Source of the DNA: Asticcacaulis machinosus
GTDB lineage: Bacteria; Pseudomonadota; Alphaproteobacteria; Caulobacterales; Caulobacteraceae
Assembly: GCF_028550435.1 (NCBI RefSeq)
Contig: NZ_JAQQKV010000002.1
Span: 682,001-746,000, forward strand
Direction: 5' to 3'
Length of the DNA stretch: 64,000 nt
In this document: piece by piece, positions 1-64,000 of the stretch
How the letters are laid out: each line of letters starts with the position of its first letter
Position numbering within the stretch: position 1 is the stretch's first letter
Translations under genes and position numbers: made by a program
Notes under the pieces: generated by a model
Told to the model about the DNA's origin: nothing
The model's database searches: none
The model's input: only the letters and a program-made list of their open reading frames with translations

Positions 1-562
1 AGGGCACCACGCAGAAGGTACAGAACTTGTCGCAGCCTTCCTGCACCGTCAGGAACGCGGTCGGCCCTGAAACTTCGCGGTTGGCGGGCAACTTATCGAA
101 TTTCTCATCGGCAGCAAAATCAGCCAGCAGGCGCTCACCACGCGCGCGGGTCGTGCGGGCAATAAGCTCCGGCAACTGATGATAGGCCTGCGGCCCGACC
201 ACCAGATCAACCGCCGGCGCCCGGTTCATGATCTCGGCCCCTTCGGCCTGAGCCACGCATCCGGCCACAGCAATGGTCATGCGTCCGCCGCCACGCGCCT
301 CTTTATCTTCGCGCATTTCCTTAAGACGGCCAATCTCAGAATAGACCTTTTCGGCGGCTTTTTCACGGATATGGCAGGTGTTCAGCAGCACCAGATCAGC
401 GTCTTCGGGGGCGTCAGACATGACATAGCCCAGCGGGCGCAGGACATCGGCCATGCGCTCACTGTCATAGACGTTCATCTGACAGCCGTAGGTTTTGATA
501 TGCAGGCGCTTTTGGCCCGTCGTTTGAACAGCGGACGGTTCGGGAGATGCGGTTTCACTCAT
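1..562 (-). CDS. miaB: tRNA-2-methylthio-N6-dimethylallyladenosine synthase MiaB, 3'-truncated by window edge
   Basis: Radical-SAM methylthiotransferase that adds the 2-methylthio group to i6A37 of tRNAs reading UNN codons. Reading the minus strand from an ATG at 562 gives about 187 residues. They contain the MTTase N-terminal signature (IKTYGCQMN near residue 25, [15 protein letters not shown]) and, at the window edge, the radical-SAM cysteine motif CDKFCTFC. The first cysteine of each N-terminal cluster position is intact. The C-terminal radical-SAM core and TRAM domain lie outside the window, so the gene is partial only because of the cut. It is divergent from the GH28 gene; the roughly 165-bp gap between them holds a consensus DnaA box. 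Identification rests on strongly conserved motifs and is secure. Confidence 0.95.
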
Positions 563-614
563 GCCGCAGCTTATGAGCGTTTGGGCCTTTTTTTTCAAGA
601 GAGAAGACAGGATT

Positions 615-623
615 TTATCCACA
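615..623 (+). promoter_or_regulatory. Consensus DnaA box TTATCCACA
   Basis: The nine bases match the classical high-affinity DnaA box exactly. It lies between the divergent miaB and GH28 genes, about 19 kb from the predicted origin. A single box can titrate DnaA or tie a promoter to DnaA; a chance match is possible since only one copy is seen here. Confidence 0.5.
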
Positions 624-727
624 AGCCCGCCACGATTCCCATGAACGCCAATTGCTCAATACTGATTGTTGTTGATCATTTTGTATGATAATTGGATGAA
701 AACAATAATACTGAGGAAATGCCGCCC

Positions 728-2143
728 ATGACGAATGCCCTAGCCGCCCCTCTGTCACGCCGTTCGGTTTTGTATGCGGGATTTGCCGTCCCGTTGCTGG
801 GGGCGTGCGCCGGATGGCCCCGCAGCCTGTCCGCCAAACAGGTCTCGGTCACCGTTCCGTTTGATATGCCGTCGATCACCGTGCCGGATTTTACGGGTGC
901 GCAGCGTTTTGTGATCACCGATTTTGGTGCCTCGCAAGGTGACCAGACCGCCACCTCCGCCGCCATCGCCAAAGCCATAGATGCCGCCCATGCTGCCGGT
1001 TCCGGCACGGTGGTTATCCCCGAAGGCACATGGCCGACCGGGCCGATCCATTTCAAAAGCCATGTTAATCTGTATCTGGCTAAAGGCGCGGTTCTGCTGT
1101 TTTCCGAAAAACCCGAAGACTATCTGCCTGCCGTGCAGACCTCATGGGAGGGGATCGAGTGTTTCAACTATTCGCCGCTGGTCTACGCTTTTGAGTGCGA
1201 AAATGTCGCCATTACCGGCGAGGGCAAGCTGAAAGCCAAACTCGATGTCTGGCAGCTTTGGTATAAGCGCCTCAAGCCGCACATGGACGCGCTGGTGGCA
1301 CTCTACAACATGGCCTATCACAATGTGCCGGTGGCTGAGCGCAACATGGCGGTTGGCGACAATAATCTGCGGCCGCATTTTGTGCAGTTCAACCGCTGCC
1401 GCAACGTCCTGATCGAAGATATCTCCGTTGAGGACAGCCCGTTCTGGACGATCCATCCTCTGCTGTGCCGCGATGTCGTCATCCGCCGCGTCAAAATCCG
1501 CGCTCACGGCCACAACAACGACGGCGTTGATCCGGAAATGAGCCAGAATGTGCTGATCGAGGACTGCCTGTTCGACCAAGGCGATGATGCCGTCTCGGTC
1601 AAGTCGGGCCGTGATATGGACGCCTGGCGGCTGAATACGCCTGCAAAAAACATCGTCGTGCGTAACTGCCGGATCAGAAACGGCCACCAACTCATGGCCA
1701 TCGGCAGCGAATTATCAGGCGGCATCGAAAACGTCTTTGTCGATAATTGCCACTTCATCGGCGACGGCAAGGGTGAGGACGGCTGGGCGGTGCCGATCAA
1801 CAATCTGCTGTTCGTCAAAACCAATGAACGGCGCGGTGGCTTTGTGAAGAACATCCACATGTCAAACGTCAGCGCCACCACCATCAAGGGCAGTATTCTG
1901 GCCGTTGAGACCGATGTGCTCTATCAGTGGCGCACCCTTTTGCCGACCTATGTGCGCAAACTGACCCCGATCGAGGGCCTGCATGTGTCAAACATCGCCG
2001 TGGGTGAAGCCAAACACCTGTGTGCCATCTCAGCCGAGGCCGAAATGCCGGTGAAAAACGTCAGCCTGCGGGGTGTGACGGCACAGACCTTAACAGGCGC
2101 GCCGGTCGTGACCAAAAATGTCGAAGGGTTTGTAAATAGCTGA
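728..2143 (+). CDS. GH28 polygalacturonase-like glycoside hydrolase, exported lipoprotein
   Basis: Predicted pectin-degrading beta-helix enzyme of glycoside hydrolase family 28. I chose the ATG at 728 because GAGGA at 713-717 sits about 10 bases upstream; earlier starts lack a ribosome site. The 471-residue product begins with a twin-arginine signal (SRRSVLY, residues 10-16) followed by a lipobox-like LGAC with Cys27, so Tat export and lipid anchoring are likely. The right-handed helix carries the catalytic GH28 motifs NNDGVD (near 263), GDDAVSVKSG (near 285) and NGHQLMAIGSE (near 318). The usual GHG is GHQ here. It ends directly against the stop of convergent fur. A single carbohydrate enzyme amid housekeeping genes suggests insertion into the miaB-fur interval. 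Exact substrate is not known. Confidence 0.85.
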   Translation: MTNALAAPLSRRSVLYAGFAVPLLGACAGWPRSLSAKQVSVTVPFDMPSITVPDFTGAQRFVITDFGASQGDQTATSAAIAKAIDAAHAAGSGTVVIPEGTWPTGPIHFKSHVNLYLAKGAVLLFSEKPEDYLPAVQTSWEGIECFNYSPLVYAFECENVAITGEGKLKAKLDVWQLWYKRLKPHMDALVALYNMAYHNVPVAERNMAVGDNNLRPHFVQFNRCRNVLIEDISVEDSPFWTIHPLLCRDVVIRRVKIRAHGHNNDGVDPEMSQNVLIEDCLFDQGDDAVSVKSGRDMDAWRLNTPAKNIVVRNCRIRNGHQLMAIGSELSGGIENVFVDNCHFIGDGKGEDGWAVPINNLLFVKTNERRGGFVKNIHMSNVSATTIKGSILAVETDVLYQWRTLLPTYVRKLTPIEGLHVSNIAVGEAKHLCAISAEAEMPVKNVSLRGVTAQTLTGAPVVTKNVEGFVNS

Positions 2144-2563
2144 CTAGGCCTTAGTGTCTTCATCAAGCGGCACGCCGTACAGTTCCAGCTTGTGGCCGAC
2201 CAGCTTAAAGCCCAGTTTTTTGGCGAGCGCTTCTTTTAAGGACTCGATTTCCTGATCGAAAAACTCAATGACCTGACCGGTCTTGATGTTGATCAGGTGA
2301 TCGTGGTGATCGTCGCCGGCCTGTTCATAGCGTGAGCGGCCATCGCCAAAGTCATGGCGTTCGACCACACCGGCTTCTTCAAACAGGCGCACGGTGCGAT
2401 ATACGGTCGCCAGCGAGATGTGCGGATCAAGGGCAGCCGCGCGGCGGTAAAGCTCCTCAACGTCGGGATGGTCGGTCGCCTGAGACAGGACACGCGCCAC
2501 GATGCGACGCTGATCGGTCATGCGCATGCCTTTTTCAATGCACTGCTTTTCGATACGATCCAT
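2144..2563 (-). CDS. fur: Ferric uptake regulator Fur
   Basis: Fe(II)-responsive DNA-binding repressor of iron uptake genes. The 139-residue protein has the usual Fur length. It has the N-terminal winged helix (MTDQRRIVARVLSQ, then SLATVYRTVRLFEEAGVV as the recognition helix region, about residues 50-68). The C-terminal dimerisation part has the metal-site run GDDHHDHLINIKTGQVIEF. The CxxC zinc motif of some Fur proteins is absent, as in other alphaproteobacterial Fur proteins. The stop codon abuts that of the convergent GH28 gene, so the two transcripts probably overlap. It is separated from rimI by about 100 bases, giving room for its own promoter. Mur or Zur are less likely because the sequence reads as the Caulobacter type Fur. 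Confidence 0.9.
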   Translation of the reverse strand: MDRIEKQCIEKGMRMTDQRRIVARVLSQATDHPDVEELYRRAAALDPHISLATVYRTVRLFEEAGVVERHDFGDGRSRYEQAGDDHHDHLINIKTGQVIEFFDQEIESLKEALAKKLGFKLVGHKLELYGVPLDEDTKA

Positions 2564-2667
2564 GAGGATGACGCTCCCGTATTTAGCTTTATTCCAACCG
2601 GTTTCGACGCGGTAATGACAGGTTTAAGGATTGATGACCGCAAGTGCAAGACAGAATGTCGCAGGCG

Positions 2668-3111
2668 TCACGCCAAATTCAGTCTCAGCACATGACCATC
2701 GACCGGCGGGCCGATACGGCGGCTGTAATAGGATTTGCGCAAACCCACCCGCTCAAACCCCAGTTTTTTATAGAGCGACAGTGCCGCCGGATTGTCGACG
2801 GCGACTTCGAGGAAGATACTCTCGCCGCCAAGGCCTTTAAGCTCGTCAATTACCGCCGTAAGCAGGGCCGTGGCCATACCACGATTTTGCAAGTCAGACC
2901 GCGTCGCCAGTGTTAATATTTCTGCTTCTTGAGAAATATACGACAAGAACACAAATGACTGGATTTTATCATTTATTTTTACGTATTTGGCCAAGGTTGT
3001 ATTTTTGGCCAATATTTCTATAAATTCAGAATCTTTCCAGCCAAAATCAAAGTTTTGTTCGTGAATTATAGAAATATCAGGATCGTAATGACTAATATTT
3101 TCGATAATCAT
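2668..3111 (-). CDS. rimI: Ribosomal-protein-alanine N-acetyltransferase RimI
   Basis: GNAT-fold enzyme expected to acetylate the N-terminal alanine of ribosomal protein S18. The 147-residue product shows the acetyl-CoA binding region LATRSDLQNRGMATALL (about residues 68-84) and the late GNAT motif NPAALSLYKKLGFERVGLR (about 107-125). The ATG overlaps the TGA of tsaB (ATGA), so the two are probably translationally coupled; the tsaB-rimI pair is a common alphaproteobacterial arrangement. The 5' half (about 2900-3111) is strikingly AT-rich compared with the 3' half and with neighbouring genes. That half corresponds to the less conserved N-terminal part, so a replacement or relaxed codon use is possible. 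The C-terminal assignment to GNAT/RimI is firm; substrate is inferred. Confidence 0.85.
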   Translation of the reverse strand: MIIENISHYDPDISIIHEQNFDFGWKDSEFIEILAKNTTLAKYVKINDKIQSFVFLSYISQEAEILTLATRSDLQNRGMATALLTAVIDELKGLGGESIFLEVAVDNPAALSLYKKLGFERVGLRKSYYSRRIGPPVDGHVLRLNLA

Positions 3112-3803
3112 GTCACCGGAGGCTCCGTATCGAAGCGCACAATGCGTTTGTCGGACACCTTGGCATCAGGTTCGCGAATATAGACCGGCTTGACATCCGA
3201 GCGGTCACGGCCATCGAAAACCAGACGCGCCATAGCTGCCGGAGAGGGGGAAATCTGCGGTATGACTGCGGCCTGAGGCCAGTATGACCGGACGTGGTCG
3301 CAACCACTGCCGGTCACAACCGCCACGTCAGACAGGGTATCCGCATAGGCCCGCAAAGACTCATTGTCATTAATATTCAATGCCATAGGCGAAGTGATTG
3401 CGGCCATACCGGCAAAGGCCTGCACATAGACCTGACCACGTCCGGCCTCGATCACCACCAGACGCCGTGCGTTCTCCAGCCCCCTAAACGCCGCCATCGC
3501 CTCTAAGGTTGAAAAACCACGCAAAGGCACACCCGCCCCTTCCGCCAGACCTTTGGCAAAAGACAAACCGACCCGCAACCCCGTAAACGAGCCCGGCCCC
3601 AGCGTTACACCGACAAAATTCAGCGCCTTTGTATTAATTCCCGTTTTATGGAAACAATTCCAGATTTGTGGGCCGATATGCTCCTGATGGCCGCGACTCA
3701 TTAATGCGGTATCATCATAAAGGCACGTCAGGCCATTCGGGCCATTTTCGTAGAGGCCGACAGTACACGCGCCTACTGAGGTATCAATAACCAGCCCCAG
3801 CAC
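3108..3803 (-). CDS. tsaB: tRNA threonylcarbamoyladenosine biosynthesis protein TsaB
   Basis: Partner of TsaD in forming t6A37 on ANN-decoding tRNAs. The 231-residue protein begins with LVIDTSVGACTVGLYENG and has the TsaB hallmark GVTLGPGSFTGLRVGLSFAKGL around residues 64-85, both typical of the ASKHA-fold family. It starts with GTG at 3803, one base after the stop of nfuA, and ends overlapping rimI by four bases. So nfuA-tsaB-rimI form a likely operon. TsaD, TsaC and TsaE are not in the window. Length and motif order fit the family; there is no sign of truncation. Confidence 0.93.
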   Translation of the reverse strand: MLGLVIDTSVGACTVGLYENGPNGLTCLYDDTALMSRGHQEHIGPQIWNCFHKTGINTKALNFVGVTLGPGSFTGLRVGLSFAKGLAEGAGVPLRGFSTLEAMAAFRGLENARRLVVIEAGRGQVYVQAFAGMAAITSPMALNINDNESLRAYADTLSDVAVVTGSGCDHVRSYWPQAAVIPQISPSPAAMARLVFDGRDRSDVKPVYIREPDAKVSDKRIVRFDTEPPVT

Positions 3804-3804
3804 C

Positions 3805-4374
3805 TTAGAGCACCGACTCCACGTGCTTTACTTCCGGAACATAGTGCTTCATCAGCGATTCAACGCCCTGTTTCAGGGTTGCCGATGATGACGGGCAGCC
3901 CGAACAGGCCCCGCGCATGTGTAGCCACAGGGTGCCGCTGTCGACATCAAAGCGGTCAAACTCGATATCCCCGCCGTCTTGCGCCACCGCCGGACGCACG
4001 CGCGTTTCCAGCAGTTCCTTGATCTCGGCCACAATCTGCCCCAGCTCGCCGTCATAGACGGTTTCTTCTTTAGCAGCCTCGGCCTCATTCAGGATCGGCT
4101 TGCCCGATGTGTAGAAATCCATGATCGCGGCCAGAATCGGCGCTTTGATCTGCGCCCAGATCAAGCCAGCCTCAGGATCGCGGCGCACGGTCAGAAAGTC
4201 ATGGCCGAAATAGACGCCGGACACGCCATCAATCTGAAACAGGCTAAGCGCCAGCGGTGACTTTTCCGCCTCGCTCTCAGTGCGCAGATCAAGCGAGCCG
4301 CCCGCCAAGACCTCACGGCCGGGGATAAACTTGATCACGTCAGGATTAGGTGTGGCTTCGGTCTGAATAAACAT
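3805..4374 (-). CDS. nfuA: Nfu-type iron-sulfur cluster scaffold/carrier protein
   Basis: Carrier for Fe-S clusters delivered to apo-enzymes in the cytoplasm. Starting at the ATG at 4374 gives 189 residues beginning MFIQTEATPNPDVIKFIPG, the classic N-terminal Nfu domain. The C-terminal NifU-like domain carries the cluster-binding CxxC in RGACSGCPSSSATLK, followed by a helix ending VPEVKHVESVL. An in-frame start 30 bases upstream would add an unlikely tail (MMEKRSRNTP) drawn from an upstream repeat. It leads the nfuA-tsaB-rimI run. Its promoter region is occupied by a 106-bp element with terminal inverted repeats. Confidence 0.92.
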   Translation of the reverse strand: MFIQTEATPNPDVIKFIPGREVLAGGSLDLRTESEAEKSPLALSLFQIDGVSGVYFGHDFLTVRRDPEAGLIWAQIKAPILAAIMDFYTSGKPILNEAEAAKEETVYDGELGQIVAEIKELLETRVRPAVAQDGGDIEFDRFDVDSGTLWLHMRGACSGCPSSSATLKQGVESLMKHYVPEVKHVESVL

Positions 4375-4384
4375 AGGTGTATTC

Positions 4385-4490
4385 CTAGAGCGTTTTTCCA
4401 TCAAATGGAATCATTTGATGGATCAAAAAGAGCGACCGCTAAAAATCCAGAGCATTTCATCTGATGCAATCAGATAGAAATTGGCTCTAG
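4385..4490. repeat. 106-bp intergenic element with terminal inverted repeats
   Basis: The element is bounded by CTAGAGC (4385-4391) and GCTCTAG (4484-4490). Inside are a perfect 10-bp stem with a GAAT loop (4398-4421, CCATCAAATG / CATTTGATGG) and a second palindrome ATCTGAT-GCA-ATCAGAT (4459-4475). AGAGC(A/G)TTT motifs recur near each. It resembles a small palindromic or MITE-like extragenic repeat and lies immediately upstream of nfuA. No second copy of the whole was noticed in the window. Confidence 0.6.
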
Positions 4491-4538
4491 GACTGTAACG
4501 CCTCACATGGCCCTAAAGCTTCCGAAAAACAAGCCCCA

Positions 4539-5006
4539 TCAGACCAGATCGAGAATCGCCGCCTCATCCAGATCGCCCGGCACGATGGTGATCGGTATCG
4601 GCCGCGCCCCACCGAGGCTGGCCACCCCATCGCGCATCAGGCTGGAAATCAGCGGCCCCGGATCACGACCTGATGCCGAGGCCAGCACCAGAATCTTCAG
4701 GCTGCGGTCCTCGGAAATCAGAGCTTTTATGGCCTCACGCACCGCACCGGTCTTGATGATAATCTCCGCCGGATGGCCGGATTTGACGGCAGCAATATCA
4801 GCCAGCTTCGACAACAGGCTTTCGGCGTCGGCGCGCTGTTCACGTTCGATCTCATCGCGCACACCGGCCCATTGGGTATAATCGGTTTCCGGCAAAACCC
4901 GCAGCAGAGTCACGACCCCTTTCGTCGCCCTGGCTCGCCCGCAGGCATAGGTCAGGGCCGCCTGAAATTCAGGGGAATCGTCGGCAATGATCAAAAACTT
5001 ACGCAC
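4539..5006 (-). CDS. Universal stress protein (UspA fold)
   Basis: A single-domain Usp protein of 155 residues. I start it at the GTG at 5006 (VRKFLIIADDSPEFQAAL), because that codon overlaps the gdhZ stop (GTGCGTAA) and the product then begins with the conserved beta-1 strand and Asp. An upstream start would add a Cys/Ser-rich tail lying wholly in gdhZ. The family's alternating alpha/beta pattern is visible: VTLLRVLP, AEIIIKTGAVREAIKALI, LKILVLASASGRDPGPLIS, IPITIVPG. The ATP-type GxxGxxxxx(S/T) motif appears as ASGRDPGPLISS, so nucleotide binding is uncertain. Overlap indicates cotranscription with gdhZ, suggesting a role in nutrient or stationary stress. Confidence 0.8.
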   Translation of the reverse strand: MRKFLIIADDSPEFQAALTYACGRARATKGVVTLLRVLPETDYTQWAGVRDEIEREQRADAESLLSKLADIAAVKSGHPAEIIIKTGAVREAIKALISEDRSLKILVLASASGRDPGPLISSLMRDGVASLGGARPIPITIVPGDLDEAAILDLV

Positions 5007-8000
5007 TCTGGGCTTCCTGCAACCTGTTGACCCACTCCCTGAGCACCGCATTGACAATCGTCAGCTTGGCAAAGGTCCACGACGCTTCGGCACCTTGGGT
5101 GGATTGTTCTATATCTTCTATCACCTGACGGGCCGGATCGCTAAGGGCTTTGTTGGCCTCGGCCCAGTCGCTCAGTTGCCCCGCCGGATCGGTAAGATTT
5201 GTGACGCCCGACAAAACCGCCGCGACAACGCTTTTGTGTTCCGCCAGCAGATCTTCGGTCAGACGGCGCAGGGCCATGCGATCCCACGGATCAGCGCTGA
5301 ACAACTCATTCGCTCCGGCCCGCAGTCTATCAAAGCCGAACCGCTCACCGGCCAGATAATAGAGCCGCGCTACGGCCTTAAGATCAAAGCCGTGCTTTAC
5401 CGCCAGATCGATAATATCCGTAGCGCTGGTGAATGAGCGCAGATAGGCGATGCGGTCAGCCAAGGCTTCATCCGCACCCGCCGCTTTCAGCCGCTCAAGC
5501 CGGCGCGTGACATTGCCGCTATCGTAAACACTGATCAGATCAGGCCCGTGGGCCAGCAATTCAGTGACACCGGCCTGATAGTCTGAGACCAGCTCATCAA
5601 CCGTCTTGCCTTCCATACCGAACCGCCGCGCCAGCCAGTAGGTCTGACGGCGCAGGAACAGGGCGATTTCCTGATAAAGTGCCGTCTGGGCCGCCGCCGG
5701 GATGATATTATCCCGCGCCGACACCTGATCCCACAGGGCATTAAGGCCAAACAGCCGCCGCGCCGCCTCAAACGCCAGCACAAAGGCGCGCGCATCAACA
5801 CCGGCGGATTTCATTAACCGCGCCGGGAAGCTGGCGCCCGTCATATTGACGATATCGTTGGCCAGAACAGTTGCGATGATTTCCCGTTTCAGCCGGTGTT
5901 CGTTGATCTCTGTGACATAGCCATGCAGAGCGGTCGGGAAATAATCGATCAACATCCGCTCAAAGGCCGCGTCATCTGGTGCTGATGACGCCACGATATC
6001 GTCAAACAGCACGATCTTGGCATAGGCTGTGGTCACCGCCAGTTCCGGCCGGAAAAGCCCCTGATTTTGGGCTTTACGGGCTTCGAGCACGGCATTGGAC
6101 GGCAGGCCCTCGACCTTGCGATCCAGTTTCCCGCGCGCCTCTAACCCCGACATAAACATCTGAGCCGCACCATTATCGCCATAGGCGCTGGCTTCCTGCA
6201 AGGTCAGGGTCAAGGTCTGACGGTAATTATGCTGCAACACATGGCTGGCCACATCATCGGTCATGGAGGCCAGCAGCGCATCACGCTCCGGCATGGTCAA
6301 CCGGCCATTCGTGACCAGAGAGCCGAGCAAGATCTTGATATTAACCTCATGGTCGGAGCAATCGACGCCGGCGGAATTATCGATGGCGTCGGTATTGAGC
6401 CGCACACCGTTTTGCGCCGCCGCGATCCGTCCGGCCTGGGTCATGCCAAGGTTGGCGCCCTCACCGATCACCTTGACGCGCAGATCGGTGGCATCGATGC
6501 GAATGGCGTCATTGGCCTTGTCGCCGACCTCAAGATGGCTCTGGGCCGGGGCTTTGATATAGGTGCCGATGCCGCCGAAATAGAGCAGTTCGGCCTCGGC
6601 CTTAAGGATGGCCTGCATCAGATCGAACGGGGAGACCGCATCGGCCTCGATCCCCAGCAGGGCCTTGATCTCCGGTGTCAGGTCGATCGACTTCAGGCCG
6701 CGCGAAAAGACACCGCCGCCCTTTGAAATCAGCGATTTATCATAGTCCTGCCAGCTTGAGCGCGGCAGGGCAAACAGCCGCTCACGCTCTGTGAAGGAGG
6801 CCGCCGCATCCGGGTTCGGGTCGATGAAAATATCGCGGTGATCAAAGGCTGCGACCAGCTTGGTCTGGCGCGACAGCAAAAGGCCATTGCCAAACACATC
6901 GCCCGACATGTCGCCCACCCCGACGACGGTAAAGGGCTCGGACTGGATATCCTTGCCCCGTTCGCGGAAGTGACGCTTAACCGCCTCCCACGCCCCGCGC
7001 GCAGTTATGCCCATCGCCTTGTGGTCGTAGCCGACACTGCCGCCCGACGCAAAGGCATCGCCCAGCCAGAAACCGTAATCGGCCGAAACGCCATTGGCGA
7101 TATCGGAAAAGGTCGCCGTGCCCTTATCGGCCGCAACCACCAGATAGGGGTCAGGCTCATCCCACATGACGACCGCAACCGGATGCACAATCTCACCCTT
7201 TGGTCCGATATTGTCGGTCAGATCAAGAAGGCCCGACAGGAAGGTTTTATAGGCGCGGATGGCTTCGTTACGGACAGCGTCAGGCGTACCGCCTTTGGGC
7301 AAGGATTTGGGATAGAACCCGCCCTTCGATCCCACCGGCACGATGACCGCGTTCTTGACCTGCTGCGCCTTGACGAGGCCCAAGACCTCGGTGCGGAAAT
7401 CATCCTTACGGTCAGACCAGCGCAGGCCACCGCGCGCCACCGGCCCGAAACGCAGATGCACGCCATTGACATCCGGCGACCAGACAAAGATTTCACGGAA
7501 CGGCTTGGGTTCAGGCAGGTCGATCAGGTCACGGCTTTTGATTTTAAATGAGATATAGGTTTTCGGCTGGCCATCGCCATCGGTCTGATAATAGTTGGTG
7601 CGCACCATCGCCCCGATCAGGGCCGCCAGGCGGCGCAGCACGCGATCCTGCTCGAAATTGGACACGGCCTGTAATAGGGTATCGATCTTCGTTTTAGCCG
7701 CCCCAACCTCGCTCTGACGGATCGCGACATCACCGCCGCCATCTGGGGCAAATTTCAGCTCAAAATAGCGCCACAGGGCTTCGGTCACGTCACGGTTTTC
7801 GCGCAGGGCTTGCTGCTGCACGTCTTGCGAGGGATCAAGGCCCGATTGCTGACGATAGAGGCACAAAGCCCGCAGCAAAGCCGTCTGGCGCCAGTCCGCA
7901 CCGGTGACCAGAAGGGCGTTAAAGCCGTCGTTTTCGGTCAGCCCCTGCCACAGGGCCAGCGCGCCCTGCTCAAAGCGCTGTTTGAACCCGGCAAAATCGC

Positions 8001-9948
8001 TGATCCTGGTCGGTGAGTGGACAATAAATTCGCGCACCCAGAAATAGGTTTTGCCATCACCGTCACCCACGATGATTTCGCTACCGTCTTCCTCAAGGGT
8101 TTTCAGGCCCATATTGTCGAGGATCGGCAAAATATCGGCCAAAGCGATCGGGGTGCGGGCGCGCTGATAGAGCTTAAACGCAAACTGGGTTTCCGAATCC
8201 TCCAGCCGCTGATAGGCGCGCAAATTGAGCGGCGATGGCGCCTCCAGCCGCGACAAATACCAGATATCTTTGACCGCTTCATAGGCGTCATAGCGTTCCT
8301 GATAGCCCGCCGGTAAGGCCCGTGCCCAACTGTGCCAGCGGATGTCACCGGGAAACGCCTCAAGACCCAGTATAGTCTGGGGATCGCCCTCATGGATCAG
8401 GGCCTCGACCTTTTGTGGCCAGGCCCGCGTCAGGTTTTCAATATCCGATTCCAGATCGGCCACCGATGGGTCGAAATGATCGCCGGGATTTACACCTATA
8501 ATGTAATGCAGACACGACAGAAGAGTATCAGCTACATACGGATAGACCGCTGACACCCGACCCATAAAGGCATCCGCCAGACGCGCGCCTATGCGGCCAT
8601 GCAGCGACACCTGATAGAGTTCGCGCGGAATATAGACCAATACGGAAATAAATCGATCAAACGGGTCGGTGCGGGTAAAGACCCGCACTCTGGGCCGATC
8701 AGACAGATGCAATATGCCGCGTGCAATGCGCAGCAAATCGGCGGCTTCCATCTGGAACAGTTCATCGCGCGGATAAGTCTCGATAATGTTTCTCAGGCGC
8801 TTATCGGCATAGCCGCCATTATTGAACCCGATGACCTTGGATTCACTTAAGACATAGTCTGCCTTCTTGCGGATCAGCGGCACCTCAAACGCCGGACGGT
8901 CATAGGCTTCGGATGTAAACAACCCGACAAAGCGAATTTCACCCGACGGCTGGCCATCCGCGCCGTAACGCTTGATGCCGATATAGTCCATGTAAACCCG
9001 CCGGTGGACGCGGGCTTTGATATTGGCCTTTGCGACCGTTACCGGCTCTGAGTTTTCAAGCTGATTGAGGATTTGCGCGTTGAGCACCGCAGGCTCAGAT
9101 GATCGGCGCAGGATCGGGCGATCCGCATCGCGCAATATGCCGTAACCATCCTGAAGCAGGTTAAGCGGCCCTTCCTGCGTATAGCCGCCGTCGGCATCAC
9201 GCGGATAGACATAGCCTTTGGCACCCAGAAACACAAAATGGTTGTTCTGAACCCAGCGCAGGAAGGCCAGATTTTCCTCCAGTGTCGCCGGATCAAGGGT
9301 CAGTGTCTGATGGGTTTTGAGCGCTTCGAGCGCGCTGATTTCCTGCGCCAGCAGTTTCAGCATACGCGGAAAATCGAGTACCGCCAGACGCAGGTCATTT
9401 AACGTTTTTTCGACCCCCTCCAGAATACGGACGTGTACCTCAACCGGCTGGCGCTCAATGAACACCATGATCATGGATTCTTTGGAGGCGCCGTCATCAC
9501 TGCGCCGGCCCTCGCTGTCACGGCCTACGGATACAACGGGATGGAACATGGAACGGATAGATACGCCCTGATCGATCAGTTCCCCCATCAGGCTTTCGAC
9601 TATAAACGGGGCATCGGATTGGATAATGCTCAATATATCGTAGACATGCGAACGGCCTGGGCCCGCAGGGGAGGGTGTCAAAGACTTAACCACCTGATTG
9701 CCGCCCAGGCGAACATTGCCCAGCGCCCAGAAATCAGCGATGACGCGACCGAGATCGCTCAGCGCTATATCCGGCAATTCTTCCGGTTCATAATCTTCGA
9801 TAATCTGGCGGATAAAACTCAACTGTGCGGGCGATAAATCGTCAGCACCCGTCATTTCCAGCGCCTTGGCAAAACTGTCCGCCAGAGTCTTAAGATTAGG
9901 GGTATTAAGTTTTGCGGCGTCCTGAAGGCGGGGCGTATTGTCGTCCAT
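4999..9948 (-). CDS. gdhZ: Large NAD-specific glutamate dehydrogenase (about 180 kDa class)
   Basis: Catabolic enzyme converting glutamate to 2-oxoglutarate and ammonium with NAD. The 1649-residue length matches the bacterial L_180 class. The N-terminal third carries ACT-like regulatory repeats. The catalytic core near residues 825-870 includes RFGPVARGGLRWSDR, with the following KAQQVKNAVIVPVGSKGG. The Rossmann part follows (VVGVGDMSGDVFGNG, KVIGEGANLGMTQAGR, NTDAIDNSAGVDCSDHEVN). In Caulobacter the orthologue GdhZ also inhibits FtsZ with KidO, linking glutamate metabolism to division; that role here is inference. The 3' end overlaps usp by eight bases. A 445-bp upstream gap to a divergent gene should contain its promoter. 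Confidence 0.95.
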   Translation of the reverse strand: MDDNTPRLQDAAKLNTPNLKTLADSFAKALEMTGADDLSPAQLSFIRQIIEDYEPEELPDIALSDLGRVIADFWALGNVRLGGNQVVKSLTPSPAGPGRSHVYDILSIIQSDAPFIVESLMGELIDQGVSIRSMFHPVVSVGRDSEGRRSDDGASKESMIMVFIERQPVEVHVRILEGVEKTLNDLRLAVLDFPRMLKLLAQEISALEALKTHQTLTLDPATLEENLAFLRWVQNNHFVFLGAKGYVYPRDADGGYTQEGPLNLLQDGYGILRDADRPILRRSSEPAVLNAQILNQLENSEPVTVAKANIKARVHRRVYMDYIGIKRYGADGQPSGEIRFVGLFTSEAYDRPAFEVPLIRKKADYVLSESKVIGFNNGGYADKRLRNIIETYPRDELFQMEAADLLRIARGILHLSDRPRVRVFTRTDPFDRFISVLVYIPRELYQVSLHGRIGARLADAFMGRVSAVYPYVADTLLSCLHYIIGVNPGDHFDPSVADLESDIENLTRAWPQKVEALIHEGDPQTILGLEAFPGDIRWHSWARALPAGYQERYDAYEAVKDIWYLSRLEAPSPLNLRAYQRLEDSETQFAFKLYQRARTPIALADILPILDNMGLKTLEEDGSEIIVGDGDGKTYFWVREFIVHSPTRISDFAGFKQRFEQGALALWQGLTENDGFNALLVTGADWRQTALLRALCLYRQQSGLDPSQDVQQQALRENRDVTEALWRYFELKFAPDGGGDVAIRQSEVGAAKTKIDTLLQAVSNFEQDRVLRRLAALIGAMVRTNYYQTDGDGQPKTYISFKIKSRDLIDLPEPKPFREIFVWSPDVNGVHLRFGPVARGGLRWSDRKDDFRTEVLGLVKAQQVKNAVIVPVGSKGGFYPKSLPKGGTPDAVRNEAIRAYKTFLSGLLDLTDNIGPKGEIVHPVAVVMWDEPDPYLVVAADKGTATFSDIANGVSADYGFWLGDAFASGGSVGYDHKAMGITARGAWEAVKRHFRERGKDIQSEPFTVVGVGDMSGDVFGNGLLLSRQTKLVAAFDHRDIFIDPNPDAAASFTERERLFALPRSSWQDYDKSLISKGGGVFSRGLKSIDLTPEIKALLGIEADAVSPFDLMQAILKAEAELLYFGGIGTYIKAPAQSHLEVGDKANDAIRIDATDLRVKVIGEGANLGMTQAGRIAAAQNGVRLNTDAIDNSAGVDCSDHEVNIKILLGSLVTNGRLTMPERDALLASMTDDVASHVLQHNYRQTLTLTLQEASAYGDNGAAQMFMSGLEARGKLDRKVEGLPSNAVLEARKAQNQGLFRPELAVTTAYAKIVLFDDIVASSAPDDAAFERMLIDYFPTALHGYVTEINEHRLKREIIATVLANDIVNMTGASFPARLMKSAGVDARAFVLAFEAARRLFGLNALWDQVSARDNIIPAAAQTALYQEIALFLRRQTYWLARRFGMEGKTVDELVSDYQAGVTELLAHGPDLISVYDSGNVTRRLERLKAAGADEALADRIAYLRSFTSATDIIDLAVKHGFDLKAVARLYYLAGERFGFDRLRAGANELFSADPWDRMALRRLTEDLLAEHKSVVAAVLSGVTNLTDPAGQLSDWAEANKALSDPARQVIEDIEQSTQGAEASWTFAKLTIVNAVLREWVNRLQEAQSA

Positions 9949-10393
9949 AGGCTCATCTACCCTTATCTGGCCCGGCCTGAGCGGCCGGTTGTCTTTGTAA
10001 GATCACGGCGTTTGGGGCGGGATGATGAGCCAATTTGCTTAACAAAACAATCTCCGGCCAGTCTATCAAAATGAAAAGCCGCCAGCCCTTATTCAGAGCT
10101 GACGGCTTGTTTGAAAGCGCCTCTATGGGGGAAAGGGGCCTTCAAATTTAAGATCGCCCAAGCTTAAGGGGGAAGTCGTCAGGGCGATCATCAAAGCCTT
10201 TCGGGGGACGAAAAGCTTATGATGAAAGGGTACCACAAAAGGGGAATTGCACCATATTGGCTCGCATCACAGTTGTGTGAGTCCCGCCACCCAAAAAACC
10301 GCGATAATCCTAAAATTATCTTGAATATCACCCCCTTAAGGCCATAGGGTTTGCAGGCGCGATATTGCACAAAAACGTGAAGGGTTAAGGATC
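9949..10393. other. 445-bp intergenic region, divergent promoters expected
   Basis: No gene was found between gdhZ (minus) and the DUF853 gene (plus). It contains one imperfect hairpin at 10076-10108 (AAGCCGCCAGC / GCTGACGGCTT, one mismatch) and a 26-codon open frame at 10071 that starts inside the same hairpin. Neither has a ribosome site or clear T-tract. Promoters for both flanking genes must lie here but no convincing -35/-10 pair could be fixed by eye. Confidence 0.5.
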
Positions 10394-11881
10394 ATGGCGG
10401 ACACAACTGGCGTTCTGGTCGGATATTCACAGTCGCCGACCTCTGGCGGTGCCCAAACCCTTCTTTTCAATCGCGCCAACCGCCACGGTATTGTGGCGGG
10501 CGCTACGGGTACGGGCAAGACTGTGACCCTGCAAATTCTGGCGCAAGCTTTTTCCGATGCCGGTGTGCCGGTCTTCGCCGCTGACATTAAAGGCGATCTG
10601 TCGGGTGTCGCCGTCGCCGGCAGCCCTAACGAAAAGCTGCTTGAGCGCGCCAAACTGATGAATCTTGATCTGGCGCCCAAGGCCGCACCCGTCATTTTCT
10701 GGGATATCTTCGGTGAAAAAGGCCACCCGATCCGGGCGACGATTTCCGAGATGGGGCCGCTTTTGTTATCGCGCCTGTTTGAACTGAACGATGTGCAGGA
10801 AGGGGTTTTGAACATCGCCTTCCACGTGGCCGACAAGGAAGGGCTGCTGCTGCTCGATCTGGCCGATCTGCGCGCCCTGCTCAACCATGTGGCTGAGAAT
10901 GCCAAAGAGATTTCCGCCACCTACGGTCAGGTATCAGCGACCTCAATCGGCGCCATTCAGCGTCAGTTGCTGACACTGGAAACCCAAGGGGGTACGAAAT
11001 TCTTTGGCGAACCGGCGCTGCGGCTGGAAGACCTGATGCGCACGGATTTATCGGGCAAGGGCTACATCAATATTCTGTGTGCGGACAAACTGATCGGCTC
11101 ACCCCGCCTCTATTCGACGTTTCTGCTGTGGCTGTTGTCGGAACTGTTTGAGGAGTTGCCTGAAATCGGCGATCCCGAAAAGCCGCGCATGGTGTTTTTC
11201 TTCGACGAAGCCCACCTGTTGTTCAACGAAGCGCCCAAGTCCCTGCTGGAAAAGATTGAGCAGGTCGTGCGCCTGATCCGCTCCAAAGGGGTCGGCATCT
11301 ATTTCGTCACGCAAAATCCCGCCGATGTGCCGGATTCGGTTTTGGCTCAGCTTGGCAACCGCATTCAGCACGCCCTGCGCGCCTATACCCCGTCCGAGCA
11401 AAAGGGCCTGAAAGCGGCTGCCAATTCGTTCCGTGCCAATCCGGAGTTTGATACCATTGAGACCATTCAAGGCTTAGGCGTCGGTGAGGCGCTGGTGTCG
11501 CTGCTGGATGAAAAAGGCCGCCCGACGGTAACCGCCCACGCCCTGATCCGCCCTCCGGCCTCGCGTTTGGGGGCGGCCACGGAGGCTGAACGTCAGGCTG
11601 TGTTTGCCAAGTCTCCGGTCGGGGGCGTCTATGATGAAGCCAAAGACCGCGAATCTGCGTTTGAGATTTTGTCCAAGCGCAAACAGGTCGAAGTGGTCGA
11701 ACAAGAAACGGTCACCCTCACCAAAACCACCGTCAAAGAACCGGCTCGTAAAGCTTCATCGACCGAAAAAGCCGTCACGTCGGTTGCGGTCTCGGTCATC
11801 CGCACCATCGGTGTTACCCTTGGGCGTGAGTTAGTGCGCGGGCTGTTGGGATCGATGAAGAAGCCAACCAAGCGGCGGTAA
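10394..11881 (+). CDS. HerA/VirB4-like P-loop ATPase, DUF853 (YjgR) family
   Basis: A 495-residue protein with an N-terminal ATPase of the HerA-FtsK superfamily. It has Walker [13 protein letters not shown] at about residues 36-47, Walker [14 protein letters not shown] near 261, and a sensor-like [12 protein letters not shown] near 302. The family (DUF853, E. coli YjgR) is widespread but has no settled role; DNA or protein translocation is often guessed from homology to HerA. The C-terminal 80 residues are charged and low in complexity ([20 protein letters not shown]), ending KKPTKRR. It stands alone between long intergenic stretches. A GC-rich hairpin followed by TTTT lies about 55 bases downstream. 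Unlike defence HerA proteins, no nuclease (NurA, DUF4297, Sir2) is next to it. Confidence 0.85.
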
Positions 11882-11934
11882 ATCTCCTACCCATCGCTTT
11901 GCGACAGGGAGGAGGGTGACTCCTCGTAATGGGT

Positions 11935-11958
11935 CAAGGGGGCTTGCCCCCTTGTTTT
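11935..11958 (+). terminator. Hairpin terminator after the DUF853 gene
   Basis: A perfect 9-bp stem CAAGGGGGC-TT-GCCCCCTTG followed by TTTT. It has the same GC-rich palindrome style as the copies at 18516, 42145 and 57187, so it may be one of that repeat family used as a terminator. Confidence 0.65.
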
Positions 11959-12027
11959 AGTGCCCTAACGCTTCGCTGTTTGAGGGCGGTGGCGTTATCT
12001 TAGGAATTTCAGATTATAGTACCGGTC

Positions 12028-12438
12028 ATGTTGCACCCGGTTCTGGCCCTGATTGCGTGGACGATGCTGATGCTGGTTTGGCTTTATGCCGCCCGCATAA
12101 CGGCCTTGTTTGCGCTCAAAGTCGATCCACAACGCCTGAGCGATAAGCGGCTTTTAGGCCAACTGCCGCCCTATGCCCGTGACCCTGCCGATAATTATGC
12201 CAACCTGCTGGAGCAGCCGGTGCTGTTCTATGCCCTGAGCAGCGTCATTCACCTCAGCGGCTGGGGTGATCGCCTGTTTATAACCTTGGCCTGGATCTAT
12301 GTCGGCCTGCGCATTGTCCATTCGCTAATACAGGCCCTGCATAACATCGTCATTTTGCGCTTTTGCGTGTTTTTGTGCGCCACCGGCATATTGAGCTATA
12401 TGTTGATACGGACCGTACGCGTGACGCTGAATTTTTAA
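12028..12438 (+). CDS. MAPEG family integral membrane protein
   Basis: A 136-residue inner-membrane protein with four hydrophobic segments: LHPVLALIAWTMLMLVWLYAA, a second around YALSSVIHLSG, ITLAWIYVGLRIVHSLI, and FCVFLCATGILSYMLI. The family signature is DNYANLLEQPVLFYAL at about residues 55-70, the glutathione-transferase-like MAPEG motif (NxxExP-type). Eukaryotic members act on eicosanoids and glutathione; bacterial substrates are mostly unknown, and no enzyme activity is claimed. The gene ends seven bases before an unrecognised gene, so the two may be cotranscribed. Confidence 0.8.
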   Translation: MLHPVLALIAWTMLMLVWLYAARITALFALKVDPQRLSDKRLLGQLPPYARDPADNYANLLEQPVLFYALSSVIHLSGWGDRLFITLAWIYVGLRIVHSLIQALHNIVILRFCVFLCATGILSYMLIRTVRVTLNF

Positions 12439-12445
12439 GGCTGCA

Positions 12446-13084
12446 ATGATCATGTTTGGCGAAGACCTAGACAAAATGCTTGAGCTTGCCAAGAAAGCGA
12501 AGGCTGAAAAAGGTTGGGGTGGTTTCGCCGATTACCTAGAACAACATGGAGCCGGTGTTCGCAAGAGGGCGCTAGAAAGCCTGAATCTTTTTTTAAATGA
12601 TGCGGTTTTATGGCCTTTAGAAGAGAGACTTCGATTCACGCTTTGGCTACTTGACTCAATAGATATAGAAGCTCTGGTTCAGCCACTAAAACTGCGTCTT
12701 GTCATTCCTACTATAAGGGAATGGGAGAGTTTAAATCCATTATCACCTGAGCCTCCACTATGGCTCGGCCTTCTGCACTGCGATAAGCCTGAAAATCACA
12801 TTCGAAGGGCGCTGGAGCTTGATCCCAAGTGTGAAAAAGCAAGAGAAATTTTGTGTCAATGGATCATCGCAGACATCAGCTATAACCAACACGAACTGCC
12901 AGCCTTTTATATCCACGACCCACGAGTGGATCTGGCCGACTTAGCTGAGGCAGAAGCACTCTGCTTAAGCTACGAGCATAAAGCTTGGGTTGAACACATG
13001 CTTTCTGAGATTATGCAACAGCGCGCATTAGCAGAAGAATGGTTGGAAAACCACCCTAGACTAGGAGACTTCGCATCATACTAG
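12446..13084 (+). CDS. Hypothetical protein, unrecognised, AT-richer than surroundings
   Basis: The 212-residue protein is soluble, acidic and largely helical (DLDKMLELAKKAKAEKGW, then RRALELDPKCEKAREILCQWIIADISYNQHELPAFYI). There is no signal peptide or membrane segment. The part HIRRALELDPKCEKAREIL resembles a single TPR-like helical hairpin, but no repeat series follows. I do not recognise a named family and assign no function. Codon use is poorer in G/C at third positions (many TTA, CTA, AGA, ATA) than neighbours, hinting at acquisition. It follows the MAPEG gene by seven bases and may start at 12446 or the ATG at 12452. It faces mltA tail to tail. Confidence 0.7.
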   Translation: MIMFGEDLDKMLELAKKAKAEKGWGGFADYLEQHGAGVRKRALESLNLFLNDAVLWPLEERLRFTLWLLDSIDIEALVQPLKLRLVIPTIREWESLNPLSPEPPLWLGLLHCDKPENHIRRALELDPKCEKAREILCQWIIADISYNQHELPAFYIHDPRVDLADLAEAEALCLSYEHKAWVEHMLSEIMQQRALAEEWLENHPRLGDFASY

Positions 13085-13098
13085 ATTGGTGATGCCTA

Positions 13099-14229
13099 TT
13101 AAGGCCTTGACACAATCCGCCACATCTTAAGCTTATGTTTGACCCGACCCGCTTCGGTGCCGGCGCGGGTGCCGTGGCCCATATAGAGATCCGCGCGGAT
13201 TTTACCCTTAATGGCCCCACCGGTATCGAGGGCTGACACCATGCGTTGATATTGCGGGAAAGCGTCCTTTAACGCGCCCGCATTGGCATCAATCCAGTAC
13301 AGATCACCATACTGATGATGGGCCGGATCAACCGCAATCGCTGATCCGCCCGGCAGAGGTACGCCCGCCGCACCCAAGGGATCATGAGGGTCTTCGATCT
13401 TGAAAAACGCATAACGCGGATTGAGATTCATCGTCTCCTGAGCTACCGGTCCGCGATTGGCCGCCAGCCAGGCGCGAATATTATCACCGGAGGATTTGTC
13501 TTTTTCCAGTATGCCGCGTTCGACCATCGGCTTGGCTATGCCGACAAACGGGTGACCATTATCTGCGGCATAGGCGGCCAGAAACTTAGACCCATCCGGC
13601 AGTTCCAGATAGCCCGACCCCTGAAGCTGCATAAAGAAATAGTCTTCGGGCCGCATATAGAGCGGAGTATCAGCGGGCTGGGCTTCGATCTCAGCGCGGG
13701 TGTAATAGGGGACATACTGGCCATCGACCACGCGCGCCGCAACTTTGGTCGCAGTCTGTGGGGGGAACATCTGATCACCACGCACGACCACCAGATCAGC
13801 AGGCTTCAACCGTACAGGCTGCGAAAATTCAGCATTAGGCAGACTGAGCGCCTCATATTCCGGCACGAAATAGGCCGTCAGCAACCCCTCGCCGTCCAAG
13901 ACTTCAACGACGAAATTGACCTCGAAAAAGGCTTTGATATCAGCAGGATCGGCAAAATCGGTGTGGCTTAGCTTATCACACACCACCTTGTAATGCCTGC
14001 CTTTTTTATAGGCGCATGTCCCGCGCAGGGCTTCAAACGCCACAAAAGAATCCGACAGCCCCCATCCGGGCAGGCTGCTCAGGGGCTTAAAGGACGAAGG
14101 CGGTTCGGGAACCGGAGCTGGTTGCGGTGTTACCGGCGACACAGGGGTTGGTGTTACAGATTTAGGAGTTTGCGCGCACGCCGCCACCATTGCCGACAGC
14201 GCAAGGCCCGTTAATAGCTTTAGCCTCAC
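13099..14229 (-). CDS. mltA: Membrane-bound lytic murein transglycosylase A (MltA)
   Basis: Outer-membrane lipoprotein expected to cleave peptidoglycan glycan strands with 1,6-anhydro ring formation. Using the GTG at 14229, which overlaps the tim44 stop (GTGA), the 376-residue product starts VRLKLLTGLALSAMVAACAQ: a signal peptide with a lipobox ending in Cys. A Pro-rich linker (PTPVSPVTPQPAPVPEP) leads to the MltA domain with LLTAYFVPEYEAL and FFMQLQGSGYLELPDG. The C-terminal 3D domain has PGGSAIAVDPAHHQYGDLYW, then MVSALDTGGAIKGKIRADLYMGHG, which includes the catalytic-type Asp residues. The tim44-mltA order is common in alphaproteobacteria. Residues upstream of 14229 belong to tim44. Confidence 0.92.
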   Translation of the reverse strand: MRLKLLTGLALSAMVAACAQTPKSVTPTPVSPVTPQPAPVPEPPSSFKPLSSLPGWGLSDSFVAFEALRGTCAYKKGRHYKVVCDKLSHTDFADPADIKAFFEVNFVVEVLDGEGLLTAYFVPEYEALSLPNAEFSQPVRLKPADLVVVRGDQMFPPQTATKVAARVVDGQYVPYYTRAEIEAQPADTPLYMRPEDYFFMQLQGSGYLELPDGSKFLAAYAADNGHPFVGIAKPMVERGILEKDKSSGDNIRAWLAANRGPVAQETMNLNPRYAFFKIEDPHDPLGAAGVPLPGGSAIAVDPAHHQYGDLYWIDANAGALKDAFPQYQRMVSALDTGGAIKGKIRADLYMGHGTRAGTEAGRVKHKLKMWRIVSRP

Positions 14230-14879
14230 GCCTTGGCCGCCTCTACCTTGGCCAACAGCCACGGATTATTGCCGGATTTCAGGTTTTTCTGGAACGTCCA
14301 GTATTCGGCCGTGCGCTTGTGGGTTTTCTTCGCTTCAACTGGCACAGGCAGAACATCAGTTTCAGGCACGGCGGGCTCCGCAGGCTTTAGCGTCTCGGTC
14401 TGATAGAGCAGTTCCGACAGGAACCGCACCCGGATATGAGCAAAGTCATCCTTGAAATCGATCAGTTCCATGTCGACCTTGGGGCCATCGACAAAGGTGA
14501 CCGATTCCTTGGGGGCGGACGGATCGCGGTTCTGCACGGCTTTTGAGAACACATTATAGACATTATCCGCCAGACGATCCTTCACCGGCTCGACATCACC
14601 CTTGGTGAAGGCTACGACCACGCCTTCATAGGTTTCGCGGGCCTTTTCGATAAAGTTAATCTCATTAAACTGCGGGTCGCGGGCCTTAAGCGCCTCCAGA
14701 TTTGGGAACTTCGGCGCTTCGGGCTTTTTTTCGACGCGTACGGGCCCATCAGAGTCTTCGCCTACACGGGGAGCGGGCTTGTCTTCGACCTTGAAGCCCA
14801 CGCGACGGCCTAAGACATTATAAAGCTGGAACAAAACCACTACGGCTATGACCGCAAATATAACCAGTTCGACCGACAT
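14226..14879 (-). CDS. Tim44/TimA-family inner-membrane adaptor protein
   Basis: A 217-residue protein with one N-terminal membrane anchor (MSVELVIFAVIAVVVLFQLYNVLGRR) and a C-terminal Tim44-like domain (about residues 85-200: FNEINFIEKARETYEGVVVAF ... IDFKDDFAHIRVRFLSELLY). Mitochondrial Tim44 tethers Hsp70 at the translocon; bacterial relatives are thought to be membrane adaptors but their partner is unproven. The chosen ATG at 14879 gives the anchor right at the N terminus and follows an AGGG. It overlaps mltA by four bases. It is divergent from secB, so both could serve protein export or envelope quality, which is an inference from context. Confidence 0.85.
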   Translation of the reverse strand: MSVELVIFAVIAVVVLFQLYNVLGRRVGFKVEDKPAPRVGEDSDGPVRVEKKPEAPKFPNLEALKARDPQFNEINFIEKARETYEGVVVAFTKGDVEPVKDRLADNVYNVFSKAVQNRDPSAPKESVTFVDGPKVDMELIDFKDDFAHIRVRFLSELLYQTETLKPAEPAVPETDVLPVPVEAKKTHKRTAEYWTFQKNLKSGNNPWLLAKVEAAKA

Positions 14880-15117
14880 CCCTGTTAACTCTCTTACATT
14901 GCGTGCGTGATTTACCATCTATATAGGGAAAGTTTAACGAAACGGAACCTTCCAGTTCGATTGCTTATTGTTTTCTTGCGTGATAGCAGCGTTTTTACAC
15001 TGTTTGTCGTGATATTATTGCCGAAAAACCCCAGGAAAGTATACTGGCACTTTTCGGCATATCACTTTAAAGCGCGGGTTGCTGCACCCTTGCGCCCATA
15101 GCCGGAGTTGTTTTGTT

Positions 15118-15630
15118 ATGACTGATACCGTGGCCCCTGAAGCCAACACCCAAAACGGGGCCCAGGCCGATGGCCTCACCCCCCTGCCCGCTAACATGCA
15201 GGTTCTGGCCCAGTTCATCCGCGATTTTTCGTTCGAAAATCCGCGCGCACCACAGTCGCTGCGCATGGATGTCCGCCCCGAAGTCGATATGGGCGTCGAA
15301 ATGAACGCCAAGGGTCGCCCTGACGGCCTGTTTGAGGTTGATCTTAAACTGTCGGTCAAGGCCACTAACCCCGAAGGCCCGGTGTTCAATATCGAGCTTG
15401 TTTATGGCGGTCTGTTCCAACTGGCTAACGTCCCGCAAAACATGGTTGAACCCACCCTGCTGGTCGAATGCCCGCGCTACCTGTTCCCGTTTGCGCGCCG
15501 CATCATTGCTGATGTGACCGCCGATGGCGGCTTCTTCCCGCCATTTATGGTCGAGCCGATCGATTTCGGCACGCTCTATATGTCGCAAAAAGCCGCTGGC
15601 TCCATCGGTGAAACCGCCGGTCAGGCGTAA
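15118..15630 (+). CDS. secB: Protein-export chaperone SecB
   Basis: Tetrameric chaperone that keeps preproteins unfolded and delivers them to SecA. The 170-residue product from the ATG at 15118 (preceded by GGAG at 15104-15107) contains the core of Sec[83 protein letters not shown]. The N-terminal Ala/Thr-rich extension and the C terminus ending GETAGQA differ among alphaproteobacteria. A perfect hairpin and a T-tract terminator follow it before convergent dnaQ. It is next to dnaQ and the tim44 gene, as in Caulobacter. Confidence 0.95.
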
Positions 15631-15637
15631 AGTCTGT

Positions 15638-15671
15638 CACTTAAAAGTTGCCCTCCGGGTACTTTTAAGTG
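15638..15671. repeat. Stable hairpin downstream of secB
   Basis: CACTTAAAAGT (15638-15648) pairs perfectly with ACTTTTAAGTG (15661-15671), and an inner CCC-TCC-GGG extends the stem. No T-run follows, so it is more likely a 3' mRNA structure or transcript barrier than a classical terminator. Confidence 0.6.
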
Positions 15672-15681
15672 GATTTAAATG

Positions 15682-15728
15682 GTCGCCTCTGATCTCGAAG
15701 CAGTTCTTCGATCAGGGGCGGCTTTTTT
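15682..15728 (+). terminator. Rho-independent terminator between convergent secB and dnaQ
   Basis: CGCCTCTGATC pairs with GATCAGGGGCG (one wobble), with a subsidiary GAAG/CTTC stem and a short loop; CTTTTTT follows on the plus strand. It closes the secB transcript three bases before the dnaQ stop. Confidence 0.75.
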
Positions 15729-15729
15729 A

Positions 15730-16434
15730 TTAGTAGTTGGTATCTGTGGGCCAGAGCGCCTTATCTTTCAGATATTTGGCGATAAAAGCCTTGTGGGCCT
15801 CGGCTTCTTCGGGATGAATGCGCGGTGGCAAGGGCTTTGCGCGCACACCATAAGGTTTGGCGACAAATTTACCGCCGTCCTCACCAAAGTCACTGGCCAT
15901 AGCCAGATCAAGGCCGCGCTCCTTGCCGCCCATCAGCTCAAGATAGACTGTGGCCAGCAAACGGGCATCGAGCAGAGCGCCGTGTTTATCGCGTTCAATC
16001 AGAGAGATATTATAGCGCTTACACAGGGCATCCAGCGAATTGGCCATGCCGGGAAAGACATTACGCGCCACCTCCAGCGTATCCAGCCATTGCGTGGATG
16101 GCAGAGGCGCACGATTTATCCGCTCCAGCTCCATATTGATAAAGTTACGGTCAAAGCTGGCATTATGGGCAATGATGCGGCTATCGCCCACAAACTCCAG
16201 AAACTCATCGGCAATAGCTGAAAACTTAGGCTTTCCCGCCACCATTTCGTTGGTTATGCCGTGAATACGAGTGGCATCGGCTTCGATTATGCGCTCAGGA
16301 TCGACATAGCGGTGAAAGGTGCGCCCGGTCGGCAGCAGGTCTTCGAGTTCAACGCAGCCCAGTTCGATCAGGCGGTGCCCGCCGCGGTGGTCAATGCCGG
16401 TGGTTTCGGTATCAAAAACGATTTCTCTGGCCAT
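15730..16434 (-). CDS. dnaQ: DNA polymerase III epsilon subunit (3'-5' proofreading exonuclease)
   Basis: Proofreader of the replicative polymerase. The 234-residue protein has the DEDDh exonuclease motifs: ExoI FDTETTGID (residues 7-15), ExoII AHNASFDRNFI (about 99-109), and ExoIII with KHGALLDARLLATVY (about 158-172), where the catalytic His and Asp lie. The C-terminal tail (KPYGVRAKPLPPRIHPEEAEAH) would bind the alpha subunit. It is six bases downstream of coaE, in the compact run maf-aroE-coaE-dnaQ that reads away from the predicted origin, as in Caulobacter. Confidence 0.96.
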   Translation of the reverse strand: MAREIVFDTETTGIDHRGGHRLIELGCVELEDLLPTGRTFHRYVDPERIIEADATRIHGITNEMVAGKPKFSAIADEFLEFVGDSRIIAHNASFDRNFINMELERINRAPLPSTQWLDTLEVARNVFPGMANSLDALCKRYNISLIERDKHGALLDARLLATVYLELMGGKERGLDLAMASDFGEDGGKFVAKPYGVRAKPLPPRIHPEEAEAHKAFIAKYLKDKALWPTDTNY

Positions 16435-16440
16435 GGGTTT

Positions 16441-17070
16441 CTATCGGCCGGTTTGATCTGATTTGTCTATACTGCCGGACAGTAATTTTTGATGCAGGCT
16501 CACCACGTCAGTACGAGTGGCCTCAAGCGGTTGATCCGTCAGGATCAGAAAATCGGCGCGCTTGCGCTTTTCCGCATCGCTGATCTGGCGCGACAATATG
16601 TCATTGAACTTGGCCTCGGTCATGCCGGGTCGGGCCAAGACGCGCGCCTTCTGAACTTCAGGCGGTGCGCTAACCACCAGAACATAGTCGAGGTTTTTCT
16701 CGGAACCGGTCTCATAGAGCAGAGGGATATCAGCGATCACCAGCGCCTCATCCCTGTGGGTTTCCATAAAGGCTGCGCGATCTTCGCGCACCAGAGGGTG
16801 CACAATGGCGTCCAGCACCGCAAATTTTGACGGATCGGCTTTCAGGATCTCCGACAGACGGGCGCGGTCAATGCTGTTGTCGGTCAGGATCACCCCAAAC
16901 GCCGCGCATAGCTTGTCTTTCAGGGACTGTGATGTCGCATAAAGCCGATGGACGACCTCATCGGCATCCCAGACCGGCACGCCCAGATCAGCAAACATCT
17001 TTGCGACCGTCGATTTGCCCATGCCGATTGAGCCGGTCAGGCCCAGCCTTATTACAGGCTTTTTGGTCAC
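16441..17070 (-). CDS. coaE: Dephospho-CoA kinase
   Basis: Last enzyme of coenzyme A synthesis, phosphorylating the ribose 3'-OH of dephospho-CoA. The 209 residues begin with the P-loop GLTGSIGMGKSTVAKMF (about 10-26), followed by the CoaE signature VPVWDADEVVHRLYA and the later IPLLYETGSEKNLDYVLVVSAPPEVQ. It overlaps aroE by four bases (start within the aroE stop), so translation is likely coupled. The C-terminal tail is slightly long and charged, typical of alphaproteobacteria. Confidence 0.95.
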   Translation of the reverse strand: MTKKPVIRLGLTGSIGMGKSTVAKMFADLGVPVWDADEVVHRLYATSQSLKDKLCAAFGVILTDNSIDRARLSEILKADPSKFAVLDAIVHPLVREDRAAFMETHRDEALVIADIPLLYETGSEKNLDYVLVVSAPPEVQKARVLARPGMTEAKFNDILSRQISDAEKRKRADFLILTDQPLEATRTDVVSLHQKLLSGSIDKSDQTGR

Positions 17071-17912
17071 ATAACCTCTCCCAGATAGCGCAGGGCCAGA
17101 TCGCGGATATCAAACTCAACGGGCGGTGCCACGCCATAAAACGCTTCAAACGACGGCCGCGCCTGTTCGATCAGCATGTTCAGGCCATCGACCAGCTTAA
17201 GCCCCCTCGCCTCCGCGGCCTGTAGCCAGGCGGTCTTCAACGGCCGATAGGTCATGTCCATCGCGGTCGCCGTATCGGGTGCCTTATCAAACAAGGGTAA
17301 TGGCCCGCCGGACGCAGCATTGATGATCGCGCTCACCCCGTCAAATGCCCGGTCGATCTGGGTGACATCATAGGCCGACACGCCGTCCTTAAACGCAAAC
17401 ACCAGTTCTTCGGCGCGGGCAATGGTGCGGTTGACGATGCGCACATCGGTGCACCCCTTGGCCAACAGGGCGGCAATGACCGCGCGCGCCGCACCCCCTG
17501 CCCCCATAATGGCCACCGGCTTTGTCAAATCGCAATCCGGCGATTGCAGCTCAAACGCCCGGATCAGGCCAAAGCCATCGGTGGAATCGGCATGGACATG
17601 GCCTTCATCATCAAAGGTCAGCAGATTGGCCGATCCACAGGCCAGCGCGATATCGGAATAGCTGTCGGCCAGTTTCAGCGCGATTTCCTTAAACGGTGCC
17701 GTGACATTCAGCCCCTTAATACCGTTGGTACGGCACGACAGGATAAGGCGTTCAAAGCCGTGCTCGTCCTTTGGATTAAACGGCGCATAGACCCCATTGA
17801 GGCGCAATTCACGCAACCAGGCATTATGCAGAAACGGGCTTAAAGACTGATGGATCGGCTGGCCAACCACGCCGGCCACTTTGGCTGCCCCTGTGGGTAA
17901 GGTCTCAATCAT
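17067..17912 (-). CDS. aroE: Shikimate dehydrogenase (NADP)
   Basis: Reduces 3-dehydroshikimate to shikimate in the aromatic amino acid pathway. The 281-residue protein has the substrate-binding GVVGQPIHQSLSPFLHNAWL (about 14-33), the catalytic-Lys region GLNVTAPFKE (about 73-82, the Lys-Glu of NVT-P-K), the NADP-binding IMGAGGAARAVIAALL and the NRT adenine-site motif IVNRTIARA. The final part DGLNMLIEQARPSFEAF is characteristic. It overlaps maf upstream and coaE downstream by four bases each, so the run is probably one operon. Confidence 0.95.
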   Translation of the reverse strand: MIETLPTGAAKVAGVVGQPIHQSLSPFLHNAWLRELRLNGVYAPFNPKDEHGFERLILSCRTNGIKGLNVTAPFKEIALKLADSYSDIALACGSANLLTFDDEGHVHADSTDGFGLIRAFELQSPDCDLTKPVAIMGAGGAARAVIAALLAKGCTDVRIVNRTIARAEELVFAFKDGVSAYDVTQIDRAFDGVSAIINAASGGPLPLFDKAPDTATAMDMTYRPLKTAWLQAAEARGLKLVDGLNMLIEQARPSFEAFYGVAPPVEFDIRDLALRYLGEVM

Positions 17913-18499
17913 AATGCAATGACCTCCAGATGACGCAATTGGTTCAGCAGTGGCAGCATGGGCAGGCCCAGAATTGTAAAATAATCGCCGCGAATGTCAT
18001 CAAACAGTTGCAGGCCCAGCCCTTCGAGCTGGTAACAGCCGACACTTTTCAACACCTCTTCGCCAGCTTGCGCCAGATAGGTGTCGATAAAGGCATCATT
18101 CAGACGGCGTACGCTCAGCTCCGCCGTGCCGACATGGGACCACACAATCTGCCCGCCCTGCGCCAGAGCAACAGCCGAATGAAGATAATGGGTCTGACCG
18201 CTAAAACGCTTCAATAGTGTCTTAGCCTGATCAAAATTATCTGATTTGCTGATCAGGTCTCGTTCGATTTCAACCACCGAATCCGCACCGATCACCAAGC
18301 CATCGTGACGCAAGGATATGTGGATCGCCTTTTCCTGCGCCAGTTTCAACGCCACCGATTTCGGGCTATGTGCGCGCGCCAGATACTCATCCTTAATCGC
18401 CTCTTCGTCGATATGGGCGGGGATGATGTCAAAGCTTAAACCGGCATTGGTCAGCAAGGTGGCGCGTATTTTAGAGCCGGAGGCAAGGATTAAGGTCAT
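17909..18499 (-). CDS. Maf-family nucleoside triphosphate pyrophosphatase
   Basis: A 196-residue Maf protein of the family that hydrolyses dTTP/UTP or modified nucleotides, possibly house-cleaning. Conserved pieces are LILASGSKIRATLLTNAGL (residues 3-21), the E-rich HIDEEAIKDEYL, VIGADSVVEIERDLISK (about 69-85) and the C-terminal VGCYQLEGLGLQLFDDIRGDYFTILGLPM, which holds the catalytic Asp-type pocket. Maf is classically tied to septum formation; a direct link is not shown here. It opens the maf-aroE-coaE-dnaQ run and is followed upstream by a repeat-rich spacer at 18516-18613. Confidence 0.9.
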   Translation of the reverse strand: MTLILASGSKIRATLLTNAGLSFDIIPAHIDEEAIKDEYLARAHSPKSVALKLAQEKAIHISLRHDGLVIGADSVVEIERDLISKSDNFDQAKTLLKRFSGQTHYLHSAVALAQGGQIVWSHVGTAELSVRRLNDAFIDTYLAQAGEEVLKSVGCYQLEGLGLQLFDDIRGDYFTILGLPMLPLLNQLRHLEVIAL

Positions 18500-18515
18500 A
18501 AAGTAAGGCCTTTTT

Positions 18516-18613
18516 GCAGGGGGCTAGCCCCCTGCACCCGTAACTTGGTGTTGTATCGGCTAACCAGATTAGCCCTGACTATAGTTTCGGGGTGCAGGGG
18601 ACAAGTCCCCTGC
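18516..18613. repeat. Composite GC-rich palindromic repeat between maf and the DUF299 gene
   Basis: It has perfect palindrome GCAGGGGGCTAGCCCCCTGC at 18516-18535 and GCAGGGGACAAGTCCCCTGC at 18594-18613, and their flanks (CTGCACCCG / CGGGGTGCAG) can form a longer outer stem. The second palindrome, read on the minus strand, is identical to that at 57187-57206 and its flank also matches (26-27 bases). This identifies a dispersed family. Confidence 0.75.
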
Positions 18614-19483
18614 TTAAATCCCGCCTAAACGACCTGTGCGTTTCTCGTTCAACAAACTAATTATCGCGGCTGAGGTTTCTTCGATACTGCGACGGGTGAC
18701 ATCGATCACCGGCCACTCTTTACGCTCAAAAAACCGGCGGGCGGCGATGATCTCATTTCGGACGGCCTCGGTATCAGTATAGGTCGACGGCCGGTCGTCA
18801 TTGTTGAGCGACAGCAGCCGGTTTTTGCGGATCGAAATCAGCCGCTCCGGTGAGGCAATCAGGCCAACAATCAAGGGTTCGGTCAGATTATCGATTTCTT
18901 CGGGCAGGGGCCGGCCCGGCACCAGCGGAATATTAGCCGCCTTGATGCCGCGGTGAGCCAGATAGATGCAGGTTGGTGTCTTTGAGGTACGCGATACCCC
19001 GACCAGAATGACCTCAGCCTGAGCCAGACGGTCGGCCAGAGCGCCGTCATCATGAGCGATGGCATAGTTCAAGGCTTCGATACGCTCGAAATACTCATTA
19101 TCAAGATTATGCTGAGCACCGATCCGCTTGGAGACCGCCGCCCCCAGATAGCGCGAAAACGCCACCACCATCGGATCAAGTACACCAATCGCCGGAATAT
19201 CCAATTCCCGGCAGCGGATTTCCAGATTGGTGCGCAATTCAGAATCCACAATCGTATGCAGCACAATGCCCGGAAAGCTTTCGATCTCGACCAGCGCCCT
19301 ATCAAGCTGCTTCGGTGAACGGATCAGCACATAGATATGTTCAATCGGTAAAATGCCTTCAAAACGGGCCGCAGCCGCCTTAGCCAGAGCGTTAAGCGTT
19401 TCGCCTGTGGAATCCGAGACCAGATGGACATGAAAATAGGTGCCTATCTTAGAGGATAAGGTTTTCAGGCTGTCCGAGGTCAT
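18614..19483 (-). CDS. DUF299 bifunctional kinase/phosphorylase (PEP synthase regulatory protein PSRP family)
   Basis: The family phosphorylates and dephosphorylates PEP synthase or pyruvate phosphate dikinase in response to ADP and phosphate. The 289-residue length is normal. Recognisable parts are VHLVSDSTGETLNALAKAAA (about 18-37), the nucleotide P-loop ILVGVSRTSKTPTCIYLA (about 151-168) and the later LIASPERLISIRKNRL. The gene borders the predicted origin, exactly as the equivalent Caulobacter gene borders Cori opposite hemE. The upstream 484 bases hold CtrA and DnaA-type elements that may also control this gene. Confidence 0.9.
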   Translation of the reverse strand: MTSDSLKTLSSKIGTYFHVHLVSDSTGETLNALAKAAAARFEGILPIEHIYVLIRSPKQLDRALVEIESFPGIVLHTIVDSELRTNLEIRCRELDIPAIGVLDPMVVAFSRYLGAAVSKRIGAQHNLDNEYFERIEALNYAIAHDDGALADRLAQAEVILVGVSRTSKTPTCIYLAHRGIKAANIPLVPGRPLPEEIDNLTEPLIVGLIASPERLISIRKNRLLSLNNDDRPSTYTDTEAVRNEIIAARRFFERKEWPVIDVTRRSIEETSAAIISLLNEKRTGRLGGI

Positions 19484-19520
19484 AAGATCAGGCTTTCAAA
19501 AATATATCTGTGTACCGAAT

Positions 19521-19530
19521 TTGGGGAAAA
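19521..19530 (-). promoter_or_regulatory. DnaA W-box-like element 1 (TTGGGGAAAA)
   Basis: The minus strand reads TTTTCCCCAA, which contains the six-base W-box TCCCCA reported as a weak DnaA site in Caulobacter Cori. The same ten bases recur at 19593-19602 and, inverted, at 19633-19642, which argues against chance. Confidence 0.6.
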
Positions 19531-19592
19531 CCCGCGTATAAGTTCGTGCGTAATTCCCCCGTCAAGTCAAGCGCCACTCACCTCCCCTCTGA

Positions 19593-19602
19593 TTGGGGAA
19601 AA
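19593..19602 (-). promoter_or_regulatory. DnaA W-box-like element 2 (TTGGGGAAAA)
   Basis: Together with the inverted copy at 19633 it forms a 12-base inverted repeat GATTGGGGAAAA (19591-19602) / TTTTCCCCAATC (19633-19644). Both arms are preceded by the direct repeat CCCTCTGATT. This organised pair looks like a binding platform rather than a transcription terminator. Confidence 0.6.
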
Positions 19603-19632
19603 GGATTAAGATATCCTGCAAGCGCCCTCTGA

Positions 19633-19642
19633 TTTTCCCCAA
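19633..19642 (+). promoter_or_regulatory. DnaA W-box-like element 3 (TTTTCCCCAA)
   Basis: Plus-strand copy of the same decamer, containing TCCCCA. It is the right arm of the 12-base inverted repeat with the copy at 19593. Confidence 0.6.
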
Positions 19643-19685
19643 TCCTGCGATCTGGGGGTTTTATATCGAGCCCACTGTGAGTAAG

Positions 19686-19700
19686 TTAATCTTTCATTAA
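19686..19700. promoter_or_regulatory. CtrA binding box A (TTAA-N7-TTAA)
   Basis: TTAA at 19686-19689 and TTAA at 19697-19700 are separated by exactly seven bases, the Caulobacter CtrA consensus; the right half continues as TTAACC. By analogy CtrA bound here would block initiation in swarmer cells and could act on the hemE promoter. Confidence 0.75.
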
Positions 19701-19727
19701 CCCTGTATATTTACCTCCCGTTAAGAA

Positions 19728-19742
19728 TTAAGAATTTTTTAA
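19728..19742. promoter_or_regulatory. CtrA binding box B (TTAA-N7-TTAA)
   Basis: TTAA at 19728-19731 and 19739-19742 with the exact seven-base spacer GAATTTT. An extra TTAA at 19721 lies just before. The GANTC methylation site at 19744-19748 is directly adjacent, so CcrM state could influence the same segment. Confidence 0.75.
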
Positions 19743-19748
19743 GGATTC

Positions 19749-19763
19749 CTAATATTTGGTTAA
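19749..19763. promoter_or_regulatory. Probable degenerate CtrA box C (CTAA-N7-TTAA)
   Basis: CTAA (19749-19752), seven bases, TTAA (19760-19763): one mismatch from the consensus, in phase with the two perfect boxes upstream (centres about 21 and 42 bases apart). Confidence 0.45.
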
Positions 19764-19967
19764 TTATCCCGCCTTTTCACAGGCTGTGAAACATAAATTT
19801 TTCATTAATTTCGCACTGTGAAAAACCCGTGATAAGCGCGGGCGTGCGCTAAATTGTCCCGTTCATTAAGCCACCTACTACCACTGCTTCCTTTTATTAT
19901 TTTATTATGTCATTGGAGCCCATATCCGGATAATACGGCAGACTTGACCCAGATAGTTGTGGCAGAT

Positions 19968-21011
19968 ATGACGATTGAACCTTCCCCGACCCTTAAGGCG
20001 CCGCTTCTCAAAGCCTTAAATGGCCAGACCCAAGCCATACCCCCGGTATGGTTTATGCGTCAGGCCGGACGCTACCTGCCAGAGTACAAAGCCCTACGCG
20101 CCACCACGCCTGATTTTATCTCATTCTGCCTCAATCCGGAGAAGGCGGCTGAGGCCACTTTGCAGCCGATTAGGCGCTTTGGATTCGATGCGGCGATTTT
20201 ATTCTCCGACATTCTGGTCATTCCACAGGCCTTAGGTCAAAACGTAGCCTTTGAAGCCGGTGAGGGGCCGGTGCTTGGAGAACTACCCGCGTTAGAGGCC
20301 ATGCGCGATCTGGCCGGGCAGGCGGGCATACACCTTAAAAATGTCGGTGAAACCCTGATGCGGGTGAGGTCAGCACTGGATGCTGATAAGACGACGCTGA
20401 TCGGGTTTTGTGGCGGGCCGTGGACCGTCATGACCTACATGCTCAATGGTCGCAAAGCGCAGGATCGCACCCTGATCCGCGCCTTTGTCTATGACAATCC
20501 GGTCTATGTCGCGCAACTGATGGATATCGTTATCGAAGCCTCGGCCCATTACCTGAAGATGCAGGCCGATTCCGGTGCGCAGGTGTTGAAAATCTTTGAA
20601 AGCTGGGCGGAAGGTCTGCCCGATCCTTACTTTAACGAACTGATCATTGAGCCGCACAAAAAGCTGATCGCACGGGTGAGGGAACTTGGCGTGACCTTAC
20701 CCATCATTGGTTTTCCGCGCGGGTCTGAGGTCCGGCTGTTTGATTACCTTGCAGCGGTCAATGTCGAGGCTCTGGCGCTTGGTACCGCCACGCCGCTGAA
20801 ACTGGGTCGTGACTTACAAAAATTAAAACCAATCCAGGGCGCGCTCGATCCCGTAGTGTTAAGATCAGGCGGGCAGGCGCTCGATGCCGCGATCGACCGG
20901 TTACTTGAGGCATGGGGGCAGGGGCCTTACATCTTCAATCTGGGTCACGGTATCTTTCTGGATACGCCGATTGCCCATGTCGAAAATGCACTGAAACGGA
21001 TCAGAGGCTGA
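19968..21011 (+). CDS. hemE: Uroporphyrinogen decarboxylase
   Basis: Converts uroporphyrinogen III to coproporphyrinogen III in haem synthesis. I start at the ATG at 19968, giving 347 residues, the usual length; an earlier TTG at 19854 would add 38 residues of origin DNA. The signature near the N terminus, PPVWFMRQAGRYLPEYKALR, includes the substrate-binding Arg pair. Other core parts are FSDILVIPQALGQNVAFEAGEGP, FCGGPWTVMTYM, IGFPRGSEVRLFDY and the C-terminal FNLGHGIFLDTP. The stop overlaps the hemH start (TGATG). In Caulobacter hemE transcription is coupled to the origin and to CtrA; the boxes upstream suggest the same. Confidence 0.96.
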   Translation: MTIEPSPTLKAPLLKALNGQTQAIPPVWFMRQAGRYLPEYKALRATTPDFISFCLNPEKAAEATLQPIRRFGFDAAILFSDILVIPQALGQNVAFEAGEGPVLGELPALEAMRDLAGQAGIHLKNVGETLMRVRSALDADKTTLIGFCGGPWTVMTYMLNGRKAQDRTLIRAFVYDNPVYVAQLMDIVIEASAHYLKMQADSGAQVLKIFESWAEGLPDPYFNELIIEPHKKLIARVRELGVTLPIIGFPRGSEVRLFDYLAAVNVEALALGTATPLKLGRDLQKLKPIQGALDPVVLRSGGQALDAAIDRLLEAWGQGPYIFNLGHGIFLDTPIAHVENALKRIRG

Positions 21012-22036
21012 TGAAAAAAGTTGCGGTTTTATTGTTCAATCTGGGCGGACCTCTGGAATCAAAGGACGTCAAACCGTTTCTCTACAATCTGTTCAAAGAC
21101 AAATATATCATCAGCTTGCCGTTTGGCTTGCGTCATTTCGTAGCGCGGATGATATCGACGACGCGCGAAAAACCGGCTCAGGCCAATTATAATTTCATGG
21201 GCGGCGGCTCACCGATACTGGCGCAAACCCAGGCGCAAGCAAACGCGCTGGCGGCGTATGCGGAAAAGACCATTAAGGGCGCTGAGGTTAAGACCTTTAT
21301 TGGCATGCGTTACTGGCATCCGTTTGTTGAGGATACCGTCAAAGACATCGACGCGTGGGGGCCGGATGAGATTGTGCTTCTGCCGCTCTATCCGCAGTTT
21401 TCAAAGACCACGACTTTGTCGTCACTGTCGGCTTTCAAAAAAGCCTATAAGGGCCGCGCCAAGGTCACGGCGGTCTGTTGCTATCCGGAAAACGATTTTT
21501 TCATCAAGGCGCAGGTCGATCTGATCCGCGCCGCCATCAAGGATATCAAAAACCCGGATGGCTACCGGATTCTGTTTTCGGCGCATGGGTTACCAGAAAA
21601 AGTCATCCAGGAAGGTGATCCTTATCAGGCGCAGGTCGAAGCGACCGTGGCCAAGGTGATGGCTGAACTTAAAACCGATATCGACCATGTGATTTGTTAC
21701 CAGAGCCGGGTAGGGCCATTGAAATGGATCGGACCGGCGACCGATGAGACTATCACTCAGACAGGTCAATCAGGCAAAAACATCGTTCTGGTGCCGATTG
21801 CCTTTGTGTCGGAACATATCGAAACCCTGGTTGAACTCGACATCGAATATAAGCATCTGGCTGATGTGGCCGGTGTTTCGTCCTATATCCGGGTGCCGGC
21901 AGTGGGCACGAACCCTGACTATATCCGCGCCTTGGGCGATCAGATTCTGAAAGCGCTGGCAACGACCGAGGCGGTCATCAGCGACCATGCCTGTGCAACC
22001 TGCCACAGCCACTGCCCGAAACTAAAGGCGGCTTAA
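21011..22036 (+). CDS. hemH: Ferrochelatase, with a C-terminal cysteine cluster
   Basis: Inserts Fe(II) into protoporphyrin IX to form haem. The 341-residue product from the ATG at 21011 (overlapping hemE by one base) has LLFNLGGPLESKDVKPFL, MGGGSPILAQT, the region MRYWHPFVEDTV, the catalytic FSAHGLPEKVIQEGDPY (about 185-200) and YQSRVGPLKWIGPATDE. The tail ends HACATCHSHCPKLKAA, with three Cys in a short stretch (CxxCxxxC). Ferrochelatases of Caulobacter carry a [2Fe-2S] cluster with C-terminal Cys ligands, so a cluster is plausible. It sits in hemE-hemH-hemJ, covering the last steps of haem formation. Confidence 0.95.
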   Translation: MKKVAVLLFNLGGPLESKDVKPFLYNLFKDKYIISLPFGLRHFVARMISTTREKPAQANYNFMGGGSPILAQTQAQANALAAYAEKTIKGAEVKTFIGMRYWHPFVEDTVKDIDAWGPDEIVLLPLYPQFSKTTTLSSLSAFKKAYKGRAKVTAVCCYPENDFFIKAQVDLIRAAIKDIKNPDGYRILFSAHGLPEKVIQEGDPYQAQVEATVAKVMAELKTDIDHVICYQSRVGPLKWIGPATDETITQTGQSGKNIVLVPIAFVSEHIETLVELDIEYKHLADVAGVSSYIRVPAVGTNPDYIRALGDQILKALATTEAVISDHACATCHSHCPKLKAA

Positions 22037-22037
22037 G

Positions 22038-22484
22038 ATGAACTACGATCTGTTTCGCGCCCTGCATATCCTGTCGGTGATCGCGTGGATGGCAGGGTTG
22101 TTATATCTGCCGCGGATATTCATCTATCACATTCATAACCAAGATAAGGCTGAGGTCGTTTCCGTCTTTCGGGTGATGGAGCGTAAACTGATAAAGCTGA
22201 TTATGAACCCGGCTATGATTGCGGCGTGGATATTTGGGGCCGGCCTGATCTATATCGATTATAAGGCGAGGGGCCCGGAGTTTTTGACGCAGGCGTGGTT
22301 TCTGACTAAGATCGTAGGGATTATCGCCATCACCGGCTGGCATCATTATTTGACCGCTAAATTTAAAAAACTCGACCGTGGGGACAATATCGGTACCGAA
22401 AAATACTGGCGTATTGTCAACGAAGTGCCGTTTGTCATTGCCATCATTATGGTTCTGGCAGTGACTCTGGAGTTCGGAGCGTAA
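22038..22484 (+). CDS. hemJ: Protoporphyrinogen oxidase HemJ
   Basis: Membrane enzyme oxidising protoporphyrinogen IX to protoporphyrin IX, the step before ferrochelatase. The 148 residues form four membrane helices. The conserved His in FRALHILSVIAWMAGLLYLPRIF (His10) and the Lys in AWFLTKIVGIIAITGWHHY are those required in studied HemJ proteins. The start is one base after the hemH stop, so it belongs to the hemE-hemH-hemJ operon. No oxygen-dependent HemY-type oxidase is seen in the window, consistent with HemJ being the enzyme used. Confidence 0.93.
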   Translation: MNYDLFRALHILSVIAWMAGLLYLPRIFIYHIHNQDKAEVVSVFRVMERKLIKLIMNPAMIAAWIFGAGLIYIDYKARGPEFLTQAWFLTKIVGIIAITGWHHYLTAKFKKLDRGDNIGTEKYWRIVNEVPFVIAIIMVLAVTLEFGA

Positions 22485-22804
22485 TACTATTCTAATGGGG
22501 CGTGGGGCATTTTAGTTGCGCTACCGCCGCTCGGGCGGCCCCGTATGCTGCTTGAGCGCCAAACCCACAATTGACTTGACCGAAATTCAGCGTGGTGTAA
22601 GGGTTCCGCTCAAATTGAGTATGTATCGGGTTTTAATCTGATCCTCAAATCTTAAGACAGGCGCCACGGTTCTGCTGGTTGGCCTTTTCAAGAACAATTC
22701 ATTCAAGGCGCTTCGCTATTAAGCGCCCTATATAAACCTTATGGGGTTCGCGTATCGCAGACAAACCGTCTGGGGTTATTCGCGGACGCCGCCATCGTGA
22801 GACC
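22485..22804 (+). promoter_or_regulatory. 320-bp spacer and rho leader region
   Basis: There is no gene. The stretch has small hairpins (CCGCC-GCTC-GGCGG-like near 22523-22538 and GGCGCT-TCGCTATTA-AGCGCC at 22707-22727) and a possible -35 TTGACT at 22571, without a good -10. The second hairpin lies about 80 bases before the rho start and could be part of an mRNA leader; rho genes are commonly autoregulated, which is general knowledge, not shown here. Confidence 0.4.
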
Positions 22805-24199
22805 ATGTCTATGCAAGACGAAAACGAATTTGAACCGACGCCTGAGCAAGAGGCCGAAGAGACCGAACTGGAACTTAACGGCGATGAGTCTGAAGGTGAT
22901 GAGTCTGGGGACGGCACCGAAGAGATCGCCAATCCGCAGTCCATGTCGCTTCAGGAACTGAAGGAAAAATCCCCGGCGGATCTGCTGGCGTTCGCGGAAA
23001 CGCTCGGTGTTGAAAACGCCAACAATATGCGCAAGCAGGACATGATGTTTGCCATCCTCAAGGTTCTGGCCGAAGAGGGTGTCGAAATCTCAGGTTCCGG
23101 CGTGATCGAAGTGCTCCAGGACGGGTTCGGTTTTCTGCGTTCGCCCGAAGCCAACTACCTGCCGGGCCCCGATGACATCTATGTCAGCCCGCAACAAATC
23201 CGCCGCTATGGTCTGCGCACCGGTGACACTATCGAAGGCCAGATCCGCAGCCCGCGTGAAGGTGAGCGCTATTTCGCGCTGCTTAAAGTCGCGACCATCA
23301 ATTTCGAAGACCCCGAAGCCACCCGCCATAAGGTTCATTTCGATAACCTGACGCCGCTCTATCCTGATGAGCGCATGACCATGGAAATGGAAGATCCGAC
23401 CATCCGGGATCGTTCCGGTCGTATCATCGATATAGTGGCGCCTCTTGGTAAGGGCCAGCGCTGTTTGATCGTGGCCCCGCCGCGGGTCGGTAAGACGATG
23501 ATGCTGCAAAACATCGCCAAATCCATCGCCGCCAATCACCCTGAGTGTTATCTGATCGTTCTGCTGATCGATGAGCGTCCGGAAGAAGTGACCGACATGC
23601 AGCGCACCGTGCGCGGCGAAGTCATCGCTTCGACCTTTGATGAGCCGGCGACCCGCCACGTTCAGGTCGCCGAAATGGTGATCGAAAAGGCTAAGCGTCT
23701 GGTCGAACATAAGCGCGATGTGGTCATTCTGCTCGATTCCATCACCCGTCTGGGCCGTGCCTATAATACCGTTGTGCCATCGTCAGGTAAGGTGCTGACC
23801 GGCGGTGTTGACGCCAATGCTCTGCAACGTCCGAAGCGCTTTTTCGGGGCCGCGCGTAATATCGAGGAAGGCGGCTCTCTGACCATTATCGCGACCGCCC
23901 TGATCGATACCGGCTCACGCATGGACGAAGTTATCTTCGAAGAATTCAAGGGAACCGGTAACTCGGAAATCGTGCTCGATCGGAAAGTGGCCGACAAGCG
24001 CGTCTTCCCGGCGATGGATATTCTAAAGTCCGGTACCCGTAAGGAAGACCTGCTGACGCCGAAGGATGTGCTGCAAAAGACCTACGTTCTGCGCCGTATC
24101 CTGAACCCGATGGGCCCGCAGGATGCGATCGAGTTCTTAATCGACAAGCTGCGCCAGACAAAAACCAATGGCGAATTCTTCCAAAGCATGAATACCTGA
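22805..24199 (+). CDS. rho: Transcription termination factor Rho
   Basis: Hexameric RNA helicase ending transcription at unstructured RNA. The 464-residue protein starts with an acidic stretch (residues 5-40, Glu/Asp-rich), more extended than in E. coli Rho. Then come the Rho N-domain ([21 protein letters not shown]), the primary RNA-binding cold-shock fold ([22 protein letters not shown]) and the ATPase with Walker [12 protein letters not shown] and Q/R loops ([24 protein letters not shown]). The acidic tail may bind cations or RNA polymerase, as in some alphaproteobacteria (inference). Its stop sits inside an intrinsic terminator stem at 24194. Confidence 0.96.
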
Positions 24200-24220
24200 T
24201 GCGTTAGCATCAGGTTGTTT
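24194..24220 (+). terminator. Intrinsic terminator overlapping the rho stop codon
   Basis: ACCTGATGC (24194-24202) pairs perfectly with GCATCAGGT (24207-24215) over a four-base loop, followed by TGTTT. The TGA stop of rho lies in the left arm. Rho's own gene thus seems to end by a Rho-independent mechanism. Confidence 0.65.
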
Positions 24221-24279
24221 ATGCGCTCAGAGGCCGCGCAGGCTCCTCGCAATAGCTCGGACGGGCGGTCGCCCTTGCC
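24220..24279. repeat. Dispersed 60-bp repeat C, copy 1
   Basis: This stretch is the reverse complement of 40273-40329 with a few substitutions and a three-base gap; the part matching GAGGAGCCTGCGCGGCCTCT is unchanged in both copies. One lies after rho, the other upstream of xth. Confidence 0.75.
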
Positions 24280-24310
24280 TGATCACAATAAGATTATCAT
24301 TGTGATCAGG
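24278..24310. repeat. Perfect hairpin between rho and the DUF6489 gene
   Basis: CCTGATCACAAT (24278-24289) and ATTGTGATCAGG (24299-24310), nine-base loop. It is symmetric, with no strong T-run, and sits 33 bases before the DUF6489 start; it could be a protein-binding site or a leader stem. Confidence 0.55.
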
Positions 24311-24342
24311 AAATTATGTTTTGCCTTTGTTGGGAGATAGAG

Positions 24343-24594
24343 ATGAAAGTCACTGTAAACTGCGAATGTACACCTGAAGAAGCCCGCGCATTTTTGGGCT
24401 TGCCGGATGTAGCCCCGCTGAATGAGTTTCTGGTCGAACAAACCCGCGCCAGCTTTGAAAAGAATATCCACCAGATGCAGCCCGAAGAATTGCTTAAGAC
24501 CTGGTCGGGTCTGGGCGTTCAGATGCAGGATAATTTCCTTAAGCTGTTTCAGATGTCTGCTTCGGCCGGTTTAAGCGGGTTTCCCAAAAAGTAG
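24343..24594 (+). CDS. Small DUF6489-like protein of unknown function
   Basis: An 83-residue cytoplasmic protein, MKVTVNCECTPEEARAFLGL onward, rich in amphipathic helices (LNEFLVEQTRASFEKNIHQM, LGVQMQDNFLKLFQMSASAG). I recognise the layout of DUF6489, found in Caulobacterales and related orders, but no function is known. I start at the ATG at 24343 (preceded by GGGAGAT) rather than the upstream frame, which adds an ill-fitting tail through a hairpin. It ends exactly before the mnmE start and the first parS site, so it is probably cotranscribed with mnmE. Two cysteines (Cys7 and Cys9) are present but no metal motif is claimed. Confidence 0.8.
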   Translation: MKVTVNCECTPEEARAFLGLPDVAPLNEFLVEQTRASFEKNIHQMQPEELLKTWSGLGVQMQDNFLKLFQMSASAGLSGFPKK

Positions 24595-25938
24595 GTGTTT
24601 CACGTGAAACATACGATTTTTGCTCTGGCCAGCGCACAGGGCCGGGCGGGCGTGTCAGTTATCCGCATTTCTGGCCCGCAGGCGTTTGAGGTGGTCACGG
24701 CTCTACTGGGTCGTTTACCAAAGCCGCGTTTTGCCACTTATGGCGCGTTGACCTGGCAAGGCGACCTGATCGATAAAGCGCTGGTGCTGGTCTTTAAAGG
24801 CCCGAACAGTTTTACCGGTGAAGACTGTGCCGAACTTCATGTGCATGGTTCGCGGGCGGTTCTGGATCGGCTCTATCATATATTCAACGAGGTGGGTCTG
24901 CGTCACGCCGTGGCCGGTGAATTCTCCCGGCGGGCATTTGAAAACAACAAACTGGATCTGACCCAGGCCGAAGCTATTGCTGATCTGGTCGATGCGGAAT
25001 CCGAAGCCCAGAGACAGCAGGCGCTGACGCAACTGGACGGCGGGTTGAAGGTTCAGTACCAGACCTGGCATGGTGATCTGCTAAAAATTCTGGCGCACAT
25101 TGAGGCGCTGATCGATTTTCCGGACGAGGATATTCCGCAGCAACTGGCTGATCAGGTGCTGGGTGAAATCATCACCCTGAAGTCCGAAATCGGGCGAGCG
25201 ATCAATGACTCGTGTAAGGGCCGCCAAATTCGCGAAGGCTTCCGCATCGCGATCTTAGGTAAACCCAATGCCGGAAAGTCGAGCTTGTTTAACGCGCTTC
25301 TGCAAACTGATGCGGCTATAGTGACACCCATTGCCGGCACAACGCGTGATGTTATTGAATCCCATATTCATATCGGTGCCTATAGCGCCCTGATCTATGA
25401 TACGGCTGGCTTGCGTGAAACTGATGATGTGGTGGAATCCGAAGGCATCCGGCGCGCGCGCATCAGGGGAGAGCAGGCAGACCTGCGTATCTGGGTTATC
25501 GATAGTTCTGAACCACTTTCTGACCAACAGCCCGAGTTACAAAGCGGTGATTATCTGGTGTTGAACAAGGCCGATCGGTCACCGGCGGCAACACGCGATG
25601 CGATCAAGCAAACGCTCGTTGGGTTGGGCCTCAATATTTTTGAGACCGATCTGACAACCGAGCAGGGCGTGAAAGACATTCGGCAGTCGCTGGAAAGCCA
25701 TCTGGAACAGGCCCTGTCCCTGTCGAGCTTCCCGGCAGCGACCCGCGAACGGCACTTTGAACGCCTACGGGATATCGACCTCAGTCTGGAGCGGGCCTTG
25801 GGGGTTGGGTTTCAGGTGCCTGAACTGATGGCCGAAGATATCCGCCAAGCCATGAGCGGATTTGATGCCCTTTATGGCCGCACAGATGTAGAGCAGGTAC
25901 TGGACCATATTTTCTCAAATTTCTGTATCGGCAAATAA
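24595..25938 (+). CDS. mnmE: tRNA uridine-5-carboxymethylaminomethyl GTPase MnmE
   Basis: GTPase that, with MnmG, makes cmnm5U34 in certain tRNAs. The 447 residues give the N-terminal tetrahydrofolate domain (IFALASAQGRAGVSVIRISGP), the embedded G domain with G1 GKPNAGKSSLFN (about 223), the G2 region GTTRDV, G3 DTAGLRET, G4 NKAD, and the C-terminal FCIGK with the catalytic Cys. The GTG at 24595 directly follows the upstream stop and starts inside parS, so the protein begins (M)FHVKH; a second GTG at 24604 is also possible. There is no Shine-Dalgarno upstream, so coupling to the preceding gene is likely. Next to mnmG as usual. Confidence 0.95.
   Translation: MFHVKHTIFALASAQGRAGVSVIRISGPQAFEVVTALLGRLPKPRFATYGALTWQGDLIDKALVLVFKGPNSFTGEDCAELHVHGSRAVLDRLYHIFNEVGLRHAVAGEFSRRAFENNKLDLTQAEAIADLVDAESEAQRQQALTQLDGGLKVQYQTWHGDLLKILAHIEALIDFPDEDIPQQLADQVLGEIITLKSEIGRAINDSCKGRQIREGFRIAILGKPNAGKSSLFNALLQTDAAIVTPIAGTTRDVIESHIHIGAYSALIYDTAGLRETDDVVESEGIRRARIRGEQADLRIWVIDSSEPLSDQQPELQSGDYLVLNKADRSPAATRDAIKQTLVGLGLNIFETDLTTEQGVKDIRQSLESHLEQALSLSSFPAATRERHFERLRDIDLSLERALGVGFQVPELMAEDIRQAMSGFDALYGRTDVEQVLDHIFSNFCIGK
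24596..24611. promoter_or_regulatory. parS site 1 (TGTTTCACGTGAAACA)
   Basis: Perfect 16-base centromere palindrome bound by ParB and used for chromosome segregation. It lies across the mnmE start and encodes the FHVKH stretch. It is about 4.9 kb from the predicted origin, within the distance seen for parS in Caulobacter (around 8 kb). Confidence 0.95.
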
Positions 25939-25953
25939 ATTGGCCCGTGGTCA

Positions 25954-25969
25954 TGTTTCACGTGAAACA
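25954..25969. promoter_or_regulatory. parS site 2 (TGTTTCACGTGAAACA)
   Basis: An identical 16-base palindrome in the 138-bp gap between mnmE and mnmG. It is the only one of the three not within coding sequence. Confidence 0.95.
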
Positions 25970-26076
25970 CTTCGTTAATGAAGATTATTGCCACCTTAAC
26001 CTCTGAAGATTCGACGGACAGGCTCCTATCTGATATAGGCAGCGTCCATTCAGTCATTTGAAAGTTTGTACCGAAC

Positions 26077-27951
26077 ATGTCGCAATCCCCTTTGCGCTTT
26101 TGGGATGTCATTGTCGTCGGCGCAGGCCATGCAGGCTGCGAAGCGGCGGCCGCATCGGCGCGCATGGGTGCCAAAACCCTGCTGTTGACCCATCGCCTTG
26201 AAACCATCGGGGAAATGTCGTGCAATCCGGCGATTGGGGGTTTGGGCAAGGGCCATCTGGTGCGTGAGATCGACGCTATGGACGGGGTTATGGGCCGCAT
26301 GGCCGACAAGGGCGGCATCCAGTTTAAGGTGCTGAACCGCTCCAAAGGGCCGGCGGTGCGCGGTCCACGGGCGCAAATCGACCGCAAACTTTACCGCGAG
26401 GCCATGCAGGCCGAACTGTTTGCCACTGAAAATCTCGACATCATAGCCGCGGCGGTCGAAGATCTGATCCTGAATGATGATCAGGTGGTGGGGGTTATCG
26501 ATGCCAATGGCGGTGAATACCATGCCAAGGCGGTCGTGCTAACAACCGGCACCTTTCTACGCGGGATCATCCATATCGGCGAAAAGCGTATTTCTGCCGG
26601 CCGGTTTGGTGACCAGCCAGCCAACGGCCTCGGACAGAAGCTATATGATTTGAAACTGGATATGGGTCGCTTGAAAACCGGCACGCCCGCGCGTCTGGAT
26701 GGGAAAACCATCAACTGGGACATCCTCGAAAAACAGGAAGGCGACACTCAAATCCAGCCGTTCTCGATGATGACGGCTAAGATTGACCGCCCGCAGATCA
26801 CCTGCGGGATCACCTATACCAATGCCGTGACCCACCGGATCATCGAAGACCATCTGCATGAATCGGCGGTTTACGGCGGCTATCTGTCGGGCCGCGGGCC
26901 ACGCTATTGCCCGTCGATTGAGGACAAGGTCGTGCGCTTTGCCGACAGGACTAGCCACCAGATTTTCCTGGAACCCGAAGGTTATGACGACGATACGGTC
27001 TATCCTAACGGCATTTCGACCTCGGTGTCTGAGGCCACTCAGGAAGCTTTTTTGCGGACGATTGTGGGGCTGGAAAATGTGGTTATTAAGCGCTACGCCT
27101 ACGCCATTGAATATGACTATGTTGATCCGCGTGAACTTTATCAGACCTTGCAATTGAAAAAACTGCCGGGTTTGTTCCTGGCGGGACAGATTAACGGCAC
27201 GACCGGATATGAGGAGGCGGGGGCGCAGGGGCTTATGGCCGGTATTAATGCAGCGGCGTTGGCGGGCGGTTATGCGCCCACGATCCTTGGGCGGGATGAA
27301 GCCTATATCGGCGTGATGATCGACGATCTGGTGACTAAGGGCGTGACGGAACCCTATCGTGTGTTTACCAGCCGAGCGGAGTTCCGCCTGAAGCTGCGGG
27401 CCGATAATGCCGATCAGCGTTTATCCGATATCGCGCTCAAAATCGGGATGATGGGTGAGGCGCGTAAAAGCCACTGGATGGCGAAAAAGGCTGAACTGGC
27501 GACGGTTCGGGTCAGAGCTGCTGAACTCAAACTGACGCCAAATGAAGCCCGTGCCCACGGCATTCAGGTCAATAGCGATGGCCAAAAACGCAATGTCATG
27601 CAGCTTTTGGCCTATGACACCTGTGACCGCGCAAAGCTGGAAGCCATCTGGCCAGAAATATGCGGCTGGGCCGATCACCTGTTTGAGCAGGTCGAAATCG
27701 ACGCGCTATACGCCGGGTATCTGGGCCGTCAGGAAGCCGAGATCAATGCCTTCCGTAAGGATGAAAATCTCGAGCTGCCAGATGACCTCGACTACAATGC
27801 CATCGGCGCTCTGTCGAACGAGGCTCGCGAAAAGCTTAACCGTATCCGCCCAAAGACTGTTGGTCAGGCCGGCCGGATTGAGGGCATGACACCCGGAGCT
27901 TTGACGGCGCTGCTGTTCCATGTGCGTGGCCTGAAAGCCCGTGTTGCCTGA
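26077..27951 (+). CDS. mnmG: tRNA uridine-5-carboxymethylaminomethyl modification enzyme MnmG (GidA)
   Basis: FAD-dependent partner of MnmE. The 624-residue protein has the N-terminal FAD motif [21 protein letters not shown](T) (about 13-33), the GidA signature [24 protein letters not shown] (about 48-71), the second signature [21 protein letters not shown] and the catalytic-Cys segment, and [20 protein letters not shown], then the C-terminal helical domain that binds MnmE and tRNA. Its ATG follows the gap bearing parS 2. The stop overlaps rsmG by one base, so they share an operon. Length is normal. Confidence 0.96.
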
Positions 27952-28601
27952 TGAGTGACAGTGTACCTATGACGCCTGAACAGATGGTGTCGCATCTGGT
28001 GTTTCACGTGAAACATGAGGCCATCGCTGATCTTACCCGCTTTCAACAGGTATTGGCCGATAAGAACGAGGTCATGAATCTGGTTGGGCCTGCCACGGTG
28101 CCGCACTATTGGTCGCGGCATGTGCTCGATTCCGCCCAGTTACTCAACCACGCGCCGGAGGCTAAAGTCTGGGCTGATCTGGGCGCGGGGGCAGGGTTCC
28201 CCGGCGTGGTACTGGCCATACTTTTGAAGCACGCCGAACCGTCAGACATCAAACCACATGTCTATCTGATCGACAGCCTGACCAAGCGCTGCCTGTTCCT
28301 GAGCGATGTCGTGAAAATGCTTGATCTGCCCGCCACCGTTATCAACGACCGGGCTGAGAATATTAAGCTCAAAGTCGATGTGGTAACGGCCCGGGCCATG
28401 GCGCCTTTACCAAAACTGCTGGGCTTTGCTGAGGGCTTTTTTTCACGTGGTGCTGAAGGATGGTTTCTGAAAGGTGAAAATGTGGATAGCGAACTGATTG
28501 AGGCCGAAAAGGCTTGGCAATTCGCCTCAAACAAGTATTCATCTCTAAGCGACCCGCGCGGGCGTGTGGTGCATATCCGGAGTTTGAAACATGTCAGATA
28601 A
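27951..28601 (+). CDS. rsmG: 16S rRNA (guanine527-N7)-methyltransferase RsmG (GidB)
   Basis: SAM-dependent methylase of G527 in 16S rRNA; loss confers low-level streptomycin resistance in several bacteria. The 216 residues include the N-terminal helix, KNEVMNLVGPATVPHYWSRHVLDSAQL (about 46-70), and the SAM site VWADLGAGAGFPGVVLAILL, followed by TARAMAPLPKLLGFAEGFF. The third parS lies inside, at residues 17-22 (VFHVKH), in frame exactly as in mnmE. It overlaps mnmG at its start and parA at its end, so the mnmG-rsmG-parA-parB group is continuous. Confidence 0.95.
   Translation: MSDSVPMTPEQMVSHLVFHVKHEAIADLTRFQQVLADKNEVMNLVGPATVPHYWSRHVLDSAQLLNHAPEAKVWADLGAGAGFPGVVLAILLKHAEPSDIKPHVYLIDSLTKRCLFLSDVVKMLDLPATVINDRAENIKLKVDVVTARAMAPLPKLLGFAEGFFSRGAEGWFLKGENVDSELIEAEKAWQFASNKYSSLSDPRGRVVHIRSLKHVR
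28000..28015. promoter_or_regulatory. parS site 3 (TGTTTCACGTGAAACA), inside rsmG
   Basis: The same perfect palindrome, 50 bases into rsmG. The ParB nucleation sites thus span about 3.4 kb (24596-28015), immediately before parA-parB. Confidence 0.95.
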
Positions 28602-29409
28602 GGCCATCCAAAAACCCCGGGTCCTTGCCATCGCCAACCAAAAAGGTGGCGTAGGCAAAACCACGACCGCGATTAATCTGGGTACAGCACTGGCCGCGGT
28701 GGGTGAACGCGTGCTGCTGATCGATCTCGACCCGCAGGGTAATGCCTCGACAGGCCTGGGTGTGCCCCGGTCTGCCCGCACCACCACCATCTATGACGTG
28801 ATTGTTGATCAGCAACCGATCGGCGATATGGCGATTAAGACCCTGGTGCCGGGCCTCTATATCCTGCCGTCCGACCCCGATCTGTCAGGTGTTGAAATCG
28901 AACTGGGGCAGGCCGAGCGCCGATCCTATCGTTTGCGCGATGCTTTGGATCGCATGGCGGAATTCGAGATGCTCTATTCCTACGTGCTGATCGACTGCCC
29001 GCCGTCGCTTAACCTGTTGACCGTCAATGCCATGTCGGCGGCCGATGCGGTTCTGGTGCCGCTGCAATGTGAGTTTTTCGCGCTCGAAGGTCTGACGCAG
29101 TTGATGCGCACCATAGATCTGGTGCGTGGCAGCCTTAATCCCAAGCTTGAGATACAAGGGATTGTGCTGACCATGTATGATCGCCGTAATGCTCTGTCAG
29201 GGCAAGTGGCGCAAGATGTGCGTGGTCACTTCGGTGAAAAGGTCTATGAGACGGTTATTCCCCGTAATGTGCGGGTGTCTGAGGCGCCATCGTTCGGCAA
29301 ACCGGCGCTGATTTATGACCTTAAATGTTCGGGCAGTCAGGCCTATCTAAAGCTGGCCAAAGAAGTGGTCACCCGTGAAAAACGCCGTAAGCGCCAACTG
29401 GCGGCCTAA
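28591..29409 (+). CDS. parA: Chromosome partitioning ATPase ParA
   Basis: Walker ATPase that, with ParB-parS, moves the origin region toward the opposite pole. The 272 residues start MSDKAIQKPRVLAIANQKGGVGKTTTAINL. The deviant Walker A KGGVGKTT is at about 18-25, then LLIDLDPQGNASTGLG and the Walker B DYVLIDCPPSLNLLT, typical of ParA/Soj. Its start is inside the rsmG end (11-base overlap). In Caulobacter ParA is essential; it also interacts with PopZ and MipZ, none of which lies in the window. Confidence 0.96.
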   Translation: MSDKAIQKPRVLAIANQKGGVGKTTTAINLGTALAAVGERVLLIDLDPQGNASTGLGVPRSARTTTIYDVIVDQQPIGDMAIKTLVPGLYILPSDPDLSGVEIELGQAERRSYRLRDALDRMAEFEMLYSYVLIDCPPSLNLLTVNAMSAADAVLVPLQCEFFALEGLTQLMRTIDLVRGSLNPKLEIQGIVLTMYDRRNALSGQVAQDVRGHFGEKVYETVIPRNVRVSEAPSFGKPALIYDLKCSGSQAYLKLAKEVVTREKRRKRQLAA

Positions 29410-29430
29410 CCCAACTTTAATGGAATTGAT

Positions 29431-30339
29431 ATGTCAGAAAAACACAGGGGTTTGGGCCGGGGTTTGTCAGCGCTGTTGGGGGAAGCCGCAACACCCGTGC
29501 CGGTCACACCGCCGCAGGCTGAAACCAAATCGGCGGACGCACCGGTAGGGCCGGTTTCAATGAGCCTGGAGCAGCCGATTGAGTTGCTGAAACGCAATCC
29601 GGATCAGCCGCGTAAGGTTTTCAGTGACGCTGAAATCGACAGTCTGGCGGCATCGATACGTGAAAAAGGTGTTTTGCAGCCCATTCTGGTGCGCCCGATT
29701 GCAGGGACGAATGAGTTTCAGATCATCGCCGGTGAGCGCCGTTGGCGGGCCGCCCAAAAAGCGGGCTTGCGCAATGTGCCGGTGCTGGTGCGGGATCTGG
29801 ATGATCTTGAGGTGCTGGAAATCGGCATTATCGAAAACGTCCAGCGCGAAGACCTGAACGCTATCGAAGAAGCCAAGGCCTATAAGGTGCTGATGGAACG
29901 CTTTGGGCGCACGCAGGATGCGGTGGCGCAGGTGGTGTCCAAGAGCCGCTCGCACATCGCCAATATGTTGCGTCTGTTGAACCTGCCCGAAAGTGTGCAG
30001 GATCATGTTCTCGAAGGCCGTTTGTCCGCCGGTCATGCGCGCGCCATTGCCACCGCATCCGATCCGGCAGTCTTGGCTGAACTGATCATCGAAAAGGGCC
30101 TGTCGGTGCGTCAGGCTGAGGTTCTGGCTCGACAGCAAGGGCAGGGCACGACGTCTAAAACCTCAAAACCTCGGCATTGGGACGATCCGGACACCAAGGC
30201 CTTGCAGCAGGATTTGCAGGATGTTCTGGGCCTTAAGGTGCGGCTGGACGATAAGGGCGGTAAGGGCGAGTTGCGCCTGAGCTATGCGTCGCTGGAGCAG
30301 CTTGATGAGGTCTGCCGCCGCCTGATGAAGATGTCGTGA
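29431..30339 (+). CDS. parB: Chromosome partitioning protein ParB (Spo0J, parS-binding CTPase)
   Basis: CTP-dependent clamp loading at parS. The 302-residue protein has the conserved Arg-rich start (RGLGRGLSALLGEA), the CTP-binding ParB domain (NPDQPRKVFSDAEIDSLAASI, IIAGERRWRAAQKAG, IENVQREDLNAIEEA), the helix-turn-helix AQVVSKSRSHIANMLRLLNLP, and a C-terminal dimerisation region ending DEVCRRLMKMS. It is 21 bases downstream of parA. Three perfect parS sites lie 1.4-4.8 kb upstream. A repeat element of the AAGAACC type begins two bases after its stop. Confidence 0.96.
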   Translation: MSEKHRGLGRGLSALLGEAATPVPVTPPQAETKSADAPVGPVSMSLEQPIELLKRNPDQPRKVFSDAEIDSLAASIREKGVLQPILVRPIAGTNEFQIIAGERRWRAAQKAGLRNVPVLVRDLDDLEVLEIGIIENVQREDLNAIEEAKAYKVLMERFGRTQDAVAQVVSKSRSHIANMLRLLNLPESVQDHVLEGRLSAGHARAIATASDPAVLAELIIEKGLSVRQAEVLARQQGQGTTSKTSKPRHWDDPDTKALQQDLQDVLGLKVRLDDKGGKGELRLSYASLEQLDEVCRRLMKMS

Positions 30340-30341
30340 AA

Positions 30342-30473
30342 AAGAACCTCCCCTGATTTCAGCGGAGGAGGTGGCCCGCAGGGCCGGAGGTGGGGTTAAT
30401 GCTTCTGATAGTTTACCCCCTCTTTCATTTGAGATATCAAATGAAAGCTCCCCCTGCAACAGGGGGAGTTCTT
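30342..30473. repeat. Dispersed repeat A, copy 1 (between convergent parB and holA)
   Basis: It begins AAGAACCTCCCCTG (30342-30355) and ends CAGGGGGAGTTCTT (30460-30473), near-perfect terminal inverted repeats. An inner perfect stem CTTTCATTTGA / TCAAATGAAAG (30422-30432, 30437-30447) and a CTCCCCCTG / CAGGGGGAG stem are present. Such structure would terminate both convergent transcripts. The right end overlaps the last bases of holA. Confidence 0.75.
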
Positions 30474-31524
30474 AGAGTCCAAGCCGCTTGGCGCGTCCGG
30501 CTATGCTCATATAGAGCCGCTCAGAGATCAGCAGATCGGGCATACCCGTCGATTTACAGGCCTTGTCGGTTTCAATCAGTTCGCGGGCGATAGGGTCAAG
30601 CACATCTTCGCGCCACGACCTGACCTGACGCAAGAATTCGGCTTCCTGTTTCCAGAAAACCCCGGCCGATTTCGCGGCTTCTTTCGCGCCAATGCCTTGC
30701 CCGATCAGAGTCTGGATCAGGCGGATTTTAGCAAAATGGCCGCTGAGCGCGCGCACGGCATCAGTACCGGCTTCGCCTTCGGCAAAGGCCCGGCGCAGGG
30801 CCGCCTGTGCGGGTTTCATCTTGCCGCCAAAGGCATCCTGAGCCGCCTGAAACAGCGACGCTTCGGGCTCTACACCTAAGAAATCCTCTAAGGTCTTGGC
30901 ATCCAGCGTGCGCTTTGAGCCCGGCCCTATAAACAGGCACAGACGCTCAATCTCCTGACGGGCAACACCGCGCTCACGCGGCAGGCGGGCCACAAAGATG
31001 TCGAGCGCTTCGGGGCTGAGGCTGACCTCGTTTTGCTGCAGGGTTTCGCGGGTCATACGCGCCACATCGCCAGCTTCGTCTTCGTAACAGGCGATGGAGG
31101 CGACGTGTTTATCGTTATCGGCCTGCCGGCGCAGGGCGGAATCCGTGCCCAATCCGCCGGCCTCAATCAGGAAAAAGGCGTCGGGGTTAAACTCACCGGC
31201 GGCATGGGCCTTGAGACTGGCGGCAATGGCCTTATCGAGCGTAGCCTTTTCCGAACTGAACTTAATGCGCACCAGACGCCGCCCGCCCATCAGCGACTGC
31301 GCCGTCAGTTCGTCATCAAGACGCGCCGGATCATGGTCGATATCGCTGTCGGTCAGGATAGAGACGTTGAACGGGTCTTTGGGATCAGCCACGATCTTTG
31401 AGGCCAGCAGATTGGCGCGTTCTAAAACCTGCCCGCGATCCTTACCATAGATCAGGCAGGCATTGATCGGCGCTTGCGGCTTGGCCAGGAAGGCTTCGAT
31501 TTCAGGACGTTTAACCAGCTTCAT
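30472..31524 (-). CDS. holA: DNA polymerase III subunit delta (HolA)
   Basis: Clamp-loader subunit that opens the beta ring. The 350-residue protein has the N-terminal AAA-like fold of HolA (ACLIYGKDRGQVLERANLLASK, residues 18-39), LMGGRRLVRIKFSS, and the helical collar domain (PAQAALRRAFAEGEAG, IGQGIGAKEAAKSAGVFWKQEAEF). The Walker A Lys of true ATPase clamp-loader subunits is absent, as expected for delta. The gene is upstream-linked to lptE and leuS (leuS-lptE-holA, minus strand), the standard alphaproteobacterial order. Confidence 0.92.
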   Translation of the reverse strand: MKLVKRPEIEAFLAKPQAPINACLIYGKDRGQVLERANLLASKIVADPKDPFNVSILTDSDIDHDPARLDDELTAQSLMGGRRLVRIKFSSEKATLDKAIAASLKAHAAGEFNPDAFFLIEAGGLGTDSALRRQADNDKHVASIACYEDEAGDVARMTRETLQQNEVSLSPEALDIFVARLPRERGVARQEIERLCLFIGPGSKRTLDAKTLEDFLGVEPEASLFQAAQDAFGGKMKPAQAALRRAFAEGEAGTDAVRALSGHFAKIRLIQTLIGQGIGAKEAAKSAGVFWKQEAEFLRQVRSWREDVLDPIARELIETDKACKSTGMPDLLISERLYMSIAGRAKRLGL

Positions 31525-31539
31525 AAGCGGATATTCCGC

Positions 31540-32043
31540 TTACTTTTTATTGTGGAAATAGAGCGCCAGATCGGCCTGAATCTTTTGCGAAATGCCGACG
31601 GCGGCGCGCTCTTGTCCGTCCTGCTGTGACGCCATAGACGCATATGGGCTTTCGGCGGCGTCATAGGTGGTGGCGTCGACAAAATTCGATTTATAAACCA
31701 CTTGCCGGGTCGTCAGATCCGTCAGGCTATAGGCCACGGCGTTCGAGATCTCGTAGCGCGACGCCGTATCATCAAGCCCCAGACCGACCCCGAAACGACG
31801 CTCGGTCAGGGTGACCTCCAACTTATAGCGCTTGGCAGCCTTGGCATCTTCGAGCAAGCCCTTGGACAGATCCTGTTTCAGGAAATAGCCGGTGCGGGTA
31901 TCGGGGACAACAATATCGACTTGCGACAATGTGGTCACCAGACCACGATCGGCATAGAGCGGCTGAAACCCGCAGGCGCTTAAGAGAGCACCGGTGCCTA
32001 TAAGGGCGGTGCCGATCAGTACAGCTTTAGCGGGCTTTATCAT
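31540..32043 (-). CDS. lptE: LPS assembly lipoprotein LptE
   Basis: Outer-membrane partner of LptD in lipopolysaccharide delivery. The 167-residue protein has a signal peptide with lipobox LLSACGFQPLYAD (Cys at about 24), and the downstream GFQPLYADRG is the alphaproteobacterial LptE signature. The body is a two-layer fold of beta strands (YKLEVTLTERRFGVGLGLDD; ISNAVAYSLTDLTTRQVVYKSNF). It lies between leuS and holA, six bases after leuS and 15 before holA, as in E. coli and most proteobacteria. Confidence 0.92.
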   Translation of the reverse strand: MIKPAKAVLIGTALIGTGALLSACGFQPLYADRGLVTTLSQVDIVVPDTRTGYFLKQDLSKGLLEDAKAAKRYKLEVTLTERRFGVGLGLDDTASRYEISNAVAYSLTDLTTRQVVYKSNFVDATTYDAAESPYASMASQQDGQERAAVGISQKIQADLALYFHNKK

Positions 32044-32049
32044 GACCTG

Positions 32050-34626
32050 TTATCCTACGACAAAGTTCAGGATGCGGTTCGGCACCACCACGACCTTACG
32101 GATCGTAACGCCTTCAAGATGTCGCTTAACGGCTTCATCTTCAAGCGCCAATGTGCGGATTTCTTCTTCGGTCGCTCCAAGCCTGACCAGAAGCTCGCCG
32201 CGCTTCTTACCGTTGACCTGAACCGGCAGGGTGTAAACATCGTCCTGCGCCAGGGCCGGATCGAACTTCGGCCAGGCGGCGTCAACGATCAGTCCGTCGT
32301 GGCCCAGGCGTGTCCAGCATTCTTCGGCCAGATGCGGTGTCACCGGGGCGATCAGTCCAGCGAGGATCGTGAGGGCTTCACGGCGGGCCTCGGTGCCGGT
32401 CTCATTGACATCAGAATTGCGCAAAACATTAACAAATTCATATAGTTTTGCGATAGCCGAGTTAAAGCGGAACGACTCAAAACCGTCTGTGACGAATTTG
32501 GCGGCCTTATGTGCGGCCTTGCGAATTTCCTGCGCGGCAGTCTCGTTTTTTGCGGTAATATGTTCCGCCGGAAAACTGTCAACCTGATCCCAAACGCGCG
32601 AGGTGAAGCGCCACGACCCTTCGACGCCCGACGCCGTCCATTGCACGTCGCGCTCAGGCGGCGAATCCGACAAAACGAACAGACGCGCGGCATCGACGCC
32701 GTAGGTATCGAAAATGTCTTCGGGAGCGACGACATTCTTTTTCGACTTTGACATTTTTTCAATGTCGCCGATTTTAAGCGTTTCACCGGTCGAGAGTTTA
32801 ATGGCGGTGCGTTTATTGCCTTCAGCCGTCAACTCGACATCAGCCGGTTCGACCCAGTCACCGGAAGCGGTCTTATAGGTCTCATGGGTCAGCATGCCTT
32901 GGGTGAACAGGCCGGCAAACGGCTCCTTCACATCCAGATAGCCACAGGTATTGAGCGCTCGCGTAATAAAGCGCGAATAGAGCAGGTGCAGGATGGCGTG
33001 CTCGATGCCACCGATATACTGATCAACCGGCAGCCAGTAATCCGCTGCGGCCTTATCGATCGGTGCTAAAGCCTTCGGATCGGTAAAGCGGGCGAAATAC
33101 CATGACGAGTCGACAAAGGTATCAAGCGTGTCGGTTTCGCGGCGCGCATCCTTTTGGCAGTGCGGGCATTTAACGTGCTTCCAGGTCGGGTGACGATCCA
33201 GCGGATTACCGGGCACATCAAAGGTTACGTCTTCGGGCAGGGTCACTGGCAATTGATCGTCCGGCACCGGCACGACGCCGCAGTCATCGCAGTGAATGAC
33301 CGGGATCGGGCAACCCCAATAGCGCTGACGCGATACGCCCCAGTCACGCAAGCGATAGACGGTCGCCCCGCGGCCCAGATGCTTGGCCTCAATGGCGGCA
33401 ATCGCGGTTTCCTTGGCCGTTTCGATATCCAGTCCGTCGAGGAAGCCGGAGTTAAAGATCGTGCCGGGGCCAGTATAGGCCTCTGTACCGACCTTAAACA
33501 CGTCGGGGTTTTCACCGTGTGGCAGGACAACCTCAATCACCGGCAAGTCGTATTTGCGGGCGAAATCGAGATCGCGCTGATCATGGGCGGGGCAGCCGAA
33601 AATGGCGCCGGTGCCGTAGTCCATCAGGACGAAATTGGCGATCCAGATATCGAGTGTCTTATGGGCATCGAACGGATGCACAACCTTTAGGCCGGTATTG
33701 AACCCAAGCTTTTCGCCGGTATCAATCTCTTCCTGAGTGGTGCCGCCGCGTTTGACGGTTTCCAGAAATGCCGTCAATTCAGGCGTTTGCGGAAGGGTCT
33801 TGACCAGCGGATGATCGGCGGCCACGGCCACAAAGCCCGCGCCATAAAGCGTATCCGGTCGGGTGGTATAGACCTCAAGGCCGGTTTCAAACAGGTCGGT
33901 GCGCGGCTCAGCAAACTGAAACTTAAAGCGCAAACCCTTGGAACGGCCGATCCAGTTGGCCTGCATCAGGCGCACCTTATCCGGCCAGCGGTCGAGTGTT
34001 TCCAGCCCTTCGGTCAGGTCATCGGCATATTGGGTGATCTTGAGGAACCACTGGGTCAGCTTTTTCTTTTCGACGACCGCACCGGAGCGCCAGCCCTTAC
34101 CGTCGATGACCTGCTCATTGGCCAGCACAGTATTATCAACCGGGTCCCAGTTGACGACGCTTTCCTTACGATAGACCAGTTCGTGTTTCAGCAGGTCAAG
34201 AAACCACTTTTGCTGCTTACCGTAATAGGCGGCATCACAGGTCGCAAATTCGCGCGTCCAGTCAATCGACAGGCCTAAGCGTTGCAACTGCGCGCGCATG
34301 GCGGCGATATTGTCGTATGTCCAGCCCTTGGGGTGGATGCCGCGTTCCATAGCCGCGTTTTCCGCCGGCATCCCAAACGCATCCCAGCCCATCGGGTGCA
34401 GCACGTTAAAGCCGCGTGCACGCTTATAACGGGCGACAAGGTCACCCATCGCGTAGTTGCGCACATGGCCCATGTGAATCCGGCCCGAAGGATAGGGAAA
34501 CATTTCAAGGACATAATATTTGTCCTTGCCCTTAGCGTCTTCGGGGGTGCGTGTCAGGAACACGCCTTCATCATCCCATCTTTGACGCTGACGGGGTTCG
34601 GACTCTTTGGGATTATAACGTGACAT
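32050..34626 (-). CDS. leuS: Leucyl-tRNA synthetase
   Basis: Charges tRNA-Leu with leucine. The 858-residue protein has the class I signature [20 protein letters not shown] (HIGH motif as HMGH, about residues 42-61). The large editing domain contains [20 protein letters not shown] (about 266-285), and the zinc-type region has [20 protein letters not shown]. The KMSKS loop [12 protein letters not shown] lies near 630. The C-terminal anticodon domain ends [12 protein letters not shown]. Length and motif order are normal. It is followed by lptE and holA on the same strand and preceded by a 48-bp spacer from the DUF3576 gene. Confidence 0.97.
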
Positions 34627-34674
34627 TAAACCGGTGGGTTTTGGGAAGTTAAGGCTTAAAAAGCGGTCTGGTTA

Positions 34675-35178
34675 TTACTTATTGACGTTGGACAGACGCA
34701 ACTGACGGGCACGGGTCAGGATGGCGTTTTCCACGTCGATTTCAGTCTGGGCCGATACCGCTGAGTCAATCCAGCCGCCATTTTGCATGACCTGCTTATT
34801 GACCGTGACGTTGAGCGCGTCGGCGCGCAGACGCGAGTCCAGAATATAGACCGTGGTCTTGAAACGCTCATCGGGCTTTTCAGGATTAGCGTACCAATCA
34901 GAAATGATCACGCCGCCCCACGGATCGGCCGAGGCCAGAGGCATAAAGGAAATGGTATCGAGCGACGCGCGCCACAGATAGGCATTCACCCCGATGCTGG
35001 CTTCGGTTGTGTTGGTCGAAGTTTGGCTGTTGCCACTGAACAGGCCCAGAAAGCCCTTGCTCTCGGACCCTGTAGCCACAGGTGCGGTGTCATCCTTTTT
35101 GGCGAAGGTCGAACAGGCGCTCAAGGAAAGCAGGGATAACGCGGTAAAACCAAACACTGCGCTACGAATAATGGTCAT
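34675..35178 (-). CDS. DUF3576 predicted outer-membrane lipoprotein
   Basis: A 167-residue lipoprotein with signal peptide IRSAVFGFTALSLLSLSACSTF (Cys near 22). The start chosen is the ATG at 35178, with GGAG about 11 bases upstream; a GTG four codons earlier is too close to it. The mature part, SIGVNAYLWRASLDTISFMPLASADPWGG and VIISDWYANPEKPDERFKTTVYIL, fits DUF3576, whose members are typically encoded beside leuS in alphaproteobacteria. Its function is unknown. It is immediately upstream of leuS (48-bp spacer), so is probably cotranscribed with leuS-lptE-holA. Confidence 0.85.
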   Translation of the reverse strand: MTIIRSAVFGFTALSLLSLSACSTFAKKDDTAPVATGSESKGFLGLFSGNSQTSTNTTEASIGVNAYLWRASLDTISFMPLASADPWGGVIISDWYANPEKPDERFKTTVYILDSRLRADALNVTVNKQVMQNGGWIDSAVSAQTEIDVENAILTRARQLRLSNVNK

Positions 35179-35587
35179 CTGAAGGATCACTCCGCATTAG
35201 TCTTTTTAGGATGATCACCCTTATCGTCGCGAAACTGGACTTAAGTGTGTCAAGATTATTAACCGCATTAAATGGCTGCTAAAACGTCATTTGGCAACCG
35301 TTGAGCGTTCTATAGCATGGCGATGCGGGGGTCTGACAAGCGTTTCGTGAACTTAAACTCAGATCAGAACGGTTAAGCTCGGTTAGCCATAAGGCGTTGC
35401 TAAAGTAACACATTGTCTGAGCGAATCCGGCATAGCCGGTTTGACTCTTCGTGATTGGCTTGACCACTGATATGATCAGACTTAATTGATTTTTGACATA
35501 TATCCGTCGCAAAATCTGACTAAGGGTGACTTTAGCCTGGTACGGACGATATTCAGGTCGTGTAGCGCGTTCTAACGAGTATAAAAG
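35179..35587. promoter_or_regulatory. 409-bp divergent promoter region
   Basis: It lies between the DUF3576 gene (minus) and the NtrZ-like gene (plus). It contains TTGACC at 35459-35464 with TAATTG 17 bases on, and TTGACA near 35493, but no clear -10 for either. There is a near-CtrA motif with the wrong spacing (see rejected list). No gene was found; a 191-residue minus-strand frame here is low-quality and reads through the NtrZ-like gene. Confidence 0.35.
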
Positions 35588-36040
35588 ATGAAACGGTTCG
35601 GGCAAATATTGGCAGGAGTTGCAGTGCTGGCGCTGGCTGGTACGGCTATGCCTGCGCTTGCTCAGGGTAAATCCGCAAAACCGTCCGCATCTACTCAGGT
35701 GGCTGGACTCTCTGAGTCCACTCTGGCGCTGGCCTCCAACGTGACGGCTGAGCCCGCTGTCAGTCCGGCATCGAATTTCAACAAACCTCAATCCAAGTCG
35801 ATCCAGCTCAACGGCCGTGGCCGCTGGGGCGTGCAGGTCGATGTCAGCGAGCAACCGGTTCGTCCATCCGGCTGGAATGATGTCGAAGCCGGGGCCTTTT
35901 ATAAGGTGAACCCCAAGCTGCGTGTGGGCGGATCAGTGGGCTTTGGTGAAAAAACCAACGCCTTGAAGCCAGTGACCAAGCAGCAGCAGGAGTCTGAGGA
36001 CAAACCGCGCGTCCGTCTGGAAACCCGTTTTAAATTCTAA
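35588..36040 (+). CDS. NtrZ-like periplasmic regulatory protein
   Basis: A 150-residue exported protein. Its signal peptide MKRFGQILAGVAVLALAGTAMPALAQG ends near residue 26. The mature region SIQLNGRGRWGVQVDVSEQ and NDVEAGAFYKVNPKLRVGGSVGFGEKT, ending RVRLETRFKF, matches my memory of Caulobacter NtrZ, which restrains the histidine kinase NtrY and affects envelope and cell-cycle signalling. The beta-rich tail resembles an outer-membrane or lipid-binding strand pattern. The gene sits near leuS in Caulobacter too, as here. No ntrY/ntrX lie in the window, so regulation is inferred. Confidence 0.65.
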   Translation: MKRFGQILAGVAVLALAGTAMPALAQGKSAKPSASTQVAGLSESTLALASNVTAEPAVSPASNFNKPQSKSIQLNGRGRWGVQVDVSEQPVRPSGWNDVEAGAFYKVNPKLRVGGSVGFGEKTNALKPVTKQQQESEDKPRVRLETRFKF

Positions 36041-36052
36041 GCGTTTTACGAC

Positions 36053-36766
36053 TTAAACCCTCATCTCATCTTCGATCATAAACGCATCGACGGCGCCCAG
36101 GCCGCGTAAGCCCGTGCCCATTAACGCGTCAACCGTATCCACGCCGATACCGCCCAGACCATAAACCGGCACAGGCGACAGCTCGCAAAAGGCCTTAACC
36201 CCCTTGGCACCTAAAGGCTCAGCTCCGTTGGCCGACGGACTGTTTGACGCGAATACTGGCGAAATAAACACAGCATCGAGCGCATTAATCCCGTCGTTGT
36301 TCAGAGTAGCCAAGCTATGACAGGCGGCGGTGATGTAAAGCTGTGGATGCAGGCGACGTATGTCTGTCGCGGCCTCCAGGTTACGTTCCGGCAAATGCAC
36401 GCCGTCGGCACCGACCTCCAGAGCCAGATCGACATCGTTGCCGATGAAAAGTTTCAACCTGCGCTGCTCGGCTATGCTTCTAAGCACACGGGCGTGGGCA
36501 GAGGCATGTTTGTCGCCAAAGCTGCGATAGATAATGCCGCAATTTTCGGGCAGGAGGCTGGCGACATCTTCCGGGTGCGGAGTACGCTCAGGGTCGGTGA
36601 AAAAGAACAGTGGCGGCAGATCCGCCGCAGGTTCATGACCCTGAATCTGCGGGGCATGGCCATTGAGATGTATCAGGGGGCTGGACATATGCGCACTTCG
36701 GGCTATGTCTTTGGCCTTATTCATCAGGAATGCAAAACGGGTTTTGTAGGTCATGGTCATCAGCAC
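36053..36766 (-). CDS. Thiamine phosphate synthase/TenI-like protein
   Basis: A TIM-barrel protein of the thiamine-phosphate-synthase fold (237 residues by the longest start, probably fewer). Visible parts are LPPLFFFTDPERTPHPEDV, GIIYRSFGD, LKLFIGNDVDLALEVGADGVHLPERN (about 103-128; H-L-P as in ThiE), and AVFISPVFASNSPSANGAEPLG with VPVYGLGGIGVDT. ThiE joins HMP-PP with HET-P; a TenI-like isomerase role is also possible. The first ATG at 36766 overlaps the divergent yggS start by 14 bases, so a later start (for instance MSSPLIHLNG, 36688) is likelier. It converges with the NtrZ-like gene, 12 bases apart. Confidence 0.75.
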   Translation of the reverse strand: MLMTMTYKTRFAFLMNKAKDIARSAHMSSPLIHLNGHAPQIQGHEPAADLPPLFFFTDPERTPHPEDVASLLPENCGIIYRSFGDKHASAHARVLRSIAEQRRLKLFIGNDVDLALEVGADGVHLPERNLEAATDIRRLHPQLYITAACHSLATLNNDGINALDAVFISPVFASNSPSANGAEPLGAKGVKAFCELSPVPVYGLGGIGVDTVDALMGTGLRGLGAVDAFMIEDEMRV

Positions 36767-37436
36767 CCAGCCGGCGGCATCGGCCGTCGCTTACGGCCGC
36801 ATTGTAGCGCAAATGTCGAAGGCCTTAAAGCTTGCTGCTCGCCCGTCAGGGGCTGCGCGCTTGACCGCCGTGTCTAAAAACCAGCCCTGGGAGGTGATTG
36901 AGCCGGTATTATTGGCGGGCCACCGTACCTTTGGCGAGAACCGTGTGCAGGAGGCCATTGAGCGGTGGGAGCCGGTGCGGGACGATGTTTATGCTGATTT
37001 AGATCTGCGCCTGATCGGGCCGTTGCAGTCCAATAAGGCCGAAGAGGCCGTCGCCTTTTTCGATGTGATCGAAACCGTCGATCGTGAAAAAATCGCGCGC
37101 GCTATTGCTGATGCGGTGCAAAAAAAAGGCCGCTGCCCGCGGTTATTCATTCAGGTCAATATCGGCGAAGAGCCTCAAAAAGCAGGGATTTTACCCTCAG
37201 AGGCCGATCAGTTCCTGCACAATTGCCGCAGCATTTTCGGGTTAAAGATTGAGGGGCTGATGTGTATCCCGCCGGTTGATGGCCCCAAGGGGCCGTACTA
37301 TGCCCTGATGCAAAAAATTGCCGCCCGCAACGGGATCGGCCACCTGTCCTATGGCATGAGTGACGATTTCGAAGTCGCGTTACGGTTTGGATCGAACGAA
37401 ATTCGGGTCGGCACGGCTATTTTTGGCCATCGCTAG
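36753..37436 (+). CDS. YggS/PLPBP family PLP-binding homeostasis protein
   Basis: A cytoplasmic single-domain TIM-barrel protein of about 227 residues that binds pyridoxal phosphate and tunes PLP levels. The Schiff-base Lys is in ARLTAVSKNQPWEVI (about residue 42), with later FGENRVQEAIER, LIGPLQSNKAEEAV, LFIQVNIGEEPQKAGI, GLMCIPP and HLSYGMSDDFEVALRFGSNEIRVGTAIFG. The start at 36753 fits the alpha-helical N-terminus before the Lys strand. It overlaps the minus-strand thiE-like start head to head; the tight divergence suggests shared control and that one start is misplaced. Confidence 0.9.
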   Translation: MVISTQPAASAVAYGRIVAQMSKALKLAARPSGAARLTAVSKNQPWEVIEPVLLAGHRTFGENRVQEAIERWEPVRDDVYADLDLRLIGPLQSNKAEEAVAFFDVIETVDREKIARAIADAVQKKGRCPRLFIQVNIGEEPQKAGILPSEADQFLHNCRSIFGLKIEGLMCIPPVDGPKGPYYALMQKIAARNGIGHLSYGMSDDFEVALRFGSNEIRVGTAIFGHR

Positions 37437-37452
37437 TCAGTACACGCAATAC

Positions 37453-37986
37453 TCACGCAGATTTGATCTCAATTGCGCTGTCCGGTTCGGCCAGTTCCAG
37501 AAGCGTCAGAACATCTTCGATTTTCATCGCCACACAACCCTCCGTGCCGACATAACCCGCGCGCGCGACGTGGGCAAAGATGGCTGACCCATGCCCCGGC
37601 ACGACCGGATCATCGTTATAGCCGAGCACGATAATGACATCATAGACATGGTCTTCGCGCCAAAGGCTTTCCGTGCGCGCCTTATAGGGCAGTTTGACCG
37701 GCTGGTTGTAGGCCTCATCCGCCGCATCGTCGCACCAGCCGTCATCGGGCGTGAGCGCCACAAGCGGAAGCACGGTCTTCGGCGGTGCGATCCGGTCGGG
37801 GCGATAATATACAAACCTTATTGGCCAGACCCCCAGCGGAGAGCGTAAATCGCCCTCTCTTTTCTGATCCGCGGCAATAACGCCCTCTTTCCCCAGCGCG
37901 CAACGCACCCTATGTTGGTTTAGAGAGACCTCTCCGCGGTTTTGCTCTGGTATATCATGGGCGGTTGCGGTAAAAATCTTGACCAT
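37453..37986 (-). CDS. L,D-transpeptidase catalytic-domain (YkuD) protein
   Basis: Periplasmic-type peptidoglycan crosslinker fold, 177 residues from the ATG at 37986 (VKIFTATAHDIPEQNRGEV). The YkuD active site HGSAIFAHVARAGYVGTEGCVAMKIED (about 134-159) has the His and the catalytic Cys in T-E-G-C. No clear signal peptide is visible after the chosen start, which is unusual for this family; the upstream frame offers KQGFLLHHIPVTYFSLSFANN but no good signal either, so the start and location are uncertain. It is divergent from the CenR-like regulator over only 48 bases, suggesting control by it. Confidence 0.82.
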   Translation of the reverse strand: MVKIFTATAHDIPEQNRGEVSLNQHRVRCALGKEGVIAADQKREGDLRSPLGVWPIRFVYYRPDRIAPPKTVLPLVALTPDDGWCDDAADEAYNQPVKLPYKARTESLWREDHVYDVIIVLGYNDDPVVPGHGSAIFAHVARAGYVGTEGCVAMKIEDVLTLLELAEPDSAIEIKSA

Positions 37987-38034
37987 TTCGTCACTATTGT
38001 TGGCAAAACTCAAAGAAAAATAAGTTACAGGAAT

Positions 38035-38721
38035 ATGGTGCAACAAAAAACCCTGCTTATAGTTGATGACGACGATGAACTGCGCGAAGCTCTGGCTGAA
38101 CAGCTTGAGCTGCACGAAGAGTTCAAAGTGACCCAGGCCAATAACGGCACCGAAGGCATTCGGTTGGGTAAGACGATCAATGCCGATATCATTTTGCTGG
38201 ATGTCGATCTGCCGGATATGGACGGGCGCGAAGCTTGCCGCCTGCTGCGCAAATCGGGCCTGACCACGCCGGTGATCATGCTGACCGGGCAGGCCTCAGA
38301 TTCCGATCAGATTTTGGGGCTGGACGCGGGCGCCAATGACTATGTGACCAAGCCGTTCCGGTTTGCAGTGCTTTTGGCCCGCATTCGTGCGCAGGTCCGC
38401 AGCCACGAAACGTCAGAGGACGCCACCTTCCGCATCGGGCCGTATGAGTTCAAACCGGCGCTGAAGCTGCTGATCGATCAGGCCCAGAAAAAAGTGCGCC
38501 TGACCGAGAAAGAAACCAACATCCTCAAATATCTCTATCGGGCGGGCGGCAAACCGATTACGCGCGAAGAACTGCTGACCGAGGTCTGGGGCTATAATGC
38601 CGGCGTCACCACCCACACGCTTGAAACCCACGTCTATCGCTTGCGTCAGAAGATCGAACCCGATCCGGCCAATGCGCGGCTGCTGATGACCGACGCGGGC
38701 GGGTATAGGTTGCAGTTTTAA
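38035..38721 (+). CDS. cenR: OmpR-family response regulator, CenR-like
   Basis: A 228-residue two-component regulator. The receiver domain has the acidic pair D11/D12, phospho-acceptor D56 in IILLDVDLPDMDG, and Lys in YVTKPF; the C-terminal winged-helix DNA-binding domain follows (LTEKETNILKYLYRAGGKPI, EVWGYNAGVTTHTLETHVYRLRQKI). The ATG at 38035 follows AGGA. The sequence closely resembles Caulobacter CenR, an essential envelope-integrity regulator acting with CenK, and the location near leuS-parB also matches that genome. The symbol is by recall; no kinase gene is in the window. The divergent L,D-transpeptidase gene is a plausible target. Confidence 0.82.
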   Translation: MVQQKTLLIVDDDDELREALAEQLELHEEFKVTQANNGTEGIRLGKTINADIILLDVDLPDMDGREACRLLRKSGLTTPVIMLTGQASDSDQILGLDAGANDYVTKPFRFAVLLARIRAQVRSHETSEDATFRIGPYEFKPALKLLIDQAQKKVRLTEKETNILKYLYRAGGKPITREELLTEVWGYNAGVTTHTLETHVYRLRQKIEPDPANARLLMTDAGGYRLQF

Positions 38722-38775
38722 TATCTCCGTTCAAAGTCCCTCTCTGCGCTTAGCGTACTTTGAACGGTAAAAGAT

Positions 38776-38807
38776 AATCCCGCAGGTCAAAGCCTGCGGG
38801 ATTTTTT
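38776..38807. terminator. Bidirectional hairpin terminator after cenR
   Basis: An 11-bp stem AATCCCGCAGG / CCTGCGGGATT with a six-base loop (TCAAAG), followed by TTTTTT on the plus strand and preceded by A-rich sequence on the other. It separates cenR (plus) from the convergent hypothetical gene at 38812. Confidence 0.8.
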
Positions 38808-38811
38808 GTGG

Positions 38812-39270
38812 CTATTCTTCTGTTTGGGCTTCCTGAAACGCCTTATCGCCCGCTTCGTCCATGACGTACCAGACGAACCAGGTGGCGTCTTCGATTTTGC
38901 CGCCGCTGGCCAGATAAGGCTCGACGTGGGCGGGGAAGGCTTCACGGATTTGCTGATGAAAATCAAAGTGCTGTTGCAGGTCGGTCATTTCCTGATGGGA
39001 TAGCTCAGCCGCCATGCGTACGCGCACGTCCCACGGCAGGTCAGGTGGCACCATTGCGGCCGGATCAGCGTCAACCCAGTCACATTCGCCAATACATCCC
39101 GGAATACGGATCTGAAGCTGGCCGCCAAGGTTCAGAAAACCGGCATCGGCCACGGCCTTGATGACTTCGGGGATGTCTTTGACCCGCCAGGCATATTCAC
39201 CATGCTGAAAATCAGCCTTGGCTAAGATATGGGCAGGCAATTGGGCTTCTAACGGGGTCGTTTCAGTCAT
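38812..39270 (-). CDS. Conserved hypothetical protein, unrecognised
   Basis: A 152-residue acidic cytoplasmic protein with no signal, membrane segment or recognised domain. Visible features are ILAKADFQHGEYAWRVKDIPEVIKAVADAGFLNLGGQLQIRIPG, two Cys in CIGECDWVDADPAAM, and a helical C-terminal half (MAAELSHQEMTDLQQHFDFHQQIREAF, TWFVWYVMDEAGDKAF). The ordering and composition do not point to a named function. It converges with cenR and is followed upstream by the A-type repeat element at 39287. Codon use matches the neighbours, so it is likely native. Confidence 0.7.
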   Translation of the reverse strand: MTETTPLEAQLPAHILAKADFQHGEYAWRVKDIPEVIKAVADAGFLNLGGQLQIRIPGCIGECDWVDADPAAMVPPDLPWDVRVRMAAELSHQEMTDLQQHFDFHQQIREAFPAHVEPYLASGGKIEDATWFVWYVMDEAGDKAFQEAQTEE

Positions 39271-39286
39271 TGTGTGGCCTTTAATT

Positions 39287-39430
39287 AGAACCTCCCCTCA
39301 AGGAGGGGAGGGTGGCAGACGATTCCTTGGGATCGGATGACGGGTGGGGTTAACCCCCGGCAAAGAATAACCCCCTCTTCTGTTTAAGCCAGCTTAAACA
39401 GAAGCTCCCCCTGCTTCAGGGGGAGTTCTT
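39287..39430. repeat. Dispersed repeat A, copy 2
   Basis: It begins AGAACCTCCCC and ends CAGGGGAGTTCTT. Inner perfect stem CTTCTGTTTAAGC / GCTTAAACAGAAG (39377-39389, 39392-39404). The stretch 39311-39353 recurs in inverted orientation at 42050-42092 with 38 of 43 positions the same. Confidence 0.75.
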
Positions 39431-39434
39431 GAGG

Positions 39435-40235
39435 TCATATCGTAAACTCTACCTGAATAGGGGCGTGGTCGGACGGGCGCTCCCACTCGCGCACCCAGTC
39501 GTGGATTTTAGCGGTGATATCGCCGGTGGTGCGGGCTTTCAACGCCGGATTAAGCAGAATGTGATCCAGCCGAAGGCCGCGGTTGGATTTGCGGAAATCG
39601 GCAGCACGGTAACTCCACCATGTAAAAATCTTTTCGGGCACAGGATAGGCGTCGCGGAACGGATCATACAACTCACCCGAAGTTATGAACTCACCGAAGG
39701 CGTCGATTTCCTGCGGAGTGTGGCTGACGATTTTCAGCATCTGGCGGTGGCTCCAGACATCAAATTCACCGGGGGCGATATTGAGATCGCCGCAGATCAG
39801 CAGCGGATGGTCTTTGTTGCGGGTTTTCAGATGGGCACTGACGCGTTCATAGAACTCCAATTTGTGGTCGAACTTGTCATTGGCGGCCCGATCCGGCACA
39901 TCACCACCGGCGGGGATATAGAAGTTCCAGATTTCGACGCCGCTGACCACAATCGCCTGAACGCGGGCTTCGCCGCGGCGACAAAATGGCAAAAGCTCAT
40001 TCGCTTCAAATGGGTAGCGTGAGGCGATGGCGACGCCGTGCCAGCCTTTTTGACCGGCGATATGAATGTACGGAAAACCTATGTCGGCAAAGGCCTGACG
40101 CGGAAACTCATGCTCCTGGCACTTGATTTCCTGAAGGCAGATGACGTCGGCATCAATGGAATTGAGGAATTTGGCAATCTGCTCCATGCGCAGGCGCACC
40201 GAATTGACGTTCCATGACACCACTGACAATCGCAT
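39435..40235 (-). CDS. xth: Exodeoxyribonuclease III (Xth family AP endonuclease)
   Basis: DNA-repair AP endonuclease / 3'-5' exonuclease. The 266-residue product from the ATG at 40235 begins MRLSVVSWNVNSVRLRMEQI; the upstream frame adds repeat-derived sequence. Family marks include the metal-binding Glu in VICLQEIKCQEHEFP, WNFYIPAGGDVPD (catalytic Tyr region), LICGDLNIAPGEFDVW (metal-binding Asp/Asn), WWSYRAADFRKSNRGLRLDHILLNPAL (loop WxxxxFRxxxxxRLDH) and the final SDHAPIQVEFTI (catalytic His). It lies between repeats A copy 2 (downstream) and repeat C copy 2 (upstream), downstream of lolA on the same strand. Confidence 0.94.
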   Translation of the reverse strand: MRLSVVSWNVNSVRLRMEQIAKFLNSIDADVICLQEIKCQEHEFPRQAFADIGFPYIHIAGQKGWHGVAIASRYPFEANELLPFCRRGEARVQAIVVSGVEIWNFYIPAGGDVPDRAANDKFDHKLEFYERVSAHLKTRNKDHPLLICGDLNIAPGEFDVWSHRQMLKIVSHTPQEIDAFGEFITSGELYDPFRDAYPVPEKIFTWWSYRAADFRKSNRGLRLDHILLNPALKARTTGDITAKIHDWVREWERPSDHAPIQVEFTI

Positions 40236-40272
40236 AGAGTCTCCAGTATGAAATTTCCAAACCGTAAGGTTT

Positions 40273-40329
40273 GGCAAGGGCGCCCGCCCGAGCTTTATGC
40301 GAGGAGCCTGCGCGGCCTCTGAGCGCATA
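40273..40329. repeat. Dispersed repeat C, copy 2
   Basis: The reverse complement of 24220-24279 with few changes; the shared core reads GAGGAGCCTGCGCGGCCTCT. Confidence 0.75.
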
Positions 40330-40344
40330 TTAAGCGCATATAAA

Positions 40345-40376
40345 GAAAAAAGCCCGCTCTGCAAACAGGGCGGGCC
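40345..40376 (-). terminator. Minus-strand terminator downstream of lolA
   Basis: On the minus strand CCCGCCCTG / CAGAGCGGG form a stem with one mismatch, followed by CTTTTTTC. It is about 160 bases past the lolA stop and would end the lolA transcript or an independent RNA. Confidence 0.55.
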
Positions 40377-40482
40377 TTAAAGGATTGGCATTTAACACGA
40401 AAGCGTAAGGAAATGCACACAAGAGAGATGCGTCGGGCTCTGCAAAGCCGCTAACCTAAGCAGGTTGCCTCAGCATATGACG

Positions 40483-40505
40483 AAACCGTAACACCCTTAC
40501 GGTTT
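40483..40505. terminator. Small perfect hairpin AAACCGTAA/TTACGGTTT
   Basis: A nine-base perfect stem with a five-base loop just after the lolA stop side; TTTTTC follows on the plus strand and AAAAAC precedes on it. It may attenuate lolA transcription or shape the 3' end. Confidence 0.5.
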
Positions 40506-40537
40506 TTCGCAAGGGCTAAATTCCCCCGTCAGGCGTA

Positions 40538-41206
40538 TCAGTTTCGGGAGGCTGATGGCTTATTGAGCACAAACAACGACGGTTTGAGGGATGCGGCGGT
40601 GTTAAGCGTCAGCAGATTGACGCGGGTCGATTTACCCTGCGCATCAACCACCGTCCAGTCGCCAAGCGTCAGCTTACCGCCCTGATCGCGGAAGGTCATG
40701 GTGATAGCGCCTTCGACGTCCTTGCGGCGATCGCGGGCTTTGAGGCGAAACCCGTCGGTGGTGCGGGTGACTTCGGTGACGATAACGCCCTGATCCAGAC
40801 GGATTTGCTTCGACAGAAACAGCGACAATGGCGTGAAAGATAGCGGGTACTGATCAAACGATTTCAGGCGCGGGTCCCACATATTGACATTCTTGCCGTC
40901 GGCCACGACCAGTACGGAATAGGGCGCGTCATATTCAAAGCGGATCTTGCCCGGCCGTTGCAGCCACCACTGACCGGTGGTCACGCGGCCACGAAAATCG
41001 GTCTGCTCGAACCGGCCGGAGGCAGCGCTTAAAGCTTGCAGATAGGCGGTGGCGCGTTTGATACGGGCCTGATCCTCAGCCGCAAAGGTCGGCACACGCA
41101 CAAATGTGGTGCCGGTGGTTTTGTTCTGGGCGAGCGCGGGCAGGGCAGGGGTGGCGGCAAGGGCCGTCAGCCCCAGAATGAAAGCACGTTTGGTATGTTG
41201 CGTCAT
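40538..41206 (-). CDS. lolA: Outer-membrane lipoprotein carrier LolA
   Basis: Periplasmic carrier of lipoproteins from LolCDE to LolB. The 222-residue product has a signal peptide, MTQHTKRAFILGLTALAATPALPALAQ, using the ATG at 41206 (one Met upstream is possible). Core parts are AYLQALSAASGRFEQTDFRGRVTTGQWWLQRPGKIRFEYDAPYSVLVVADG, FTPLSLFLSKQI and TMTFRDQGGKLTLGDWTVVDAQG, all typical of LolA. The neighbourhood ftsK, then lolA, then xth is common in alphaproteobacteria; an exported unknown lies between here. The mature part has the R-rich, aromatic hydrophobic cavity expected. Confidence 0.9.
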   Translation of the reverse strand: MTQHTKRAFILGLTALAATPALPALAQNKTTGTTFVRVPTFAAEDQARIKRATAYLQALSAASGRFEQTDFRGRVTTGQWWLQRPGKIRFEYDAPYSVLVVADGKNVNMWDPRLKSFDQYPLSFTPLSLFLSKQIRLDQGVIVTEVTRTTDGFRLKARDRRKDVEGAITMTFRDQGGKLTLGDWTVVDAQGKSTRVNLLTLNTAASLKPSLFVLNKPSASRN

Positions 41207-41324
41207 AAGCTTACCCATAAATCCAAAATCATAATTATCGAATGCCTTAAACGTTTAGAACGGCATTTTTTCGACGGTGATTTATGGTTTAGCGGATTTG
41301 GCCTGAATGGGGCGTGAATGACAA

Positions 41325-41786
41325 TTAAGGTTTAGCCGCTTCAGCGGCCAGATTTTCGATTTTTGCCATATCCATATTGGCAGCTAGGCTTTCCAAGCCC
41401 GCAGCGACTTCCGGAGCCGTGAACAAGCCAACTGAGGCAATCTCACCCAAAAGTTTGAAGCCGCTTTCGATAGCATTTGGCCCCTCATATTTTATGGCAG
41501 CAATGGCTTCCGTGCGGCAGTCTTCTGCAAGTAAACGGACAAAGAGAGCGCCGCCTTGCTTATCAATATCTATACGCTGTTGAGGCGTAATATTTGAAAG
41601 ACTACTGATATCCGGATGCAAGGCTATGGCTGAAAACATCCAGCGAACAAGATCAGTCTTGTCCTTTGCGCTGGCTGATTTGACCAGGCATTTACCTAGG
41701 TCGTCGCCGTACACACCCGCTTGCGCAGACGCACTGAAAAACAGACCTGCCGAGACGGCAAGGCTACAAAAAATAGGCTTGGACAT
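41325..41786 (-). CDS. Secreted hypothetical protein
   Basis: A 153-residue exported protein with signal peptide MSKPIFCSLAVSAGLFFSASAQA. It starts at the ATG at 41786 rather than that at 41801. The mature region has GVYGDDLGKCLVKSASAKDKTDLVRWMFSAIALHP, then SLSNITPQQRIDIDKQGGALFVRLLAEDCRTEAI; the two cysteines may be disulfide-linked in the periplasm. The layout GKCLV...DRxDLVRWMF recurs in uncharacterised proteins from several Proteobacteria, but I know no function. AT-rich intergenic sequence follows upstream. It lies on the same strand as lolA and ftsK. Confidence 0.7.
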   Translation of the reverse strand: MSKPIFCSLAVSAGLFFSASAQAGVYGDDLGKCLVKSASAKDKTDLVRWMFSAIALHPDISSLSNITPQQRIDIDKQGGALFVRLLAEDCRTEAIAAIKYEGPNAIESGFKLLGEIASVGLFTAPEVAAGLESLAANMDMAKIENLAAEAAKP

Positions 41787-42158
41787 TAGATTTCCCCACA
41801 AAGTTTTCTACGTGATCATAACTACATACCGGAATGGCGTAAAGTTATATGCGCTTTCTATAATCGATGTTATTTTCGTTTTATAACCACGGCTACAAAC
41901 ACTTCGCTTCGAAATCTTGTCCTTAAGACTCCGAATGAGGCCAGCAAGAATATAATGCGTGGGCTTATTACTGGTGGGCTAAACTCACCAACTGGCCGTC
42001 CTTGGTCAGAAACGAAAGCCCAATTGTTGAGACGCGCACAGGCTGACATTTAACCCCACCCGTCATCCGATTCTAATGGATCGCCTGCCACCGGCAACGG
42101 CCGCCCGGCTCCCCTGCATCAGGGGAGGTTCTTAAGTTCCGGTTCTAGGGGCTTGCCC
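41787..42158. other. Spacer of about 370 bp upstream of the secreted unknown
   Basis: It contains AT-rich sequence (41800-41890), a 59-codon minus-strand open frame (about 41870-42050) that lacks a ribosome site and similarity I can name, and repeat A copy 4 from 42050 to 42133. I see no gene. Confidence 0.45.
42050..42133. repeat. Dispersed repeat A, copy 4
   Basis: It shares the terminal CAGGGGAGGTTCTT (42120-42133). The segment 42050-42092 is an inverted copy of 39311-39353 (38 of 43 positions the same). It lies between ftsK and the secreted unknown. Confidence 0.7.
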
Positions 42159-42162
42159 CTAG
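42145..42162. repeat. GC-rich palindrome overlapping the ftsK stop
   Basis: CTAGGGGC-TT-GCCCCTAG is a perfect 8-bp stem. The right arm covers the ftsK stop codon (TAG read on the minus strand from 42161). It has the same style as the 18516, 11935 and 57187 palindromes. Confidence 0.65.
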
Positions 42163-44624
42163 TGGCCGGGGGGCGGGCCGACCAGGATATCGCGTTTGCC
42201 GACATGGTTAGCGGGGCCGACCACGCCTTCCATCTCCATCTTTTCCATCAGGGAGGCGGCGCGGTTATAACCGATTTGCAGCTTTCTTTGGATGTAGGAG
42301 GTCGAGGCCTTGCGGTCGAAGGTGACATAATAGACGGCCTTGTCATACAGGTCGTCACCGGAGCCGCCGCCTTCACCCATGCCGCCATCACCAGAGCCAT
42401 CGCCGTCATCATCGCCACCGGCGGTAATGTCCTCAAGATATTGTGGTGACCCTTGCGAGCGCAGATACTGCGCCACCGCTTCGACTTCGTTATCGCCGAC
42501 GAACGGGCCGTGCAGACGGGTGATGCGACCACCGCCGGCCATATAGAGCATGTCGCCCTGACCCAGCAGTTGTTCAGCGCCCTGTTCCCCCAGAATAGTG
42601 CGGGAGTCGATTTTCGAGGTGACCTGGAACGAAATCCGGGTCGGGAAGTTGGCCTTAATGGTGCCGGTGATAACGTCAACCGAGGGTCTTTGGGTCGCCA
42701 TAATCAGGTGAATACCGGCGGCGCGGGCCATCTGGGCCAGACGCTGAACCGCACCTTCGATGTCCTTACCCGCCACCATCATCAGGTCGGCCACTTCGTC
42801 GATAATGACGACGATATAGGGCATGGGTTCGGGCACCATTTCCTCGGTCTCAAAGATCGGCTGGCCGGTTTCATCAAAGCCGGTCTGAACTTTGCGGATA
42901 AAGTTTTTGCCCTCGGCGGCGGTCGCCTTGGCGCGCTCATTGAAGGAGGCTACGTTACGCACACCGATCTTGGACATGCGGCGGTAGCGGTCTTCCATTT
43001 CCTTGACCGTCCATTTGAGCGCGACCACCGCCTTTTTCGGGTCGGTCACTACGGGGGCGATCAGGTGCGGGATGCCATCATAGACCGACAATTCGAGCAT
43101 CTTGGGATCGATCATGATGAACTTGCACTGCTCAGGATCGAGGCGGTACAGAATCGACAGGATCATGGCGTTGACGCCGACCGACTTACCCGAACCGGTG
43201 GTGCCCGCGATCAGAAGGTGGGGCATTTTGGCCAGATCAGTGACATAGGGCTCACCGCCGATATTTTCCCCCAAGACCATCGGCAGGATGTGACCGGCTT
43301 TTTCAAACTCGGCTGAAGCCAGCATATCGCGCAGGTACACGGTTTCACGCACAGCGTTGGGCAGCTCAATCCCAATGGCATTACGGCCCTGCACGATCGA
43401 CACGCGGCAAGAGCGGGCCGACATATTGCGGGCGATATCGTCGGCCAGAGCCACGACGCGCGCGCCCTTGACACCGGCGGCGGGGGCCAGCTCATACAGG
43501 GTAACCACAGGGCCGGGGCGGATCTGATCGATCACGCCTTTGACCCCAAATTCAGCCAGGACGCTTTCCAGCATACGGGCGTTCTGGCGCAGGGCATCTT
43601 CGTCAAAGCTGGTGGCGCGGGGTTTGGGCTTGGACAGGATCGACAGTTCCGGCAGGCGGAAGTTGCCGGGTTTAAGGAACTCAAAGCTGGACTGGCGTTC
43701 ATCAACCACCGGCTTTGGGGCCTTGGGCATTTTGATGGCAAGCTTGGGCTCATTAGATGCCGATGGCAGCGGTGCGGGGGCGACATAGTCGTCATAAGGC
43801 GGTATATCCGCGTCGTCAGCATCGTAGGGTGCCGCATCGCGGGTGGCGACCATCGGCTCGGTTTGCGGCGTCACATCAAAGGGCGGTTCGTCATCGATGA
43901 AGGTCTTGGGGGTCTTTGCCTTGGATTTTTTGCGTACCGGTTCATCGATATCGGCATCGGGCTCATAGGCCTTGACGCCGATCGTGGCGGCAAAATTCTG
44001 AATACCGAAGGCGATTTTAGAGCCGATCTTCATATAGGTATCGCCGTTCAGGCGCAGGGCATTGTTGAAACACCACAGACCTAATGCCGCGAAGATAATA
44101 GCCGCAATAATGTCGCCATAGGGTAGTTTCATAAAGGCAAACAGGCTGGCCAGCAGGCCGTGAATACCTTCGCCCCAGAACCCGCCCCAGCTTTGGGCCA
44201 GAACCGGATCGGGATTGCCGGTATGGATGGGGGCCAGCGTCGCCGCCAGCGCCAGACCAAACAGGAATGACCAGAAACTATGGCGGCGCAGGAAGTTGCG
44301 GGTGGCGTCCGGGTCAATCTCCATCATGCGCAGAAAACCGAAATAGGTCATGAACAACGCCATTGGCCATGCGGCGACGCCAAGGGATTGCAGGCCGACA
44401 TCGGCTATGGTCGCGCCAAAGCCGCCCAGGATATTGTGCGGGGTCTGGGACGAGGCGGTATTCAGGCTGGGATCGCCCGCGTCGAAACTTGCGAACGCAA
44501 ACAGACAGGCCAGACCCATTAACATGACAAGGGCTCCCCGCAGACGCGCCACAGGTACAGAGCGCCAGATCAGGCGGGCATGGGTTTCCAAATGAGTGAA
44601 AATCGTCGCGGTCAGGCTGGCCAT
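42159..44624 (-). CDS. ftsK: DNA translocase FtsK
   Basis: Divisome-anchored motor that clears chromosome dimers and termini from the septum. Starting at the ATG at 44624 gives 821 residues (an in-frame upstream start would add 20). Four N-terminal membrane helices lie within the first 200 residues (LVMLMGLACLFAFASF, then AAWPMALFMTYFGFL, SFLFGLALAATLAP, IIAAIIFAALGLW). An acidic linker follows, then the ATPase with alpha domain, Walker A AGTTGSGKSVGVNAM (about 480), Walker B VIIDEVADLMM, and the gamma wHTH (YYVTFDRKASTSYIQRKLQIGYNRA) at the C-terminus. It is smaller than E. coli FtsK (1329), normal for this class. Confidence 0.95.
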   Translation of the reverse strand: MASLTATIFTHLETHARLIWRSVPVARLRGALVMLMGLACLFAFASFDAGDPSLNTASSQTPHNILGGFGATIADVGLQSLGVAAWPMALFMTYFGFLRMMEIDPDATRNFLRRHSFWSFLFGLALAATLAPIHTGNPDPVLAQSWGGFWGEGIHGLLASLFAFMKLPYGDIIAAIIFAALGLWCFNNALRLNGDTYMKIGSKIAFGIQNFAATIGVKAYEPDADIDEPVRKKSKAKTPKTFIDDEPPFDVTPQTEPMVATRDAAPYDADDADIPPYDDYVAPAPLPSASNEPKLAIKMPKAPKPVVDERQSSFEFLKPGNFRLPELSILSKPKPRATSFDEDALRQNARMLESVLAEFGVKGVIDQIRPGPVVTLYELAPAAGVKGARVVALADDIARNMSARSCRVSIVQGRNAIGIELPNAVRETVYLRDMLASAEFEKAGHILPMVLGENIGGEPYVTDLAKMPHLLIAGTTGSGKSVGVNAMILSILYRLDPEQCKFIMIDPKMLELSVYDGIPHLIAPVVTDPKKAVVALKWTVKEMEDRYRRMSKIGVRNVASFNERAKATAAEGKNFIRKVQTGFDETGQPIFETEEMVPEPMPYIVVIIDEVADLMMVAGKDIEGAVQRLAQMARAAGIHLIMATQRPSVDVITGTIKANFPTRISFQVTSKIDSRTILGEQGAEQLLGQGDMLYMAGGGRITRLHGPFVGDNEVEAVAQYLRSQGSPQYLEDITAGGDDDGDGSGDGGMGEGGGSGDDLYDKAVYYVTFDRKASTSYIQRKLQIGYNRAASLMEKMEMEGVVGPANHVGKRDILVGPPPGH

Positions 44625-44808
44625 AGGTTTTAGTGAACTCGAAATTATTTTTTTGCGCGCATTTGAGTCCGAAAACCGCTTCACACTTTTCGGAATGCGC
44701 TAATTTGCCACGGATATGGTTAAGAGCTGTTTACGAAGTCAAAAAAAGCTTATCATTTTGGCAACTCATTTTGCCTGTTTTCACCGGCCGAAAGTGGTAA
44801 GAGCGACT

Positions 44809-46056
44809 ATGGAAAAAAACTGTGACGTAATCATTTCCGGTGCCGGCATGGCGGGCATGACTCTGGCGCTGGCTCTGGCACAGAATGGCCTGAAGCCCGT
44901 GCTGATCGAGCGTCAGCCGGTGACCGATCAGTTGGACGCGGGCTATGACGGTCGCGCCTCGGCCATTGCCTATAGCTGCTTCCGGCAATGGAATGTGCTG
45001 GGCGTCGGGGAAAAACTCGCACCCCTATCGTGCCGGATGGATGAGATCATGGTCACGGATGGCCATTTGCCGGGGGCGGCGACTAAGGCCCCTTTACCAT
45101 TTTATCTGCATTTCCGGGCGCAGGAAATCTCGGACCGTTCCGGCGATGAACCGCTCGGCTATATGGTTGAAAACCGCCATATCCGTACGGCTCTTTATGA
45201 GGGTATTATGGCGGCGGGGATTGAGGTCATTGCCCCTGCGGCCATTGAAACCATTGAAGAAAATCCTTCGCGGATTTCGGTGACGCTGAACACCGGCGAC
45301 GTTTTAAGTGCGCCTCTGCTGGTCGGGGCCGAAGGGCGGCAATCGCGCTTAAGAGAATGGGCCGGTATCCGTAATATCGCCTGGGACTATGGCCAAAGTG
45401 CCGTGGTGGTGACGGTCAAGATGCAGCATCCGCATAACCATGTCGCCTATGAATATTTTCTCACGTCCGGCCCGTTTGCGATCCTGCCGCTGACCGATAA
45501 TCGCGCCTGCATCGTCTGGTCGGAAAGCCACGATAAGGCCAAGGCCCTGATGGGTGTGCGCGATGAGTTGTTTTTCGCCCATTTTCAGGAACGGTTCGGA
45601 GAGTTTCTGGGCGAGATCGAATTGGTCGGCCCGAAATTCATCTATCCGCTGGGCTTAAGTCTGGCCGAAGATATGCACAAAGGCCGGTTGGCGCTATTGG
45701 GGGATTCCGCCCACGGCATTCACCCGATCGCGGGCCAGGGGTTAAATCTGGGCCTGAAAGATGTGGCGGCTCTGGCCGAGGTGGTGATTGAAGCGGCGCG
45801 TCTGGGCGAGGATATCGGCTCGGAACTGGTGCTGGAACGCTATGCCAGATGGCGCCGGTTCGATAATGTGACGACCTCACTGGCCACCGATGGCTTTGTA
45901 CACCTGTTTTCCAACAATAACCCGATTCTGCGGCCTTTGCGTGGGCTCGGCATGGGTGTGGTCAACCAGATCGGGGTATTTCGGCGCTTCTTTATGGAAG
46001 ATGCGGGCGGGGCCACGGGCGATTTGCCGCGGTTGTTGCAAGGCCAAGAGCTGTAA
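44809..46056 (+). CDS. UbiH/COQ6-family FAD-dependent monooxygenase
   Basis: Ubiquinone-biosynthesis hydroxylase family. The 415-residue product from the ATG at 44809 has the N-terminal GxGxxG FAD site VIISGAGMAGMTLALALAQNG (about 6-26). The DG fingerprint AGYDGRASAIAYSCFRQWNVLG and the second FAD motif LALLGDSAHGIHPIAGQGLNLGLKDVAALAEV (GD motif, about 293-324) are typical. The start is preceded by weak GAGCG. Family members hydroxylate different ring positions (UbiH, UbiF, UbiI, UbiL), so the site is not fixed by sequence. It faces the Trm112 gene, and both stops lie in one inverted repeat. Confidence 0.88.
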   Translation: MEKNCDVIISGAGMAGMTLALALAQNGLKPVLIERQPVTDQLDAGYDGRASAIAYSCFRQWNVLGVGEKLAPLSCRMDEIMVTDGHLPGAATKAPLPFYLHFRAQEISDRSGDEPLGYMVENRHIRTALYEGIMAAGIEVIAPAAIETIEENPSRISVTLNTGDVLSAPLLVGAEGRQSRLREWAGIRNIAWDYGQSAVVVTVKMQHPHNHVAYEYFLTSGPFAILPLTDNRACIVWSESHDKAKALMGVRDELFFAHFQERFGEFLGEIELVGPKFIYPLGLSLAEDMHKGRLALLGDSAHGIHPIAGQGLNLGLKDVAALAEVVIEAARLGEDIGSELVLERYARWRRFDNVTTSLATDGFVHLFSNNNPILRPLRGLGMGVVNQIGVFRRFFMEDAGGATGDLPRLLQGQEL

Positions 46057-46099
46057 TTTCCCCTCTCCCCGCATGCGGGAGAAGGAAATATCAGCTCTT
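46046..46099. terminator. Shared hairpin containing both convergent stop codons
   Basis: AAGAGCTG (46046-46053) and CAGCTCTT (46092-46099) pair perfectly; an inner TTTCC/GGAAA and CTCCCCGCATGCGGGAG complete a long broken stem. The UbiH-family TAA (46054) and the Trm112-like TGA (46091-46093) lie within it, so this one structure probably ends both transcripts. Confidence 0.65.
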
Positions 46100-46300
46100 C
46101 TGCGGCTCGAACTTGCGGGCCTGATCGACCAGCATGATCGGCACGCCGGAACGGATCGGGAAGGCCAGACCGGTGGTCGGGCTGATCAGTTCTTGCGCTG
46201 TGCGATCATAGGTCAGCGGGCGGCGTGTGACCGGACAGACCAGAACCTCCAGCAGGCGCGGGTCGATTTCGATATTGGGCTTTTCGGTTGTCTCGGTCAT
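46091..46300 (-). CDS. Trm112-family small protein
   Basis: A 69-residue protein of the UPF0434/Trm112p family: [47 protein letters not shown]. The CP motif is present (CPVTRRPL) but the second CPxC-type Cys pair of eukaryotic Trm112 is absent, as usual in bacteria. In yeast it activates several methyltransferases; bacterial roles are unclear. It is 8 bases from the thioredoxin-TPR gene on the same strand (trx stop at 46309), so cotranscribed. Its stop lies inside the terminator shared with the UbiH-family gene. Confidence 0.85.
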
Positions 46301-46308
46301 GCAGGTAC

Positions 46309-47184
46309 TCAGCTAAACAGAATGGAGGACAAACGGCGGCGGCCGGACTTGGCCAGCTCCGACATCTGACCGATGGCAAAGAAAATTTTCACCAGATAGT
46401 CACGGGCGGCGCTGTCATTCCAGTCAGGTGAGGCCTTGATGATGGTCAGCAGTTCATCGACCGCTTTTTCCATATCGCCGTGGGCCGCGAGGCCCTTGGC
46501 CAGATCAAAGCGGGCCTGATGATTGACCGGATCGGCGTGGATGGCATCATAGAACGGCGACAGATCAGCGGGCGCATCTTCGGCCAATTCAAGGGCGGCG
46601 CGCAGGCTCAAGATGTCACTGTCCTTGGTGTCGGCCGGGGCCATATCCAGAAAACCCTTGGCCTGATCGGGCTCACCGACCTTGAGGTAGATGCGCGCTA
46701 CGCCGGCAATAGCTTTCAGGTTTTGCGGGTCTTGCTCCAGCACAAAACTAAACGCTTCCATAGCGCTGGTGACATCGCCCTGAGCGGCGGATTGGGCGGC
46801 CAGTTCGAGGGCATCATCAATGGTTGGGCCATCACCGGCACTACCGACACCGAGCCGTTCGATAAAGGTGCGCAGTTCGGACTCAGATTTCGCGCCCAAA
46901 AAGCCGTCCATCGGTTTGCCGTCGACGAAGGCATATACGGTGGGGATGGACTGCACGCGCAACTGACCGGCAATCATCGGGTTCTTATCGACGTCGATCT
47001 TGACCAGTTTAACCGCGCCCTTGGCGTCCCTGACGACCTTTTCGAGCGCAGGCGTCAACTGCCGGCAGGGCCCGCACCAGGTCGCCCAGAAATCGACGAT
47101 GACCGGGCGGATTTTGGATTCTTCGATGACGTCGGCCAGAAAGTTGGCGTCGGAGCCGTCGATAATAAGGTCGCTGTCGGCCAT
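46309..47184 (-). CDS. Thioredoxin-TPR protein (YbbN/CnoX family)
   Basis: The 291-residue protein has an N-terminal thioredoxin fold with [18 protein letters not shown] (active-site CGPC about 37-40) and a C-terminal alpha-helical TPR-like part ([62 protein letters not shown]). E. coli CnoX has only one active-site-type Cys feature and acts as a redox holdase; here a full CGPC suggests true redox activity. It ends [15 protein letters not shown] in style (residues near the C-terminus are basic). It is upstream of and probably cotranscribed with the Trm112-like gene. Confidence 0.88.
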
Positions 47185-47266
47185 TGAGATTACCTGTGAA
47201 TTGGAAAGTTTGTTTACATCAAGATGGGGTGCGGCCGCAACCGGCGCAAGGGTTTAAGTCACAACC

Positions 47267-47782
47267 TTAGCTGATCGGACGCGCTTCGACCTGATCAAAA
47301 TCAAATACCGTAAGATCGCGCTTCAGATGGGTGATGAATGTCCGAAAATCGGGCTGAGATAAGGTGGTGGTCGCGGTATTGACCAGCGGATGGAAATTGA
47401 CGAATTCAGCGTCGGCCAGATGTTTATCCAGAATAAATTGCACACGGTGGTCAGGATCATTGATGAGTCCTAAAGCAGTCACCGATCCCGGCCTGACGCC
47501 TAGCGCGTCATAGAGCCGATCTTCTGACCCGAACGATAACCGCCCTGAGCCGATATATTTGGGCAGGGCCTTGAGGTTGATGGTTGTCGATTGCTCGGCA
47601 CTGATCAGCCACAGCTTTCCCTTGTCGTCCTTAAGGAACAGGTTTTTGGTGTGGGCACCGCGCAATCCGGCCTTGATATCATCGCCTTCACCGACCTTAA
47701 AGACGGCCTCGTGCTCTAGGGTTTCGGTGTCGAGCCCCAGATCATCAAGGGTTTTCAGTAAGCTGTCTTTGGTATGTGGCAT
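47267..47782 (-). CDS. Prolyl-tRNA editing protein (ProXp-ala/PrdX family)
   Basis: A 171-residue free-standing editing domain hydrolysing mischarged alanyl-tRNA(Pro), which prevents Ala-for-Pro errors. The YbaK fold shows LKTLDDLGLDTETLEHEAVFKV, GLRGAHTKNLFLKDDKGKLWLISAEQSTTINL (Lys in HTKNLFL is the key family residue), GRLSFGSEDRLYDALGVRPGSVTALGLINDP and FHPLVNTATTTLSQPDF. It is separate from the thioredoxin gene by about 80 bases, so may have its own promoter, and is divergent from the DUF6065 gene across about 80 bases. Confidence 0.9.
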   Translation of the reverse strand: MPHTKDSLLKTLDDLGLDTETLEHEAVFKVGEGDDIKAGLRGAHTKNLFLKDDKGKLWLISAEQSTTINLKALPKYIGSGRLSFGSEDRLYDALGVRPGSVTALGLINDPDHRVQFILDKHLADAEFVNFHPLVNTATTTLSQPDFRTFITHLKRDLTVFDFDQVEARPIS

Positions 47783-47860
47783 TTTCTCAGGTTGATTTTC
47801 GCAAAATCTAATGGTTTGAAAAGGTCATTACATGAGTGTGGCGATTAAGGGAATTGTGCA

Positions 47861-48628
47861 ATGGAATTGGAATGCTTCAGGATGCAGGACCCGGCGCCGG
47901 AAATCGTACCGGGCCGGCCTGACCGGGCATGGATGGATGCGTTTCAGTCGCGCTTTCCTTACCGTTGCCTGCCTTTGACCATGGCCAATACGACCGGTTG
48001 GGAAATCCTGTGTCCGGTCGATTTTATGGCCGAATGGAACGGCGGCCCGCGCAACGAAGACCTGAAACTGACACCGCTTGATCCCACCGACAGCCTTGGC
48101 CATTTTGTGCAGTCGCACTTTACGCACGGTATTTTGACCATGCACACGGGCTATCTGTTTCGCACGCCGCCAGGCTGGGCCGTGTGGTGTTCGGGCGCGC
48201 CCAACCACGTTAAGGACGGGGTGCAGGCTCTGGAAGGCCTGATCGAAACCGACTGGCTGCCGTTTCCGTTTACGATGAACTGGATCATGACGCGACCGGG
48301 GCGGGTTTACTTCAACAAGGGTGAGCCGTTTTGTTTTATCAATCTGGTTGAGCATCAGAAAATGGATACGGTGCAGCCGGTTCTGAAATACCTCGATGCC
48401 GATCCGGAGCTTCTCAAGCAATATCAGGTCTGGACCGAAAAGCGCACCGAGTTCAATGCCAAGCTGGAAGAACGCGATCCGGAAACCATGAAACAGGCCT
48501 GGCAGCGCTTTTACTTTAAGGGCGAAATTCCGGTCGAAGACGCCGATGCCCCGGCAGAGCATATGGTGCGGCGTAGACTGAAATCAGCGATTGAAGCGCC
48601 GCGGCCTAATTTAGGTAAGAAAAGATAG
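47861..48628 (+). CDS. DUF6065-family protein of unknown function
   Basis: A 255-residue soluble protein. It begins MELECFRMQDPAPEIVPGRPDRAWMDAFQSRFPYRCLPL, and I recognise DUF6065-like features: GWEILCPVDFMAEWNGGP, FVQSHFTHGILTMHTGYLFRTPPGW, LWCSGAPNH in slightly changed form (VWCSGAPNHVKDG) and FPFTMNWIMTRPGRVYFNKGEPFCFINLVEH. Such proteins turn up in carbohydrate or iron-related clusters of Proteobacteria without proven activity. Four cysteines are scattered. Convergent pyrF follows after a repeat-laden spacer. Function unassigned. Confidence 0.75.
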   Translation: MELECFRMQDPAPEIVPGRPDRAWMDAFQSRFPYRCLPLTMANTTGWEILCPVDFMAEWNGGPRNEDLKLTPLDPTDSLGHFVQSHFTHGILTMHTGYLFRTPPGWAVWCSGAPNHVKDGVQALEGLIETDWLPFPFTMNWIMTRPGRVYFNKGEPFCFINLVEHQKMDTVQPVLKYLDADPELLKQYQVWTEKRTEFNAKLEERDPETMKQAWQRFYFKGEIPVEDADAPAEHMVRRRLKSAIEAPRPNLGKKR

Positions 48629-48633
48629 GCAGG

Positions 48634-48758
48634 CTCTCCTCCTCCCCATTTTATGGGGAGGTGCCGAGTTTACGAGGCGGAGGGGTATGGGTAAGCTGAG
48701 GATACCCCTCCGTCACGTCGTTTCACGCCGTGCCACCTCCCCACACGTGGGGAGGAGA
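48634..48758. repeat. Palindromic repeat cluster between DUF6065 and pyrF
   Basis: It has stems CCTCCCCA / TGGGGAGG (48641-48648, 48654-48661) and CCTCCCCAC / GTGGGGAGG (48736-48744, 48747-48755), and a middle stem around ATACCCCTCC (GGAGGGGTAT near 48681). The outer ends (TCTCCTCCTCCCC / GGGGAGGAGA) are inverted repeats, so the whole is one foldable unit, likely terminating both convergent genes. Confidence 0.7.
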
Positions 48759-49445
48759 TTAAGTGATCTCAGCCAAAATCTTCTGTGCCGCTTCAACCGG
48801 ATCAGCCGCCGCGGTGATCGGACGACCAACGACAAGGTGAGACGCGCCGTCGCCCAGCGCCTGTTCAGGGGTAGCGATGCGTTGCTGGTCATTGGCGGCG
48901 GCCCAGACCGGGCGCACACCGGGGGTCACAATCAGAAAGTCTGCAGGCACCCGTTCGCGAATAATTTTGGCCTCCAACGGTGAGGCAACGACCCCGTCCA
49001 TGCCGCAATCCAGTGCCTGATCGACGCGTTTCAGCACCAGATCCATAGCTTTGTCCGTATACCCCATTTCAATGAGGTCGGCGTCGGTCAGGGTGGTCAT
49101 GACGGTGACGCCCAAAAGTTTGGTGTTCGATGACCCGCGCCCCTTAACGGCGGCGCGCATGACTTGCGGCTCGGCATGGACGGTCAGGAAATCACAGGCC
49201 CCCAGGGATGCCGCCCGCGCGGCCCCTTCGACCTGCGCGCCGATATCGTGCAACTTCCAGTCCTGAAAGACCATCTTACCCTGATCGCGCAGTTCGTAAG
49301 CCAGTTTCAGGCCGCCCTGCGCCATCAGGGTCAAGCCGATTTTGAAAAAGCTGACCTGATCACCCAGCCGCTTCGCCAGATCGCGGGCACCATCAAGGGT
49401 CGGTTCATCAAGGGCGACAATCAATCGGGGGTCAGCCTTGATCAT
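48759..49445 (-). CDS. pyrF: Orotidine 5'-phosphate decarboxylase
   Basis: Last step of UMP synthesis. The 228-residue TIM-barrel protein starts with the family's PRLIVALDEPTLDGARDLA. The catalytic Asp-Lys-Asp-type motif is VFQDWKLHDIGAQV (D-x-K-x-x-D, about 60-73), followed by DFLTVHAEPQVMRAAVKG and the phosphate loops TPGVRPVWAA and VVGRPITAAADPVEAA. All residues needed are present. It is divergent from the MarC gene with about 90 bases between them, and no other pyr gene is in the window. Confidence 0.95.
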   Translation of the reverse strand: MIKADPRLIVALDEPTLDGARDLAKRLGDQVSFFKIGLTLMAQGGLKLAYELRDQGKMVFQDWKLHDIGAQVEGAARAASLGACDFLTVHAEPQVMRAAVKGRGSSNTKLLGVTVMTTLTDADLIEMGYTDKAMDLVLKRVDQALDCGMDGVVASPLEAKIIRERVPADFLIVTPGVRPVWAAANDQQRIATPEQALGDGASHLVVGRPITAAADPVEAAQKILAEIT

Positions 49446-49537
49446 GGTGCAATCCTCAAAGTTTCTGCTGTAACCGAACGGTAGGATTTGATAGGGTCAT
49501 GCAATCTCTGCTTCGCCGCCTCAAATTCGGGTCACCC

Positions 49538-50266
49538 ATGAACCTGGTCGAGTTCTACGTCAACTTTTTTATCACCCTGTTCGCCCTGCTGGATCCGATC
49601 GGCAATGTGCCTATTTTCGCCGCGGCGACGCGTTCGCACTCAAGATCGACGCGCAAGTGGCTGACGTTTTATATCGCGATATTTGCAGCCCTGTTTTTGA
49701 GTTTCTTTTTCTTTACAGGGCTGAAACTGCTGCAATTTTTCGGCATTTCAATGGATGCGTTCCGCATTGCCGGCGGGATTTTGCTGTTTCTATTGGGTCT
49801 TGATATGACGCGCGGCGACTTTTTGGCCATGTTCGAAGAGGTCGAGCACGTCAATGAAAAGCCGGACGCAGACAAGCAGGTCAAAATCCTGACCGGCCGC
49901 GCCTCAGCCAATGTCAGCTTTGAAAAGCTGGTCGTGCCGTTTGCAATACCCCTGCTGATCGGGCCGGGGGCGATTTCGACCGTCATCATTCAGGCCGGAG
50001 AAGCACAAAAGCACGGCTGGGCCGGTATGCTGGTGGGTCTGGGGGCGATTGTCTCGACCGCTGTGGCGATATTTGTGACCTTCGTGTTTACGGGCACGAT
50101 TTCAAAACTATTGGGCCGGGTCGGTATGGTGGTGGTGATCCGCGTGCTGGGCCTGATCCTGTGTGCGCTGGCCATTCAGATCATCATCTCGTCCTTAAGC
50201 GTCATCACGCAGGACATCATTACGCCGTCCGCCGCCCATCCTTATGAAACAGCGCATGGGGCGTAA
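49538..50266 (+). CDS. MarC-family integral membrane protein
   Basis: A 242-residue, six-helix inner-membrane protein. Starting at the ATG at 49538 (MNLVEFYVNFFITLFALLDPIGNVPIF) gives the MarC N-terminus; the ATG at 49499 would add 13 positive residues and may be read too, since neither has a good Shine-Dalgarno. Typical features are FRIAGGILLFLLGLDMTRG, the conserved IPLLIGPGAISTVIIQ and LGRVGMVVVIRVLGLILCALAIQII. MarC was once linked to antibiotic resistance but the function is not established. A perfect terminator follows at 50324. Confidence 0.88.
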   Translation: MNLVEFYVNFFITLFALLDPIGNVPIFAAATRSHSRSTRKWLTFYIAIFAALFLSFFFFTGLKLLQFFGISMDAFRIAGGILLFLLGLDMTRGDFLAMFEEVEHVNEKPDADKQVKILTGRASANVSFEKLVVPFAIPLLIGPGAISTVIIQAGEAQKHGWAGMLVGLGAIVSTAVAIFVTFVFTGTISKLLGRVGMVVVIRVLGLILCALAIQIIISSLSVITQDIITPSAAHPYETAHGA

Positions 50267-50323
50267 TTTCCCCTCGCCGGGCGGTGGCTAGGCCACCTTG
50301 GCCGCCGCCTCAATGGCGGCTTG

Positions 50324-50356
50324 AGCAGAATGATTTTTGAGAAATCATTCTGCTTT
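50324..50356. terminator. Perfect hairpin between convergent marC-like and SDR genes
   Basis: AGCAGAATGATTT (50324-50336) pairs with AAATCATTCTGCT (50342-50354) over a TTGAG loop; TT follows. The right arm ends at the SDR stop. The stem ends transcripts in both directions. Confidence 0.75.
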
Positions 50357-51152
50357 ACCGATTAATTTTACGCAGGCGATCAGACGCAAACTCCAGCGTC
50401 CAGTCGTCGGGCAGAACCTTAAGCACGGCCGCCGCGACCTTATTGGGTGCACCGGGGACACACGCCGCGCGATTGGCCTCAGCGGCGAGGTAGCCTTCAC
50501 GGGCCACTTCGTCGGCGCCCATCCACACCCATTCCGGGAACGACTGCGACAGCTTTGAGCGCGTGCCGTTGACGTCATGGAACTCGGAATAGGTCCAGCC
50601 GGGACAAAGTGCCGAGACGTGGACGCCGTGGTCGCGGGTTTCCAGATGAAGCCCTTGCGAAAATTTCAGCAGATAGGATTTGACCGGGCCGTACAGGGTA
50701 TCACCCGGCGATCCGGGCAGATAGGCCGCAAGCGACGCGACATTGATGATCCGGCCAAATTTGCGCTCGATCATGCCGGGCAGGACGCGGTGGGCCAGCT
50801 CGGTCGGCGCGTGTAATAAGACCTGAAGGAAGTTACGGTGACTGTCCCACACATTGCCGACAAAGCCTTCGGGGACGCTGTAACCGGCATTGTTGACCAG
50901 ACCATCTACCTGACGGCCCAGAGCGGTTATGGCCCCCAGCAGTTTTTCAGGGGTGGCGGGGTCGGACAGGTCGCCGGGTACGGCAAAGGCTTCGACGCCA
51001 AAGCGCAGCTTTATTTCGTCGACCAGTTTTTCCAGCCGCTCAGCCCGCCTGCCGGTCACCACGACATCCCAGCCGTGGGACGCATAGACCCGCGCAAAGG
51101 CCAGACCGATACCGGCGGAAGCGCCTGTGATTAATGCAAGACGTCGCGACAC
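50355..51152 (-). CDS. Short-chain dehydrogenase/reductase (SDR) oxidoreductase
   Basis: A 265-residue classical SDR. The NAD(P)-binding TGASAGIGLAFARVYA (about 9-24), DGLVNNAGYSVPEG (about 84-97) and the active-site tyrosine-lysine Y-x-x-x-K in TLYGPVKSYLLKF (about 158-170), preceded by a Ser (VASLAAYLPGSPG), are all in place. A GRR after the first helix (VVVTGRRAERL) suggests NADP preference. The substrate cannot be named from sequence. It is followed, 8 bases away, by an Rrf2 regulator gene on the same strand, which suggests joint control. Confidence 0.88.
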   Translation of the reverse strand: MSRRLALITGASAGIGLAFARVYASHGWDVVVTGRRAERLEKLVDEIKLRFGVEAFAVPGDLSDPATPEKLLGAITALGRQVDGLVNNAGYSVPEGFVGNVWDSHRNFLQVLLHAPTELAHRVLPGMIERKFGRIINVASLAAYLPGSPGDTLYGPVKSYLLKFSQGLHLETRDHGVHVSALCPGWTYSEFHDVNGTRSKLSQSFPEWVWMGADEVAREGYLAAEANRAACVPGAPNKVAAAVLKVLPDDWTLEFASDRLRKINR

Positions 51153-51159
51153 GGGAACC

Positions 51160-51579
51160 TCAGATACTATTAATCAGATCGGCCACGGTGATTTTAGACA
51201 AAGCCCCGGACGCTGCGCTGTTGGCAACCTTCATGGCTTCATTGACCGCCTTGGGGATGGCTTGGCCTACGGGGCAGCCCTTTGCGCCGGGAGGAGCGCT
51301 GCCCAGATGCGCGCAGCCGTGAACGGCGGACAGCACTTCATCCAGATGAATGGCGTCAGCTTTTTTCAATAGCCATGCCCCACCGGAGACTCCTGAGCAG
51401 GTCGCCACAAGCCCGGCCTTGGAAAGCTGAGTGGTCATGCGGCGGATGACGACCGGATTAGTCGGTATGGAGGCCGCCAGCACAGACGATGACACCGCCT
51501 GTTCGCGTGAATAGGCGCCTTTGTGAGCCAGATAAGCCAGCGTATGTGCGGCTACGGGAAATCTTTGACTATCAGACAT
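51160..51579 (-). CDS. Rrf2-family transcriptional regulator
   Basis: A 139-residue wHTH regulator from the ATG at 51579: FPVAAHTLAYLAHKGAYSREQAVSSSVLAASIPTNPVVIRRMTTQLSKAGLV is the DNA-binding part. The dimerisation helix carries three cysteines (TCSGVSGG, then HGCAHLGSAPPGAKGCPVGQAI). In IscR or NsrR three Cys ligate an Fe-S cluster; here Cys spacing is CX~30CX~11C, suggesting possible redox or NO sensing. It belongs with the SDR gene, on the same strand, eight bases apart. Confidence 0.87.
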   Translation of the reverse strand: MSDSQRFPVAAHTLAYLAHKGAYSREQAVSSSVLAASIPTNPVVIRRMTTQLSKAGLVATCSGVSGGAWLLKKADAIHLDEVLSAVHGCAHLGSAPPGAKGCPVGQAIPKAVNEAMKVANSAASGALSKITVADLINSI

Positions 51580-51744
51580 GATCAAAACATTGTTACGATA
51601 ATTTTAAGACGGTTCCTAGTGAAAAGCAGGGAGAACGATTGAAAGAGTCTTAAAAAGGGCGTAATAGGCCCGCCGTTCAAACGAGGGTATTTACGTAGTG
51701 CGTGTGTGCGTAACGTAGTTTCCGCCCTCAGGAGAGTACACCAT

Positions 51745-53856
51745 ATGATCGGGGATACCCCAAAAGACGACGCAACCTCCTCCGCGTCGCCAACACCCGG
51801 AGCCACTTCGGGCGAAACCGCTCCTCACACCACTATATCTAAGGATGCTGCGGCCTCGAATAAAGAGGCGGCTGCAAAAACAGATTGCGGTGATGGCGCC
51901 CGTGCGGACGAATCCGTACCGCCTGGCCACAATGGTGGTCATGGTAATAGCGGGCACGGGGCTAAATCCGCCGGATTTCTGGCGCTGGCGATCGGCTCGG
52001 TAGGTGTTGTGTTTGGCGATATCGGCACGTCGCCGCTTTATGCCTTCAAAGAAGCGCTTCATGCCGCAGCTCACGATGGCGTGACGCGCTCTGAGATTTT
52101 AGGCGTGGTGTCACTGGCCCTGTGGGCGCTGATCCTTGTCGTGACCGTCAAGTACGTCTTTTTCATCATGCGCGCCGACAACAAGGGCGAAGGCGGGGTG
52201 TTGTCGCTGATGGCGCTGGCCATGCAGGCGATCGGTAAGCGCACGACGCTGGTGTTTGTGCTGGGGGTCATAGGGGCGGCGCTGTTTTATGGCGATGCCG
52301 TCATTACGCCGGCCATTTCGGTGTTGTCGGCGGTCGAGGGCCTACGCACCATTCCGGGCCTTGAAAACGCCATCAGCACCCAGATGGTGATGATAATCGC
52401 CATTGTCATGCTGCTGGGGCTGTTTTTTATCCAGAGCCACGGCACAGAAAAGGTTGGTCGCTTCTTTGGCCCGATCTGTGTGTTGTGGTTTGCGGTTATG
52501 GCGGCGCTCGGTATAAGCCAGCTAATGACTCACCCCGATATCCTGATGGCGATCAGCCCGCACTATGCCGCCAAGTTTCTGGCCGAGCACGGGGTCGCCG
52601 GTTTTATCGTTCTGGGGGCTGTATTCCTGACCGTGACGGGGGCCGAGGCCCTGACCGCCGATATGGGCCATTTCGGGCGCTGGCCCATTCAGGCGGCGTG
52701 GCTATTCTTTGTACTGCCGTGTCTGGCGGTTAATTATCTGGGGCAAGGCGCTCTGGCCCTGACCATGCTCGACTTGTCGATTGAAAGCGGCGCGCCGTTT
52801 CAGGAGTTGAACTGGTTCTTTGAAATGGCGCCTCTGGCCTTGCGTCTGCCGCTGGTACTGCTGGCCGGTGCCGCGACCTTTATTGCCTCTCAGGCCGTAA
52901 TCACCGGCGCGTTTTCCCTGACGCAACAGGCGATCCAGCTTGGCCTTCTGCCGCGTCTGGATGTCCTGCGCACTTCGGAGACCCAATCCGGTCAGATTTA
53001 CGTGCCGCAGATCAATTCTATGCTGCTGATCGGGGTGTTGGTGGTCATGCTGAGCTTCCAGACCTCCTCGGCGCTCGCCCATGCCTATGGTCTGGCGGTA
53101 ACCGGCACGATGGTGGTGACTACGGCTATGGCCGGGATCGTCATGCGCCAGTTGTGGAAGTGGCGTTGGGCGCAGGTTCTGGCCTTCCTCATCCCGTTCA
53201 TGATTCTTGATCTGGTGTTTCTCACGGCCAATATGCTGCGCTTTTTCACCGGCGGCTGGCTACCGATCCTGATTGCGACGGCGCTGTTCATCCTGATGGC
53301 GACCTGGATGCGCGGCACGCAGATCCTGACCGAAAAGACCCGCCGCGACAGTGTGGGCCTGAACGATCTGGTCGACATGATGCAAGCCCGCCCACCGCAT
53401 CGCGCGTCCGGAACAGCCATATTTTTAACCTCAGATCCTGATGTGGCGCCGGTGGCGCTTATGCACAACCTCAAGCACAATAAGGTTTTGCATGAAAAAA
53501 ACGTCATCCTGACCGTTAAGACCGCCAACACCCCGCGCGTGGCTCCCGAAGACCGGGTGACGATTGAAATTATCAATGCCGATTTCAAAAAAGTGGTGAT
53601 TTCCTACGGCTTTATGGAAAGCCCCAACCTGCCCAAAGCGCTTGGGCTGTGCCGCAAACAGGGGCTGAAGTTCGATATCATGTCGACCTCGTTCTTCCTG
53701 GGGCGGCGCTCGGTGGTGCCGTCGGCCAATTCCGGCATGCCGCTGTGGCAGGACAAGCTCTATATCTTCCTGATGAAGAACGCCGCCAACCCGACCGAAT
53801 ATTTCCATATTCCGCCGGGACGGGTGGTGGAGCTGGGCACACAAGTAACGGTTTAA
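51745..53856 (+). CDS. kup: Kup-family potassium uptake transporter
   Basis: Low-affinity K+ symporter of the inner membrane. I start at the ATG at 51745 with CAGGAGAG eight bases ahead (a good ribosome site), giving 703 residues. An N-terminal extension of about 75 residues is low-complexity and Ser/Thr/His-rich (GHNGGHGNSGHGAK), longer than in E. coli. The membrane core starts ALAIGSVGVVFGDIGTSPLYAFKEAL (the GDIGTSPLY signature) and shows about twelve hydrophobic helices, including GDAVITPAISVLSAVEGL. The hydrophilic C-terminal domain has MMQARPPHRASGTAIFLTSDPDVAP. A terminator follows at 53859. Confidence 0.93.
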   Translation: MIGDTPKDDATSSASPTPGATSGETAPHTTISKDAAASNKEAAAKTDCGDGARADESVPPGHNGGHGNSGHGAKSAGFLALAIGSVGVVFGDIGTSPLYAFKEALHAAAHDGVTRSEILGVVSLALWALILVVTVKYVFFIMRADNKGEGGVLSLMALAMQAIGKRTTLVFVLGVIGAALFYGDAVITPAISVLSAVEGLRTIPGLENAISTQMVMIIAIVMLLGLFFIQSHGTEKVGRFFGPICVLWFAVMAALGISQLMTHPDILMAISPHYAAKFLAEHGVAGFIVLGAVFLTVTGAEALTADMGHFGRWPIQAAWLFFVLPCLAVNYLGQGALALTMLDLSIESGAPFQELNWFFEMAPLALRLPLVLLAGAATFIASQAVITGAFSLTQQAIQLGLLPRLDVLRTSETQSGQIYVPQINSMLLIGVLVVMLSFQTSSALAHAYGLAVTGTMVVTTAMAGIVMRQLWKWRWAQVLAFLIPFMILDLVFLTANMLRFFTGGWLPILIATALFILMATWMRGTQILTEKTRRDSVGLNDLVDMMQARPPHRASGTAIFLTSDPDVAPVALMHNLKHNKVLHEKNVILTVKTANTPRVAPEDRVTIEIINADFKKVVISYGFMESPNLPKALGLCRKQGLKFDIMSTSFFLGRRSVVPSANSGMPLWQDKLYIFLMKNAANPTEYFHIPPGRVVELGTQVTV

Positions 53857-53858
53857 TG

Positions 53859-53893
53859 AAAGCGCCTCTGATTTGTGTCAGGGGCGCTTTTTT
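53859..53893 (+). terminator. Rho-independent terminator after kup
   Basis: AAAGCGCCTCTGA pairs with TCAGGGGCGCTTT (one T-G wobble) over a six-base loop, with TTTTTT from 53888. It begins two bases after the kup stop. Confidence 0.85.
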
Positions 53894-53950
53894 ATGTACT
53901 TCACAGTATCATTTGGTAGGCTGCTATCCAGAACTTGGGCGGGGGCTGCG

Positions 53951-54391
53951 ATGATTTTCAAACGTATGGGTTTAGTGCTGGCACTGATCGGCGTGGCTTT
54001 TGAGACGCAAAGCGCCTCATTGAATTTAAGCCCGATCACGACTGAGGACAGTTGTGAATGTGACTGTTTTGTGGGTTTATCTCGCGCATCAGACAAAGCG
54101 GGCAAAGAGGGCTTCAAACCTGTCCTTGTCGAGTTCACCAGCAAAGCGACACTGCGCCTCAATGGTAAGGTGATAAAATTACACCGAACAGAAACCAAGA
54201 CCGCTGCGGGTTGGTATATCTATGAGGATATAAGAATAAAAACCCGGCTTGAGCCTATGATGCGCACCACCGGCAAGAATAAGTACGGGCAAGAGCTTTA
54301 TTCAGGAAAGATCCGGGTTACGCAAAATGCACTAAGCGTGATTGTCGATGTGACCGGCATGGATTATTGCGTCAGTGATGATGATCTTTAA
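53951..54391 (+). CDS. Small exported hypothetical protein
   Basis: A 146-residue protein with a probable signal peptide, MIFKRMGLVLALIGVAFETQSASL, using the ATG at 53951, preceded by GGGGGC. The mature part opens with a Cys-rich stretch, TTEDSCECDCFVGLSR (three Cys), and ends MDYCVSDDDL, so disulfides are possible. The middle is beta-like (KPVLVEFTSKATLRLNGKVIKLHRTETK). I do not recognise a family. It lies alone between the kup terminator and argG, on the same strand; an upstream start would pass through the terminator region and is rejected. Function is unassigned. Confidence 0.65.
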   Translation: MIFKRMGLVLALIGVAFETQSASLNLSPITTEDSCECDCFVGLSRASDKAGKEGFKPVLVEFTSKATLRLNGKVIKLHRTETKTAAGWYIYEDIRIKTRLEPMMRTTGKNKYGQELYSGKIRVTQNALSVIVDVTGMDYCVSDDDL

Positions 54392-54486
54392 GCGGATGCG
54401 CCCGCATTAATCCTTGCATCACGCCCCCTCTGGCCTTAAACGCGCGGACATAGTTTGTCCCCTCTTGTTTAAGGCGGTTTTGCCCC

Positions 54487-55722
<1,236 letters not shown>

Positions 55723-55732
55723 GTTCCGGGGT

Positions 55733-55751
55733 CTGGGGCTTGTGGCCCCAG
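55733..55751. repeat. GC-rich hairpin after argG
   Basis: CTGGGGC-TTGTG-GCCCCAG, of the same style as the palindrome family at 11935, 18516, 42145 and 57187, lying 11 bases past the argG stop. Confidence 0.55.
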
Positions 55752-55760
55752 CCTTTATCC

Positions 55761-55804
55761 TTCAATAGAAAAGCCCGGCCATAAGGTCGGGCTTTTCTAT
55801 TGAA
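55761..55804. terminator. Strong bidirectional-type hairpin after argG
   Basis: A 20-bp stem, left 55761-55780 and right 55785-55804, loop ATAA, with one G-T wobble. The arms contain AAAAG and CTTTTC, so the stem ends in T-rich sequence either way. A further palindrome GCGGGGTCT-C-AGACCCCGC lies at 55813-55831. Confidence 0.8.
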
Positions 55805-55852
55805 TAGTAACTGCGGGGTCTCAGACCCCGCGCCCCATAACGTAGCACCTGC

Positions 55853-56524
55853 ATGACCCTGCCCGTCGATCCGTCCAAGTTTTCTGCCTTTTTGGTCGCC
55901 ATGTTCGTCATGGCGATTGCACCCGGCCCTGCCAATCTGTTTGCCATAGCGACCGGTCGTTCAGGCAAGCCGTCCCATGTCTTTTCAGCGGTGGCAGGAC
56001 TAAACGTCGCCACCCTGATCTGGTTTATCGCCGCCGCTTTTGGGCTGCACCTCTTGATACTGGCCGTACCGCTGGTGTTTCAGCTTATTGCGGTGTTGGG
56101 TGCGCTCTATCTCGGCTGGATCGGGTTTAATGCTTTCAAAGGCGGGCTGAACCTTGCCGGTGAAGCGGTGGCCCTACCCACGGAGGTGGCGACCGATAGT
56201 CTGTGGGCCACGTTTAAGCGTGGTTTCGGGGTGCAGATACTCAATCCGAAAGTCACTCTGTTTTTCAGCGCAGTCCTGCCGCCGTTTGTCGATATCAACC
56301 GGCCTATGCCCGCCCAGATGAGCGTTTTTGCCGCCACCACCATTGGTATGGATATGATTTCCATGACCGCCTATGGATTAGGCGCCGTTGGCTTGGCAAA
56401 AGTGCTCAATGATCCGCACAACAAACAGAAGTTCGATCTGCTGGTCGGTGTGCTGCTGATGGGGATTGCTGTCATGATCTTTTACCATGCCGCCCACGAA
56501 CTACTGATGATGCAGCCTTTATAA
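55853..56524 (+). CDS. LysE/RhtB-family amino-acid exporter
   Basis: A 223-residue inner-membrane exporter with six helices. Starting at the ATG at 55853, MTLPVDPSKFSAFLVAMFVMAIAPGPANLFAIATG contains the family's PGP motif (GPANLFA). The other segments are FSAVAGLNVATLIWFIAAAF, LLILAVPLVFQLIAVLGALYLGWIGFNAFKGG (the loop and G-rich helix typical of RhtB/LysE), and FGVQILNPKVTLFFSAVLPPFVD (NPK motif). The substrate is unknown. The region upstream is a cluster of terminators. It is a single gene with no neighbours on the same strand within 80 bases. Confidence 0.88.
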   Translation: MTLPVDPSKFSAFLVAMFVMAIAPGPANLFAIATGRSGKPSHVFSAVAGLNVATLIWFIAAAFGLHLLILAVPLVFQLIAVLGALYLGWIGFNAFKGGLNLAGEAVALPTEVATDSLWATFKRGFGVQILNPKVTLFFSAVLPPFVDINRPMPAQMSVFAATTIGMDMISMTAYGLGAVGLAKVLNDPHNKQKFDLLVGVLLMGIAVMIFYHAAHELLMMQPL

Positions 56525-56603
56525 GTGACCTATTAAAGCCACATTGACGTATAAGCTGTTGGGGGCAATAGTGTATCCGCAAAACAGCGGGGGAGTCTGG
56601 ATC

Positions 56604-57173
56604 ATGAAACCGATGCGTAAAACCTTAATCGCCTTTGTTGGCATCGCGGCATTATCTCTGGCGGCCTGTGCGACGCCGACGCCCTACCAGCCGGCCGATC
56701 CGAAATCGTCAGCCAGCTTTGCGCGCGGCTATCAGGAACAAAAGATCGAGAGCAACCGTTACCGCCTGAGTTTCTCCGGCAATACCTCGACCCCGCGTGA
56801 AACGGTTGAGGACTATATGCTGTATCGTGCCGCCGAACTGACCATTGAAAACGGTTATGACTGGTTTACGCTTGCCCACCGCAATACCGAAGAGAACAAG
56901 ACCTATCGCACGACCGTTACCCGCGATCCGTTTTACAGCCCGTTCTATGGGTCTCTGTCGTGGCGTTACTATCAGCGCAACCGCTGGAGCCGGTGGGGTT
57001 TTGGGTATAGCGCCTTTGACGATGTCGACACCCAGGAATTCCGTCGATATGAGGCCAATGCCGAAGTCATTTTTGGTAAGGGCCCTAAACCTGCAAATGA
57101 TGCTATGGCCTTTGACGCGCGTGAGGTGAAGCAAAACCTTGAACCGCGTATTGTGCGGCCAGTGGCGAAATAA
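56604..57173 (+). CDS. Predicted outer-membrane lipoprotein, CC0125/CC1285 type
   Basis: A 189-residue lipoprotein. The start is the ATG at 56604 (GGGGGAGTC upstream), giving the signal peptide KTLIAFVGIAALSLAACATPTPY with the lipobox Cys near residue 21. The mature part, ARGYQEQKIESNRYRLSFSGNTSTPRETVEDYMLYRAAELTIENGYDWFTLAHRNTEENKTYRT, matches the caulobacterial lipoprotein family (CC0125/CC1285) known from Caulobacter, with no assigned function. YxxxRW runs (LSWRYYQRNRWSRWGFGY) are aromatic. It lies alone; a GC-rich palindrome repeat lies 14 bases past the stop. Confidence 0.8.
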   Translation: MKPMRKTLIAFVGIAALSLAACATPTPYQPADPKSSASFARGYQEQKIESNRYRLSFSGNTSTPRETVEDYMLYRAAELTIENGYDWFTLAHRNTEENKTYRTTVTRDPFYSPFYGSLSWRYYQRNRWSRWGFGYSAFDDVDTQEFRRYEANAEVIFGKGPKPANDAMAFDAREVKQNLEPRIVRPVAK

Positions 57174-57186
57174 ATGTAAGGGATTC

Positions 57187-57268
57187 GCAGGGGACTTGTC
57201 CCCTGCACCCCGATACTCAAAACTAATGACGGGTTCGCTCTAAGTTTAGGGTGCAGGGCCGCGCTCAA
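57187..57268. repeat. GC-rich palindrome family, copy beside the lipoprotein gene
   Basis: The palindrome GCAGGGGACTTGTCCCCTGC at 57187-57206 is identical on the opposite strand to 18594-18613, and the following ACCCCGA also matches. The rest (57213-57268) differs but ends with GGGTGCAGGG, as in the 18530s copy, so the two ends are conserved and the middle is not. Confidence 0.7.
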
Positions 57269-57302
57269 GCAGCGTAGCGGTAGTGCCAAAAACTGACCCT
57301 GC

Positions 57303-57530
57303 TCAAAAATCCGTAACTATACCCTTGCGCTCCCAGTCACCGTAGCGGGTGGGTTCTAAGCCTGCGGGACCGCCGTCTTCGATCGCTTTGAGGCGGACTT
57401 GTTCGGCGGCGTCAGATTGTGCGCGGCGCTCGGCGGCCTCGGCCAGCGCGCGCTGGGCTTGCGGCGTTAAAACCTTGACGGGAATGGGTTCCGATGTTTC
57501 GGAAGCGGTAACGGGTTTATCGCTGGCCAT
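57303..57530 (-). CDS. DUF1674 small protein, SdhAF4-type succinate dehydrogenase assembly factor
   Basis: A 75-residue protein from the ATG at 57530: MASDKPVTASETSEPIPVKV, a helical middle (TPQAQRALAEAAERRAQSD), and the characteristic C-terminal EDGGPAGLEPTRYGDWERKGIVTDF. That ending (GGP-G-EPTRYGDWE-KG-xDF) is the DUF1674 signature; in mitochondria the homologue SdhAF4 helps flavinated SdhA assemble. sdh genes are not in the window, so the link is by family only. It is divergent from htpX across about 80 bases. Confidence 0.88.
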   Translation of the reverse strand: MASDKPVTASETSEPIPVKVLTPQAQRALAEAAERRAQSDAAEQVRLKAIEDGGPAGLEPTRYGDWERKGIVTDF

Positions 57531-57612
57531 AGGGCGTGATCCTCTTGAAATCGTGGGGACGCATCGCAATATCTAAACCTGAACCCTAATTCTCACAAGG
57601 AGATACCACCCG

Positions 57613-58512
57613 ATGAACCCGTTAAAGACCTTTATGCTTTTGGCAGGGATGACCGCCGTGTTCGGCGTGATCGGCCTGACCTTGGCGGGGCCTACGGGGA
57701 TGTTGATTGCGCTCGGTCTGGCGCTGGCGCTCAACATTTTCGCCTACTGGAACTCGGACAAGATGGTGCTTAAGGCCTACCGCGCCGAAGAGGTCGGGCC
57801 GAACGCGTCGTCATCGCTGGTGCGTAACTATTACGACGATATTGTCGAATTGGCTAAGCGGGCCAACCTGCCGATGCCCAAGGTTTACATTATCCAGAAC
57901 GATCAGCCCAATGCCTTTGCGACGGGCCGTAATCCTGAAAATGCGGCGGTAGCGGCCACGACCGGTCTGCTCCAAATTCTGGATCGTGATGAAATCCGTG
58001 GGGTGATGGCGCACGAACTGGCTCACGTTAAAAACCGCGATACCCTGATCATGACGGTCACGGCGACCCTGGCTGGGGCCATTTCGTCGATTGCTAATTT
58101 TGCCATGTTCTTCGGCGGGGGTGATGACGAAGACCGGCCCAATATCGTGGTCGTACTGTTGATGTCCATTCTGGCGCCAATTGCGGCCATGATCGTGCAG
58201 ATGGCCATTTCGCGTTCGCGTGAATACGAAGCCGATCGCGTCGGTGCTGAAATCTGCGGCGACCCGGAAAGCCTGGCGCGGGCTCTGAAAAAGATCGAAG
58301 CCTATGCCCGCGGCATCGTCAATCATCAGGCTGAGCACAATCCGGCGTCGGCGCACATGTTCATCATAAATCCGCTGTCGGGGCAGCGTATGGACAATCT
58401 GTTTTCGACCCACCCCAATACCGATAACCGGGTCAAGGCGCTGTTTGAGCTGGCCGGTCGCATGGGGGCCAGCCGTAAGCCGCAGGCCTATACCAGCGTG
58501 CCTACGGTTTAA
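57613..58512 (+). CDS. htpX: Membrane metalloprotease HtpX
   Basis: Inner-membrane zinc protease for misfolded membrane proteins. The 299-residue protein has two N-terminal helices ([37 protein letters not shown]), the HExxH zinc motif in [12 protein letters not shown] (about 134-145), two more helices ([44 protein letters not shown]) and the third ligand region [15 protein letters not shown]. The ATG follows AAGGAGATACC, an excellent Shine-Dalgarno. A terminator at 58534 closes the gene; a neighbour downstream starts after it. Confidence 0.95.
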
Positions 58513-58533
58513 TTGCCGCCTAAAGGTTGATGT

Positions 58534-58566
58534 AGAGCCGTCCTTTCCTGTAAAGGACGGCTCTTA
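58534..58566 (+). terminator. Hairpin terminator after htpX
   Basis: AGAGCCGTCCTTT / AAAGGACGGCTCT, 13 bp, five-base loop CCTGT, followed by TACTAT. The T-run is weak, but the stem is strong. Confidence 0.65.
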
Positions 58567-58602
58567 CTATGCGCGACTAATCAGGTATTCCAAGGATCTT
58601 AA

Positions 58603-59964
58603 ATGTCAAAACCGCGTTCTGCCTCGAAATCGGGTGGCAAACCCAATCCCCGCATTCCGGATGATGCCGAAACGCTGGACAATGATATCGGTTTGCGGGC
58701 GCGGATTGCCGCCCTTGACCTGATCGCGGCCGCACAAACCAAACGCAACGGGTTTGATGAGGCCGGATCGTCAGCAGAATTTATGGCCTTGAGCGAGTCT
58801 GAGCGCGCCTTTGCCCGTGCGCTGGCGCTACTGGTATTGCGCCGTTTGGGTCAGCTTGATTTTATCATCGCCAAGAAAACCCAGAAAATGCCGCCCGATG
58901 CGCCGAAGGCTTTGCTGCGTATCGGCATGGCGCAGATTTTCTTCATGCAGGTGCCGGATTTTGCGGCTGTGTCGACGACCGTCAAACTGGCCGAGCGCAA
59001 TAACAATACCCGCCCGTTCAAGGGCCTGATCAACGCGATCCTGCGCGGCCTGATCCGTGAAGGCGGCCTGAAAGATGTTAACCCGCAGCGGCTGGTACCC
59101 GACTGGCTGTGGCAACGCTGGAAGGCGACTTACGGCGAAGAATCCGCCGGAGGGATTGCAAACGTCCTGACCGAAGAGCCGGCGACCGACCTGACGTTCC
59201 GCGATGTGGACGCAATGAAGGCCCACACGGAGGCGCTGGAAGGCGAAGCCATCGGCGGGCTGACCCTGCGCTCAAACCTGCGCGGCGATGTGCGCACCTG
59301 GTCGGGTTATGAGGACGGCGTGTGGTGGGTGCAGGACGCGGCGGCGGCCATTCCTGTGGCCATATTGGGTGACCTGACCGGCAAAACGGCTATCGACATC
59401 TGCGCGGCACCGGGCGGCAAGACTCTGCAACTGCTGGCCAAGGGTGCCGAGGTTGTGGCGCTGGATCGCTCCAAAAACCGTCTGAAGCGCGTTGAGGAAA
59501 ATCTGACCCGCCTGAATTTCAGCGCTGAAACCCACTGCGTGGACGCCGAAAGCTTTGACGATGATCGGCAGTTCGATGTGGTGCTGCTGGATGCGCCCTG
59601 TTCGGCGACGGGTACATTCCGCCGTCAACCGGACGTTTTGTGGGCGGCTAAGCCCTCAGAAGTCTCAAAACTGGCCGATGTCCAGCACCGGATGCTGGAT
59701 GCGGTGGCCACGCGCGTAAAACCGGGCGGCAGTCTGGTCTTTTCGACCTGCTCGCTGGAGCGCGAAGAGGGCGAGACCCAAATTCTGGCCTTCCTGCGCC
59801 GTCACAAAGACTTTACTACCGCCGCCGTTGATCCGGCTTTCGCGAACGCTGAACTGGGGTTAGATGCCCGCGATGTGACGGCTGAGGGCTGGCTGCGGCT
59901 GCTGCCCCACCATCGCAAGGGTGGGCAGGACGGATTCTTTGTCGCGCATCTGAAAAGAGTGTGA
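58603..59964 (+). CDS. RsmB/NOP-family rRNA/RNA cytosine methyltransferase
   Basis: SAM-dependent 5-methylcytosine methyltransferase (RsmB-like, 453 residues). The N-terminal NusB-like RNA-binding part (RARIAALDLIAAAQTKRNGFDEA) precedes the catalytic domain. SAM motif I is AAPGGKTLQLLAKG (about 268), followed by LDAPCSATGTFRRQPDVLW, where PC is the catalytic Cys in motif IV, and the second Cys lies in LVFSTCSLEREEGETQ. It matches both catalytic cysteines of the family. The order htpX, rsmB-like, rpe, heparinase-like, purH is common in alphaproteobacteria. Whether it is rsmB proper (C967) or a paralogue is not fixed. Confidence 0.9.
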   Translation: MSKPRSASKSGGKPNPRIPDDAETLDNDIGLRARIAALDLIAAAQTKRNGFDEAGSSAEFMALSESERAFARALALLVLRRLGQLDFIIAKKTQKMPPDAPKALLRIGMAQIFFMQVPDFAAVSTTVKLAERNNNTRPFKGLINAILRGLIREGGLKDVNPQRLVPDWLWQRWKATYGEESAGGIANVLTEEPATDLTFRDVDAMKAHTEALEGEAIGGLTLRSNLRGDVRTWSGYEDGVWWVQDAAAAIPVAILGDLTGKTAIDICAAPGGKTLQLLAKGAEVVALDRSKNRLKRVEENLTRLNFSAETHCVDAESFDDDRQFDVVLLDAPCSATGTFRRQPDVLWAAKPSEVSKLADVQHRMLDAVATRVKPGGSLVFSTCSLEREEGETQILAFLRRHKDFTTAAVDPAFANAELGLDARDVTAEGWLRLLPHHRKGGQDGFFVAHLKRV

Positions 59965-60039
59965 TGATATCCTTGCTATTAGTCTTTCATTTACCATCTG
60001 CCGCCCACTGTCTTTAACCTGATACCACCTGAGCCCGTC

Positions 60040-60699
60040 ATGACCACACCCCTCATTTGCCCATCGATCCTTGCCTCCGATTTTTCCAAACTCGGTGAAG
60101 AAGTGCGCGCTATTACCGAAGCGGGCGCGGACTGGGTGCATATCGATGTCATGGACGGCCATTTCGTGCCTAACATCACCATCGGGCCGGATGTGGTTAA
60201 GGCGCTGCGCCCCCACTCGCATCTGCCGTTCGATGTGCACCTGATGATCGCGCCCGTCGATCCGTACCTTGAGGCGTTTCGCGCGGCGGGTGCCGATATC
60301 ATGAGCGTCCACCCGGAATCCGGCGCGCACCTGCACCGCACCCTGCGCCAGATCCGAACCCTGGGGGCCAAGGCCGGGGTCGTGCTTAATCCGGCCACGC
60401 CAATTGAAGGTTTGGAATGGATCATGGATGACCTTGATCTTATCCTCGTCATGAGTGTCAATCCGGGCTTTGGCGGCCAGAGTTTTATCGATGATCAACT
60501 GCGCAAGATTGAGGCGATCCGCGCCAAGCTTGATCGCGTCGGCCATCCGGCGATCCTGCAGGTCGATGGCGGCGTCAACGATAAGAATTACCATAAATGT
60601 ATCGCCGCTGGCGCCACCGCTATGGTCGCGGGCACGGCGGTGTTTAAGGGCGGCCCGTCGATGTATGCCTCTAATATCAAGACCCTGAAAGGCCTTTAA
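60040..60699 (+). CDS. rpe: Ribulose-phosphate 3-epimerase
   Basis: Pentose phosphate epimerase between ribulose 5-phosphate and xylulose 5-phosphate. The 219-residue TIM-barrel protein has ICPSILASDFSKLGEEV (start strand), WVHIDVMDGHFVPNITIGPDVV (metal His/Asp and the DVMDGxFVPN signature), LDLILVMSVNPGFGGQSF and ILQVDGGVNDKN (second catalytic Asp). All key residues are present. The gene is seven bases before the heparinase-like gene, suggesting cotranscription. Confidence 0.96.
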   Translation: MTTPLICPSILASDFSKLGEEVRAITEAGADWVHIDVMDGHFVPNITIGPDVVKALRPHSHLPFDVHLMIAPVDPYLEAFRAAGADIMSVHPESGAHLHRTLRQIRTLGAKAGVVLNPATPIEGLEWIMDDLDLILVMSVNPGFGGQSFIDDQLRKIEAIRAKLDRVGHPAILQVDGGVNDKNYHKCIAAGATAMVAGTAVFKGGPSMYASNIKTLKGL

Positions 60700-60706
60700 G
60701 CCGCCT

Positions 60707-62437
60707 ATGCTCACCTACGAGTCGTCCAGCCCTGTAAGCCAGCAATCCGGTGCCCGCGTGCCGTGGCTGGCTGTGGTCAAGGCTTTTGCCTTAAAGCAGA
60801 TCGGGGCCGAAGTGTTTGGTATGCCCGGCTATCGCTTTACCTTGGGCGGGGCGGCTGTGGACGGGTTTCAGGCTGCGCCCCATGAGGTGAGACCTGCGTC
60901 CGCTCAGATTGGGAAGGCTATTCTATCCGGGCGTTATGCCTTTGCCGGGGCGCGCATGAGCGTGCAGGGGTCCGGCGATCCGTGGAATCGGCCCAGCCCC
61001 AACCGTGGTTTTGCGCTGGAGCTGCACCGCTTTTCATGGCTGATGCACCTGATGACGCAGGGCGATGCCGGGGCGAAAGAGGGGCTAAGGCTCTATATGC
61101 TGTGGCATAAGACTTTTCGCACCTGGACGCCGTTTGTGTGGGGACAGGAAATTCTGGCGCGTCGCCTGATTAATGTCAGCGTGTTTGCGCGTAAAATTGC
61201 CTCGTTTGCCAGTGAGGAAGAGGCGGGCGTTATGGCCCAGTCTCTAGTGCAGCAGGCGCGCCATCTGCTGCGGCTGCCGCGCAATCTGTCATGGTTTGCG
61301 CAAAAGGCGGTGGCGCTGGTACTGGTCGGCTGCGTGCTGGGCGGCAAGGCCGGTGATAATCTGCGCAAGACCGGCTTGAGATTACTACCGAAGGCGCTGA
61401 AGCGCACCGTCCTGCCGGATGGGTGCCATGCGTCGCGCAATCCGGAGCAGGGTCTGAACCTGCTCTATGATCTGCTGCTGCTTGAGGATGCCCTGTCGCA
61501 ACGGGGTCTGCCCCTGCCGGAGTACCTTGCCGATTATATCGAAAAACTGACGCGGGCCGTGCGCACCCTGACCCACCCGGACGGATCGCTGTGCGCGTTT
61601 CAGGGCTCGGAATCCTTACCCGCCGAGCAGGTGACACCGGCTCTGGTGCATGAAGATAACCGCCCCAATGCACAGGCGCGGGTCGCCACATTCCTTGAGC
61701 ATGGCCGTTATCACCGGCTGAATGGGCGATCCTTGCTGGTGTTTGCCGATGCCGGGGAGCCTAAATCGGGGCTGCTGGGTTACGGGGCCTGCGATCATCC
61801 ACTGACCTTTGAAGTGTCGGGCGGATTTGATAAGCTGATTATCGGGCCGGGCTGGTCCCCGCCGCAGTCTGAGCGGCAGGAATTTCGGGTCGCGGGTGCG
61901 GCCAATACCGTCACGATCGGCGAAAGTGCCATTCTCAATCCGGTTAGTGGCAAGTTTGCGGAATTGCTGGGCTTTACGCTGGAGGGGTTACGTTACCGTG
62001 TGCGCAGCCGCCGGGTAGAATCCGATGAATCTGGTGCCCTGCTTGAGATGGAGCACGAAGGCTGGCGGCCAAAATATGGCCTGAAACATGAGCGGCGGCT
62101 GTTTGTTGATCCGCATAAGGACGAACTGCGTGGCGAAGACCGCCTGGTGCCGGTGGAGGCCAAGCCTGACCTACCGATGGCCGCCCCGTTCACGATCCGC
62201 TTCCTGCTGCACCCGGATGTGCAGGTATCTTTGTCGCGTGATCGCAAGAGTGTCCTGTTGCGGGGTCTGAGTGGTCGCGGCTGGACGCTGCGCCATGATG
62301 CCAAAGAGGTCACGATTGAGCACGGCAACCTGTTTGAAAAAGGCCAGTTGCGCAAAACCTCGACAGTGGCTCTACGTGGGGTCTGTCGCCTCGACGGGCC
62401 GACGAGAATCCGCTGGAAACTGGCCCCTGCCGATTAA
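60707..62437 (+). CDS. Heparinase II/III-like protein
   Basis: A 576-residue protein with the helical toroid N-domain and beta-sandwich C-domain of the heparinase II/III-like family. The N-part includes RGFALELHRFSWLMHLMTQGD and WGQEILARRLINVSVFARKI, and LPDGCHASRNPEQGLNLLYDLLLLEDAL; the beta part includes LLVFADAGEPKSGLLGYGACDHPLTFEVSGG and YGLKHERRLFVDPHKDELRGEDRLV. No signal peptide is evident. In alphaproteobacteria this type sits beside rpe and purH; its substrate (possibly a uronic-acid polysaccharide) is unknown. The start could also be internal. A repeat-A copy separates it from purH. Confidence 0.85.
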   Translation: MLTYESSSPVSQQSGARVPWLAVVKAFALKQIGAEVFGMPGYRFTLGGAAVDGFQAAPHEVRPASAQIGKAILSGRYAFAGARMSVQGSGDPWNRPSPNRGFALELHRFSWLMHLMTQGDAGAKEGLRLYMLWHKTFRTWTPFVWGQEILARRLINVSVFARKIASFASEEEAGVMAQSLVQQARHLLRLPRNLSWFAQKAVALVLVGCVLGGKAGDNLRKTGLRLLPKALKRTVLPDGCHASRNPEQGLNLLYDLLLLEDALSQRGLPLPEYLADYIEKLTRAVRTLTHPDGSLCAFQGSESLPAEQVTPALVHEDNRPNAQARVATFLEHGRYHRLNGRSLLVFADAGEPKSGLLGYGACDHPLTFEVSGGFDKLIIGPGWSPPQSERQEFRVAGAANTVTIGESAILNPVSGKFAELLGFTLEGLRYRVRSRRVESDESGALLEMEHEGWRPKYGLKHERRLFVDPHKDELRGEDRLVPVEAKPDLPMAAPFTIRFLLHPDVQVSLSRDRKSVLLRGLSGRGWTLRHDAKEVTIEHGNLFEKGQLRKTSTVALRGVCRLDGPTRIRWKLAPAD

Positions 62438-62455
62438 AGCGTTGCAACCCTTTAG

Positions 62456-62607
62456 ACCCCCCCTCTTGCCAAGAACTTGGGAGGGGGAGCTGACTTAAAC
62501 GCTGGCGTTTAGTCAGAGGGGGTAATTGCGGGCCGGGGTTTAACCCCCTCCTGACCTTTAAGCTCTGGCTTAAAAGTCAGGCTCCCCCTACATCAGGGGG
62601 AGTTCTT
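62456..62607. repeat. Dispersed repeat A, copy 3
   Basis: It ends CAGGGGGAGTTCTT (62594-62607), the same as copy 1. Two imperfect stem-loops lie inside (CTGACTTAAACGC / GCGTTTAGTCAG, and CTGACCTTTAAGC / GCTTAAAAGTCAG). It fills most of the gap between the heparinase-like gene and purH. Confidence 0.7.
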
Positions 62608-62671
62608 ATTTGTCATCCTCGTGTTTGTATTGTAAACCGCGCGCAATTCCTCCCCCACATATGGATGCCCC

Positions 62672-64000
62672 ATGCCTGCCGCGCCTGATTTTCCCCCTGC
62701 CCCCGATTTCGCCAAACCCGTCCGCGCCCTGATTTCCCTGTCGGATAAAACCGGACTGGTTGACGCCGCGCAGGCCCTGCACGCGGCGGGCGTTGAGATC
62801 ATCTCGACTGGCGGGACGCGCGCTGCGATCGCTGCCGCCGGTGTGCCGGTCAAGGATGTGGCGGAGCTTACGCAGTTTCCGGAAATGATGGATGGCCGCG
62901 TCAAGACCCTGCACCCGAAAGTTCACGGCGGCTTGCTGGCCTATCGTGATGCGCCGGAACACGCTAAGGCCTTGGCTGATCATGATATTGCCCCGATCGA
63001 TATTGTCTGGATCGATCTCTATCCGTTTGAAGCGACCATTGCCGCAGGTGGCGCGTTTGAGGCGGCGATTGAAAACATCGACATCGGTGGCCCGGCCATG
63101 ATCCGCTCATCGGCCAAGAACCACGGCTATGTCGCGGTGTGCGTCGATAAGGCCGGTGTCGATCAGGTGCTGGCGGCGGTTGCCGAGAGCGGCGGCACGA
63201 CCTTGGCGCTTCGCAAATCTCTGGCGGCCAAGGCCTTTGCCCGCACCGCCGCTTACGATAGTGCGGTGTCGACCTGGTTTGCCGCGCAACTAAACGATGT
63301 GGCCCCTGAGCGCCTGACCATCGGGGCGTCGCGCCTGCAAACCATGCGTTACGGCGAAAACCCGCATCAGACAGCCGCGTTTTATAAGACCGGTGAGAAC
63401 CGTCCGGGTGTGGCGACGGCGAAGCAGCTTCAGGGCAAGGAACTGAGCTACAACAATGTTGCCGATACTGATGCGGCGATCGAACTGGTGTCGGAATTTG
63501 ATCCGACGGCACACGCTGCCTGCGTCATCGTCAAGCACGCCAATCCGTGCGGCGTGGCGGTGGGTGATGACCTGATCAGCGCCTATCAGCGCGCGCTGGA
63601 GTGCGATCCGGTCTCGGCCTTTGGCGGGATTGTGGCCCTCAACCGTCGCCTGGATCGCAAGACCGCCGAAAAAATCGTTGAGGTCTTTACCGAAGTCGTC
63701 GTGGCTCCCGAAGTCGATGACGATGTGATCGAAGTGTTTGCCGCCAAAAAGAACCTGCGCCTGCTGGTGACGGGCTCGCTACCGGATCCTTTGGCCGGTG
63801 GCAATGTCTTCCGCTCGGTCGCCGGTGGCCTGTTGATCCAGTCACGTGATACGGCCCGCATTACGCCGGCTGATCTGAAGATTGTCACTAAGCGCCAGCC
63901 GACACCGACCGAAATTCAGGACATGCTGTTTGCCTTCACCGTGGCCAAGCACGTCAAGTCAAATGCCGTAGTCTTTGCCAAGGATGGCCGCACGGCGGGG
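62672..64000 (+). CDS. purH: Bifunctional AICAR formyltransferase/IMP cyclohydrolase, 3'-truncated by window edge
   Basis: Catalyses the last two steps of de novo purine synthesis to IMP. From the ATG at 62672 the frame is open to the end of the window (443 residues). The N-terminal IMP cyclohydrolase domain has [45 protein letters not shown] and [17 protein letters not shown]. The AICAR transformylase domain begins near residue 215, with [14 protein letters not shown] and [15 protein letters not shown] (Lys-His formyl-transfer pair), then [10 protein letters not shown]. The C-terminal ~80-90 residues lie outside the window. The gene follows the heparinase-like gene and a repeat-A element. 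Confidence 0.95.

Follow-up and report, generated by a model that had tools for sequence, protein, structure and literature searches.

The intergenic gap between hemE and the DUF299 (COG1806) gene of Asticcacaulis machinosus is well supported, judging from its sequence and genomic setting, as a chromosome replication origin, which would be of the CtrA-regulated hemE-COG1806 type. What is distinctive in this putative Asticcacaulis origin is a compact array of CtrA boxes with a fixed 42- and 21-bp spacing. The best explanation of the whole, which we regard as probable with a good margin of confidence, is that DnaA binds weak sites and opens AT-rich DNA, and that CtrA~P on boxes a, c, and d holds initiation off. 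The gap lies within the window, that is, the 64-kb stretch analyzed here (positions 682001 to 746000 of contig C2, which is 1.15 Mb long, in an assembly of 3.77 Mb and 10 contigs). The origin class is taken as defined in PMC1914354; in its terms, the gap occupies the hemE/COG1806 position, coincides with a switch in strand composition, and contains both CtrA boxes and DnaA boxes above chance, and ctrA and dnaA are present in the genome. The features are collected in Table 1.

Table 1. Features of the putative origin and its surroundings (window positions)
Feature	Position	Strand	Remark
DUF299 (COG1806) gene	18614..19483	-	PEP synthase regulator family
Putative chromosome origin, DUF299 (COG1806)-hemE intergenic gap	19484..19967		484 bp
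W1, TTGGGGAAAA	19521..19530	+	9-mer TTTTCCCCA on - strand
W2, TTGGGGAAAA	19593..19602	+	in left arm of 12-bp inverted repeat
W3, TTGGGGAAAA inverted	19633..19642	-	in right arm of inverted repeat
D1, DnaA-like 9-mer TTACTCACA	19676..19684	-	adjoins CtrA box a
CtrA box a, perfect TTAA-N7-TTAA	19686..19700		perfect in 25/25 Asticcacaulis gaps
CtrA box b, 1 mismatch	19710..19724		in 6/25 gaps, mainly the window's clade
Least stable 40 bp of window (boxes c-d), candidate unwinding segment	19727..19766
CtrA box c, perfect in window	19728..19742		at most 1 mismatch in 24/25; 41-42 bp from a
GANTC (GATTC), CcrM-type site	19744..19748		sole GANTC in gap
CtrA box d, 1 mismatch	19749..19763		21 bp after c in 25/25
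Genus core TTTGGTTAATTATCC	19755..19769	+	once per genome in 21/25 Asticcacaulis
Module I, head-to-tail DnaA-like 9-mers TTATCCCGC and CTTTTCACA	19764..19781	+	abuts box d
Opposed DnaA-like 9-mer TGTTTCACA	19785..19793	-	forms palindrome TTTCACAGGCTGTGAAA
CtrA box e, 1 mismatch	19794..19808		same offset from d (+45) in 14/25, 6 bp nearer (+39) in 5/25
D3, TTTTTCACA	19817..19825	-	fits TTWTNCACA
Module II, degenerate DnaA-like pair TTGTCCCGT and TCATTAAGC	19854..19871	+	90 bp after module I
hemE-side AT tract, second candidate unwinding segment	19891..19910
hemE	19968..21011	+
parS TGTTTCACGTGAAACA	24596..24611
parS	25954..25969
parS	28000..28015
parA and parB genes	28591..30339	+	named by eye from translations

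Genomic setting of the hemE/DUF299 gap

The first-pass annotation had read the hemE/DUF299 synteny as the sign of an origin, and it was right to do so: the arrangement is that of the hemE-COG1806 (DUF299) type, and this gene pair flanks the experimentally mapped C. crescentus origin, according to PMC1914354. It had also predicted a switch of skew at the gap, which we found both in the window and along C2. Within the 64-kb window, GC skew turns at the gap, with a cumulative minimum at 20137, 170 bp past it. Further skew values came from the two largest of the 10 contigs, each sampled as 20 stretches of 10 kb. On C2, all but one of the 13 stretches to the left of the gap are negative (the odd one out, at 420 kb, has +0.015), and all 10 to its right are positive; parts of the window enter into both counts. 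On C1, positive values in the first five stretches (barely so in the fifth, at +0.004) give way to negative ones in 14 of the following 15; the turn from plus to minus, at 0.3 to 0.4 Mb, probably marks the replication terminus region.

A search for parS-like sites at up to one mismatch returned three genome-wide, all of them perfect, 4.6 to 8.0 kb from the gap and beside parA and parB; PMC6399470 places Caulobacter parS about 8 kb from Cori. Of the three sites, one lies within the opening codons of mnmE and another near the beginning of a gidB-like gene (names given by eye), and in both parS is read as the peptide FHVKH. The palindrome TTTCACAGGCTGTGAAA within the gap was considered as a parS variant and rejected, as the perfect sites stand at 24.6 to 28.0 kb and its spacing differs. 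The dnaA gene is 102 kb away from the gap, and DnaA, CtrA, GcrA, and IHF-alpha are all encoded in the genome at scores passing the NCBIfam cut-off. At the protein level, DUF299 of the window matches its Asticcacaulis endophyticus counterpart (locus L001) with 100% identity, whereas the surrounding DNA is only 87% identical; the window thus comes from a close relative of A. endophyticus. Rfam models at gathering scores gave no match within the 64-kb window. Among titles and the beginnings of abstracts, we found no description of an Asticcacaulis origin; Shaheen 2009 and Taylor 2011 could contain related comparisons.

A compact CtrA array conserved in Asticcacaulis

Boxes a and c are the two perfect TTAA-N7-TTAA matches that had been noticed at the outset, and they are the only two within the 64-kb window. 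One near match had been named beside them; it exists, but more are present, and the gap holds five boxes at one mismatch or fewer, spanning 123 of its 484 bp from a to e. The single GANTC reported for the gap was confirmed. Among 3,000 dinucleotide shuffles of the gap, two perfect CtrA boxes arose in 3 and five boxes at one mismatch or fewer in 7. Across the genome the CtrA pattern occurs at chance (44 sites, versus 42 for the reversed pattern), so that clustering and conservation carry the weight of the argument.

Gaps were extracted from 25 Asticcacaulis genomes, including the four without an exact copy of the 15-mer TTTGGTTAATTATCC, which was absent from all 174 other Caulobacteraceae genomes searched. 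The 25 gaps are all distinct; compared with the gap of the window, 4 show 90 to 92% identity and 20 show 47 to 54%. In this set, box c is perfect in 16 gaps, has one mismatch in 8 and two in 1, and box d has one mismatch in 23 and two in 2. The distance from a to c is 42 bp in 16 gaps and 41 bp in 9, and that from a to d is 62 to 63 bp. The helical phase is imperfect at the +45 and +39 places of box e and at the 41-bp spacing of the nine genomes. Six gaps lack box e. Five of these (L087, L097, L099, L103, and L105) have a box located 40 bp ahead of a, as though the outer box had switched sides, and the sixth (L089) has neither. Outer boxes thus change position, and the total stays roughly constant.

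Conservation within the boxes differs from one to the next. In box a, the TTAA letters score 1.00 and the N7 spacer 0.57, below the gap mean of 0.65, which is the pattern expected of CtrA recognition. The corresponding values are 0.95 versus 0.75 in box c, and 0.88 and 0.89 in box d, where the equally conserved spacer suggests a further constraint on the stretch besides CtrA recognition. Of the 60 invariant columns of the alignment, 32 fall in the 42 element positions (hypergeometric probability of 7e-25); the genomes are related and the elements were chosen partly after the alignment had been seen, so this value is descriptive.

DnaA-like sites and comparison with relatives

TTWTNCACA is the DnaA-box consensus; in the gap of the window only D3 fits it, and the other DnaA-like sites deviate. 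The decamer TTGGGGAAAA, which contains the full DnaA-like 9-mer TTTTCCCCA, occurs there in three copies, one inverted, as originally described, and the 12-bp inverted repeat with its accompanying direct repeat is likewise real: the arms are GATTGGGGAAAA (19591-19602) and TTTTCCCCAATC (19633-19644), and CCCTCTGATT precedes W2 and W3 at 19585 and 19625. Three of the seven decamers in the 3.77-Mb genome thus lie within 122 bp. In 3,000 dinucleotide shuffles of the gap, three TGGGGA appeared in 13 and three decamers in none. Both copies of CCCTCTGATT (19585-19594 and 19625-19634) read GTGATT in the close relatives L083 and L095 and are unchanged in L091 and L098, which looks like a concerted change or a shared constraint.

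Anchored on TTATCC (with the offsets of L088, L105, and L106 left out), TGGGGA of W1 is found at -242 to -244 in 15 of the 25 genus gaps and TCCCCA of W3 at -128/-129 in 13. Among the 10 gaps in which TGGGGA is absent from the standard offset, 7 have TCCAC[CG] in the W1 slot (scored by eye), which argues that W1 is a DnaA site. The TGTG of D1 (19676-19679) and that of D3 (19817-19820) are invariant in all 25 gaps, and the whole 9-mer TTTTTCACA is kept in 18. The strict head-to-tail 9-mer pattern is found in 23 of 25 Asticcacaulis gaps, versus 0.04 in shuffles. The 9-mers of module I depart from TTATCCACA at 1 to 4 positions in the genus set of 25 (in the window, 3 each), and those of module II do so at 4 and 5 in the window; the frame of module II is uncertain by one base in most of the other rows. 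Between D3 and the hemE-side tract, all 25 gaps share an invariant TGCG in the 19845-19858 region, and TT and C farther on; this is perhaps a hemE promoter or a part of module II.

That the gap lacks a consensus G-box, as had been stated, holds for the genus: there is none in the 25 Asticcacaulis gaps, either exact or at one mismatch. At two mismatches the whole window has 188 matches (shuffle mean of 162; as many in 1 of 100 shuffles), only two of which are in the gap, at 19785 on the minus strand and 19945 on the plus strand. The R-box at one mismatch occurs 12 times in the window, never in its gap, and is present in 11 of the 25 genus gaps. The IHF pattern WATCAANNNNTTR is absent from 10 Asticcacaulis gaps and likewise from 19 Caulobacter gaps, so it cannot discriminate.

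For the family, the best 80 of 570 matches were used, a choice that leans toward near relatives; both flanking genes are kept in 79 of these 80 loci, with gaps of 407 to 665 bp, and the contig ends in the remaining one. The gaps were grouped as Asticcacaulis (n = 25), Caulobacter (n = 19), Brevundimonas (n = 16), and Phenylobacterium/other (n = 35), the last three assigned by record title and the last of all being mixed, with a Caulobacter-like layout in L024, L040, and L077 and a Brevundimonas-like one in L027, L050, L063, and L080, among others. CtrA boxes at one mismatch or fewer average 4.20 per gap in Asticcacaulis (0.53 in shuffles), 3.37 in Caulobacter (0.09), 1.91 in Phenylobacterium/other (0.08), and 1.75 in Brevundimonas (0.01), contrary to the first-pass annotation, which had counted fewer CtrA boxes here than in Caulobacter. 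Its suggestion that the inverted W pair sets this origin apart did not hold either. Convergent TGGGGA..TCCCCA occurs in 16 of 19 Caulobacter, 15 of 25 Asticcacaulis, 13 of 35 Phenylobacterium/other, and 2 of 16 Brevundimonas gaps, so the pair does not separate Asticcacaulis from Caulobacter.

Cori of C. crescentus is a hemE-COG1806 origin with five CtrA sites, two G-boxes, and five W-boxes; in this layout the G-boxes (TGATCCACA) lie near or overlap CtrA sites, and CtrA sites are found along the whole origin. The Asticcacaulis gap resembles it in its flanking genes, its TTAA-N7-TTAA boxes, its TCCCCA-type sites including a convergent pair (three TCCCCA W-boxes in the window's gap), its AT-rich tract on the hemE side, parS within about 8 kb, and the encoded CtrA and DnaA. 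It differs in that the CtrA boxes are compact and fixed at 42/21 bp, whereas those of Caulobacter are spread over the gap, in the absence of a G-box (an exact one is present in 14 of 19 Caulobacter gaps and in no other group), and in a weakest segment that lies in mid-gap, not at the hemE end. The layout does differ from that of Caulobacter, as had been anticipated, but through the compact spacing and tandem DnaA-like 9-mers without G-boxes and not in the way proposed.

Brevundimonas shares other parts of the plan. Two central CtrA boxes separated by 52 to 66 bp occur in 12 of its 16 gaps, as against 14 of the 35 Phenylobacterium/other gaps and 2 of the 19 from Caulobacter; in 11 of the 16 Brevundimonas gaps the distance is 60 to 64 bp, close to the a-d distance in Asticcacaulis, and TT[AG]TCCCCG follows the second box in 9 of the 12 paired gaps, as TTATCC follows box d. 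However, Brevundimonas has no box c, averages fewer boxes per gap, and has its weakest DNA at the hemE end. Its second DnaA-like half stands one base nearer (+13) in 7 of 16 gaps (0.34 expected). No Brevundimonas gap has a strict half at +14, and the count of strict head-to-tail patterns is 0 of 16, versus 10 of 19 in Caulobacter (0.12 expected) and 12 of 35 in Phenylobacterium/other (0.04 expected). In Brevundimonas L058, L059, L061, L070, and L071, neat tandem 9-mers, e.g., TTATCCCCG and TCATCCCCG, follow the central pair at a distance of about 92 bp, next to the hemE-side AT tract. If one mismatch to TT[ATG]TCC[AC]C[AG] is tolerated, direct pairs of this box at 89 to 94 bp are found in 17 of the 19 Caulobacter gaps, 12 of the 16 from Brevundimonas, 15 of the 35 from Phenylobacterium/other, and 8 of the 25 from Asticcacaulis, where no more than 0.17 are expected in any group; exact boxes alone give 7, 8, 6, and 0, respectively. 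A tree of 44 hemE proteins, built with no outgroup, places Asticcacaulis and Brevundimonas together (100/100).

The BUS of Bacillus subtilis and other bacteria combines tandem DnaA boxes with DnaA-trios, and the published search asks for at least three consecutive trios within 16 bp after a DnaA-box pair. The tandem 9-mers recall this arrangement, as does module II, which adjoins CTA-CTA triplets and an AT tract; however, in the window CTA CTA is followed by CCA, so that no run of three trios exists in that frame, and module II is degenerate there.

Duplex stability and the proposed role of the CtrA array

Nearest-neighbor stability was calculated over 40-bp windows, with the TTATCC-anchored offset of L106 left out. 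The segment under boxes c and d ranks first for instability among the 63,961 such windows of the 64-kb stretch, and only 174 of 398,440 windows from the sampled genome stretches are as weak or weaker. In Asticcacaulis the weakest 40 bp lie centrally in 22 of 25 gaps and in Phenylobacterium/other in 7 of 35, but in none of the 19 Caulobacter or 16 Brevundimonas gaps; in the rest they lie at the hemE end (19/19 Caulobacter, 16/16 Brevundimonas, and 28/35 Phenylobacterium/other). They overlap a CtrA box in 22 of 25 Asticcacaulis, 14 of 19 Caulobacter, 1 of 16 Brevundimonas, and 6 of 35 Phenylobacterium/other gaps. It is therefore the central place, and not the CtrA box on the weakest DNA, that is peculiar to Asticcacaulis; CtrA boxes are AT-rich, and part of this overlap is built in.

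According to the Caulobacter model in PMC4468827 and PMC4285127, DnaA acts at weak sites from which CtrA excludes it. The best-supported reading of the Asticcacaulis gap follows this model and adds a strictly spaced, compact array that abuts a tandem pair and covers the weakest DNA. DnaA would bind the weak sites, namely the outlying 9-mers of the TTTTCCCCA kind (W1 to W3), D1, D3, and above all the tandem pair of module I, from which it would open the AT-rich DNA nearby. CtrA~P, presumably bound cooperatively, would sit on roughly the same side of the helix at boxes a, c, and d, and farther out at e. Bound in this way, it would cover the DNA around D1, the margin of module I, and the most readily melted segment, and this coverage would hold initiation off in the nonreplicating cell.

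Where the duplex would open is less clear-cut. The hemE-side AT tract remains a good unwinding candidate too, and there is about an even chance that the origin uses the usual hemE-side segment, as in its relatives, and that the central c-d weakness is a by-product of the AT-rich CtrA boxes. The hemE-end position of the weakest DNA in Caulobacter, Brevundimonas, and most Phenylobacterium/other gaps favors this, as does the Asticcacaulis hemE-side tract itself, which is nearly as weak as the center (mean of -1.129 versus -1.089 per step), and the c-d spacer is not unusual in AT content (0.55 versus 0.54 for the gap). Yet the weakest 40 bp are central in nearly all of the Asticcacaulis gaps, beside the tandem DnaA-like boxes, and the N7 letters of box c are AT-rich too (0.73). 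A role of the CtrA boxes mainly in transcription, from hemE or an origin promoter, with no direct block of DnaA or melting, is unlikely: CtrA is a transcription regulator for which such a role at Cori is discussed in PMC4468827, and the outer box positions turn over between species, but boxes a, c, and d adjoin D1 and module I, 205 to 282 bp from the hemE start codon, and the invariance is centered on D1, module I, and the CtrA sites.

The W2/W3 inverted repeat could also be taken for a hairpin or cruciform in place of two DnaA sites, since none of 200 shuffles folds as well as its single strand (z = -3.34). We consider this improbable, because the full decamer pair is found only in the window and L001 among 10 gaps and because the TCCAC[CG] of the W1 slot is what DnaA recognition predicts. 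Least credible, to the point of being very nearly dismissed, is an ordinary divergent DUF299/hemE promoter region with no origin function; the gap must indeed hold the promoters of both genes, but the skew switch, the parS linkage, the clustered and conserved DnaA and CtrA sites, and the experimental Caulobacter origin in the same gap (PMC1914354) all argue against it.

Within the preferred reading of a CtrA-repressed origin, a more specific and more doubtful proposal is that in Asticcacaulis the unwinding element is itself clamped by CtrA: on c and d, in phase with a, CtrA~P may keep the duplex shut as well as exclude DnaA, and would thus hinder melting directly. The relatives have in common DnaA-like pairs spaced by about 92 bp and a weak tract on the hemE side; Asticcacaulis would have added a second one, central and CtrA-covered. 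Such a clamp may be a shared theme set at different places, given how often a CtrA box falls on the hemE-side weak tract in Caulobacter, and the spread-out Cori may be one among several solutions. At Cori, the way in which CtrA stops replication is discussed in terms of DnaA exclusion or transcription; Asticcacaulis, with a compact, strictly spaced array that covers the weakest DNA, offers a natural contrast to Caulobacter and predicts which changes of spacing should matter. The alignment of 25 genomes and the DnaA-like pairs spaced 91 to 93 bp in several genera also describe Caulobacteraceae origins where the usual DnaA-box consensus fails.
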